Source of the DNA: Spirochaetaceae bacterium
GTDB lineage: Bacteria > Spirochaetota > Spirochaetia > DSM-27196 > SKKC01
Assembly (NCBI GenBank): GCA_007694005.1
Contig: RECN01000060.1
Coordinates: forward strand, 1-39,014
DNA length: 39,014 nucleotides
Direction: 5' to 3'
The notes under the pieces are model-generated. The model did no database searches. It was not told the DNA's origin and saw nothing but the letters and a program-made list of their open reading frames with translations. Shown here one piece after another: positions 1 through 39,014 of the stretch. Numbering within the stretch: position 1 is the first letter of the stretch; the number at the start of each line of letters is the position of its first letter. The position numbers and the translations under genes were made by a program.

Positions 1-198
1 CGCCGCGTCGACCGTCATTTTTCAAAGCACGTCGTGCGCAGGACCTTTCCGTCCCGTTTCCCTATCCTGCCCCTGGACCGCATCTGGATTACCCGAAATC
101 TTCGCCGTAGCGCCACACGGGTGCATCGCGACTGGCCTGCCCGGGTCGCCTCGGACCATCTGCCGGTATGGGTCGACGTCGATCTGCTTACGGTTTAA
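1..198 (+). CDS. endonuclease/exonuclease/phosphatase family protein, C-terminal end (5' truncated)
   Basis: The window opens inside this gene; frame 1 runs 65 codons to a TAA at 196-198. The tail contains PSRFPILPLDRIWI followed about 20 residues later by SDHLPV. That pair is the C-terminal signature of the DNase I-like endonuclease/exonuclease/phosphatase fold: the Asp of LDRI, and the SDH motif whose His is the general base in the family. The substrate (nucleic acid, lipid or inositol phosphate) cannot be told from the tail. The gene is convergent with rsgA, with 25 bp between the stop codons. The family call rests on this short tail only. Confidence 0.7.
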   Translation, partial: RRVDRHFSKHVVRRTFPSRFPILPLDRIWITRNLRRSATRVHRDWPARVASDHLPVWVDVDLLTV

Positions 199-223
199 AA
201 CGTCCGTGCGTCGACATACGTCG

Positions 224-1207
224 CTACCGCGGCTTCGACTGCCGGTCCTGAGCTTCGCGGGCAAATCGGTTTACACGCTGCTCGATAAAGGCTGCTTCGG
301 CGCTGAGCTTCTGATACTGCTCGAAGCGTTCGGCCTGCAGTTCCCCGGACTCGATGGCCCGCTGCACGGCGCAACCGGGTTCGTGTTCATGCGTGCAGTT
401 TCGAAACCGGCACCCGGATGCAATGGCAAGGACGTCCTCAAAGGAGTCATCCACGGCCTCGGACTCGCTCCACAGGTGCAGCTCCCGCATCCCCGGCAGA
501 TCAATGACGGCCGTGCCGTCGGGTAAGCTGAAGAGACGCCGGAAGGTCGTCGTGTGCCGGCCTTTGTAATCGTTTCGCACCGCCCCTTCCCTGGCAAGTG
601 CTTCTCCGGCCAGTGCGTTCAGCAGGCTCGATTTACCGACGCCCGAGATGCCAAGCAGACAGATCGTTTCACCTGCCTTCCACTGCTTTCTCAGCTCGGG
701 TATGCCCGCACCGGTACGGGCACTGACCACACATACTGAATGTTCGGGAACGGCCGCTCTGGCGATTTCCAGTATACCGTCGCGGTGTTCCGGTGCAGCA
801 AGGTCGGCCTTGTTGAGTACGACCACAGGTCGCACGTTCCCCGCACGGACGGTGGTGACCAGGCGGGACAGCAGGCCTTCAGTGAAGGCGCGCCCCCCGT
901 CCATGCCGAACACCAGCAGAGCTACATCCACGTGGGCGGCGATGACCTGCGACTCGTCCCTGTCACCGGGGCGTCGACGCTGCAGTATGGCCGTTCGTGG
1001 CAGCGTCTCATGGATGTACACGAGGGCACTGGTATCCTGATCCGGTGCGGCGTCGATCAGAACATAATCGCCGACACAGGGGTAATCGCTGGCTTCCACA
1101 ACCCGGTAGCTGTACGCACCCGATACGCGGGCGTCCAGACGGGTTCCGTCGGCCAGTTCAGCAGTGTAGAAGTGATGATCCTGTGCAACGATGCGGGCTT
1201 TCTGCAT
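224..1207 (-). CDS. rsgA: ribosome small subunit-dependent GTPase A
   Basis: A 327-residue circularly permuted GTPase that acts in late maturation of the 30S ribosomal subunit. An N-terminal OB-like region (about residues 1-75) precedes the G domain. The G motifs come in permuted order: G4 NKAD (132-135), then the P-loop GISGVGKSS (186-194), then G3 DLPG (236-239). A C-terminal zinc knuckle follows, with Cys266, Cys271, His273 and Cys279 in the CTHEHEPGC context. Order, length and zinc ligands all fit RsgA (YjeQ/YloQ). It lies 14 bp downstream of the lipoprotein gene on the same strand and may share its transcript. No strong Shine-Dalgarno is visible before the ATG. Confidence 0.96.
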   Translation of the reverse strand: MQKARIVAQDHHFYTAELADGTRLDARVSGAYSYRVVEASDYPCVGDYVLIDAAPDQDTSALVYIHETLPRTAILQRRRPGDRDESQVIAAHVDVALLVFGMDGGRAFTEGLLSRLVTTVRAGNVRPVVVLNKADLAAPEHRDGILEIARAAVPEHSVCVVSARTGAGIPELRKQWKAGETICLLGISGVGKSSLLNALAGEALAREGAVRNDYKGRHTTTFRRLFSLPDGTAVIDLPGMRELHLWSESEAVDDSFEDVLAIASGCRFRNCTHEHEPGCAVQRAIESGELQAERFEQYQKLSAEAAFIEQRVNRFAREAQDRQSKPR

Positions 1208-1221
1208 GCAGACAGTTGACG

Positions 1222-1812
1222 CTATGGAAAATCGGGAGAAATAGCAATCTCGGCGATCCGTTCGCCATGAACGACCAGCTCAATGTTCATGGTATCCGTC
1301 GGGCTCTCGCCGAACGAATACACGTGGGATGACCCCTGAGAAAAAATCGGGCGTCCGAGCAGATCGAGCACGTCTTCGTGCAGCATACCGACCCGTAGTC
1401 CGTTGTCGATCGCGAGTTCGGGGCTCTTCAGAACGGTCGCCACCATGAGATTCAGTGGCGGCGGCTCAGGCCCCTGCACGTCCTCGGCGTATTCATCATC
1501 ATCAGTCTGATTCTGGCCTTCCACAAAAAAGACGAACTCCACTCCATCGAACACCAGGGTGTATCGACGGTTGTTCTGCTCGTCGCCAACACCGGTCCCC
1601 GACACACGTTCGGTGATTACTTCGATGGGTTCACCCCAGATTGCCGTGATGTCGTCCTGAGTCTGCTGAAAGTCAAAATCATCTGGATACGTAAAGGTAT
1701 GTCGCACCGGAATATCGGCGAGTTGCCGGCTGCCGAGAACCGGGTCGTCTACTGCCTCCTCGACAGGTGTGCAACGCACGAGGAGAGCCACAGCTACGAC
1801 ACAAAAAAAGAA
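1222..1812 (-). CDS. putative lipoprotein with BamE/SmpA-like repeats; start unclear
   Basis: The reading frame passes unbroken from the tRNA-Ala gene into this protein, so any start at the TTG at 1872 would lie inside the tRNA and is not credible as such. The coordinates given cover the frame downstream of the tRNA. The first residues are a hydrophobic stretch ending LLVRC, which resembles a lipobox, but no ATG precedes it. The only plain candidate is a GTG seven codons before the Cys, which would leave a very short signal peptide. The mature part has two weakly similar halves; the second (GMLHEDVLDLLGRP, a Tyr-Ser-Phe strand, then a beta hairpin) resembles the SmpA/OmlA (BamE) fold. Function unknown; probably an outer-envelope lipoprotein. 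It sits 14 bp upstream of rsgA. Confidence 0.6.
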   Translation of the reverse strand, partial: FFFCVVAVALLVRCTPVEEAVDDPVLGSRQLADIPVRHTFTYPDDFDFQQTQDDITAIWGEPIEVITERVSGTGVGDEQNNRRYTLVFDGVEFVFFVEGQNQTDDDEYAEDVQGPEPPPLNLMVATVLKSPELAIDNGLRVGMLHEDVLDLLGRPIFSQGSSHVYSFGESPTDTMNIELVVHGERIAEIAISPDFP

Positions 1813-1813
1813 A

Positions 1814-1887
1814 TGGAGGATAGGGGATTTGAACCCCTGACCTGTTGATTGCGAACCAACCGCTCTAGCCAACTGAGCTAATCCCCC
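1814..1887 (-). tRNA. tRNA-Ala (anticodon CGC)
   Basis: The minus strand folds into a full cloverleaf. Acceptor arm GGGGGAT pairs with ATCCTCC, including the G3:U70 wobble that identifies alanine tRNAs. D arm GCTC/GAGC; anticodon stem GTTGG/TCAAC with loop TTCGCAA, giving anticodon CGC for codon GCG; T arm AGGGG/CCCCT with loop TTCAAAT. The discriminator is A and CCA is not encoded. A T-rich run follows directly, then the lipoprotein frame, with no hairpin terminator between them. Confidence 0.96.
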
Positions 1888-1907
1888 AGCGTTGTTTTCG
1901 GAAAAAC

Positions 1908-1937
1908 ACTATATCGCGGGTGATGCACCGAATGCAA
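1908..1937 (-). promoter_or_regulatory. sigma-70-type promoter of tRNA-Ala
   Basis: Reading the minus strand, TTGCAT (1937-1932) is followed after 18 bp by TATAGT (1913-1908). Transcription would start near 1901, about 14 nt before the mature tRNA 5' end. The lipoprotein and rsgA have no other obvious promoter, so this may serve all three. Confidence 0.6.
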
Positions 1938-2026
1938 GTTATCCGGTGATCATTAATGACGGGCAGTTGAAATCATACGGACGAGCCCCAATAATGAGGT
2001 ATGCGATGTACTGGGGAGGTAGAGCT

Positions 2027-2593
2027 GTGAAGGTACAATGTGTTTCCATCCCGATACCGGATGTATATCTTATAGCGGCAGGAGTGCAGGATGTCCTGAA
2101 CCGTCCAACCAAGACGGATCTTCGGGGCCGGGTGTATCTTCACGCTGATGGCCCCTACACCTACTCCGGTGTCCCGGACTTCGGCGATCGACCGCTCCCG
2201 GTTATCGCGGAGTTCAACCGCCAGATGAACCAGATCGAAGAACTGGAAGCCGAGTCACGGTTTATCCGCTTTCCCGAACACGGGATACGCGTGGAAATCA
2301 AGAACGAGGATGCGCAGGAACCGGAGACACTCAGGGAGTACAATCTGCTCGCACGCATCTACAACCACTTCCGGAAGACACGCGACGTCCCATTCTTTGT
2401 TTCCGACGCGATTATCGGCCACGCCGACCTCGTCGACGTCACGCATTCATCGCATTCGATATGGGCCGAAGACAAGATGTTTCATTGGGTCTTCGCCTCC
2501 GCAACCCTGTACACGCATCCGATTACCGGGGTCCGTAACCGCAACGCGGTACCGCTCTGGGAATGGGAACCGCCACACGGAGTCAGCCTGTGA
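2027..2593 (+). CDS. ASCH-domain (PUA-like) protein
   Basis: A 188-residue protein. The GTG at 2027 is chosen because GGGGAGG lies 7 nt upstream; the open frame continues further 5' but without a ribosome site. Features expected of an ASCH domain (a PUA-like beta-barrel thought to bind RNA) are visible: an N-terminal strand followed by an LIAAG helix, RGRVYLHADG, a central IIGHADLVDV strand, and a C-terminal HWVFASATLYTHPI ending in PLWEWEP. Known family members include RNA-binding and nucleoside-modifying proteins, so an RNA-related role is inferred, not shown. It is 25 bp upstream of the protease-like gene on the same strand. Confidence 0.65.
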   Translation: MKVQCVSIPIPDVYLIAAGVQDVLNRPTKTDLRGRVYLHADGPYTYSGVPDFGDRPLPVIAEFNRQMNQIEELEAESRFIRFPEHGIRVEIKNEDAQEPETLREYNLLARIYNHFRKTRDVPFFVSDAIIGHADLVDVTHSSHSIWAEDKMFHWVFASATLYTHPITGVRNRNAVPLWEWEPPHGVSL

Positions 2594-2618
2594 GTAACAC
2601 GCAACAGGAGCGTACACA

Positions 2619-3284
2619 ATGCTGGAAAAAGTAAGCCTGCGGTTTCGGGGAAGCTGCATGATGTTGATGCAGCGAAGCGGGGATTCGGTCGAGTTCCTCG
2701 GCAGCTGTTTTCTTGTCAGATCATCCGGGTACCTGCTCACCACGGCCCGCGCGGTCGCCACGGATGCCGAACTTCTGGCGGTTCCACCTGAGACCGATGA
2801 TCGGTATCCGTCGCTCACACGCAATGAGGTAGATCCGATTCCGGTCGAAATCGTAGCGGTAGACCGCGAGCACGACATTGCGCTGCTTAAGCTGCAACCT
2901 GACCTCAAGATACAGATGCCCGCAGACATCATCGGTGAACCCGATGAGACACCCCGTGGCGCCGCCCTCATGTCCATAGGCATACCCTTCGGGTACTATC
3001 GCGTGCACACAGTCCTTGCTCCGGGATCGGTGCTTGCCGGACGCGCACGTACGGCAAACGGCAGTCGTCTGCTGATCTTCGATCGTCGCGTACAGTACGG
3101 TGATTCAGGGGGACCGCTTGTCCGTGTTTCTGACGGATCGGTCATCGGAATCGTCGGAGGGCTGTTTGATCCGGAACACTTCGGTGGGGTGCAGGCGCCG
3201 GAAGGTGTACATGTCCACCCGAACTTCTCGTACGCCATATCTATTGAGTACGCATCAGAGCTGATGACAGCACAGGGCATCTGA
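2619..3284 (+). CDS. trypsin-like (S1/HtrA fold) protein lacking the catalytic His
   Basis: 221 residues; AGGAG about 8 nt before the ATG supports the start. The chymotrypsin-fold landmarks are clear: FLVRSSGYLLTTARAV (30-46), where HtrA and trypsin relatives have a T-x-x-H core; HDIALLKL with Asp86; and YGDSGGPLV with Ser163. Asp and Ser of the triad are present, but the residue at the His position is Arg44 (codon CGC at 2748-2750). There is no signal peptide, transmembrane segment or PDZ domain, so it is a single cytoplasmic domain. It is therefore probably an inactive or binding-only relative, although an alternative general base cannot be excluded. Confidence 0.75.
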   Translation: MLEKVSLRFRGSCMMLMQRSGDSVEFLGSCFLVRSSGYLLTTARAVATDAELLAVPPETDDRYPSLTRNEVDPIPVEIVAVDREHDIALLKLQPDLKIQMPADIIGEPDETPRGAALMSIGIPFGYYRVHTVLAPGSVLAGRARTANGSRLLIFDRRVQYGDSGGPLVRVSDGSVIGIVGGLFDPEHFGGVQAPEGVHVHPNFSYAISIEYASELMTAQGI

Positions 3285-3309
3285 CAGCGCAGGGCATCGA
3301 AGGGAAGAC

Positions 3310-6300
3310 TCAGCCTCCCTCGTTACCCGGACCGTCAAGACTCCGACGTATGTTCCTGATGCGGTCGCGCACGCGTTCAGCGAGCTGCCGCAAAGGAACA
3401 TCAGACGCGAGCCCTTCGAGGGCTCCAAACGCTGCCTGTATGCGTTCCGTCGTGAGCGGCTTCCCACCAGGCCCGACCGAGGGGCCTGGGGAGACATCCG
3501 TGTGCAATCCCTTGCGCCCCCGAAGCGCATTTTTAAGCCGTTCAACGCGAAGCGGCATCTCACTCTCGAAATAGGCGTTCGTCTTTTCAGGTGGCAGATA
3601 CTCTGCAAGACCTTCCAGATACTCGAACATGCTGGCCTGCCGTTCCTGCCAGCTTGCTTCGGTCTTCGGTGCTTCAGCCGGCGGACCGGCGGAGGCAGGC
3701 GACGAAGCGGCTGGGGCTGCTGCGTCTGCCTCGGGAGCCGCTTCGGGTTCAGATAGTGGCTCGGAAGCCGCTTCGGACGCGGGCTCAGTGGTCAGAACCG
3801 GCTCCGTCTCGGTATCCGGCGCAGGCTCAGACCAGGGAACGTCTGCGGACTGCTCTTCTTTCCCGGTTTCCTGGGGAGGTTCTTCGTCAGAAAGCTCATC
3901 CAGATCATCGAGTTCACTTATTTCATCGGTCTCGTTGATTTCTTCCAGGTCGTTGAGATCGTCGAGCTCATCGAGAACCGACGCCTCGGGCTCGGGTTCC
4001 AGCTCGGGCTCGGTGTCAGCGTCATCGAGCATAAAGTTGCCGAGTATACCTTCCTCGCCCTCATCCCCGGGCTCGTCTGAAGCGGGTTCGAGGGCGTCTT
4101 CAGACACGGCTTCGCCTTCGGGTTCAACTTCGTCTTCGGGTTCAACTGCGCCTTCGGGTTCAATTTCGTCTTCGGGGTCATCCTCGAAGGCCTGGTCGGG
4201 CGACTGCTCGGGGAAGCCCATGGACAAGTCAAGCTCCGCATCTGCGTCAGGTTCGTCGTCTTCGACCGGCAGCAGATCATCGCTTTCCGGCTCGTCAGTC
4301 GGTTCGTCCTCGAGAGGAAGCGCGTCTGCAGGCGGCTGTTCCGGCTCCGGTGGTGGCACCGGCTTTACCGGCAACTCTTCCGGCGACTGGATCGGCGGCT
4401 GTTGTGGCTGTTGCGGTGGCGGCGGAGGCGGTGGCGAGTACGACTGCTGCTGCGGTTGCGGCGGCGTGGGCGGATACGGAGTCTGAGGAAAGGGCTGCTG
4501 AGGTGGGAAAGGCTGTGGCTGCTGGGGTGGAAACGGCTGCTGGGGCGGCGGCTGGACCGGTTGCGGTGGCTGGGGGCGCTGTGAGCCGCCCTCGTCGCCG
4601 CCCCGGCGATCTCCGTAGTTCGGAAGATCGAGCAACGATGGACCCCGGTCATTTTCCCAGTTCTCATATTCTTCGATGTAGTCTACGGCTTCAGGCTCAA
4701 CCGCGGCCTCGTCCTCATCAACGTCAAAGTCATCCCCAAAATCAAGAAGAGGAATCGACTCCTCATCAAGTTCACCGAGCTCATCAACGGCCAGAGGCTG
4801 TATGCCGGGAACTTCCTCGCGCTCACCACGGGCGAGCTTGCCAAGTGTCTCAAGACTCTTCGCCCAGGCTTCTCCGTGATCCTCTTCAAATGCGGCGACG
4901 GCTTTCTCATAGAGGCTCAGGCTGTCGTTGAGTCGGCTTATATCGTCGGGCCGGGCTCGCTGCCCCTGCAGGCTGACGAGCTGATCGGCGGCGTCAATCG
5001 CCTGCTCGCGCTTTCCGAGCTGCTGATGTGCCCGGGCAATGGCAACGAGAACCCGCTCGTCGTCGGGAGCGCGTTCCTTGAGAACGCTCAGTATTTCGAG
5101 TGCCTTCGTCGGCTCACCGTCGTCAAGTTCAATCTTTGCAAGAAGCAGATCAGCCTCGATTGAGCCGGGAATCTCAGCCCGGTACATCTCAACGTAAGAC
5201 CGTGCCTTATCCGATTTCCCGAGGTCGCGGTAGATCGCTGCAAGCTCAAGCGTATACTGATGCTTCCCGTCACCTTGAGCTTCGATGAAACGGAAACACT
5301 CTTCGGCCTCGGCTGTCCGGTCGGCCTCCAGAAGCAGTCGCCCCAGCAGTTTCACCTGATCGACGTTTTCCGGTTTATGCGCGACCAGATAATCGAGATG
5401 CCTTCCAGCTTCTTCGCGCCGTTTCTGCTTCAGCAGGTGCTCGATCAGACTCAGACGAACCGTATGGTTCTCGGGATACTGTACGGACAGTTCCTGCAAC
5501 TCTTCGGACGCCGCACTTCCGTTTTCGTGGCGCTCGAGTAAGTGACTCATGTTCGAGATCGCATGATCGTAGGTTGGCCTGTTGTTCAGCGCACGTTTGT
5601 AGTATTTCAGAGCGTCGTCGTACTTACCCTGTTCAGCGAGGACGGTGGCACTGTTATTCAGGGCGGTGGCATTCGACGGCTCGAGATCCAGAATTTCAGC
5701 GAAGGTATCAAGCGAGTCATCGAAGCGGTTCAGCCGCTGATATACGATTCCGAGATTGTTGAGGGCGTCCGTCCACCCGGGTTTCTTGGTCAGACTTTCA
5801 CGGTACTCGTCCGAAGCCTCTTCGAGCTCTCCGAGGGACTCGTAAACGAGTCCGAGGTTGTAGTGCAGTTTCGGATGATTCGCGTCGACCTGCAGTCCCG
5901 CCCGGAGGGTCTTCAGGGCTTCCTTCGACTCACCGTTCTGATGCAGCAGCGTCCCGAGGTTGTTGTAGGCAAGCGCGAAACCGGGCGCAAGCTCTATCGC
6001 CTTCTCATATGCGGCCTTCGCATCATCGATGTTTCCAAGACTCTTATGAATATTGCCGAGGTTGTAGTAGACGTCGCTTCGATTGGGCCTCAGCGCGAGC
6101 GCCTCTTCGACGGACGCGAGGGCCTGTGCATACTCTCCGGTCTGTCGGTACGCAACACCAAGGTTGTTGTGAGCTTCAACGTTGTCAGGTTCAATCTCGA
6201 CCGCTTTCCGGAAACTCCGCACCGCCCGGTCGTAGCGCCCCGCCGAGCTGTGAACCGAGCCCATCAGCAGGTGCACCGCGGCTCTGCCCGGCAGTTCTCG

Positions 6301-6420
6301 CGTCAGACGCAGGGCGAGCTCACCCGCCTGCTCGACATCTCCGATCTTCAGTGCTTTCGCAGCGCGATCAAACTGCCGCTTGAGTTCTTCCTGCCGTTTT
6401 TTAATTTGCTGCCTGGTCAC
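3310..6420 (-). CDS. large TPR-repeat protein with acidic, Pro/Gln-rich linker
   Basis: 1036 residues starting at a GTG. Residues 1 to about 500 are tandem tetratricopeptide repeats (recurring NNLGxxY/YNLGxxY and AxxxYxKAIEL patterns), a protein-protein interaction scaffold. Residues about 555-600 are strongly acidic. About 625-720 is a Pro/Gln-rich stretch, and about 720-930 is Glu/Asp/Ser/Pro-rich with short EPExx repeats; these parts are probably disordered. A folded C-terminal tail (about 955-1036) has several predicted helices and ends in a basic segment. No signal peptide is seen. It lies 33 bp downstream of the LamG/FN3 gene and is probably cotranscribed. No specific function can be assigned. 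Confidence 0.8.
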   Translation of the reverse strand: MTRQQIKKRQEELKRQFDRAAKALKIGDVEQAGELALRLTRELPGRAAVHLLMGSVHSSAGRYDRAVRSFRKAVEIEPDNVEAHNNLGVAYRQTGEYAQALASVEEALALRPNRSDVYYNLGNIHKSLGNIDDAKAAYEKAIELAPGFALAYNNLGTLLHQNGESKEALKTLRAGLQVDANHPKLHYNLGLVYESLGELEEASDEYRESLTKKPGWTDALNNLGIVYQRLNRFDDSLDTFAEILDLEPSNATALNNSATVLAEQGKYDDALKYYKRALNNRPTYDHAISNMSHLLERHENGSAASEELQELSVQYPENHTVRLSLIEHLLKQKRREEAGRHLDYLVAHKPENVDQVKLLGRLLLEADRTAEAEECFRFIEAQGDGKHQYTLELAAIYRDLGKSDKARSYVEMYRAEIPGSIEADLLLAKIELDDGEPTKALEILSVLKERAPDDERVLVAIARAHQQLGKREQAIDAADQLVSLQGQRARPDDISRLNDSLSLYEKAVAAFEEDHGEAWAKSLETLGKLARGEREEVPGIQPLAVDELGELDEESIPLLDFGDDFDVDEDEAAVEPEAVDYIEEYENWENDRGPSLLDLPNYGDRRGGDEGGSQRPQPPQPVQPPPQQPFPPQQPQPFPPQQPFPQTPYPPTPPQPQQQSYSPPPPPPPQQPQQPPIQSPEELPVKPVPPPEPEQPPADALPLEDEPTDEPESDDLLPVEDDEPDADAELDLSMGFPEQSPDQAFEDDPEDEIEPEGAVEPEDEVEPEGEAVSEDALEPASDEPGDEGEEGILGNFMLDDADTEPELEPEPEASVLDELDDLNDLEEINETDEISELDDLDELSDEEPPQETGKEEQSADVPWSEPAPDTETEPVLTTEPASEAASEPLSEPEAAPEADAAAPAASSPASAGPPAEAPKTEASWQERQASMFEYLEGLAEYLPPEKTNAYFESEMPLRVERLKNALRGRKGLHTDVSPGPSVGPGGKPLTTERIQAAFGALEGLASDVPLRQLAERVRDRIRNIRRSLDGPGNEGG
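4110..4181 (+). repeat. four tandem 18-bp coding repeats
   Basis: Four successive 18-bp units (4110, 4128, 4146 and 4164) share the core TTCGGGTTCAA with small changes. On the minus strand they encode the EPExxx hexapeptides of the TPR protein's acidic linker. The repeat is in frame, so unit gain or loss would change linker length only. Confidence 0.75.
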
Positions 6421-6453
6421 TGTACTACAACCTGCCTTATACCATAGTCAATA

Positions 6454-7965
6454 TCACGGGTTTGGTCTCACTTCTACTTCACGACTAAACATTCCATCCC
6501 GTGTATCAGTCCTATCGCGCGCGACGATCGTAAAAAAGTACATCCGGCCGTTGCTCAGTCCAGTCAACTCGAACTCGGTCAGGTAGTCAACCGAAATCGG
6601 GCTCCGTCCCTGGTCCGCATCTTCCCCGAAGTACTGCCCCGGCCTGTTTCCGTAGAATATGTCGTATCCAACGACCGAATCGCCGGGTGCGTGATCCCAG
6701 CGCAGCGTGACAGAACCGTCACCCGCCTCACCTCTGACCGCCGAGGGCGGTGCCGGTGGGCGGCTTGGCAGATATCGTATGTGAACTCTGTCCAGAACCG
6801 GGCTTTCTTCCCCCGGTCCGTCGGCGAAGAACTCGGCCCGCAGCTGTATGTATCGCCCCTCATCGCGCAGAGAAGTCTGGTCGCTGCTTTCAAGGGTCCT
6901 CCACGAAGACCCGTTCAGGGAGGCGAGCGAGTCGAACACCCGGTACGACACCGCGATGTCGGCACCGTGCGGTAATCGGCGTTCCACCTCTATCCCGACG
7001 AGCTGACTTCCCTCGCGTCCGAGATCAAAAGGCTCCGTGAGCAGAACGCCTGAACCGATGTCGTACCGGGTCAGGGCTGGATCGGTCACGTAGCGCTCTT
7101 CGACGCGAAGGCTGTCGAGAATGCCCGAAAACCCGCGCCCAAGATACACGTTCCCGGATCCGCTTCCGGCAGCCGGTATCCGCACCGTCGAACCCGAGCT
7201 CCGATCTTCGGTGGCGTAGGTAATTGCATCCGGGCTGCCGTCAACGAGATACGTGAGAGCTCCTGTCTGTGGGTCAAATCGAAGCTGGTGATGAGCCACC
7301 CGACCCGGCGTAACCGCCTGAGCTCCCTCGACACGGACGGTAAAGGGTTCAAGATCGGGAAGAATGAACAGATTCTCGAACTCCCAGACGAGACGGCGGC
7401 GTTCGAAAAACACCCGGACGGACTGAGTAAGCACCTCTCCGTCGATAACGAGGGTTCCATTCCAGGCAAGTATTTCGCTTCCATCATTCGGACGGACCGG
7501 CTGCATCAGAAACTCAATGCTGAACGCGTCCCAGACCCGCCCCGTGTGAAACAGGGCTCCCGGGCCGGAAACGAGCGTTATACCATTACCACCGGCCCTG
7601 AAACGCAGGGCAGCGTCTCCTCGCAATGCCTGGTCGGTCGTGATATCGGCGTCCATCGATCGAATCTGGTAGCGCCCGGCACTATCGACGACGTTTCCGC
7701 CGCTGTCGATTACCGGGAGCAGATCCGTTTCGGGCCCGGCTTCATACGACTGTTCAGCGAGCTTGAATGACTGGTGGCCGCGTCGACCCTCGGTTACCGT
7801 CAGGTTATCCGTCTGTCGCAGCTGGCTCCAGCCGAATTCGCCTCCAAGACCCGTATGGCTTTCCAGACCGGGAATCGCCGACAGGGGGAGTGTCACAGCA
7901 CTCATGAGAAGAATCAGGTATGTGGCCAGCCGGCGAATTTCTTTTCCGGGCATAAGCGTGTACAT
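6454..7965 (-). CDS. exported LamG-like / fibronectin type III protein
   Basis: 503 residues. The N-terminus (MPGKEIRR, then a hydrophobic stretch ending PLSAIPG) is a signal peptide; either ATG 7965 or the ATG four codons later could start it. Residues about 90-300 look like a concanavalin/LamG-type beta-sandwich: AFSIEFLMQPV, GTLVIDGE, HHQLRFDPQTGALTYLVDG and VYLGRGFSGILDSLRVEERY. Residues about 405-500 form a fibronectin III domain (PPAPPSAVRGEAGDGSVTLRW ... GYDIFYG ... LTGLSNGRMYFFTIVARD). The architecture suggests a periplasmic or surface protein that binds carbohydrate or protein. It is divergent from uvrC with only 15 bp between starts, and it precedes the TPR gene. Confidence 0.78.
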   Translation of the reverse strand: MYTLMPGKEIRRLATYLILLMSAVTLPLSAIPGLESHTGLGGEFGWSQLRQTDNLTVTEGRRGHQSFKLAEQSYEAGPETDLLPVIDSGGNVVDSAGRYQIRSMDADITTDQALRGDAALRFRAGGNGITLVSGPGALFHTGRVWDAFSIEFLMQPVRPNDGSEILAWNGTLVIDGEVLTQSVRVFFERRRLVWEFENLFILPDLEPFTVRVEGAQAVTPGRVAHHQLRFDPQTGALTYLVDGSPDAITYATEDRSSGSTVRIPAAGSGSGNVYLGRGFSGILDSLRVEERYVTDPALTRYDIGSGVLLTEPFDLGREGSQLVGIEVERRLPHGADIAVSYRVFDSLASLNGSSWRTLESSDQTSLRDEGRYIQLRAEFFADGPGEESPVLDRVHIRYLPSRPPAPPSAVRGEAGDGSVTLRWDHAPGDSVVGYDIFYGNRPGQYFGEDADQGRSPISVDYLTEFELTGLSNGRMYFFTIVARDRTDTRDGMFSREVEVRPNP

Positions 7966-7980
7966 TCACTATCGGCAGGA

Positions 7981-9780
7981 ATGGAACAGAATAAAACCGA
8001 AGGGATACGTGCCAGGCTGAAACATTTTCCGACGGAGCCAGGCGTATACATAATGAAGAATGACTCGGGTCAGATTCTCTACGTGGGGAAGGCAAAGAAC
8101 CTGCGCAATCGGGTTCGAAGTTACTTCACCGGCCGCAAAGACCCGAAGACTACGGTACTCGTGGGACACGTAGAAGAGATCGAGCACATTGTCTGTAGAA
8201 GCGAGTACGAGGCACTGCTGCTTGAGAACTCGCTGATCAAGAAGTGGCAACCGCGATACAACATAAACCTCAAAGACGGGAAGACCTATCCGGTAATCCG
8301 CATGACCGCCGAAGAGTATCCGAGGGTTTTCCGGACCCGTCGGGTCGTACAGGACGGGTCAACGTACTTCGGACCGTACACGAACGTCGGTGGTATCGAC
8401 GCCTATCTGGAGATCATCGAGCGCATGTATCCGCTGCGGAAGTGCCGTGGGCCTGTCAGGAAACGGCCCCATCCCTGCCTGTACTACCATATGGGACGCT
8501 GTACCGCCGTCTGCGCGGGCAAGACGTCCCGGGAGCAGTATCTCCAGCACGTCGCCCGCATACACGAACTGCTTTCCGGAGAACAGGATCGCATCATCAT
8601 CGACCTGACCAAAAAAATGCACGAGGCAGGACAAAACCTCGAGTTTGAGCGAGCCGCACAGCTCCGGGATACGATACAGGCTATCGAAAGTATCTCAGCC
8701 GAGCAGCAGGTCATAGACCACGACCCCGATGTCCGCGACTACGTGGGCTTTGCGGGTCGAGGTGAGCTGGCAACCTACGTCGTCTTTCAGATGCGCGGAG
8801 GAAGACTCGTCGGAAGCGACATGTTCCGGACAGAGGTATTCGCTACCGAAGAGGATGATCTGCTTCAGTTTCTGCTGCAGTACTACTCCCGCATACGGAA
8901 ACCTCCTGCCAGACTCTTTCTTCCGCTCGCCCTCGACACTGCACAGCTCGACACCTACTTCAGGGACGAGCTCGATGCCACGGTAACGATAGACAGCCCG
9001 CAGGGCGGAAGAGACAGCTCTGTTCTTAACATGGCCCGGGAAAACGCGCTCCAGGATCTTGAGCGGCGCATCCGCGAACGCGGAAACGTACCGGCGCTCG
9101 AGGAACTCGCAGGCGTGCTCGGCCTCGACACACTGCCCTACAGGATCGAAGGCTTCGACATCGCCCATATAGGGGGAAAGCACACCGTCGCTTCGCTTGT
9201 TTCATTCCTCAACGGTGTCCCCGACAGGGGTAAATACCGTTCGTACAACATCCGGAGTCTCGACGGAAGAATCGATGACTTCGAAGCCATGCGTGAGGTG
9301 ACTGCACGGCGCTACAGTCGCCTGAAGAACGAACAGAAACCCCTCCCCGATCTTATTCTGATCGACGGTGGTCTCGGACAGGTCAACGCGGTACAGGAAA
9401 TACTGGAGACCCTTGATCTCGGAGGAATCCCCGTGGTCGGTCTTGCCAAACAGGATGAGGAAATCTATTTCCCCGGAAATCCGGAACCGGTGCGATTACC
9501 GAAAGGATCGGAACCGCTGCGGGTTCTCCAGTACGTCCGCGATGAGGCTCATCGCTTTGCGACCGGTAAACGCGCGGGCAAGCAGACGAAAGAGCTGGCC
9601 ATGACTACGCTCGAGTCGGTTCCGGGTCTCGGCCCCAGGCGACTGAAGCAGCTCCTCGCCGCCTTTCGCAGACCGCAGGATATTGCTACCCACAGCGCCG
9701 ACGAAATAGCCGCCCGAAGCGGCATTCCGCGTTCAGTCGCCCAGTCGCTCCTGGATACGCTGTCTCAGAAAAAGAGCTGA
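7981..9780 (+). CDS. uvrC: excinuclease ABC subunit C
   Basis: 599 residues, the usual UvrC length, making both incisions in nucleotide excision repair with UvrAB. The GIY-YIG domain is at 15-100 (GVY 21-23, YVG 34-36, Glu82). Cysteines 154, 166, 174 and 178 lie in the conserved C...PCLYYHMGRCTAVC region, which is associated with an iron-sulfur cluster in the family. The UVR helix is at about 204-239. The RNase H-like 5' nuclease follows with Asp393, Asp462 and His524, and two helix-hairpin-helix motifs occupy about 545-595. ATG 7981 gives the normal 20-residue lead before GVY. Oddly, AGGA abuts the ATG with no spacing, so the gene may be weakly initiated. Confidence 0.97.
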   Translation: MEQNKTEGIRARLKHFPTEPGVYIMKNDSGQILYVGKAKNLRNRVRSYFTGRKDPKTTVLVGHVEEIEHIVCRSEYEALLLENSLIKKWQPRYNINLKDGKTYPVIRMTAEEYPRVFRTRRVVQDGSTYFGPYTNVGGIDAYLEIIERMYPLRKCRGPVRKRPHPCLYYHMGRCTAVCAGKTSREQYLQHVARIHELLSGEQDRIIIDLTKKMHEAGQNLEFERAAQLRDTIQAIESISAEQQVIDHDPDVRDYVGFAGRGELATYVVFQMRGGRLVGSDMFRTEVFATEEDDLLQFLLQYYSRIRKPPARLFLPLALDTAQLDTYFRDELDATVTIDSPQGGRDSSVLNMARENALQDLERRIRERGNVPALEELAGVLGLDTLPYRIEGFDIAHIGGKHTVASLVSFLNGVPDRGKYRSYNIRSLDGRIDDFEAMREVTARRYSRLKNEQKPLPDLILIDGGLGQVNAVQEILETLDLGGIPVVGLAKQDEEIYFPGNPEPVRLPKGSEPLRVLQYVRDEAHRFATGKRAGKQTKELAMTTLESVPGLGPRRLKQLLAAFRRPQDIATHSADEIAARSGIPRSVAQSLLDTLSQKKS

Positions 9781-9784
9781 AACC

Positions 9785-10795
9785 TCAGAGGTAGCTGCCA
9801 GCTTCGCGACGCATATCCCGCTCTACACGACCGGAACGCACGATCACGTCGTAGAGAAACAGCTCGAGCATCATCGCGTGCCAGCCCGGGCGAGACGAAC
9901 GAAGCTGTTCTTCGCAGACTGCGATGCGCTGGATGATCTGTTCGAGGTCGGTCACGGTGTACTGTTCTGCCGCTTCCTGCATACTCTTCTGGGCACGTTT
10001 ACCCTTTATACCGAGGGAACTGCAGGCTTCTGCAGTTCGGTACCGCTGGTCGACGAGTCTGCGGAAGGCAAGCAGACGCCGTGTCTGCCACAGGAGCCCC
10101 CCGAGAAGCTGCACAGGATTTGCCGAATCCGAGAGCAGGATCGCGTGCAGAATTTCCAGTGAGGTCTCGAGGTTTCGCGTTCCCAGCGCATCAAACAGCG
10201 TAAACACGCTTTCTATCTTGCTGTGATAGATGTAGGCCTCGATATCATCGGTTGTCACGGTATGATCAACATCCGTGACGAGACAGACCGCATCGCATAC
10301 CCGCCGCAGCTCTTCGGTGTTGTTTGCTACGATCTCAAGCATGTACTCGACGGCCTGCGGCTCGATGGTCCGGCCCTGCCGACGCATGTATGACATAATC
10401 CAGCCAGGCTTCTGATTGTCGAACATTTCCCAGAATATCCTGGTACCATCCTGCCCGACGGCCTGCTGCAGCTTGCGGTGTATTTTCACCTCGTCGCTCT
10501 CGAGCACAAGAGTCGCATCCGGCGACGGGTTCCTGCAGTAGGCCAGAAGCACTTCGACGTCGGCCTGCGTCTTGACCTGTTCAGCCGCCTGCAGGATCAC
10601 CAGCCTGTGGTCGCCAAAAAGGGATCCTGTTCGCAACCGTTGCACAATGTCGTGAACGTCGGCATCAAAGGCGTAGAAACGCTCTACTTCGCCGCCTTTT
10701 TCTATCGTCTTTTCGCTGAGTTCGCGGAGGAACGCGTGTTTCTCGCCGATTTCCGGACCAAGAAGGAGGTAAACCAGAGTACGGTGTTTAGGCAT
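9785..10795 (-). CDS. holA: DNA polymerase III delta subunit
   Basis: 336 residues. HolA is the clamp-loader subunit that opens the beta clamp. It shows the family's three-part layout: an N-terminal degenerate AAA+ domain (VYLLLGPEIGEKHAFLREL, then DADVHDIVQRLRTGSLFGDHRLVIL), a lid, and a C-terminal collar domain (VFTLFDALGTRNLETSLEILHAILLSD, then PVQLLGGLLWQTRRLLAFR). The P-loop is degenerate, as expected for delta. It is the last gene of the long minus-strand chain: its start overlaps the lexA stop by 8 bp, and its stop faces uvrC across 4 bp. Confidence 0.9.
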   Translation of the reverse strand: MPKHRTLVYLLLGPEIGEKHAFLRELSEKTIEKGGEVERFYAFDADVHDIVQRLRTGSLFGDHRLVILQAAEQVKTQADVEVLLAYCRNPSPDATLVLESDEVKIHRKLQQAVGQDGTRIFWEMFDNQKPGWIMSYMRRQGRTIEPQAVEYMLEIVANNTEELRRVCDAVCLVTDVDHTVTTDDIEAYIYHSKIESVFTLFDALGTRNLETSLEILHAILLSDSANPVQLLGGLLWQTRRLLAFRRLVDQRYRTAEACSSLGIKGKRAQKSMQEAAEQYTVTDLEQIIQRIAVCEEQLRSSRPGWHAMMLELFLYDVIVRSGRVERDMRREAGSYL

Positions 10796-11405
10796 AGCTA
10801 CGCATCAGATGCACAAGGCGACCAAGTACGCGCACGTTCTGCGAGTAGATCGGCGGGTAGGCCTCGTTTTCGGCTTTGAGCATGACCCGGTGCTTCTCCT
10901 TGTAGAAGCGCTTCAGGGTCACCGCATCGTCGACCATTGCCACGACAATCTGACCGTTTTCCGCAGTCGCCTGATGAGAGAACACCGCAACATCGCCCGA
11001 GTGTATGCCCGCACCGGTCATGCTGTCGCCGGACACGTGCAGGGCGAAATGTGTGCTTCCGCGCAACTGCGAAGCCGCGACGGAAATGGTGCCTTCGAAG
11101 TTTTCCTCGCTGAGCAGGGGGACACCAGCTGCGACCGTCCCGATAAGCGGCACCTCGACAAAGGCCGGTTCGGTCGGTCCGTCGTCTCCGGGCCCACCGG
11201 CAATGATCTCGATCGCCCGCGAGCGGTTTGAGTCACAGGCTATGACCCCTTTTTTCTGCAGTGCACGAATATGGTCGTGAGCGCCTTTTACCGAAATCCC
11301 CAGATACTCGCCAATCTCGCGTATGGTCGGTGGATACTGATGCTCTGCGACGTATGACTTAATGAACTCAAGAACCTGTTTCTGCCGCGGAGTCAATTGT
11401 TTCAT
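10788..11405 (-). CDS. lexA: LexA repressor
   Basis: 205 residues. LexA represses SOS genes and self-cleaves when RecA is activated. The N-terminal winged helix-turn-helix is at about 1-66 (LTPRQKQVLEFIKSYV; PPTIREIGEYLGIS). The cleavage site Ala93-Gly94 lies in VAAGVPLL. The S24 catalytic dyad is Ser128 (GDSM) and Lys165 (AVTLKRF). Its ATG overlaps the stop of the sigma-54 activator gene by 4 bp and its end overlaps holA by 8 bp, so it is translated within a polycistronic message. I could not identify a LexA operator in the window, because the box recognised by this LexA is unknown. Confidence 0.97.
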   Translation of the reverse strand: MKQLTPRQKQVLEFIKSYVAEHQYPPTIREIGEYLGISVKGAHDHIRALQKKGVIACDSNRSRAIEIIAGGPGDDGPTEPAFVEVPLIGTVAAGVPLLSEENFEGTISVAASQLRGSTHFALHVSGDSMTGAGIHSGDVAVFSHQATAENGQIVVAMVDDAVTLKRFYKEKHRVMLKAENEAYPPIYSQNVRVLGRLVHLMRSYA

Positions 11406-12763
11406 CTGCCGACCTGTATCCCAAGCTTTCGAATTTTTCCGTGGAGATTACTCGGGTACACTCCGAGATGTTCCGCAGTACGGGTGATGTTAAAATCGTG
11501 CTCGGAAAGCTTCAGACTGATGAATCTGCGCTCAAACTCGTCCCGCGCTTCGGTAAGCTTCATACCGTCAAAATCGGCAAGTCCACTCGATGCGCGCGCG
11601 GCTACAGGCTCTCCGAGTAATGTGCGAACTACGTCCCCCGTAATCTCCACATCATCGCACATGATAGTAACTCGTTCCACCAGATTTTTCAATTCCCGAA
11701 TATTTCCGGGCCACGGGTGGGCTTTCAGAACGTCGATTGCGTCGGGTGTGAAACGCCGCTCAGAACCCCGTTTTTCTGCAAAGCGATCGAGAAAATATCG
11801 CGCGAGCTCGGGGATGTCATCGAGGCGTTCGTGCAGGGCTGGCATCTGCACGGGAATGACGTTCAGGCGAAAAAACAGATCCTCACGAAAGCGCTTCGTC
11901 GCCACCTCTTCAGCCAGGTCCTTGTTTGTCGCCGCTATTATCCGCACATCGACTGAAAGCGAGTCCTCACTCCCGACCCGTTCAAAGCGAAGCTCCTGTA
12001 TGACCCGGAGCACCTTAGCCTGGGCTGTCAGGCTCATATCGGCTACCTCATCGAGAAAGATCGTGCCGGTATGTGCCATTTCGAACTTCCCCCGCCGGGC
12101 GTGTGAAGCGCCGGTGAAGGCCCCTTTTTCATGGCCGAAAAGCTCACTCTCGATGAGTGTGTCAGGTATGGCCGCACAGTTGACCGCGATAAAGGGTCGA
12201 TCTCTCCGCCTGCTGCGGTAGTGAATTTCTCGGGCGATAAGCTCTTTACCGGTTCCGTTATCGCCGGTGATCAGGATACGGGCATCGCTTGCCGCGCTCT
12301 GATCGACCCGAGCGAGCACGTCCTTCATAGGCGTGCTGGACCCGACAATCGCGTCAAAGGGGTGCAGCGATTCTTTCAGCGACTGATTCTCCCGCCGCAG
12401 CTGCTCAAGACGATCGGCGTTTCGCACGATGGTCGTAACCCTGTCCATGCTCAGAGGCTTCTCGAGGAAATCAAAAGCTCCGAGCTTGACGGCTTTCACC
12501 GCAAGGTCGATCGTTGCGTGCCCTGTGATGATGATAACCTCGGTCTCGGGATAGGTTTCCTTGATGTCCGACAGGACATCGATACCACCCCGGTTCGGCA
12601 TCCATACGTCAAGGAGCACAACGTCCACCGGCTCGGTCTTGAGCACGTCCATGGCGACAAACCCGTCCTCGGCGGTGAAGGTCTGGTAGCCCTCATCCTC
12701 GAGTATGTCTGACAGCACCTCACGGATACCCTGTTCATCATCCACGATGAGCACTCTGCTCAT
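11402..12763 (-). CDS. NtrC-family sigma-54 response regulator
   Basis: 453 residues from the ATG at 12763, which has GGGAG 6 nt upstream; a TTG 18 nt further upstream is less likely. The receiver domain (1-120) has phospho-acceptor Asp52. The AAA+ domain has Walker A GDNGTGKE (167-174), the sigma-54 contact loop GAFTGA (214-219), Walker B FLDE (236-239) and an arginine-rich sensor region. The C-terminal Fis-type helix-turn-helix is at about 405-450 (NITRTAEHLGVYPSNLHGKI). It activates sigma-54 RNA polymerase when phosphorylated, almost certainly by the kinase encoded 14 bp upstream. Organisation resembles NtrX. The rpoN gene lies in the same chain. Confidence 0.93.
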   Translation of the reverse strand: MSRVLIVDDEQGIREVLSDILEDEGYQTFTAEDGFVAMDVLKTEPVDVVLLDVWMPNRGGIDVLSDIKETYPETEVIIITGHATIDLAVKAVKLGAFDFLEKPLSMDRVTTIVRNADRLEQLRRENQSLKESLHPFDAIVGSSTPMKDVLARVDQSAASDARILITGDNGTGKELIAREIHYRSRRRDRPFIAVNCAAIPDTLIESELFGHEKGAFTGASHARRGKFEMAHTGTIFLDEVADMSLTAQAKVLRVIQELRFERVGSEDSLSVDVRIIAATNKDLAEEVATKRFREDLFFRLNVIPVQMPALHERLDDIPELARYFLDRFAEKRGSERRFTPDAIDVLKAHPWPGNIRELKNLVERVTIMCDDVEITGDVVRTLLGEPVAARASSGLADFDGMKLTEARDEFERRFISLKLSEHDFNITRTAEHLGVYPSNLHGKIRKLGIQVGR

Positions 12764-12777
12764 ACTGCGCTCCCGGC

Positions 12778-14568
12778 TCAACGAGCTCCGTCCCCGGTCG
12801 CACCTGCGGGGAGATCGATAAAGAACGTCGTACCCTGACCAGACTCGGTTTCGAACCAGATCTGACCGTTGTGATCAACGATGATGCGCTCGACGATTGC
12901 AAGGCCAAGGCCTGTGCCGTCCCTCTTGGTCGTGAAATAGGGGTGAAACACCTGTGCCTGTTGCTCGGTCGGGATCCCCGGACCGTTATCGCTGATCTGT
13001 ATCCTACAGTACCTGCTGCGTCCTCGCGTTACAAGGTCGGCTCGAACAGAGATGTGCACACGCTCCGAGGTGGCCTCGATTGCGTTCTTGAACAGGTTCG
13101 CCAAAGCCTGCTGTATCTGGCGCGAATCCACACGGACCTCAAGATCGTCGGGAAGTCCGACGAGGTCAATGGAAGCCTGACTGCCTCCACTGTAACTTGC
13201 CGCAACCTCCGAGACCAGCGTGCGTAGCGATACGGTCTGCAGATGCGGTGCCGGGAGGCGTGAGAAGCTTCGAAACTCCGACAGGAGGTCATTCAAGCCG
13301 TTTACTTCACGGATAATGTTGTTCACCGCACGATCGAGCACATCCGGGAAGTTCTCCGCCCCATCCTGATACTTGCGGCGGATGCGCTCGGCAGAGAGCC
13401 GGATCGGGGTCAGGGGATTCTTGATTTCGTGCGCCATGCGCTGCGCTATCTCCTGCCACGCTGCGACCTTCTGCGTCTGCATCATCTGTACGCGGTTTCT
13501 TTCGAGCTCGCGTATCATCTGGTTGAAACTTTCAACGAGGGTGCCAAGATCGTCGTTACTGCGGGAGAGAATACGGTACGAATAGTCTCCCTCGGCGACC
13601 GATCGCGTCGCTTCCTCCAGATTGGCAAGGGGACGAATGATTTCGTCGCTGAGCAGAAAGCTGACGAGTATCGTCAGGAGCAGAAGCGGAGCCGAGAACA
13701 GCAGGTAGAACAGGAGTACCGACAGCATGAAGGTTCCACGGAGCGCTTCGACCTGGGTAAAGGTTTCAATACTCCGGGCCAGCTGCTCGGTTACCCGGTC
13801 GAAATTCTCGGGCAATGAAACGCTGAGCACGGCAAAACTCTGGTCACGGGTACCATCGGCGCCTGGATGGAGCGTCTGTATACGTAGAAAGCTCCTTCCA
13901 CCGGAGGAATCACGGCTTACCGAGCCCGGGCGCACCCGTGCAGCCTGGGCAGGCCGGAGCCGGTGCGTTTCAGGCCCGTCGAAGAAGAGTTCAACGAGAT
14001 CCCCGGAGAAGACCTGCACGCTCTCGACCGACGGGTTCAACTGCCTCACGTCGCTCCAGACCCGCGCCGGACTCCGGGCGATATCCTCGGAAATCTGTCG
14101 GTACAACGGACTCGCGGCAAAATCTTCAAGCTGATCGACCCGGTCGATGTATGCAGCTATAGCCAGATCCTGACCTCCGCGAAGTGCGGCGCCTGTTTCG
14201 TCGTTGTACCAGATATCAAGGGTGTTACGGGTAAAGTTGATCGCAAGAATACCCTGCGGGATGGCACTCAACGCGACGACGCCGAGAAAAAACCAGAGAA
14301 GCCGGGCACGGAAATCGGCACCGGGTTTCCGCAGAGCCCGATCGCGAACCAGACGCGCAAGGTTGACCAGAACGAGGAAGCCCAGCAGTACCGGAAATCC
14401 TATGGTAAGAACCAGCGGCAGCCCGCCGAACCGGCCAGCTCCCTCGGCGATACCGGATACGATCTGATCCGCAAACACCAGCAGCAGAACAATGCTGACG
14501 ATGTACAGGAGCACTACGCTGATAAGTCCGCTGTATGAAACGCTGCTGCTTCGGTTCAGGATATTCAT
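12778..14568 (-). CDS. NtrY-like membrane sensor histidine kinase
   Basis: 596 residues. Transmembrane segments lie at about 13-33, 51-71 and 90-110, followed by an extracytoplasmic sensor region (about 115-280), TM4 at about 282-304, and a HAMP domain (about 305-360). In the HisKA domain the phospho-acceptor is His380 in MAHEIKNPLTPIRLSAERI, the extended H-box typical of NtrY-type kinases. The ATPase domain has the N box NLFKNAIEA (491-499), DNGPG (527-531) and GTGLGL (551-556). Partner is the sigma-54 activator downstream. Its ATG overlaps the DUF4390 gene's stop by 4 bp. The signal sensed is unknown; nitrogen or redox status would be a guess from the NtrY name only. Confidence 0.93.
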   Translation of the reverse strand: MNILNRSSSVSYSGLISVVLLYIVSIVLLLVFADQIVSGIAEGAGRFGGLPLVLTIGFPVLLGFLVLVNLARLVRDRALRKPGADFRARLLWFFLGVVALSAIPQGILAINFTRNTLDIWYNDETGAALRGGQDLAIAAYIDRVDQLEDFAASPLYRQISEDIARSPARVWSDVRQLNPSVESVQVFSGDLVELFFDGPETHRLRPAQAARVRPGSVSRDSSGGRSFLRIQTLHPGADGTRDQSFAVLSVSLPENFDRVTEQLARSIETFTQVEALRGTFMLSVLLFYLLFSAPLLLLTILVSFLLSDEIIRPLANLEEATRSVAEGDYSYRILSRSNDDLGTLVESFNQMIRELERNRVQMMQTQKVAAWQEIAQRMAHEIKNPLTPIRLSAERIRRKYQDGAENFPDVLDRAVNNIIREVNGLNDLLSEFRSFSRLPAPHLQTVSLRTLVSEVAASYSGGSQASIDLVGLPDDLEVRVDSRQIQQALANLFKNAIEATSERVHISVRADLVTRGRSRYCRIQISDNGPGIPTEQQAQVFHPYFTTKRDGTGLGLAIVERIIVDHNGQIWFETESGQGTTFFIDLPAGATGDGAR

Positions 14569-15200
14569 GGCTGTGCCCGCGTCTCCACCCAGGGGCTTCT
14601 CATGGTATGGACACCCGAAACGGCGCGTACCAGATACAGTGCGTCGGGTATGACCCGCGGCTCGAGTACCATTCGGACCCTGCCATGAGAAGGCGCATCA
14701 CCCGGGCCCTCCGTCGCGAGTACTCCGTCAATACGGAAGAAGCGCTGTATTGCCGCATCGAGGTCCGCTACGGTCGTCTCAACAGCGCGGGAGTCCACGA
14801 TGCGATATCCTTCAAGATAGGGATCGTATGACAGTGTCTGGTGTATGACGATCTCGTCGGTGACCGATCGTCCGAGAAGGGAAAACCCGTCATCCTCGGT
14901 AGCAAAGAGCCTCGCGTACATCGTGACCCGGGCCCTCAGACCGTCTTGAAGCGTTGCCGCTATTTCGTCGCGGGCACGAGGTTGGGCGGACACACTCAGC
15001 TGCCAGGCCTGCGCGCTTCGTCGCAGCTCGGCATGCACCTCAAGGTCTGCCTGACGGGCGCCTCGCGTAGATATGAGGGGAATGCTGACTGCGCTGATCA
15101 ACAGGAGCAGAAACACATACGGAATGGCAACACCGGGAGCGCTTACACGTACAACTCTGCGGATCGCAGCTCGTATGTAACGCCCCGGAGACCTGGTCAT
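14565..15200 (-). CDS. DUF4390-type membrane-anchored protein
   Basis: 211 residues. One N-terminal transmembrane segment (about 24-44) follows a basic N-terminus, so the rest is probably outside the cytoplasm. The body matches the DUF4390 pattern: a segment with LQDGLRARVTMYARLF, then LSYDPYLEGYRIVD, a helix DLDAAIQRFF, and a C-terminal VRMVLEPRVIPDALYLV ending in SPWVE. DUF4390 genes are known to sit upstream of NtrY-like kinases, as here (ATGA overlap on both sides, with HPr and with the kinase). A role in the kinase's signal perception is inferred from context only. Confidence 0.75.
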   Translation of the reverse strand: MTRSPGRYIRAAIRRVVRVSAPGVAIPYVFLLLLISAVSIPLISTRGARQADLEVHAELRRSAQAWQLSVSAQPRARDEIAATLQDGLRARVTMYARLFATEDDGFSLLGRSVTDEIVIHQTLSYDPYLEGYRIVDSRAVETTVADLDAAIQRFFRIDGVLATEGPGDAPSHGRVRMVLEPRVIPDALYLVRAVSGVHTMRSPWVETRAQP

Positions 15201-15463
15201 TCCTCTTCAAAACGGCTTTCAAACAGCTTCTCGAGTGCGTCGACCGCTGCTTCCTCATCGGGCCCATCCGCCTGTATGACCAGCTCGGCCTCGTAACCCG
15301 CGCCCAGAGTGATGATACCCATGATACTCTTGGCATTGATCGTTTCGTGGTCCTTCTGTAGAAGGATTTTCGACGAAAACTTACTTGCCGTCTGCACAAT
15401 CAACGCAGCCGGGCGCGCATGGATACCAGCCCTGTTCCTGATAGTCACCGGTCTTTCAATCAT
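15197..15463 (-). CDS. ptsH: phosphocarrier protein HPr
   Basis: 88 residues, full length for HPr. His15 (GIHARP) is the site phosphorylated by enzyme I, and Ser46 (INAKSIMGI) is the regulatory site phosphorylated by HPr kinase. Both are present, so the protein can in principle take part in phosphotransfer and in catabolite signalling. No sugar permease or enzyme I is in the window. The direct overlap with hprK (4 bp) and the lack of EII genes suggest a signalling role rather than sugar transport, as proposed for other spirochaetes. Confidence 0.96.
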   Translation of the reverse strand: MIERPVTIRNRAGIHARPAALIVQTASKFSSKILLQKDHETINAKSIMGIITLGAGYEAELVIQADGPDEEAAVDALEKLFESRFEEE

Positions 15464-16488
15464 TCATCATCCTCATATGACGCCTCCTGTCTGAACGCCT
15501 GGCGCCGCCGCAAGTATATGTTCCGGGCATTTTCGCTTTCAAGCCATTTTATGACGCTTTCGTTAAACTCTTTCGCGCTGAAATAGCCCATCTTTTTCAA
15601 TCGTTCGTTCATGGAGGCCGTTTCGATGATAATAGGAATATTACGACCGGGTTTCACCGGAATAACAAGATTCGGCACGTGAACACCGAGCAGTTCGACC
15701 GTGCGCTCATCTGCACCGAAACGGTCGTACTCCTTGTCCGGATCCCATTCTTCAAGGTCAACAACAAGCTGCACCTGTTTCGTGTCGCGTATCGCACCAA
15801 CACCGAAAAGATGGGTGATGTTGATGATGCCCAGTCCGCGGATCTCCATATGATGACCGAGTGCCCGGTTTGCAGCCTCTCCGTTCACGAAGTTTCCTGA
15901 CGCACAGTGAAGCTGCACCGTGTCATCGGCGACCAGCCGATGTCCGCGTTCGACGAGCTCAAGCGCTGTCTCACTTTTACCAACCCCGCTGTCGCCGCGA
16001 AGCAGCACACCGATGCCGAAAACTTCGACGAGTACGCCGTGAACTATTTCGCGCTGGGCGAAAATATTCGAGAGCGCCCGTATCAGTCTTGAGGAGAACT
16101 CGCTCGATGGCAGAGATGTCTGCAGTATCGGGCATCCCGTCTCTTCGGCGAGATGGTAGAGATCGTCGGTAGGATTGAGACCGTGGGAGAACATGACGCA
16201 GGGAATGTCCTGCCTGAACAGTTCTTCAAGAGCCTCGGTCTTTCCCTCGTCCGCGAGTTTATGAAGAAATGCGGTCTCACCCCGTCCAAATAGATGCACT
16301 CGCTGGAACGCAAAATTCTCGTAGAACCCGTTCAGAGCGAGACCAGGCCGGTTGATATCCGGCACCTTGATCTGCCGGTTCAGGCCAGCCCGCCCCCCTA
16401 TGCACGTGAGATGGAGATCATTGTGTTCTTTCAGGTCGAGACCGAGGAGATCAAGAACCGTGAATTTCCGGGTTGACTTTGTGGCCAT
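15460..16488 (-). CDS. hprK: HPr kinase/phosphorylase
   Basis: 342 residues. HprK phosphorylates and dephosphorylates HPr on Ser46. The N-terminal domain is at about 1-140. The catalytic domain has His150, the P-loop GDSGVGKS (165-172), the HprK signature EIRGLGIINI (215-224) and a PGRN segment (280-283), with a charged C-terminal tail. The ATG at 16488 lies inside hpf (38-bp overlap), an unusually long overlap that suggests coupled translation. It overlaps HPr downstream by 4 bp. Together hpf, hprK and HPr form an energy- and carbon-status module. Confidence 0.97.
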   Translation of the reverse strand: MATKSTRKFTVLDLLGLDLKEHNDLHLTCIGGRAGLNRQIKVPDINRPGLALNGFYENFAFQRVHLFGRGETAFLHKLADEGKTEALEELFRQDIPCVMFSHGLNPTDDLYHLAEETGCPILQTSLPSSEFSSRLIRALSNIFAQREIVHGVLVEVFGIGVLLRGDSGVGKSETALELVERGHRLVADDTVQLHCASGNFVNGEAANRALGHHMEIRGLGIINITHLFGVGAIRDTKQVQLVVDLEEWDPDKEYDRFGADERTVELLGVHVPNLVIPVKPGRNIPIIIETASMNERLKKMGYFSAKEFNESVIKWLESENARNIYLRRRQAFRQEASYEDDE

Positions 16489-16801
16489 CGGCCTTGTGCT
16501 CTTTTATGCGGTCTTTTTCTTTCCGGACTTTTTCGGACAGTTTGTCGATGAGCTGGTCGAGTCCCTCATGAAGGCCGTAGGACCGTACCTTGATATGTGC
16601 GCTCTTGTGCCAACGAAAGTTCACCGTGACTTCCAGAACATAGTCACTCTTCTCCTTGGTCATCGTAATCATCAGGTCAACGATGTAGTCCTGTGCAAAA
16701 TCGATTTTTCCGAGCTTAACGTCGATAAATTCTCTCGTGTCGTCGGACAAATCGAAATGGACGGCTTTCAGTTCAAGGTTTCCGCTCAAATCAAAACTCA
16801 T
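16451..16801 (-). CDS. hpf: ribosome hibernation promoting factor, short form
   Basis: 116 residues with the S30AE (HPF/YfiA) fold: VHFDLSDDTREFIDVKLGKID, then beta strands DLMITMTKEKSDYVLEVTV, then a basic HIKVRSYGLHEGLDQLIDKLSEKVRKEKDRIKEHK helix region that lies across 16S rRNA in known members. It lacks the C-terminal dimerisation domain of long HPFs. The gene is 12 bp downstream of rpoN, the same neighbourhood as in many proteobacteria, where it is sigma-54-linked. Confidence 0.92.
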   Translation of the reverse strand: MSFDLSGNLELKAVHFDLSDDTREFIDVKLGKIDFAQDYIVDLMITMTKEKSDYVLEVTVNFRWHKSAHIKVRSYGLHEGLDQLIDKLSEKVRKEKDRIKEHKADGHKVNPEIHGS

Positions 16802-16813
16802 GTCAGGCTCTCC

Positions 16814-18196
16814 TTATCTGTCGTAGGAGGAATCGATTGCAAGTTCTTTTCTGTACTTGGTAACCGTCCTCCGCGCTAGTTTGATGCCTCGTTTGGCCAG
16901 TATATCCGAAATCTTCTGATCTGAAAGGTGTTTCGCTCCAGCTTCTTCGTCGAGTATTTCCTTGATAATAGCCTTTACTCCTTCCTTGCTGTAGCGGGAA
17001 GGCCCTACCGACGTAGATGAGACCGAATTCGAGAAGAAATACTTCAGCTCAAAAATGCCCCACTCGGTCTGCATGTATTTCCCGTTGGTGATCCGGCTGA
17101 CGGTGGCTTCGTGCACACCAACCTCTCCGGCGATGTCCTTCAGCGTGAGGGGCGCAAGATGTTTCGGGCCCCGCAGAAAGAAATCTCGCTGAAACTCGAC
17201 GATCGCACGCGCAACATTCACCATCGTTCGGCTTCGCTGCTCTATGCTCCCTATGAACCACTTCGCGTCCCTCACCCGGTTTGTTACGAACTGCCTCACT
17301 TCCTTGGCACCAGACTGCATCTCACGGAAGAACGGGTCCACCCCGAGAACGGGGATCTCAGTGTCGTTGAGCAGAATAACGAACTGCCCGTCCTGAAGAC
17401 GCACCTGGAGATCGGGCACAACGTAGGTTGGGGACTCACTGGAAAACCGGGCTCCAGGGTAGGGATCGAGGGTGCGTATGTATTCCAGCGCCGATTCCAG
17501 CCTGTCAGGATCGACCTTAAGCCGCCGGGCAAGCTCGGCCGGCCTGGTCTTCTGAAGACTCTGGGTGTGATTGCGCAGCAGCTCGACGACAAGCTCATCG
17601 ACATCGGGATCGGCTGCTGCCTGGACGAGAAGGCTCTCCCAATGATCGCGCACGCAGGTCCCCACCGGCTCGAATGACCGGACAAGATCCATTATAGGCG
17701 CAAGCAGGGGCTTTCTGTTTTCCGAAAGCAGCTGCTCGGGCTCGACGACGTGAAAACCGTGTTCGTCAAGGTTGCGGATGAGCAGTTCGGCGACCTCAAA
17801 GGAGGACTCATTCAGGGGCTGCAGGCGCAACTGCCACAGCAGATGATCCTGAAGGCTCTCAGGCCGGCTCAGTGCCCCTTCTATGAAGGACTGCCGATCG
17901 TCGGCAGCCTGCTCGTCCACCCGTCCGGATGTCGTGCGGGCGCCGGCCTCGGTATACGCCGAGTAATAGTCGTACTCCTCACGATCTTCGCGTCCGGTCG
18001 AGGGGCCTGAGACCTCCTCAAGACTGACGGTGGATGGATCGGCAACGACCTGCAGGGCAGGATTGACCTCGAGCTCCTGTTGTATGCGGAGTTTGAGATC
18101 CTGCACGGGTAGAGCCATGAGCTGTATGCTCTGATACAGCCGCGGACTCATTTTTAGTTTCTGTTGCTGCACCAGGGCAGGGCGTTGAACCTGCAA
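16814..18196 (-). CDS. rpoN: RNA polymerase sigma-54 factor
   Basis: 460 residues. Start is a TTG at 18196, supported by GGAGGAGG 6 nt upstream. Region I is Gln-rich (VQQQKLKMSPRLYQSIQLM), the part that contacts activators. The core-binding region follows. The DNA-binding region has a helix-turn-helix (VGVHEATVSRITNGKYMQTEWGIFELK) and the diagnostic RpoN box ARRTVTKYRK (441-450). Length and all landmarks are intact. It heads the tight hpf-hprK-HPr chain, which ends with a sigma-54 activator, so sigma factor and activator share a locus. Confidence 0.97.
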   Translation of the reverse strand: MQVQRPALVQQQKLKMSPRLYQSIQLMALPVQDLKLRIQQELEVNPALQVVADPSTVSLEEVSGPSTGREDREEYDYYSAYTEAGARTTSGRVDEQAADDRQSFIEGALSRPESLQDHLLWQLRLQPLNESSFEVAELLIRNLDEHGFHVVEPEQLLSENRKPLLAPIMDLVRSFEPVGTCVRDHWESLLVQAAADPDVDELVVELLRNHTQSLQKTRPAELARRLKVDPDRLESALEYIRTLDPYPGARFSSESPTYVVPDLQVRLQDGQFVILLNDTEIPVLGVDPFFREMQSGAKEVRQFVTNRVRDAKWFIGSIEQRSRTMVNVARAIVEFQRDFFLRGPKHLAPLTLKDIAGEVGVHEATVSRITNGKYMQTEWGIFELKYFFSNSVSSTSVGPSRYSKEGVKAIIKEILDEEAGAKHLSDQKISDILAKRGIKLARRTVTKYRKELAIDSSYDR

Positions 18197-18218
18197 AAAA
18201 GCCTCCTCCTGCTCATTT

Positions 18219-18248
18219 CATATTGAGTCAGCCCCTATGCTTTGTCAA
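18219..18248 (-). promoter_or_regulatory. probable sigma-70 promoter upstream of rpoN
   Basis: On the minus strand a perfect TTGACA (18248-18243) overlaps the last codons of the DUF3095 gene. It is followed after 18 bp by AATATG (18224-18219), an imperfect -10. It would give rpoN and the downstream chain their own start independent of DUF3095. Confidence 0.45.
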
Positions 18249-19423
18249 CGTCGCAGATCAGGAACCGGTGTTTTTGCCTTCAGCTGTATTGCCGCCTGCG
18301 CGTATCCCCCGTCGGCAGCATCGACGAAATGAACCTCTTCGGGGGCCTCTGCGTGTATCAGGCAGGTCATAATGGCCCGGTCCGTCACGTGTATGCCGTA
18401 TCGAATTCGGCCCTCAGCCTCAAGGGCGGACAGTTTCTCCTCAAGGCTCATTCGGGCCGGGGTACTGCAGGCTATCACCATTTTGAGTCGCCCGTCGAAC
18501 TTCTGCACGTCCGCGTTGACGATGTTGTGCAGCTTCCCGTCCGGAAGGTATTTTCCGACCCGCGTCACCGGGAGCCGCAGCAGCATGATCAGGGCGTGAG
18601 CTCGAAGCTCAAAACGCACACGGACACGCTCACACAGGCGCCTGAATCCTCGTGCCCCGCGCGCGTGAACCGCCGCCTCGATGTCGATCGCTGCACGCCT
18701 CCGGATGTGCCGCTGCACGCCTTCGGCAACCGGATTTCGCGTCTCAACCGATCCGATAATGCGGTCAACGAGGCCCGCTGCATCCTGCAGCGTTGCCGCC
18801 CGCGCCGACTCGACCGGATCAAGAGCTTCAACGATCAGCGCGACGGTTTCACCAGCGGTCGACGGGATCTCGTCCCACCGGCAGCTGAACCCTGCGGTAG
18901 ACGCGCGAACGGGCGATTCCGGCGAACGTTCGAGCCGGCCACTCTTAAGCCATTCTTCGGCCAGGGCAACGCCGGTGCCATCGAGTGCTGCCTGTACGTA
19001 GCGCTCTGAAAGGCGGATTCGTGCAACGCGCACCGGTGCGTTTTCCGCGATGAGATCCCTGACCGCGACAGCACCGACGCGAACCTCAAGGCCGAACGAG
19101 GCCTGCATCGTCGTCGCGGTGTCATGGAGCACCGCTTCACATGAAGCAGCGTGTACCGGAGGCACGAGCATGGTGGCGCCGTCGCCGCCGAAGACATAGG
19201 GAAATCTGAGATGCCCGAAGAGATTACTTACAGATACGACCGCGACGGCTCCCGCGACGTTGACTTCCTTGTACCGGCCATCGCGAATAGCCTCGGTTGA
19301 GTTGACGACGTCGGTCATCAGAACCACCCAGTCCGCCGGCACATCACGGTATTGGGCGGGGTCAAATGCATCAGCTAGCGAGGAAAGTTCGTTAAGATTC
19401 TCAAAAAAATCAAAATCAGACAT
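18245..19423 (-). CDS. DUF3095 protein, adenylate-cyclase-like
   Basis: 392 residues matching DUF3095: FDPAQYRDVPADWVVLMTDVVNST near the N-terminus, then RYKEVNVAGAVAVVSV and FPYVFGGDGATMLVPP. Asp38 in the DVVNST motif and the GGDG at 79-82 resemble the metal-binding sites of class III nucleotide cyclases, so nucleotide cyclisation is a reasonable inference but unproved. The remaining 300 residues match no domain I know, and there is no transmembrane segment. It is divergent from the radical-SAM gene (88 bp between starts) and 48 bp upstream of rpoN. Confidence 0.75.
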   Translation of the reverse strand: MSDFDFFENLNELSSLADAFDPAQYRDVPADWVVLMTDVVNSTEAIRDGRYKEVNVAGAVAVVSVSNLFGHLRFPYVFGGDGATMLVPPVHAASCEAVLHDTATTMQASFGLEVRVGAVAVRDLIAENAPVRVARIRLSERYVQAALDGTGVALAEEWLKSGRLERSPESPVRASTAGFSCRWDEIPSTAGETVALIVEALDPVESARAATLQDAAGLVDRIIGSVETRNPVAEGVQRHIRRRAAIDIEAAVHARGARGFRRLCERVRVRFELRAHALIMLLRLPVTRVGKYLPDGKLHNIVNADVQKFDGRLKMVIACSTPARMSLEEKLSALEAEGRIRYGIHVTDRAIMTCLIHAEAPEEVHFVDAADGGYAQAAIQLKAKTPVPDLRR

Positions 19424-19510
19424 GATACGTTCTCTCTTTTAGTAATTTTACCGTACCGGCACGCCGTTGTCTGCTTGTGCTTTGACACCTGCCCTGACAC
19501 ACTCAAGCGT

Positions 19511-20647
19511 ATGGCCCGACCATTCTCCCTGCTCGTGAAACCGGCAGGCCCTGACTGTAATTTAGCCTGCACCTACTGCTTTTATCTTTCCAAGACATCC
19601 CTCTTCGGCAGACAGATACACCGTATGTCGAGCGCGATCCTCGAACGCATGGTCGCTTCATACATGGCTACCGAACAGCCTGTGTACACCTTCGGGTGGC
19701 AGGGCGGCGAACCGACCATGATGGGGGTTGAGTTTTTCAGGAACGCGGTTGCGTTGCAGAAACAGTACGGACGCCCTGGGGCACAGGTTGCGAACGGACT
19801 GCAGACCAACGGAACGAGAATCAGCGACGAGTTCGCGGCGTTCTTCGCCGAATACAAGTTCCTCCTCGGTGTCAGCATAGACGGCCCACCTGAGCTCCAT
19901 GACCACTATCGGCCCTACGAATCGGGCCGCGCGTCGCACAGCGAAGTCCTCAAGGGCGTCGAACGGCTCCGTAAACACGGGGTAGAGCATAACGTGCTGA
20001 CCGTCGTGAACGCTCACACCGTCGAACACCCGAGAACCCTCTACCGCTACCTGAAAGACCTTGGCTTTGATTATCACCAGTACATTCCCTGCGTTGAGTA
20101 TGAGCGTGACGGCTCACTGCGACCCTATTCCATAGACGGGCCACGATGGGGTCGTTTTCTCTGTGAACTCTACGACGAGTGGGCCGCCGACCCGGACCAG
20201 GTCTCAGTCCGCCACCTTGATGCCCTTATGCAGCACGCGCTCGGAGGTCCGGCCGCCATGTGCAGTCTTGCTTCGAGCTGCCGTCAGTATTTCGTGGTCG
20301 AGCACAACGGTGACGTGTACCCCTGCGATTTTTTCGTGAATGAGAACATGAAACTCGGGAATGTACAGACGCATCGCTTCGGGGAAATGTGGCAGAGCCC
20401 CCTTTTCAGACAGTTCGGGCGCATGAAACGCATGCTTCCGGTAGCCTGCAGCGAGTGTGAGTACCTGTCCTGGTGCCGTGGTGACTGCCCCAAGCACAGG
20501 GTCAACGGCGCCGACAATCCTGTCGCTGCCCTGCAGGCATCGACCGAACCACCGGTGAGCACCCTGTGTGAAGGCTGGAAGAGCTTCTTTTCCACCCGGC
20601 TTCCGGATATAGAACGGCAGGCAAAATACCGGGCGCAGGTTCAGTGA
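19511..20647 (+). CDS. anaerobic sulfatase-maturating enzyme (radical SAM/SPASM)
   Basis: 378 residues from the ATG at 19511; a TTG 36 nt upstream is also in frame but has no ribosome site. The radical SAM cluster CNLACTYC has Cys16, Cys20 and Cys23, followed by the GWQGGEPT and NGLQTNGT segments. The C-terminal SPASM domain supplies further cysteines (CSLASSC, VYPCDFF, CSECEYLSWCRGDCPKHR) for two auxiliary clusters. This family converts a Cys or Ser of sulfatases to formylglycine without oxygen. It is the first of three closely spaced plus-strand genes; the third is the oxygen-dependent enzyme for the same modification. No sulfatase gene is in the window. Confidence 0.9.
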   Translation: MARPFSLLVKPAGPDCNLACTYCFYLSKTSLFGRQIHRMSSAILERMVASYMATEQPVYTFGWQGGEPTMMGVEFFRNAVALQKQYGRPGAQVANGLQTNGTRISDEFAAFFAEYKFLLGVSIDGPPELHDHYRPYESGRASHSEVLKGVERLRKHGVEHNVLTVVNAHTVEHPRTLYRYLKDLGFDYHQYIPCVEYERDGSLRPYSIDGPRWGRFLCELYDEWAADPDQVSVRHLDALMQHALGGPAAMCSLASSCRQYFVVEHNGDVYPCDFFVNENMKLGNVQTHRFGEMWQSPLFRQFGRMKRMLPVACSECEYLSWCRGDCPKHRVNGADNPVAALQASTEPPVSTLCEGWKSFFSTRLPDIERQAKYRAQVQ

Positions 20648-20690
20648 CCCCCCGTAGAAGTGAACGGCCGTAACCGTATAGTATCGGCCC

Positions 20691-21935
20691 ATGACCGAGA
20701 AAAGAGTTGTTATAACAGGTATGGGTACCGTCAGCCCGCTCGGGAACTCCGTGGAGCAGTCCTGGCAGAGCGTGATCAATCGAACATCGGGCATAGCTGC
20801 GATTACCCATTTCGATGCCTCCCACCTGCAGGTGCAGATTGCCGGTGAGGTCCGTGGCTTTGAGGTCAGCAGCTGTGTTGATGCAGAGACCGCAAAGAAG
20901 ACCCGCCGCATGGACCGCTTCTGCCACTATGCACTCGGTGCGACACGAGAGGCGTGGGAGCAGGCAGGACTCTCGGGAATCGACGATACACGACGCATAG
21001 GAATCGGGTACGGAAGCGGCATAGGCGGGCTGAACGTGCAGCACGATAACTCTGTACAGCTCGAAACCAAAGGCCCGAGACGCGTAAACCCGTTTTATAT
21101 ACCCATGTCCATAGGCAATATGGCAGCCGGTGTGATCAGCATGGTGTTCGGCGCAAAAGGTCCGAATATAAGCCTGCAGACCGCCTGCGCGACTGCCAAT
21201 CACTCTATCGGTCTCTCCGCACTCATGATAAAAGCGGGTATGGCGGACGTCATGATCAGCGGCGCGAGCGAAGGTTCAGTCAGCGAGATCGCCGTCGCCG
21301 GTTTTGGAAACATGCGCGCGCTTTCCACCCGGAACGACGACCCAGCCGCAGCATCACGACCCTACGACGTGGACCGCGACGGGTTCGTCCTGAGCGAGGG
21401 GGCAGCCACCCTTGTGCTTGAAGACTACGAGCACGCGAAACGGCGTGGAGCAACCATCCTCTGCGAGGTGCTTTCCTGCGGCATGTCCGGAGACGCATAC
21501 GATTTTGTTGCACCGGATCCGAGCGGGACAGGCGCGCAATACGCCATGGAAATGGCGCTTTCACAGGCAGGAGTTGGAGCCGACGTGATCGACTACGTGA
21601 ACACACACGGGACATCCACACCTGCTGGTGACATCGCGGAGTTGCGGGGAATTCACGCGGCGCTCGGGCCGCAGGCGGAACGCGCGTACATCGGCTCGAC
21701 CAAGAGCTATCACGGTCACCTGCTCGGCGCAACGGCAGGACTCGAAGCCGTGCTCACCATCATGGCGCTTAGACACAACCTCGTTCCGGGCAATCTTAAC
21801 CTCGATACGCCCGATCCTGAGCTGCCCCGCATGAAGCTCCCGACAGAGCACGTGGAGACACCCCTGACAACCGCGTTGTCAAACTCCTTCGGATTCGGTG
21901 GTCACAACTCGAGCCTGCTGCTTCGAAAGCTCTGA
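20691..21935 (+). CDS. fabF: beta-ketoacyl-ACP synthase II
   Basis: 414 residues with the thiolase fold of KAS enzymes, which extend acyl chains on acyl carrier protein. The active-site Cys166 (TACATANHS), His306 (NTHGTSTPAGD), Lys338 and His343 (KSYHGHLLGA) are all present, as is the C-terminal NSFGFGGHN. The segment around Lys338 is KSYHGH rather than the usual KSM-T/I-GH, so acceptor specificity may differ. It lies between two sulfatase-modifying enzymes (43 and 23 bp gaps) instead of in a fatty-acid cluster with acpP or fabG. It may be the housekeeping enzyme or a specialised paralogue. Confidence 0.92.
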   Translation: MTEKRVVITGMGTVSPLGNSVEQSWQSVINRTSGIAAITHFDASHLQVQIAGEVRGFEVSSCVDAETAKKTRRMDRFCHYALGATREAWEQAGLSGIDDTRRIGIGYGSGIGGLNVQHDNSVQLETKGPRRVNPFYIPMSIGNMAAGVISMVFGAKGPNISLQTACATANHSIGLSALMIKAGMADVMISGASEGSVSEIAVAGFGNMRALSTRNDDPAAASRPYDVDRDGFVLSEGAATLVLEDYEHAKRRGATILCEVLSCGMSGDAYDFVAPDPSGTGAQYAMEMALSQAGVGADVIDYVNTHGTSTPAGDIAELRGIHAALGPQAERAYIGSTKSYHGHLLGATAGLEAVLTIMALRHNLVPGNLNLDTPDPELPRMKLPTEHVETPLTTALSNSFGFGGHNSSLLLRKL

Positions 21936-21958
21936 GGCTGATCAGACGGGAGACCGGT

Positions 21959-22924
21959 ATGGCGGAAAGCTGCTGCACACCCGGGCGCGATCCGGGACAG
22001 GAACAGATACACGACGCGGCTCCGGAAACCAGCCCTTTTCCGAGTCCGCAGGGTAAAAACGGACACGAGGAAAACCTCGTTGAGATCCCGGTCACGCGTT
22101 TTGTCATGGGTGCCGACGATGAGGTCGGATTTCCCGATGACGCCGAAGGCCCCGTACGCGACGTTCAGCTCGCGCCGTTTCGCATCGACCGCTATACGGT
22201 CACGAACAGACAGTTCCGCGTTTTCGTCGAGTCAACCAGGTACCGCACCGATGCCGAACGCTTCGGCTGGTCCTACGTGTTCCGTGGATTCGTCGGCAAG
22301 GCAACCCTGCGCAGAGGCCACGCTCGGGAGGTTCCGGGCTTACCCTGGTGGTACGGAGTCACCGGGGCGTACTGGGCGAAACCGGAGGGCAAGGGCTCAT
22401 CCATAGACGAGAGGCTCGACCATCCGGTCGTGCACGTCTCGCATACGGACGCGGCGGCCTATTGCAGCTGGGCCGGGGTTCGCCTGCCAACCGAGGCTGA
22501 GTGGGAGTGTGCGGCCCGCGGGGGACTCGTCGGAAAGCGCTTCGTGTGGGGAGACGAGCTGACACCGGATGGCCGGCACATGTGCAACATCTGGCAGGGC
22601 ACCTTCCCGACACACAATACCGTCGACGACGGATACGCCGGCACCGCCCCGGTGGATAGTTTTGAGCCGAACGGCTACGGCCTGTACAATGTCGCCGGAA
22701 ATGTCTGGGAATGGTGCGCCGACTGGTGGACAACCCGACATCCGAAACAGCAGCCGCTTATGAACCCGACCGGTCCGGAACGTGGCACAGCGCGCGCCAT
22801 GCGCGGAGGCTCGTATCTGTGTCATCACTCATACTGCAACCGCTATCGGGTTGCTGCGCGATCGTCAAATACTCCCGACAGCTCAACGGGCAACTGCGGT
22901 TTTCGCGTTGCGGCCAGCCTCTGA
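21959..22924 (+). CDS. formylglycine-generating enzyme (oxygen-dependent, FGE-sulfatase)
   Basis: 321 residues. After a 40-residue lead comes the FGE-sulfatase fold: EIPVTRFVMGADD, DHPVVHVSHTDAAAYC, RLPTEAEWECAARGG, and YNVAGNVWEWCADWW. The active-site cysteines are Cys288 and Cys293 in GGSYLCHHSYCNRYR, the C-x4-C pair that binds copper and activates oxygen in characterised FGEs. The following RSSNTPDSSTGNCGFR closely resembles known enzymes. It would oxidise a sulfatase Cys to formylglycine using oxygen. It is 23 bp downstream of fabF and convergent with the GH3 gene. Confidence 0.92.
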   Translation: MAESCCTPGRDPGQEQIHDAAPETSPFPSPQGKNGHEENLVEIPVTRFVMGADDEVGFPDDAEGPVRDVQLAPFRIDRYTVTNRQFRVFVESTRYRTDAERFGWSYVFRGFVGKATLRRGHAREVPGLPWWYGVTGAYWAKPEGKGSSIDERLDHPVVHVSHTDAAAYCSWAGVRLPTEAEWECAARGGLVGKRFVWGDELTPDGRHMCNIWQGTFPTHNTVDDGYAGTAPVDSFEPNGYGLYNVAGNVWEWCADWWTTRHPKQQPLMNPTGPERGTARAMRGGSYLCHHSYCNRYRVAARSSNTPDSSTGNCGFRVAASL

Positions 22925-22948
22925 CCGGCCCGGCCGCCCCGCCTGAGC

Positions 22949-25099
22949 TTATCGCTCGACGGTCAGGGTAAGCGGCGCAGGAGCCCCGAGCGCTTCACTC
23001 CGCGCCCCCGGGGAACTCCCCGCGACGGTAATAATCCACTCGCCGCTGCGCACACCGGAGCGCCCATCATCATCAACACACTCAAAAGCGCGTGAAGACA
23101 GCGAAATCGCCGTTTTGACCGTCTCACCGGCGCCAAGCCAGACCCGCTGCACGTCCACGAGGCGCGAGATTGGCTGGCTCCCGTCGTTGTGTGCAAGTGA
23201 CACATAGGTCTGCACCACCTCCGATACACCGACTGAGGCCGCGTTGCGCAGTGTCAGCAGCAGATCCACGCCGTGGGCCACGCCCGGGTCATGGCCACCG
23301 GCAGACGCCACCATGTCCCAGGACATGCCGGTAGCAGCATCGATCTGCTGCAGGGCCTCGTAGCGGACGTCGCCATAGCTCAACCCGAACCCGAAGGGAT
23401 ACAGGGGGGCCTCGGTCATGTAGCGATACGTGCGCCCGCGCATGGCGTAGTCTTCGAAGGGCGGAAGCTGATCCAGAGACTTCGGGAAGGTGATCGGCAG
23501 CCGACCGGACGGACTCCGGTCTCCGAACAGGAGCGCCGCGAGCGCATTCCCCCCTTCTTCTCCCGGGTACCAGGCAAAGATGACTGCGTCAGCAAGCTCA
23601 TGAATCTCGGTCAGGTCGATGGGCGATCCTCCGGTCACCACGACAACAAGTGGTGTACCAGCCTTCCTGATCTTGCGGCAGTACTCGATCTGGTCTTCGG
23701 AAAGCGCAAGGGTTCGTCTGTCTCCTCTGAAGTCCGATGCAAAGGCATCCCCTTCTTCGCCTTCAAGATAGCTCGATATCCCGAGGCAGGCGATTACGAT
23801 GTCGTGATCCTTCGCCTCGTTAAACGAGTAGTTGAGTTTGTTCCGGACCGGCGTATCGAAGCCACAGCCCTGCCGGTACACCACCACGCGGTCATCTCCC
23901 GCTCGATCGGTGATGCCGTCGAGGAAGGAGACAAGACGGGTCGATGTCCCGTGGTAGTTCGCAAGAAGAACCGTGTGATCGGTCGCTGCAGGACCGGTCA
24001 CGAAGAGCTTTTTCACGTCCGGCGCGAGCGGAAGCACGCCGTTGTTTTTCAGCAGAACACAGGATTGCTCGGCGACCTCCCTGGCGAGGGTCCGATGCGT
24101 CTCGCAGCCGACCACAGACATGGGGACGGTACTCCACGGAACCATCTCCGGAGGGTCGAAGAGCCCGAGTCGGAACCGCGCTGACAGAAGGCGCCTGAGC
24201 GAACGGTCTATGTCGGCCTCTTCGAGCAGGCCCTGCTCGACGGCTTCGACCAGCGCCTCGTAGACGCAGCCGCAGTTCAGATCACAGCCGGTGCGCACAC
24301 CAAGCGCGGCCGACTCCTGCGGAGTCGAGGTTACCTTATGACTGCTGTGAAAATCACCGATCGCCCAGCAGTCCGACACATAGTGCCCCTTGAACTGCCA
24401 CTCTCCGCGAAGGATGCGGTTCATGAGCGTTTCGCTCGCGCAACAGGGTTCACCGTTGGTGCGATTGTAGGCGCCCATGACCGCCTCGACACCCGCTTCA
24501 ACAAGCGCCTTGAAGGCCGGTAGATAGGTCTCGCGAAGGTCCTTTTCGCTGACTCTGGCGTCAAACTCGTGACGCAGACCCTCGGGTCCGCTGTGCACCG
24601 CGAAGTGCTTCGCACAGGCGGCGGCCTTCATGTACGTCGGGTGGCTACCCTGTATGCCCTTCACGAACTCGGCGCCGATGGCCGAAGTCAGAAAGGGATC
24701 CTCGCCGTAGGTCTCCTGTCCGCGCCCCCAGCGGGGATCGCGGAAAATGTTGACGTTCGGCGTCCAGAATGTGAGCCCCTGGTAGCGGCCACGCTGCTTG
24801 TTCCTGATTGCCTCGTTGAACTTAGCCCGGCCCTCGGTTGAAATCGCCTCAGCAACTTCGAAGGCAAGCGCGGGGTTGAAGGTCGCCCCGAGCGCGATCG
24901 CCTGCGGGAATACCGTTGCCTTGCCGGCGCGGGCTACGCCGTGGAGACATTCGTTCCACCAGTTGTATGCCGGGACACCGAGGCGTTCGATCGCAGGACT
25001 CTCGTGCAGCAGCTGCGAGGCCTTCTCTTCGAGCGTCATGTGCGACAGGAGATCATCGATGCGATCGTCCAGCGGCAGATTCGGGTTGCGGTATTTCAC
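22949..25099 (-). CDS. glycoside hydrolase family 3 (beta-xylosidase/beta-glucosidase type)
   Basis: 716 residues from the GTG at 25099, chosen over the GTG five codons upstream because AAGGAG lies 6 nt before it. There is no signal peptide, so it is cytoplasmic. The N-terminal (alpha/beta)8 domain carries GLTFWTPNVNIFRDPRWGRGQE, KHFAVHSGPE, and the nucleophile Asp243 in YVSDCWAI. The SDC context is typical of the beta-xylosidase branch. An (alpha/beta)6 sandwich domain follows (LLKNNGVLPL ... AWYPGEEGGNALAALLFGD ... GRLPITFPKS), then a C-terminal fibronectin III-like domain. The likely role is trimming xylo- or gluco-oligosaccharides. It is 48 bp downstream of lptB. Confidence 0.93.
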   Translation of the reverse strand: MKYRNPNLPLDDRIDDLLSHMTLEEKASQLLHESPAIERLGVPAYNWWNECLHGVARAGKATVFPQAIALGATFNPALAFEVAEAISTEGRAKFNEAIRNKQRGRYQGLTFWTPNVNIFRDPRWGRGQETYGEDPFLTSAIGAEFVKGIQGSHPTYMKAAACAKHFAVHSGPEGLRHEFDARVSEKDLRETYLPAFKALVEAGVEAVMGAYNRTNGEPCCASETLMNRILRGEWQFKGHYVSDCWAIGDFHSSHKVTSTPQESAALGVRTGCDLNCGCVYEALVEAVEQGLLEEADIDRSLRRLLSARFRLGLFDPPEMVPWSTVPMSVVGCETHRTLAREVAEQSCVLLKNNGVLPLAPDVKKLFVTGPAATDHTVLLANYHGTSTRLVSFLDGITDRAGDDRVVVYRQGCGFDTPVRNKLNYSFNEAKDHDIVIACLGISSYLEGEEGDAFASDFRGDRRTLALSEDQIEYCRKIRKAGTPLVVVVTGGSPIDLTEIHELADAVIFAWYPGEEGGNALAALLFGDRSPSGRLPITFPKSLDQLPPFEDYAMRGRTYRYMTEAPLYPFGFGLSYGDVRYEALQQIDAATGMSWDMVASAGGHDPGVAHGVDLLLTLRNAASVGVSEVVQTYVSLAHNDGSQPISRLVDVQRVWLGAGETVKTAISLSSRAFECVDDDGRSGVRSGEWIITVAGSSPGARSEALGAPAPLTLTVER

Positions 25100-25147
25100 G
25101 GGGAGCTCCTTCACGTCGGTGCGCGTATTCGGTGCCGGCCCGGGCCT

Positions 25148-25873
25148 TTACAGGGTAAAGGTTTCGCCGAGGTACACCTTGCGCGCGATCTCGTTGGCGG
25201 TTATCTCGTCCCGGTTTCCGGATACGACGATCTCGCCGTCCTTGATTATATATGAGCGATGTGTGATTTCCATGGTGTCACGGACGTTGTGATCGGTAAT
25301 TAGTACCCCGATTCCCTTTTCGGCGAGTCTGCGCACGATGGTCTTGATCTCGTAGACGGCGATGGGGTCTATGCCGGCGAAAGGCTCATCGAGAAGGAGA
25401 AAGCGTGGCTCGATCGCGAGGCTGCGCGCAATCTCGGTCCGGCGTCGTTCACCGCCACTGAGTGTATACGCGGGTTGTTTCCGGTTTTCGGTAATCCCGA
25501 GCTCATCGAGCAGTTCATCGAGCAGCAGCGTCCGTTCACGACGATTAAGGTCTTTACGAAGCTCGAGAATGGCCAGAATATTGTCTTCGACGGTGAGTTT
25601 GCGGAACACACTTGGTTCCTGCGGAAGATACGAGATTCCGAGCCTCGCGCGTATGTACATGGGCTTTTTCGTGACATCCCTGCCGTCGAGCACGACCTGT
25701 CCGGCGGTCGGGCGAATGAAACCGACGACCATGTAGAACGTTGTCGTCTTCCCCGCCCCGTTGGGCCCGAGAAAGCCGACTATCTCCCCGTCGGTCATCG
25801 AAAAATCGATACCGCGAACGACTTCCTTTCGTCCGAACGCCTTGTGGAGATTCCGTGCCTCAAGGAGCGACAT
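25148..25873 (-). CDS. lptB: LPS export ABC transporter ATP-binding protein
   Basis: 241 residues from the ATG at 25873 (AGAGGA 6 nt upstream). Motifs: Walker A GPNGAGKTT (36-44), the Q-loop in SYLPQEPS, signature LSGGERRR (138-145), Walker B LLLDEP (159-164) and His195. The LPQEPSVFRKLTVEDNI and LLLDEPFAGIDPIAV segments are characteristic of LptB, the ATPase that powers lipopolysaccharide extraction from the inner membrane. It follows lptA by 2 bp. The permease genes lptF and lptG are not in the window. Confidence 0.95.
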   Translation of the reverse strand: MSLLEARNLHKAFGRKEVVRGIDFSMTDGEIVGFLGPNGAGKTTTFYMVVGFIRPTAGQVVLDGRDVTKKPMYIRARLGISYLPQEPSVFRKLTVEDNILAILELRKDLNRRERTLLLDELLDELGITENRKQPAYTLSGGERRRTEIARSLAIEPRFLLLDEPFAGIDPIAVYEIKTIVRRLAEKGIGVLITDHNVRDTMEITHRSYIIKDGEIVVSGNRDEITANEIARKVYLGETFTL

Positions 25874-25875
25874 AG

Positions 25876-26496
25876 TCAATCCTCTCCGTCGCGGACAATC
25901 GCCCGGACTTCGCCACGAAGCGTGATTTCATCAGAATCCAGGTTGATGATGATGCGACCCGCACGGAACTCATCACCATTTCTGCTGACCTGCGGGAGTC
26001 CCGACAGCTCCAGAGTGGAGGTTTCGCGTAGATAGCGGGCGAACTCGGCACGCGCGAGCAGATCGGCGCGCAGGATGCGTACGCCTACCTGTATGATCGT
26101 CAGTTCCTGCTCTCCGAAATACTCGATGAAACCACCACGAACAATCATTTCGTTCTCGCGATCTTCCATTTCGGCATTACCTTCGACACGGATAATGTCG
26201 AGATCCCGATCGACAAACAGCCGGTTCCCCGTCAGCCGCAGATCCCTCTCGAGATCGATGACAAGCAGGTTGCCGCTCGCTCGAACGAAACGGAACGAGT
26301 CGCCCGAAAGCTCTATTTCGTCTGCCTCGACGACGATGCGGTCCGAGCTGACCCGCGCGTTGCCGGTAAGTCGCGTACGCTCCTGCCCCTCGGCGAAGAC
26401 ACTCTGCCAGCGGTCGCTTCTGATGCTGAGGTCAGCGAAGAGCGAGAATGACACACACAGGAGCAACCCGGTCGCGAGGACCACTCGACGGTTCAT
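25876..26496 (-). CDS. lptA: LptA/OstA-like periplasmic LPS transport protein
   Basis: 206 residues with an N-terminal signal peptide (basic MNRR, hydrophobic core, cleavage near LFA-D). The rest is the beta-jellyroll repeat of the OstA/LptA family: short strands alternating as RLTGNARVSSDRIVVEADEIEL, DLRLTGNRLFVDRDLDIIRV and EMEDRENEMIVRGG. LptA bridges the periplasm and carries LPS to the outer membrane. ATGA overlap with lptC upstream and a 2-bp gap to lptB show a tight operon. Confidence 0.85.
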   Translation of the reverse strand: MNRRVVLATGLLLCVSFSLFADLSIRSDRWQSVFAEGQERTRLTGNARVSSDRIVVEADEIELSGDSFRFVRASGNLLVIDLERDLRLTGNRLFVDRDLDIIRVEGNAEMEDRENEMIVRGGFIEYFGEQELTIIQVGVRILRADLLARAEFARYLRETSTLELSGLPQVSRNGDEFRAGRIIINLDSDEITLRGEVRAIVRDGED

Positions 26497-27050
26497 TCCT
26501 CGTCTCCTTCTACAACCAGTCCCTCTACCGGACCGTCGAAGTCGATAATGCGCCGCCGTAAATCTGCCTCGAAGCCCCGGCCCTCAAGACGCGTACCGTC
26601 TGCCCGCGTGACCCGGACCACCGCGTCGGGATCACCGTAGAGCATGCGTGCCTCACGGTCCCAGAACAGATAATCAGCGGTCACGACCGCTTCCTCGATT
26701 TCGGTGGAGAACTCGATCGAACCGATCAGTTCGACGTTTTCGGTTTCGGAAAAGAAGCGTGCAAAGGCAGCATTGCCCGATGCGCTTACCTCACCGTCGG
26801 CATTGAACTCCTGAAAGCTGACATTCTCGAGCTGCTGCTCGTTATGCCGGTCAAAGCGGCGCGCGGAATCAGCTTCTATGGCGAACACAAGCCGGCCCCG
26901 CCGGACCACCGTATGGGAAAACACGAGAAGCTCCGCATTGGGTGTCGTTTCGGGAATCGACTCCGCGAGCCGGGCAGCCTCGTAGTCAAGACTGCAGGCG
27001 GAAATCAGAAGCAGTGTCAAAAAACTGGTCGCGCAGACGCTATACCTCAT
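26493..27050 (-). CDS. lptC: LptC-like LPS export lipoprotein
   Basis: 185 residues. The N-terminus is a lipoprotein signal with lipobox LISAC, so the protein should be membrane-anchored through a lipidated Cys rather than the transmembrane helix of E. coli LptC. The body shows the LptC pattern (ESIPETTPNAELLVFSHTVVRRGRLVFAIEADSARRFD; ASGNAAFAR; AVVTADYLFWD; LEGRGFEADLR). Start overlaps the pyrG stop by 1 nt (TAATG) and the end overlaps lptA by 4 bp. Confidence 0.82.
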   Translation of the reverse strand: MRYSVCATSFLTLLLISACSLDYEAARLAESIPETTPNAELLVFSHTVVRRGRLVFAIEADSARRFDRHNEQQLENVSFQEFNADGEVSASGNAAFARFFSETENVELIGSIEFSTEIEEAVVTADYLFWDREARMLYGDPDAVVRVTRADGTRLEGRGFEADLRRRIIDFDGPVEGLVVEGDEE

Positions 27051-28705
27051 TACCCTTCCGATGCTGTTGCCACCTCAGGAACCCTGTCGCGTTTCGCGCG
27101 TGCCGTGTGACGTTCAAGCGCCGCATGCACGAAATCCCGGAACAAAGGCTGCGCCTTCGACGGGCGCGAGCTGAACTCAGGGTGAAACTGTACCCCGACG
27201 GCCCAGGGATGATCATCCCACTCAACCGACTCGACCAGTTCCTGATCGGGCGTGGTACCGGAAACACGAAGCCCCGATTCCTTCAGCTCCGCACGATACC
27301 GGTTAGAGACTTCATAGCGGTGACGATGGCGCTCGGTGATCCGTTCGGTGCCATAGGCGCGGTAGATGAATGTGTGCTCTACGAGCCTGGATTCACTCGC
27401 ACCGAGGCGCATAGTGCCACCGTAGTTGTGCACGTCTATCTGCTCCTCAAGCAGACTGACGACGGGATTCGGCGTGTCGGGCGAAAATTCGGTGCTGTCG
27501 GCATCGGCGAGCTTCATGACGTTGCGTGCCCACTCTATGACCATGATCTGCATTCCCAGACAGATGCCGAAGTACGGTATCCGGTGTTCGCGCGCGTAAT
27601 GCGCGGTCGCGACCATACCTTCAATACCCCGACTACCGAAGCCGCCGGGAACGAGAATTCCGTCAAGGTCTTCGAGGGCCTCACCAACCTTGCCGGTACG
27701 CTCTAAACGCTCCGAATCAATCTTTACCAGCTCAACCCGCACCGCGTTTGCAATACCACCGTGATAGAGCGCCTCATCGATTGACTTGTAGGAGTCAGCA
27801 AGATCTATGTACTTTCCGACCACACCGATTCTGAGGGTGGTCGTTGCAGTCTTGAAGGTGTGAACTACGTGCTCCCAGTTTGAGAGATCCGCATCTGCAC
27901 ATTGCAGGTCGAGCCGTGAACAGACGATCTCATCGAGCTTCTGCTCGTGATATACGAGCGGAATCTGATAGATCGTAGACTCCACGTCGTGAGCTGACAC
28001 AACCGCTTCGTAGGCCACGTTCGTGAAGCTCGCAATCTTCCGGCGCATATCCTCTTCCATAGGACGCGGACAGCGGCACAGAAGGACATCGGGCTGTATG
28101 CCGATCTCACGCATCTCTTTTACCGAATGCTGCGTCGGCTTGGTCTTCAGTTCGTTCCCCCCGACCTCGGGAATGAGGGTCAGGTGCACACTGATAACGT
28201 GCTCGTGGCCGATCTCGTGTATCATCTGCCGGGCGGCTTCAAGAAAGGGGATGCTCTCGATGTCGCCGACGGTCCCGCCGACTTCGACGATCGTGACGTC
28301 CACGCCTTCCTGCTCTCCAACCGACATGATTCGCTGCTTGATGCGATCGGTAATATGGGGAATGACCTGTACGGTACGACCGAGATAGCGCCCTTCGCGT
28401 TCGCGTTGTATGACTTCCTGGTAGACCTGGCCGGTCGTAATTGAGTTCGCCCGACTCAAGGGTGAGTCGGTAAAGCGCGAGTAGTTTCCCAGATCAAGAT
28501 CGGTCTCCGCGCCGTCATCGGTCACGAAGACCTCTCCGTGCTGATACGGACTCATGGTTCCCGCGTCAACGTTGATGTAGGGATCAATTTTGACCATGCG
28601 CACCGCAAGACCGCGGCTTTCCAGGAGGCTCCCGAGACTCGCGGCGGCTATGCCCTTGCCAAGACTCGAACACACACCGCCGGTTACTATTACATATTTC
28701 TTCAT
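27050..28705 (-). CDS. pyrG: CTP synthase
   Basis: 551 residues; makes CTP from UTP, ATP and glutamine. The N-terminal synthetase domain (1-270) opens with [13 protein letters not shown] and has [33 protein letters not shown] and [11 protein letters not shown]. The C-terminal glutamine amidotransferase domain has the triad Cys382 (GICLGMQ), His508 and Glu510 (QFHPEF). All catalytic residues are present. It leads directly into lptC. CTP is needed to activate the LPS sugar Kdo, so the linkage may be functional as well as positional. Confidence 0.98.
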
Positions 28706-28759
28706 CGGGATTTCATTATCCCGGTAGACCGCAGCCCGGTCAACGAATCAGAGCGCAGA

Positions 28760-30094
28760 TTACTCCATTCCTGCGATAAGATCTCGATAAAAGTAGTAGC
28801 TGTCCTTGGGAACTCTGCGACCATCAAGGTAATCACAGTACACGATGCCGAAGCGTTTCGTGTAACCATAGGCCCACTCGAAGTTGTCGATGAAGCTCCA
28901 CAGGAAGTACCCCTTCAGGTTTACTCCTTCCTGGACCGCGTCAGCGCATGCATCGATGTAGGACCTCAGAAACGAAATCCGGTCGTGGTCGTGGACGCGA
29001 GTACCATCGGCACTCAGAATATCGGGCATCGCACAACCGTTTTCGGTCACATAGATCGGCATGCCGGCGGTATGCTCGTGCAGCCAGGTCAGGTGCCGGT
29101 GCAGTCCCTGAGGCGTGATCGGCCAGTCCATGTCGGTGGTCGACTGGTACTGAGTGACCCTGCGATAGCCCTCGGGGTGATCCGGATCGTGCGCTACACA
29201 GTCTTCGTGGTAATAGTTCAGACCCAGAAAATCGAGGTCTGAAGAGATGATGTCCAGGTCCCCTTCTTCGAGCGGAATGACCGCATCTTCGTATGCGTCG
29301 AGGAAGCGCTGGGGGTAGCCCTTACCGATGAGCGGATCAAGAAACATGCGCGTCGGGAAATCCGCCGCCCGATCGGCTGCTTCAATGTCCTCAGGGGACG
29401 ACGTAGCCGGACGCGCTGTCTGCGTGTTGAGGGTCGTCCCGATTGTTCCGGCGTACCCCCCGTTGCGGAAGGCCTGCACCGCGAGTCCGTGACCCAGATT
29501 CAGGTGATGTATCGCCGCGATGGCCCGTCCGCGATCCTGTTCGCCCGGCGCGTGATTTCCTGAAAGGTATCCCGATACTGCACTGCAGAAGGGTTCGTTG
29601 AGCGTAATCCACATGTCTACACGGTCCCCAAGCGCCTTGAAGCAGGCCTCGGCGTAGTCGGCGTACGCGTACGCGGTATCCCGCGCAGGCCATCCGCCCG
29701 CATCCTGTAAGGGCTGAGGCAGATCCCAGTGATAGGTCGTCGGGACGGGTTTGATCCCTGCTTCCAGAAGACCGTCGACCAGTGCGTTGTAATAGTCAAA
29801 GCCTTTGGGGTTCTGCTTCCCACGGCCTTCGGGAAAAACCCTCGGCCAGGCTATGGAAAAACGGTAGGCCCCAAGTCCGAGGCCTTTCATGAGTTCTATG
29901 TCTTCAGGGTATCGATGGTACTGGTCACAGGCGACATCGCCGGTGTGGCCGTGCAGTACTTTACCGGGTGTGCGGGAAAACGTGTCCCAAATGCTGACGC
30001 CCCGGCCGTCTTCGTTCGCGGCCCCTTCAACCTGGTAGCTCGCGGTGGCTGTTCCCCACAGAAAATTATCGGGGAAGCGGCTGCTAATATTCAT
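28760..30094 (-). CDS. glycoside hydrolase family 1 beta-glucosidase
   Basis: 444 residues from the ATG at 30094, supported by GGAGG 8 nt upstream; an upstream extension of the frame lacks a ribosome site. No signal peptide, so cytoplasmic. The GH1 (beta/alpha)8 barrel signatures are complete: FLWGTATASYQVEGA at the N-terminus, the acid/base Glu167 in TLNEP, NYY around 293-295, and the nucleophile Glu351 in YVTENG. The C-terminal LWSFIDNFEWAYGYTKRFGI supplies the glycone site; FEW without a phosphate-binding Ser/Lys set points to a beta-glucosidase rather than a 6-phospho-beta-glucosidase. It is divergent from cheR. Confidence 0.95.
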   Translation of the reverse strand: MNISSRFPDNFLWGTATASYQVEGAANEDGRGVSIWDTFSRTPGKVLHGHTGDVACDQYHRYPEDIELMKGLGLGAYRFSIAWPRVFPEGRGKQNPKGFDYYNALVDGLLEAGIKPVPTTYHWDLPQPLQDAGGWPARDTAYAYADYAEACFKALGDRVDMWITLNEPFCSAVSGYLSGNHAPGEQDRGRAIAAIHHLNLGHGLAVQAFRNGGYAGTIGTTLNTQTARPATSSPEDIEAADRAADFPTRMFLDPLIGKGYPQRFLDAYEDAVIPLEEGDLDIISSDLDFLGLNYYHEDCVAHDPDHPEGYRRVTQYQSTTDMDWPITPQGLHRHLTWLHEHTAGMPIYVTENGCAMPDILSADGTRVHDHDRISFLRSYIDACADAVQEGVNLKGYFLWSFIDNFEWAYGYTKRFGIVYCDYLDGRRVPKDSYYFYRDLIAGME

Positions 30095-30183
30095 CTTATC
30101 ATCCTCCGTCCCCCAGTGTAGCGGCAGGCAGCTTCGATTGACAGCCCTGATCAGGGTACATAGACTTGTGATCAAGCACAAAA

Positions 30184-31020
30184 ATGGCAGGCATACTGAA
30201 CGATAGCGACTTTACCCGTTTCCGAGATCTCATTTACGGCGAAAGTGGTATACACTTTTCGGAAACAAACAGATCGATACTCGAAAGCAGGCTTCGGGAA
30301 CGGCTGCGCCTGACCGGTCATGAGACCGTCGGTGACTATTTTTTGCATCTGAAGCGGGACGGCGAGGAGCTCAAAGAGTTTCTTGACTCGGTTACCACGA
30401 ATCTCACCCGCTTCTTCCGGAATACGGCCCATTTTGAGACCTTTGAACACTTCGTTGTGCCTGATCTGATAGCACGCAAGAAATCATCCTCCGACCGGCA
30501 GATACGGGTCTGGAGTGCGGGATGCTCGACGGGAGAAGAACCCTACACCATAGCCATGGTACTCATGGAGATACTCCCACCCGGCTACAGCGTGAAGGTA
30601 ATCGCGAGCGATATCAGCCTGAAGTCGCTTATGACGGCCAAAGCAGGCTACTACCCGACCCAGCGAGTGACCGGTGTACCCGAGCGCTACCTGAAGAAGT
30701 ACTTCCTCGAAAAAGACACGGGATACCAGATACACCCGGATGTCATGAAGAACGTGACCTTTGACTATCACAACCTCAAGCACTCGAACGGCGTCACGAG
30801 CCTCGACATCGTGTTCTGCCGTAATGTGCTCATCTATTTTGATGATGCCGCACAGAAAGTCACCGTCGATCACTTCTGGAATGCCATGAGTCCGTACAGC
30901 TACCTCTTCATAGGGCACTCAGAGTCGCTGTTTGGAATGAAAACACAGTTCGAGTTTGTACGAACCGACTGGGCCTGTGTGTATCGAAAGTCAACCGGGA
31001 CCACCGGTGTTTCACGGTAA
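30184..31020 (+). CDS. cheR: chemotaxis protein methyltransferase CheR
   Basis: 278 residues. CheR methylates glutamates of chemoreceptors using S-adenosylmethionine. The N-terminal helical domain (about 1-80: FTRFRDLIYGESGIHF ... LESRLRERLR) is followed by VTTNLTRFFRN and the SAM-binding motif VWSAGCSTGEEPY, then VIASDISLKSL, and DIVFCRNVLIYFDD. No C-terminal pentapeptide-binding TPR is present. The gene is 5 bp upstream of cheB and forms an adaptation pair with it. Confidence 0.96.
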   Translation: MAGILNDSDFTRFRDLIYGESGIHFSETNRSILESRLRERLRLTGHETVGDYFLHLKRDGEELKEFLDSVTTNLTRFFRNTAHFETFEHFVVPDLIARKKSSSDRQIRVWSAGCSTGEEPYTIAMVLMEILPPGYSVKVIASDISLKSLMTAKAGYYPTQRVTGVPERYLKKYFLEKDTGYQIHPDVMKNVTFDYHNLKHSNGVTSLDIVFCRNVLIYFDDAAQKVTVDHFWNAMSPYSYLFIGHSESLFGMKTQFEFVRTDWACVYRKSTGTTGVSR

Positions 31021-31025
31021 GCAGC

Positions 31026-32210
31026 ATGAGTATGGATAGCATTTCAGTACTGGTCGTCGATGACTCCGCTCTCATGCGCAATCTCATATCCCGAATCATC
31101 GAGCAGAGCCCTGATCTGACCGTCGCCGGGCGGGCCATGAACGGACGCTTTGCGCTCGAGAAGATCCCCCGTCTCGACCCGGACATCATCGTCCTCGATC
31201 TGGAAATGCCGGAGATGAGCGGACTCGAGTTTCTGCACGAGCGGAAGCGACAGGGCATCGAAATCCCCGTACTTATCCTGTCGTCCCACGCGCAGAAAGG
31301 CGCGAAGGTGACCATGGAAGCCCTCGCCCTCGGCGCCTCCGAGTTCATCATGAAACCGACGGCCGAAGAAGGGCAGGATATCGCGGCGGTGTCCGTGCAA
31401 CTGACCGAGCTCGTCCGAGCCTACGGCGGCGAGTACCGCTCGAAAAAAGGGAAGGCCAAGCCGCCCCGACCCGCGTCCGTTGGTACCGATGCGAGCATAG
31501 CGCCTGCGACAGCGACGCCCGACCGGCACGGCGGACGGGCTGCGTCAGGAGCGGGAGCACAGGCACCCGACGCGCGACCGCTGTACGATCTTCCGCGGCG
31601 AACGGCGGCCCGTTCACCCGGTCCCATTCGGGTCATCGCAATCGGCATCTCTACCGGTGGCCCGAACGCTCTGCGTAAGGTCCTGCCCGGTATCAACCCG
31701 GACATGGCCATCCCCATCCTGATCGTACAGCACATGCCTGCAGGCTTTACCGCTGAGTTCGCGGTCAGCCTCGGGCGCATCTGTGACCTCGAGGTGAAAG
31801 AAGCGGTGGACGGGGACCTGGTCAAACCGCGCCGCGTGCTTATCGCGCCCGGCGACCGCCACATGCGCCTGGAACGACGGTCACTCGCGACGGTGGTGCG
31901 GATCTCCGACGACGAGCCGGTCAGCGGACACAGACCGAGCGCCGACGTACTGTTCGCCTCCGTCGCCGCGTCCTATGGACACGAAAGTATGGGAATCATC
32001 ATGACCGGCATGGGTCGCGACGGAGCCCGGGAGATCGGCAGCATGTACGAAGCCGGTGCCCTGACCATAGGGCAGGATGAAACCTCGTCGGTCGTATACG
32101 GTATGCCACGCGCCGCCCAGATGGCAGGCTATCTCCACCGGCAGTTCAGCCTCGATGACCTCGGTGAAATCATTAACGAGACGGCACGGAAATACGGGAC
32201 TGGGACATGA
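31026..32210 (+). CDS. cheB: chemotaxis response regulator methylesterase CheB
   Basis: 394 residues. The receiver domain (1-125) has phospho-acceptor Asp58 (VLDLEMP). A long linker rich in Ala, Pro and Arg (about 135-198) is longer than usual. The methylesterase domain has the triad Ser209 (GISTGGP), His236 (QHMPAGFT) and Asp332 (MTGMGRDG). It removes methyl groups from chemoreceptors to reset sensing. Its end overlaps the lipB start by 4 bp (ATGA), an unusual partner for a chemotaxis gene. Confidence 0.96.
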   Translation: MSMDSISVLVVDDSALMRNLISRIIEQSPDLTVAGRAMNGRFALEKIPRLDPDIIVLDLEMPEMSGLEFLHERKRQGIEIPVLILSSHAQKGAKVTMEALALGASEFIMKPTAEEGQDIAAVSVQLTELVRAYGGEYRSKKGKAKPPRPASVGTDASIAPATATPDRHGGRAASGAGAQAPDARPLYDLPRRTAARSPGPIRVIAIGISTGGPNALRKVLPGINPDMAIPILIVQHMPAGFTAEFAVSLGRICDLEVKEAVDGDLVKPRRVLIAPGDRHMRLERRSLATVVRISDDEPVSGHRPSADVLFASVAASYGHESMGIIMTGMGRDGAREIGSMYEAGALTIGQDETSSVVYGMPRAAQMAGYLHRQFSLDDLGEIINETARKYGTGT

Positions 32211-32851
32211 AGAAGCTCGCGGTTCGCGACCTCGGTCGCATGCCCTACGGCGAGGCACTGGAAATTCAGGATCAGGCGAATCGAAGCCGGTACGACGAAG
32301 AGATCCCTGATACGCTGTTTTTTGTCGAACACCCCCCGGTCATAACCCTCGGACGCTCAACGAGCGAAGACGATATTTTGATATCCAGCGAGGAACGAAG
32401 CCGCCTCGGCGTAGAAGTGCACCGGATAAGCCGGGGCGGGCTCGCGACCTATCACGGACCCGGTCAGCTTGTCGGCTACCCCATTGTGCACCTGTACGAG
32501 CAGGCGGTGCACATAAAGCGATTCATTACCGCACTCGAGCGGATGTTCGTGGACATGCTTGGTGAGCTGTACAACGTCGACGCTCATCTCGATGCAGAGA
32601 ACCGTGGTGTCTGGGTTGGAAGCAGGAAAATCACGGCAGTCGGCATCGCAGTACGGAACCGGGTGACCATGCACGGCTTCGCCTTCAACGTGACAACCGA
32701 CCTCAGTCACTTTGACTGGATCATCCCCTGTGGGATACGCGACCGCGGAGTCACCTCGCTTGAAGAATGCACAGGCCGCACCGTCAACCTTGCGGACGTC
32801 CGGGCTCAGGTCACCCGCGCATTCCGCGGCACCTTCGGCTATACGGACTGA
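32207..32851 (+). CDS. lipB: octanoyl-ACP:protein N-octanoyltransferase
   Basis: 214 residues, normal for LipB. It transfers octanoate from acyl carrier protein to lipoyl domains, the first step of lipoic acid synthesis. Conserved elements: EHPPVITLGR (41-50), RGGLATYHGPGQLVGYP (76-92), Lys141 in SRKITAVGI and the acyl-enzyme Cys175 in IIPCGI. All catalytic residues are intact. Translation is probably coupled to cheB. lipA is not in the window. Confidence 0.95.
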   Translation: MKKLAVRDLGRMPYGEALEIQDQANRSRYDEEIPDTLFFVEHPPVITLGRSTSEDDILISSEERSRLGVEVHRISRGGLATYHGPGQLVGYPIVHLYEQAVHIKRFITALERMFVDMLGELYNVDAHLDAENRGVWVGSRKITAVGIAVRNRVTMHGFAFNVTTDLSHFDWIIPCGIRDRGVTSLEECTGRTVNLADVRAQVTRAFRGTFGYTD

Positions 32852-32865
32852 TCATCACACAGCTG

Positions 32866-33678
32866 TCATTCAGAACCGCTTTCGGTCCCTTCCGGCGGCT
32901 CAACAGGCTCGCGTATGTACTCCGCTGAGACCGTCTTCCCCGACTCGTCTATGTCGAGCAGAACTCCCTGAAGCTCGAGATTGTCCCAGGCGTCTCCACT
33001 GCGCTGTGGAATCGCCGTCAGGAACTTTTCGATTTCTACTTCAGCCGCCAGCCCGGCGACGCTGTTCTGGCTACCGGTCCGACCGCAGTCGGTGATAGTC
33101 GCAGTGCCGCGGGCACTGAGCTCAAGATCAGCGGTCAGGACCCGCTGTCCGGTACCCATGACCGCGGAGACCATGCCGTCAGCATAGATGCTCATGATCC
33201 GCTTCTCTGCGGTGGTGCTTGCATGATAGTCAAGAATGATGATGGATGCGTCCTTTCGCAGACGCTCAACGAGTTCCGGCAGGAATGTGTAGGGGTTCGA
33301 AAGGTGCACCCGCAGGAAGCCACTCAGCCCGAGCAGGTTCAGAACCGCAATCGATTCGTCACCAACCCGGTAGATCCGATACCCGCGCCCCGGGTTCTTC
33401 GGAGGAAAGTTCGCCGCCCGCACCATATGGCCCGCGCGGTCTATGAACTCGGCGATGTCTTTTTTGTAGTAGACCTGGTCCCCGCCGGTAATGCAATCGA
33501 CACCAAGCTTGCGCAGATACACGGCGTGGCTCTTTCCGATGCCGAAGCCACCGGTAGCTCCGTCCCCGTTTGCGATCACAAACTGTGCCCCCGTCTGCTT
33601 CCGGACATCATCCAGAGCAGTCTTTACACAGTAGATCCCAGCCTTGCTTACGATTTCACCGAGAAATAATATCTTCAT
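32866..33678 (-). CDS. YmdB-family (TIGR00282-like) metallophosphoesterase homologue with altered metal ligands
   Basis: 270 residues. The overall pattern follows YmdB phosphodiesterases, but most metal positions differ from the usual motifs. GEIVSKAG replaces GDIVGxxG (Glu8). NGDG at 37-40 replaces NGEN. GGDQ at 65-68 replaces GNH (Asp67, Gln68). GTGQR (175-179) replaces GTHTH. His152 in DYHAS and the ITDCGRTG segment (195-202) remain. A normal two-metal site therefore looks unlikely. It may be a non-catalytic or retuned paralogue. The last 35 residues are an acidic tail. It is convergent with lipB and divergent from hsp20. Confidence 0.75.
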   Translation of the reverse strand: MKILFLGEIVSKAGIYCVKTALDDVRKQTGAQFVIANGDGATGGFGIGKSHAVYLRKLGVDCITGGDQVYYKKDIAEFIDRAGHMVRAANFPPKNPGRGYRIYRVGDESIAVLNLLGLSGFLRVHLSNPYTFLPELVERLRKDASIIILDYHASTTAEKRIMSIYADGMVSAVMGTGQRVLTADLELSARGTATITDCGRTGSQNSVAGLAAEVEIEKFLTAIPQRSGDAWDNLELQGVLLDIDESGKTVSAEYIREPVEPPEGTESGSE

Positions 33679-33882
33679 ACGAGATTCCAGCCCCTACCAT
33701 ACGCGGAATAATCAGTTTCCGAAAGACAACGCAGCATTCTCTACTCGGCGTTCGCCGGATTGGAGTGTATATTATACCCGTACGCGCTGCCGTTGGCAGG
33801 CGAACAATGTGTCGCGGAGATCCCGGACACATACACGGTTGCCGAAACCCGGAACCGGATCACATTCACAGGAGGCTTTGCC

Positions 33883-34431
33883 ATGAAAAGCCACGACTAT
33901 TTTGATATCGGCAAGATCATCGACGAGATCTTTGATGCTGCCGAAGAGTTTTCCACTGCCCTGAAGGACTCCATGTCCTACCCCGGAGCCAAGGTGTACT
34001 CCTGGCGCTTCGGAGACGAACGGGACTACTACCCGGCCTACTCTTACCCACCGTCCAACGTATACGTGAAAGACGACAAGACCATGGTGTTCGAGTTCGC
34101 CCTTGCCGGCTTCCACGAAGAGGATATTACTATTGAGTTTCGCGGAGACCACCTGATATTCGCTGCCACGGTGTCCGAAGACCAGGAATCCGAAGAATCG
34201 GTCAAGTATTTCAAGCGCCGCCTCAAGCTCAAGGATATACAGGAGCAGAAATACTTCGTTCCTGCCGACAAATACGATCAACAGGCTACCGAAGCAGTCT
34301 TCAGGAATGGTATCCTCAAGGTCACCGTACCGCCCCGTGACGTCGTACAGGCGGCAGAAGGCGTGAAGGTCAACATAAAAACCGAGAAGCCCGAAAGCGC
34401 TGGCAGCAAGAAGGGCAAGGAAGGAAGCTGA
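33883..34431 (+). CDS. Hsp20/alpha-crystallin small heat-shock protein
   Basis: 182 residues from the ATG at 33883, with AGGAGG 8 nt upstream; earlier in-frame TTG codons lack a ribosome site. An acidic and aromatic N-terminal arm (about 1-55) precedes the alpha-crystallin domain (about 57-160: PPSNVYVKDDKTMVFEFALAG, ITIEFRGDHLIFAA, VFRNGILKVTVPP) and a Lys/Glu-rich tail. It is an ATP-independent holdase for unfolding proteins. The classic C-terminal I-x-I motif is represented only by KVNIK. No CIRCE element is seen upstream. The stop overlaps the next small ORF. Confidence 0.9.
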   Translation: MKSHDYFDIGKIIDEIFDAAEEFSTALKDSMSYPGAKVYSWRFGDERDYYPAYSYPPSNVYVKDDKTMVFEFALAGFHEEDITIEFRGDHLIFAATVSEDQESEESVKYFKRRLKLKDIQEQKYFVPADKYDQQATEAVFRNGILKVTVPPRDVVQAAEGVKVNIKTEKPESAGSKKGKEGS

Positions 34432-34562
34432 TGTTTTGGGGACTTATAATCGGAATCGCAATTGGCGTGCTGTTCAAGCCACAGATAGAAACGGCCGCCA
34501 TTCGTGTTATCAAAGCAATCAAGGACAACACGAGCGGTCCTGACGACCAGATCCCGGACTAA
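34431..34562 (+). CDS. 43-residue single-pass membrane microprotein coupled to hsp20
   Basis: An ATG overlapping the hsp20 stop by one base (TGATG) opens a 43-codon frame ending in TAA at 34560-34562. AAGGAAG just upstream is a good ribosome site. The product starts with a hydrophobic, Gly-rich segment (MFWGLIIGIAIGVLF), followed by KPQIETAAIRVIKAIKD and an acidic, Pro-containing end. This predicts one transmembrane helix near the N-terminus and a short amphipathic tail. I do not recognise a family. The coupling suggests it is made together with Hsp20, perhaps to bring the chaperone to membranes; that is inference. Confidence 0.6.
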   Translation: MFWGLIIGIAIGVLFKPQIETAAIRVIKAIKDNTSGPDDQIPD

Positions 34563-34570
34563 CACGCCCT

Positions 34571-34591
34571 GGGCGCGGGCCATCCGCGCCC
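34571..34591 (+). terminator. GC-rich hairpin after the hsp20 operon, no U-tract
   Basis: GGGCGCGG (34571-34578) pairs perfectly with CCGCGCCC (34584-34591) around a 5-nt loop. It lies 8 bp after the microprotein stop. The following bases are not T-rich, so it is at best a weak or protein-assisted terminator, or a 3'-end stabiliser. Confidence 0.4.
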
Positions 34592-34629
34592 GTTGCGCAC
34601 ACGTCGGGGCGCCCCCCGGCACGATTCCA

Positions 34630-34659
34630 TTGACACCAACCCGTCCGACACGCTATAAA
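34630..34659 (+). promoter_or_regulatory. promoter of tRNA-Leu
   Basis: TTGACA (34630-34635), an 18-bp spacer, then TATAAA (34654-34659). The start would be near 34667, about 10 nt upstream of the tRNA. This is the best match to a sigma-70 promoter in the window. Confidence 0.75.
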
Positions 34660-34676
34660 ACACGTCTAACACTCGA

Positions 34677-34760
34677 GCCCGAGTGGCGGAATTGGTAGAC
34701 GCGCTAGGTTCAGGGTCTAGTGTCCTTACGGATGTGGAGGTTCGAGTCCTCTCTCGGGCA
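34677..34760 (+). tRNA. tRNA-Leu (anticodon CAG)
   Basis: 84 nt with a class II cloverleaf. Acceptor GCCCGAG pairs with CTCGGGC. Anticodon stem CTAGG/TCTAG with loop TTCAGGG gives CAG, for codon CUG. A long variable arm (around TGTCCTTACGGATGT) fits leucine. T arm GGAGG/CCTCT with loop TTCGAGT. The discriminator is A and CCA is not encoded. Its last 18 nt recur exactly twice downstream (see the repeat array). Confidence 0.96.
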
Positions 34761-34767
34761 AAAAAAC

Positions 34768-34792
34768 GGCGACCTTCGGGTCGCCTTTTTTT
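34768..34792 (+). terminator. Rho-independent terminator after tRNA-Leu
   Basis: A perfect 7-bp stem GGCGACC/GGTCGCC closed by a TTCG tetraloop and followed by seven T residues. It starts 8 nt after the tRNA. Confidence 0.93.
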
Positions 34793-34798
34793 CGGGGC

Positions 34799-34938
34799 CC
34801 CGGGAGAGGACTCGAAACGGAGGCACGGCGCGACCGGCAGGGAGCGCAATCCTGCACGGACGCAGGATTAGTGCCGAAGGCGGCCTGGAGGAAGGCAACA
34901 CGATGTTGCCGACCGGAAGGCGAGTCCTCTCTCGGGCA
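34799..34938 (+). ncRNA. putative structured RNA, tRNA-tail unit 1
   Basis: The closing stem pairs 34799-34814 with 34921-34936, 16 bp with one G-U; its 3' side is the tRNA-tail copy. Inside are hairpin H1 (34848-34855 with 34862-34869, 8 bp, loop ACGGAC), an outer pair GGCAC/GTGCC (34822-34826 with 34871-34875), and hairpin H2 (GGCAAC/GTTGCC within 34894-34910, loop ACGAT). Ten nt separate H2 from the tail copy. A terminator follows at 34952. Expression is not shown; the call rests on structure shared with unit 2. Confidence 0.55.
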
Positions 34939-34951
34939 CAAAAACAGATAG

Positions 34952-34977
34952 AGCAGCTCGCAAGAGCTGCTTTTTTT
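34952..34977 (+). terminator. Rho-independent terminator after tRNA-tail copy 2
   Basis: An 8-bp stem AGCAGCTC/GAGCTGCT with a GCAA loop, followed by a run of T. Its position relative to the tail copy parallels the terminator after the tRNA, although its stem sequence is unrelated. Confidence 0.9.
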
Positions 34978-34984
34978 GTGTCCG

Positions 34985-35120
34985 GAGAGGACTCGAAACG
35001 GAGTGAGCGCCGAGCGATAGCGAGGATGAGCGGCCAGGGATGGCCGCGGAAGCGAATGTAGGCGGGTCGGAATGAGCCGACACTATGTCGGCGAATGGAG
35101 ACCGAGTCCTCTCTCGGGCA
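34985..35120 (+). ncRNA. putative structured RNA, tRNA-tail unit 2
   Basis: The closing stem pairs 34985-34995 with 35103-35113 (11 bp). Hairpin H1' is GCGGCC/GGCCGC within 35030-35047 with loop AGGGAT; hairpin H2' is GCCGAC/GTCGGC within 35076-35092 with loop ACTAT. As in unit 1, exactly 10 nt separate H2' from the tail copy. Stem sequences differ from unit 1 but stay fully paired. No terminator follows this last copy. Confidence 0.55.
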
Positions 35121-35142
35121 ACTGATGTGGCTGGCACAAGTA

Positions 35143-35172
35143 TTGACGTAGACCGGGATGCTTCGATATTTA
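35143..35172 (+). promoter_or_regulatory. probable cassette promoter (Pc-like)
   Basis: TTGACG (35143-35148), an 18-bp spacer, then TATTTA (35167-35172), reading into the cassette. Its position just upstream of the recombination site is that of an integron Pc promoter. The -10 is imperfect. Confidence 0.45.
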
Positions 35173-35195
35173 CAGACTAGTTCATACTCATCACG

Positions 35196-35215
35196 CACAA
35201 CGCGGTCGTTATGTG
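35196..35215 (+). other. attI-like simple recombination site at cassette left end
   Basis: CACAAC (35196-35201), a 6-nt spacer GCGGTC, then GTTATGTG (35208-35215). The two boxes are imperfect inverted repeats, as in the simple L/R site of attI. Cleavage would fall between G35208 and T35209. It could also be a secondary insertion site. Confidence 0.5.
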
Positions 35216-35295
35216 GTCGCTGTCGGGTGTTTCACAGGCCGACGCGTTGATGTAACCTTGCGGAGCAGTAAATGCTCAGGAGGTAGGGAAGCCCA

Positions 35296-36210
35296 ATGGC
35301 AGCTGGGGAACTCAATCATATTCGCGATAAGGTGTTCTCGTACCATAGTGCGGGCCAGTACCACGATGCGCTGTCGTTTCTGAAGGAGGCGCAATCTTCA
35401 TATCCAGAGTTCGCTGGTGACCTTATTTTCTGGAGGCTGTGCTTTGCGTCTCTATCACAGGATTCGGCGCTTGCCTGCGAAGTTCTCGAAGGTGCCATAG
35501 CCAATGGCATATACTTCCCCTACGAAATCCTACAGGCTGACCCGGATCTATGTTTTGTTCTTCTTGACCCTCAGTTTCAGATGGCGGCGGCGGCGTCACA
35601 CCAAGAGCATTTGGAACGCATTCGGCACACCGAGTTTGTCTATCGCATTCGAGAGCCCAAGGATGAAGCAAAGCTAGACGGTACCGCAATTCTGTTCCAT
35701 GGGAACAAATCAAACGCAGACCAGGCGTTGGACCAATGGCGCGGAAGTTTTTCAACCACTTGGCGTCTGATTGCCGTGCAGTCGCTTGAACCGAGCTACA
35801 GCCAGCATTCCTACTTGTGGTTCAACGAGGAGGCAATCGACAGTGTTGTTGCGCAAACGGTTGCTGTCGTGCCGCCAGATCCCGGTCCAAGCGGTGTGGT
35901 TCTGGCTGGGTTTTCACGTGGCTGTCTTCCAATAGCGAAGCTATGGCAGCGCCAACTGCTCCGCACTAGTGGAGGGATATTGATTGGTCCAGCGATTCCC
36001 AAATCTGCAATGTCGATCCTTGATTCGACAATCTTCCCTGACACGGTCTTGTGCGTTGTCGGAGAACATGACCAGTTCGCAAATGAGAGTGCTGCGCGTA
36101 TCAAGTCGCTTGCCGGTGACGGTGCTGAGATTAGGACCGTACCCAATCTGGGTCACGATTTTCCGCAGGAGTTGCCGTCTGTAGTGTCGGAGTTCATTTC
36201 GAATCTGTAA
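35296..36210 (+). CDS. cassette-borne alpha/beta hydrolase
   Basis: 304 residues; AGGAGG and AGGGAAG precede the ATG. Residues 1 to about 105 form helices of tetratricopeptide-like spacing (YHSAGQYHDALSFLKEAQSSYPEFAGDLIFWRLCFASL). The C-terminal two thirds is an alpha/beta hydrolase: an AILFHGNKSNADQALDQW strand-loop (oxyanion region), the nucleophile Ser in LAGFSRGC, an acidic Asp in VVGEHDQF, and the His in NLGHDFP. The triad is complete, so an esterase, lipase or peptidase activity is expected; the substrate is unknown. There is no signal peptide. Codon and base use differ from the conserved backbone (less G+C-rich), in line with arrival as a cassette. Confidence 0.75.
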   Translation: MAAGELNHIRDKVFSYHSAGQYHDALSFLKEAQSSYPEFAGDLIFWRLCFASLSQDSALACEVLEGAIANGIYFPYEILQADPDLCFVLLDPQFQMAAAASHQEHLERIRHTEFVYRIREPKDEAKLDGTAILFHGNKSNADQALDQWRGSFSTTWRLIAVQSLEPSYSQHSYLWFNEEAIDSVVAQTVAVVPPDPGPSGVVLAGFSRGCLPIAKLWQRQLLRTSGGILIGPAIPKSAMSILDSTIFPDTVLCVVGEHDQFANESAARIKSLAGDGAEIRTVPNLGHDFPQELPSVVSEFISNL

Positions 36211-36257
36211 CATCGGCACACCGACCACTTGAGATCCTGCAAGCGAATCGGAGCGAC

Positions 36258-36385
36258 CACATAACATAACGCTCCAGCAGAATTAGCGCGGGATAAGTTC
36301 TCGGTTCGGTTCGTTCGCCCGGTGTTACGGAGAAATCTGCGATCCGTGCCAGTCGCACCAGTGCGCTAATCAGCTGAGCTCAACG
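36258..36385 (+). other. attC recombination site of the cassette
   Basis: R'' CACATAAC (36258-36265), 5-nt spacer ATAAC, L'' GCTCCAGC (36271-36278); on the other side L' GCTGAGC (36373-36379), 5-nt spacer TCAAC, and G36385. L'' and L' pair perfectly except for one extra base in L'', the extrahelical base that marks attC polarity. An inner stem ATTAGCGC/GCGCTAAT (36282-36289 with 36363-36370) extends the hairpin. The R' box after G36385 is ATCAGCCC instead of TTATGTG, so the site is complete only when the cassette is circular. Confidence 0.75.
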
Positions 36386-36431
36386 ATCAGCCCAATTCTC
36401 GTAAAACCGACAGATAGCTATTTCATGACAA

Positions 36432-37509
36432 TTACGATGAACCCGGCTCGGCGCCTAACTGGAGCGAATCAGCTGGGCTGACGACACCAAGCTTGTTCCG
36501 CCTGGAAACGTGGGTATAGATCATTGTCGTGGAAACGTCGTGATGGCCAAGTAGTTCCTGCACCGTTCTGATATCGTACCCGGCCTCGACGAGGTGGGTG
36601 GCGAAGCTATGTCTGAGCGAATGTAAGTGCGCATCGAGCCTGGTTCCCGTTTCTCGACATGCAGATTTGAAGGCCTTCTGTAATGAACTCGAGTAAACAT
36701 GATGCCGCCGAGCGATTCCGGACCGTGGATCAACGGATTCTCGCGGTGCCGGAAACACCCAGAACCATCCAAGCTCCGTATGTGCGCTCGGATACTTGTT
36801 CTCAAGTGCGTCGGGCAGCGCCACCCCGGGCCGTCTTGCCAGCCGGTCGCGTGCATACATGGTCCTTGAGCAACGGTACGCACTCCCCTGATATTACGGT
36901 ATATCGGTCTTTGTTTCCCTTTCCCTGCCGCACGGTAAGCACCCGTTTGGCGAGATCGACATCTTTGTGACGAAGCGTCAGACATTCGTTCAGTCGTATT
37001 CCGCTCCCGTACATAAGCGCGTTAAACGCCTGATTCTGTGTAGCGACAGCGACATTCCTTTCATTTGCGAGCCAGGTCAGAAAGTCCTTCACGTGCTCAG
37101 ACGTGCAATCCTCTGGACAAACTTGTGAGAAGCGCCGTCTGAATCGGTGAATCCAATAGAGATACGTTTTCTCAGTCTGAAACGATTTTCCCTGTCGGCG
37201 GATCTCACGACGGACGCGGTCTATTACCGTCACCCACGAACGACGCTCGGGCACTTCGATATTGGTGGATCCACGTTGGAGAAAGGTGTGATAGAGTTGG
37301 ACCGATTTTGCCGCCTGCGATACGCGCCACGGTTCAACCCGATCCGTGAGGCGTGTGTAGTACTCCTGACAGGACTTGTCCCACTCCCCGAACGAGTTGA
37401 GGCCCTGAACAAACTCCGCGACCCACCTGAGCATCCACGGCACTACCTTCGGTTCGAAATTTTGGTCTATAAGATACTCCGTAAACTCCTGGCGATCTGA
37501 AAAATCCAT
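36432..37509 (-). pseudogene. intI: integron integrase IntI-type tyrosine recombinase, degenerate
   Basis: Reading left from ATG 37509 (GGAGG 8 nt upstream): an 85-residue N-terminal extension, then a SAM-like core-binding domain (TEKTYLYWIHRFRRRF ... TQNQAFNAL), then directly MYGSGIRLNECLTLR. In IntI proteins about 50 residues lie between those two parts, so there is an in-frame internal deletion. After ...PLLKDHV (near 36858) the frame shifts. The second frame (36860 to 36432) carries [20 protein letters not shown], the extra helix unique to IntI, and the catalytic [17 protein letters not shown] and TMIYTHV. Two lesions make function unlikely. It is transcribed toward the cassette, unlike ordinary integrons. 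Confidence 0.85.
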
Positions 37510-37919
37510 ACAAACGACCTCCGAGCTAATTCTGTATAATTACCTGTATATACGTGGCGCTTCGGCTTCTTGATTGCGGTAACGACGGAATTTGGCGTAA
37601 GATTCGTGCAAGGTTTCGGAGGCTCCAGGATCTGGATAATTCTGGAGAGAGAATATGTTATATTTCCTCTGGCGGGTCCGTATGACCCGTGGCTCAACGC
37701 GTAGTCGTTGGCAGTGACCATTCGCTGGACGATGATTCCGAGGGACGAGGACCTCAGAGAATGTTGGATTCTTGTTATCGGTAGGGTACCTGAGAGCGTA
37801 TGACGGTGTCTGTATCTAAGACGACTTCATGGCGCTCGAGAAACAATTCGAGGCTTCGCTGATCGATCATACAACGGGGGCCACGGACGATGGAATAAAA
37901 CCTGGTGGAACCATCTGGT
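37510..37919 (+). other. 410-bp intergenic stretch without recognisable gene
   Basis: No convincing reading frame. It holds the upstream region of the integrase pseudogene, with two partial repeats CTGTATA at 37532 and 37544. It also has a CTCCAG/CTGGAG inverted repeat (37623-37628 with 37642-37647) and a 6-bp hairpin CGGGTC/GACCCG (37673-37689) without a T run. Base composition falls toward the PIN gene. No cassette left end of the GTTATGTG type is visible here. Confidence 0.5.
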
Positions 37920-38348
37920 ATGCAAAGACTCGAGGCAATTATTGATACAAATGTTTTGCTTTCCGGTCTGATCAGTCGAAACGGAAAAGCATTTAAAATA
38001 CTCGAAGCTTTATCAGAAGATAAGTTCAATATTTCAATTTCCGTTCCATTGGTTCTTGAATACGAAGCTATACTAAAGAAGAAGTTGAATAGAAAGATTT
38101 ACTCAGATAAGGATATTCAATCGGTGATCGATTACATCTGTAAAATCGGAAGACACATAAAAGTATTCTATTTATGGAGACCGATTCTTAAAGATCCATA
38201 TGATGATCATCTGCTTGAAGTTGCAGTTGCTGCCAATGCAAAATGGATTGTTACCTACAATGTGAAAGATTTTGAACACACGAGTAATTTTGGCATTTCT
38301 GCTGTTCCCCCATATGAATTTCTGAAAATGCTGGAGGAGAATAAATGA
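37920..38348 (+). CDS. PIN-domain toxin of a toxin-antitoxin pair
   Basis: 142 residues. PIN-domain RNase of the putative-toxin PIN family (about 140 residues long). Acidic metal-binding residues: Asp9 in IIDTNVLLSG, Glu47 in VLEYEA, and the Asp cluster KDPYDDHLLEVAVAA (92-96), followed by WIVTYNVKDF. The ATG at 37920 is preferred to a GTG five codons earlier because the family starts close to the DTN strand. Strikingly A+T-rich compared with the backbone, which suggests transfer. The stop overlaps the antitoxin ATG (ATGA). Toxin precedes antitoxin, the reverse of the commonest order. Confidence 0.85.
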   Translation: MQRLEAIIDTNVLLSGLISRNGKAFKILEALSEDKFNISISVPLVLEYEAILKKKLNRKIYSDKDIQSVIDYICKIGRHIKVFYLWRPILKDPYDDHLLEVAVAANAKWIVTYNVKDFEHTSNFGISAVPPYEFLKMLEENK

Positions 38349-38578
38349 GTACCCTAAGTATAAGAATCCCGGATTCACTACATGCATCTGTAAAGCGATT
38401 TTCAAAAGAAGATCATATCTCGATTAATCAATTTATTGCTTCAGCCGTTGCGGAAAAGATCACTGCACTTGAAACTGAAAACTATCTCAATGATCGTGCT
38501 AGTTCCGGAAGCAAAGATAAATTTAATCAGGTATTGAACAAGGTTCCAGATATTCAACCTGAACAACAGGACAAATGA
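38345..38578 (+). CDS. ribbon-helix-helix antitoxin (Arc/CopG/HicB-like)
   Basis: 77 residues. The N-terminal half is a ribbon-helix-helix DNA-binding fold (TLSIRIPDSLHASVKRFSKE, then SINQFIASAVAEKI). The C-terminal half is polar and probably disordered until it wraps the toxin. It should neutralise the PIN RNase and repress its own operon. Start overlaps the PIN stop by 4 bp, with GGAG just upstream. Its stop codon falls inside the half attC site that follows. Confidence 0.8.
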   Translation: MSTLSIRIPDSLHASVKRFSKEDHISINQFIASAVAEKITALETENYLNDRASSGSKDKFNQVLNKVPDIQPEQQDK

Positions 38579-38635
38579 CCACATAACAAGCACTTCGAGA
38601 CGGACTCGCCCAATTCCGAGAGATTGAATCGCTTG
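38577..38635 (+). other. partial attC-like site after the PIN/antitoxin pair
   Basis: GACCACATAAC (38577-38587) repeats exactly the 11 bases at 36255-36265 in the cassette attC, R'' box included. It continues AAGCACTTCGAGACGGACTC, typical of an attC left half. The right half is not found: only GCTTG (38631-38635) can pair with CAAGC. Probably a truncated attC. Confidence 0.5.
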
Positions 38636-38638
38636 CCT

Positions 38639-38679
38639 AGTAATAACGCTTTACGTCAATAATGTTCTGCGTTATTACT
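38639..38679. repeat. perfect 11-bp inverted repeat upstream of higB
   Basis: AGTAATAACGC (38639-38649) and GCGTTATTACT (38669-38679) are perfect inverted repeats separated by 19 bp and end 7 bp before the higB start. The position suits an operator for HigA autoregulation. The arms also end in AAC and GTT, like attC R boxes, but the element is too short for an ordinary attC. Confidence 0.5.
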
Positions 38680-38686
38680 GGTATAG

Positions 38687-38968
38687 TTGATCGAATCATT
38701 TAAGGACAAAGAGACGTCGAAAATTTGGCGGCAAGAATTCTCAAAAAGAATACCCGAACCGATTCAGAAAACGGCTTACCGCAAACTCGTCATGATTCAT
38801 CGGTCCCGAGATCTGAATGATCTCCGAATACCACCAGGGAATCGATTGGAATCACTATCGGGTGGTCGATCAGGGCAGCATAGCGTTCGGATTAATGATC
38901 AATGGCGGATCTGTTTTCGTTGGGAAAACGGATCGGTACACAACGTCGAAATCGTGGACTACCATTAG
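38687..38968 (+). CDS. higB: HigB/RelE-family toxin
   Basis: 93 residues from a TTG start that reproduces the family N-terminus (MIESFKDKET). Family landmarks: LRIPPGNRLESLSGGRSGQHSVRINDQWRICFRWE, ending VEIVDYH. HigB cleaves mRNA on the ribosome; basic residues of the SGGRSGQHSVRIN segment line the active site in relatives. No ribosome site precedes the TTG, so initiation is weak or leaderless. It is followed 9 bp later by the antitoxin, the toxin-first order typical of higBA. Confidence 0.9.
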   Translation: MIESFKDKETSKIWRQEFSKRIPEPIQKTAYRKLVMIHRSRDLNDLRIPPGNRLESLSGGRSGQHSVRINDQWRICFRWENGSVHNVEIVDYH

Positions 38969-38977
38969 GAGGATGTG

Positions 38978-39014
38978 ATGGACAAAATTCCCAATGTCAC
39001 CCCCGGAGAAATAT
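38978..39014 (+). CDS. higA: HigA antitoxin, N-terminal fragment (3' truncated by window)
   Basis: AGGAGG lies just upstream of the ATG. The 12 visible codons read MDKIPNVTPGEI, the typical start of HigA Xre-type antitoxins, which continue with a helix-turn-helix beyond the window. A GTG one codon upstream is a possible alternative start. It would bind HigB and repress the operon. Confidence 0.8.
   Translation, partial: MDKIPNVTPGEI

Follow-up and report, generated by a model that had tools for sequence, protein, structure and literature searches.

Tandem repeats of 178 bp are found behind the tRNA genes of the tyrT and tyrV loci of Escherichia coli (RtT, Rfam RF00391, rttR). Each of these units starts with an inverted copy and ends with an exact direct copy of the tRNA 3′-end (GGGGAAGGAT with ATCCTTCCCC). 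To our knowledge, there is no accepted explanation for the tyrT repeats. According to PMC4986893, the E. coli RtT units yield RNA (citing Bosl and Kersten 1991), and RtT RNAs were reported to be expressed in Actinobacillus pleuropneumoniae. Besides these repeats, mobile elements are known that enter tRNA genes at the same position, as a crossover in the T-loop has been documented for the tRNA integrase of phage Ms6 (PMC1762012).

Here, we analysed a stretch of 39,014 nucleotides, hereafter termed the window, which represents contig C200 of a 3.9-Mb genome (G000) of a Spirochaetaceae bacterium. An earlier note on this DNA had pointed out that the last 18 nucleotides of a tRNA-Leu gene are found there in exact repeats with spacings of 178 and 182 bp, and had proposed units consisting of an antisense arm, a core, a tail copy and, after the first two tails, a terminator. 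All of these parts could be located on the forward strand. The host gene tRNA-Leu(CAG), identified by ARAGORN and the Rfam tRNA model, extends from 34677 to 34760, and its last 18 nucleotides (C56 to N73, CGAGTCCTCTCTCGGGCA, positions 34743-34760) represent the model for both ends of the units. The tRNA is separated from unit 1 by terminator 1 (34761-34792; six A residues, a GC hairpin and seven T residues). Unit 1 comprises arm 1 (34799-34816), an inverted copy that is complementary to positions 34741-34758 at 17 of 18 nucleotides, core 1 of subtype A (34817-34920), and the exact 18-nucleotide tail copy 1 (34921-34938). A second terminator (34940-34977), likewise a hairpin with a run of T residues, connects tail copy 1 to unit 2, which is composed of arm 2 (34982-34997), core 2 of subtype B (34998-35102), and tail copy 2 (35103-35120), again identical to the last 18 nucleotides of the tRNA. 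The arms and tail copies were delineated by direct and inverted repeats, arm 2 also by its fold, the terminators by sequence, and both cores by fold, alignment and covariation. The occurrence of the exact 18-mer twice more within 400 nucleotides is far beyond chance.

In core 1, the helix P2 is formed by GGCGCGAC and GGGAGCGC together with a hairpin, and the stem of the last hairpin, P3, by positions 34894-34899 with 34905-34910. Likewise, P2 of core 2 consists of GAGCGCCGAGCG and AGCGAGGATGAGC plus a hairpin, and its P3 stem pairs 35076-35081 with 35087-35092. In line with the earlier note, the stems GGCAAC/GTTGCC and GCCGAC/GTCGGC of the two units end exactly 10 nucleotides before the tail copy and are distinguished by two compensated pairs. 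Both units folded much better than their dinucleotide shuffles, with z values of -6.84 for unit 1 and -6.08 for unit 2. The two cores represent different subtypes, A followed by B, which have P3 and the plan of arm and tail in common. As the cores belong to two subtypes, the array is no simple tandem duplication. An integron-integrase-like gene is located near the array on the reverse strand (36432-37509); TIGR02249 matches it in two frames, and it is broken by a frameshift and stops. An unbroken relative of this gene lies beside the same tRNA-Leu locus in another genome (G002).

The window units are members of a structured family that is spread over the class Spirochaetia. When 40 relatives were searched at the DNA level, many gave matches resembling the units, frequently at several loci. 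Of 246 Spirochaetota genomes, at least 36 were matched by a covariance model built from 11 type-B units (R2), and a single genome gave as many as 13 matches; the stricter filters used in this search make the result a lower bound. All R2-positive Spirochaetota genomes belong to the class of the window. Moreover, a scan of about 85,000 species genomes for the pattern of the last hairpin P3 yielded 110 stretches, and among the 80 of these that were listed nearly all are titled spirochaetes. The exceptions among the listed stretches are a verrucomicrobial match (L186), a Planctomycetota metagenome-assembled genome (L242), and two units in one unclassified bin (L224 and L246). We dismissed the verrucomicrobial match as a chance hit, as there is no tRNA at this position. 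The Planctomycetota-labelled contig harbours a genuine unit (3783-3918) behind tRNA-Leu(TAA), reflecting either horizontal transfer or a misbinned contig. With the family almost wholly confined to spirochaetes, the host of the window is very probably a spirochaete, as the earlier note had supposed.

The covariance models contain no tRNA information as such. A tRNA on the same strand was called upstream of 124 of the 136 units, comprising 26 anticodon kinds, and the first unit usually starts 15-65 nucleotides behind it. For the remaining 12 units, the preceding tRNA is truncated by the end of the contig or is represented by a 3′-remnant of the gene, L133 being preceded by a degenerate remnant only. 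Likewise, among the stretches listed from the P3 scan, a tRNA was found within 350 nucleotides upstream in 63 of 80, with at least 28 anticodon kinds. At five loci (L065, L076, L118, L144 and L152) the units follow 3′-parts of tRNAs without the 5′-half, and several of these parts start near the anticodon loop, resembling the leavings of islands that integrate there. The P3 pattern was present in none of the viral contigs; a looser P2 pattern occurred in 41, none of which was confirmed by model R3, and no plasmid match was obtained. No Rfam family matches the units at gathering or relaxed thresholds, and our literature searches returned no description of tRNA-tail-matched units in spirochaetes. 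Hence, the family is real, far wider than the earlier note had stated, and undescribed as far as the literature was searched; both the homologous units behind other tRNAs in related genomes and the excess of compensatory changes that the note had called for are present.

Each unit is composed of an inverted copy of the tail of its host tRNA, a core of approximately 105 nucleotides, and a direct tail copy that starts at C56/R57 in the T-loop and runs to N73. When the tails were compared with C56-N73 of their own tRNA, 59 of 95 were exact and 73 of 95 matched at 16 or more of 18 positions; with tails taken from tRNAs of other amino acids, this value was attained in only one of 7,692 comparisons. 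The arm mainly matches the stretch from C56 to about position 66, although a full 18-nucleotide inverted copy is possible, as observed for L169. In this unit as well as in L143, the own tail copy has decayed and the arm still matches the tRNA. Thus, the ends of the units follow the host tRNA. The cores do not: cores residing at different tRNAs are 84-91% identical, and the likeness ends at arm and tail. Such pairs were found between L143 and L169 (Asn/Gln) and between L047 and L071 (Leu/Pro), and within one genome between L122 and L124 (Leu/Met) and between L116 and L120 (Arg/Trp). In 26 cases, the most closely related unit of all was located in the same genome, behind another tRNA. With the likeness across tRNAs confined to the core and both ends matched to the respective host, the cores apparently changed their host tRNA and were given matching ends each time, as judged from the sequence comparison. 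Insertion may have brought about this change of host, as may conversion between sites that were already occupied; both fit this evidence.

The arrangement of the arrays shows a polarity. In all 22 arrays inspected, the tail proximal to the tRNA was at least as well preserved as the most distal one; it was better in 12 and worse in none. Comparison of the window genome with G001, a genome of the same genus, revealed that the single unit and terminator at the same tRNA-Leu(CAG) in G001 have their counterpart in unit 2 and the terminator belonging to it: core 2 is orthologous to the G001 unit, and terminator 2, which differs from terminator 1, has its ortholog in the G001 terminator located directly behind the tRNA. 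In the window genome, unit 1 and another terminator are placed between the tRNA and unit 2. The same relation, an extra proximal unit, was observed for G017 and G029 and, less completely, at tRNA-Gly(TCC) of G243 and G145. The extra units in these three comparisons suggest insertion next to the tRNA. Growth at the tRNA-proximal end may likewise explain the array data, a fit that does not by itself establish insertion, and erosion of the distal end by other events could also have generated the polarity. An unusual array was found behind tRNA-Pro(CGG) of G007 (L055, 724-2010), where two unit types alternate and extra GC-rich spacers follow each shortened tail, resulting in a higher-order repeat of about 460 bp.

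The presence of the units is patchy. Different genomes carry units at different sets of tRNAs. In Treponema-like relatives, where tRNA-Ser(CGA) and tRNA-Ser(GGA) form a syntenic pair, units are present at this pair in three genomes and absent in eight, the gap between the two tRNAs measuring 261-579 nucleotides with units and 31-165 nucleotides without. A clean empty site was sought in Treponema; syntenic empty loci were found, with flanks too diverged for an insertion footprint. These data bear on the possibility that the units are old residents that were established at each tRNA early in the history of the class and were often lost, with cores homogenised by conversion between loci and with arm and tail preserved through conversion with the neighbouring tRNA and through repair templated on the inverted repeat; no movement and perhaps no function would then be involved. 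In agreement with this explanation, units are found repeatedly at the same tRNAs within an order (Leu-CAG, Leu-GAG, Met and Pro), conversion tracts would stop where arms and tails differ, as is observed, and the DNA-level pairing described below is compatible with inverted-repeat correction. However, the patchiness would demand massive parallel loss, and neither the extra tRNA-adjacent units with their own terminators nor the origin of arm and tail at 26 or more tRNA kinds would be explained. We therefore consider long residence without movement improbable.

P1, formed by arm and tail, together with P2 and P3 is modelled as a three-way junction. Covariation supports these helices: among 18 A units, both sides of a pair had changed in 152 cells, compared with 51 +/- 6 in shuffles; the corresponding values for 11 B units were 73 and 21 +/- 4. 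These two alignments were built by sequence, and their structures were derived from the same alignments. For 131 distinct units, we counted 1,415 such cells versus 437 +/- 28 in shuffles, in an alignment that was fitted to the structure and is thus biased towards it. Sliding of the pairing partners abolished the signal. On the strand of the tRNA, the units display purine-rich loops and conserved G-A internal loops. The loop motif CAGGATG, reminiscent of CsrA-type sites, was considered and dropped, as CACGATG is at least as common.

Selection at the level of RNA accepts G-U pairs and rejects A-C. In a DNA palindrome, a G-T on one strand is an A-C on the other, so that similar rates of both are expected. 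In P2 and P3, G-U accounts for 1.7% and A-C for 1.0% of the cells, whereas G-U amounts to 8.3% in the tRNA stems of the same loci and to 8.0% (with 0.3% A-C) in the terminators between tRNA and unit; both controls, i.e. stems called by ARAGORN and terminators chosen by pairing, forbid or disfavour A-C. The scarcity of G-U along with a similar rate of A-C is our main reason for preferring a DNA element over an RNA, and the helices seem to be maintained as DNA, either folded or palindromic, and not solely as RNA.

This result has to be weighed against the possibility that the units specify a functional small RNA of the RtT type, which would be transcribed by read-through together with the tRNA, released by tRNA processing, and folded into the three-way junction, serving as a regulator or as a decoy for the enzymes that process tRNA 3′-ends. 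Tail and arm would match simply because together they form P1. Consistently, the units always lie on the tRNA strand, their covariation is strong, the purine-rich and G-A loops are found on that same strand, and the tyrT units of E. coli are organised in the same way; the reported expression of RtT RNAs (PMC4986893) keeps an RNA product among the candidates. In addition to the few G-U pairs and the nearly as frequent A-C mismatches, however, several observations are at odds with it: the set of unit-bearing tRNAs varies by genome and syntenic loci lack units; tails and whole distal units decay; in L169 and L143 P1 is not restored upon decay of the tail, the arm instead continuing to match the tRNA; and a matching P1 does not require an exact 18-nucleotide copy of the tRNA end. 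On balance, we regard a functional small RNA of this type as rather unlikely. Of the RNA repeat family proposed in the earlier note, the repeat family thus stands, and its RNA nature became doubtful because of the rare G-U pairs with A-C nearly as common, the core swaps, the polarity of the arrays and the patchy presence at syntenic loci. These observations suggest a DNA element whose insertion takes place beside tRNA genes, possibly with a transcript.

In the explanation that we favour, and to which we give about half of our confidence, the units are small, non-autonomous DNA elements, each residing at the T-loop end of its tRNA gene. One strand would fold into the three-way junction, with P1 representing a double-stranded copy of part of the T-arm of the tRNA. 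A tyrosine recombinase provided in trans could insert the unit at position 56/57, or templated fold-back synthesis could generate it at the end of the tRNA; the tRNA would stay intact in both cases. Were a unit to move to another tRNA, its arm and tail would be copied from the new host. Fold-back synthesis is suggested by the unit L048 at tRNA-Leu of G001, because its arm, the terminator and the tRNA tail form one continuous palindrome. The same unit contains an additional inserted hairpin (GGTCGAGCAGCAACTTTTTAGTTGCGACC) in the P2 hairpin. We infer that units may move between tRNA genes; gene conversion between occupied sites without insertion could also account for the exchange of cores. Our search for an enzyme, a circle or a clean empty site of the units returned none, and no neighbouring gene recurs in their vicinity. 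Integron integrases are present in 20 of 37 unit-bearing genomes and in 5 of 17 genomes without units; this co-occurrence is not strict, and the integron integrase is not favoured as the mover.

The T-loop position of the tail copies would also be compatible with scars of genomic islands or phages that had integrated into tRNA genes, the tail copies corresponding to attR sites and the remainder to leftover DNA. The T-loop is a known crossover site (PMC1762012), several units follow 3′-halves of tRNAs that are truncated close to the anticodon loop, and at a few loci integrase-like reading frames were seen by eye soon after the last tail. Yet, a covarying core with an inverted tail copy at 26 tRNA kinds is not expected from such scars, and neither an integrase nor any other gene is recurrent beside the units. 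The island-scar explanation is therefore disfavoured and, in our estimation, very improbable. By eye, reading frames resembling the N-terminus of phage integrases were observed to start some hundreds of bases downstream of the last tail at L056, L069 and L072.

Taken together, we favour a DNA element at the T-loop. Should the cores truly move, this element would take its recognition sequence from the target tRNA gene, which would constitute a new mode of targeting. Should the units instead represent an RNA, they would form a large family absent from Rfam and physically coupled to tRNA genes across a whole class of bacteria. More tentatively, and with somewhat less confidence than in the element itself, we consider that the units may form a class of mobile hairpin DNA in which the direct and the inverted end are rebuilt from the tRNA gene that has been entered; such DNA would accrete at the T-loop end and would be present throughout the Spirochaetia and, as RtT and in the argVYZQ spacers, in E. 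coli.

Several known systems share features with the units. Like integron cassettes and their attC sites, they consist of folded palindromic DNA, their arrays seem to grow at one fixed end, and a broken integrase of the integron type lies near the window array. In contrast to cassettes, the units lack an open reading frame, would insert by the tRNA and not at attI, and show no strict link to the integrase. Moreover, none of 131 units contained both attC boxes, R′′ (RYYYAAC) and R′ (GTTRRRY), as compared with 0.12 in shuffles, and an identity as attC cassettes was rejected in the absence of the R boxes. The units resemble T-loop-targeting elements such as phage Ms6 (PMC1762012) in a direct repeat that begins in the T-loop and reaches the 3′-end of the tRNA, in the intact tRNA and in the apparent accretion next to it. 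They differ from them by a size of about 180 bp, by the lack of an encoded integrase, by the extra inverted tail copy and by a core that occurs with varied tRNA tails. With REP elements and MITEs they share being small, structured, non-coding, repeated and probably non-autonomous. However, REP and MITE ends are owned by the element, whereas the ends of the spirochaete units are set by the host tRNA: constant terminal inverted repeats of the MITE type are not found, as the inverted repeat of arm and tail tracks the host tRNA and not the core, and a REP-type GTAG in the left 40 nucleotides is present in only 9 of 131 units.

The closest counterpart is the tyrT repeat, the plan of which the earlier note had correctly recognised in the window: both kinds of units lie directly behind the tRNA, in tandem and with a similar period, carry the antisense arm and the tail copy, and P2 of the tyrT unit resembles that of spirochaete subtype B. 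P3 has no equivalent in E. coli. The Rfam RtT model (gathering threshold 45 bits), which matched E. coli as the positive control, returned no match in the window, at seven loci searched with a relaxed E-value, or in six whole spirochaete genomes. Conversely, model R3 applied without filters to 2.5 kb of the E. coli tyrT locus placed the four units at the top (20.2 to 15.7 bits, followed by 6.6), and with default filters on 300 kb of E. coli it did not find the tyrT units. Hence, the spirochaete units are built like RtT units and fall outside the Rfam model. Three further RtT-like units were found in E. coli K-12, in the argV-argY and argZ-argQ spacers and downstream of argQ (L343, 17560-18472), with the arm GGGAGGAT or a variant of it and the tail ATCCTCCCGGATGCACCA of tRNA-Arg; the Rfam RtT model matches tyrT and none of these argVYZQ units. 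RtT has been annotated at one operon, whereas the spirochaete family resides at 26 or more tRNA kinds with ends that follow the host tRNA. Because the ends are dictated by the host and the core is not, these units bring comparative power to the question of the tyrT repeats. We regard the spirochaete units as a variant of the tyrT/RtT kind, and there is a sizeable chance that this kind itself represents a new class of tRNA-matched DNA element.
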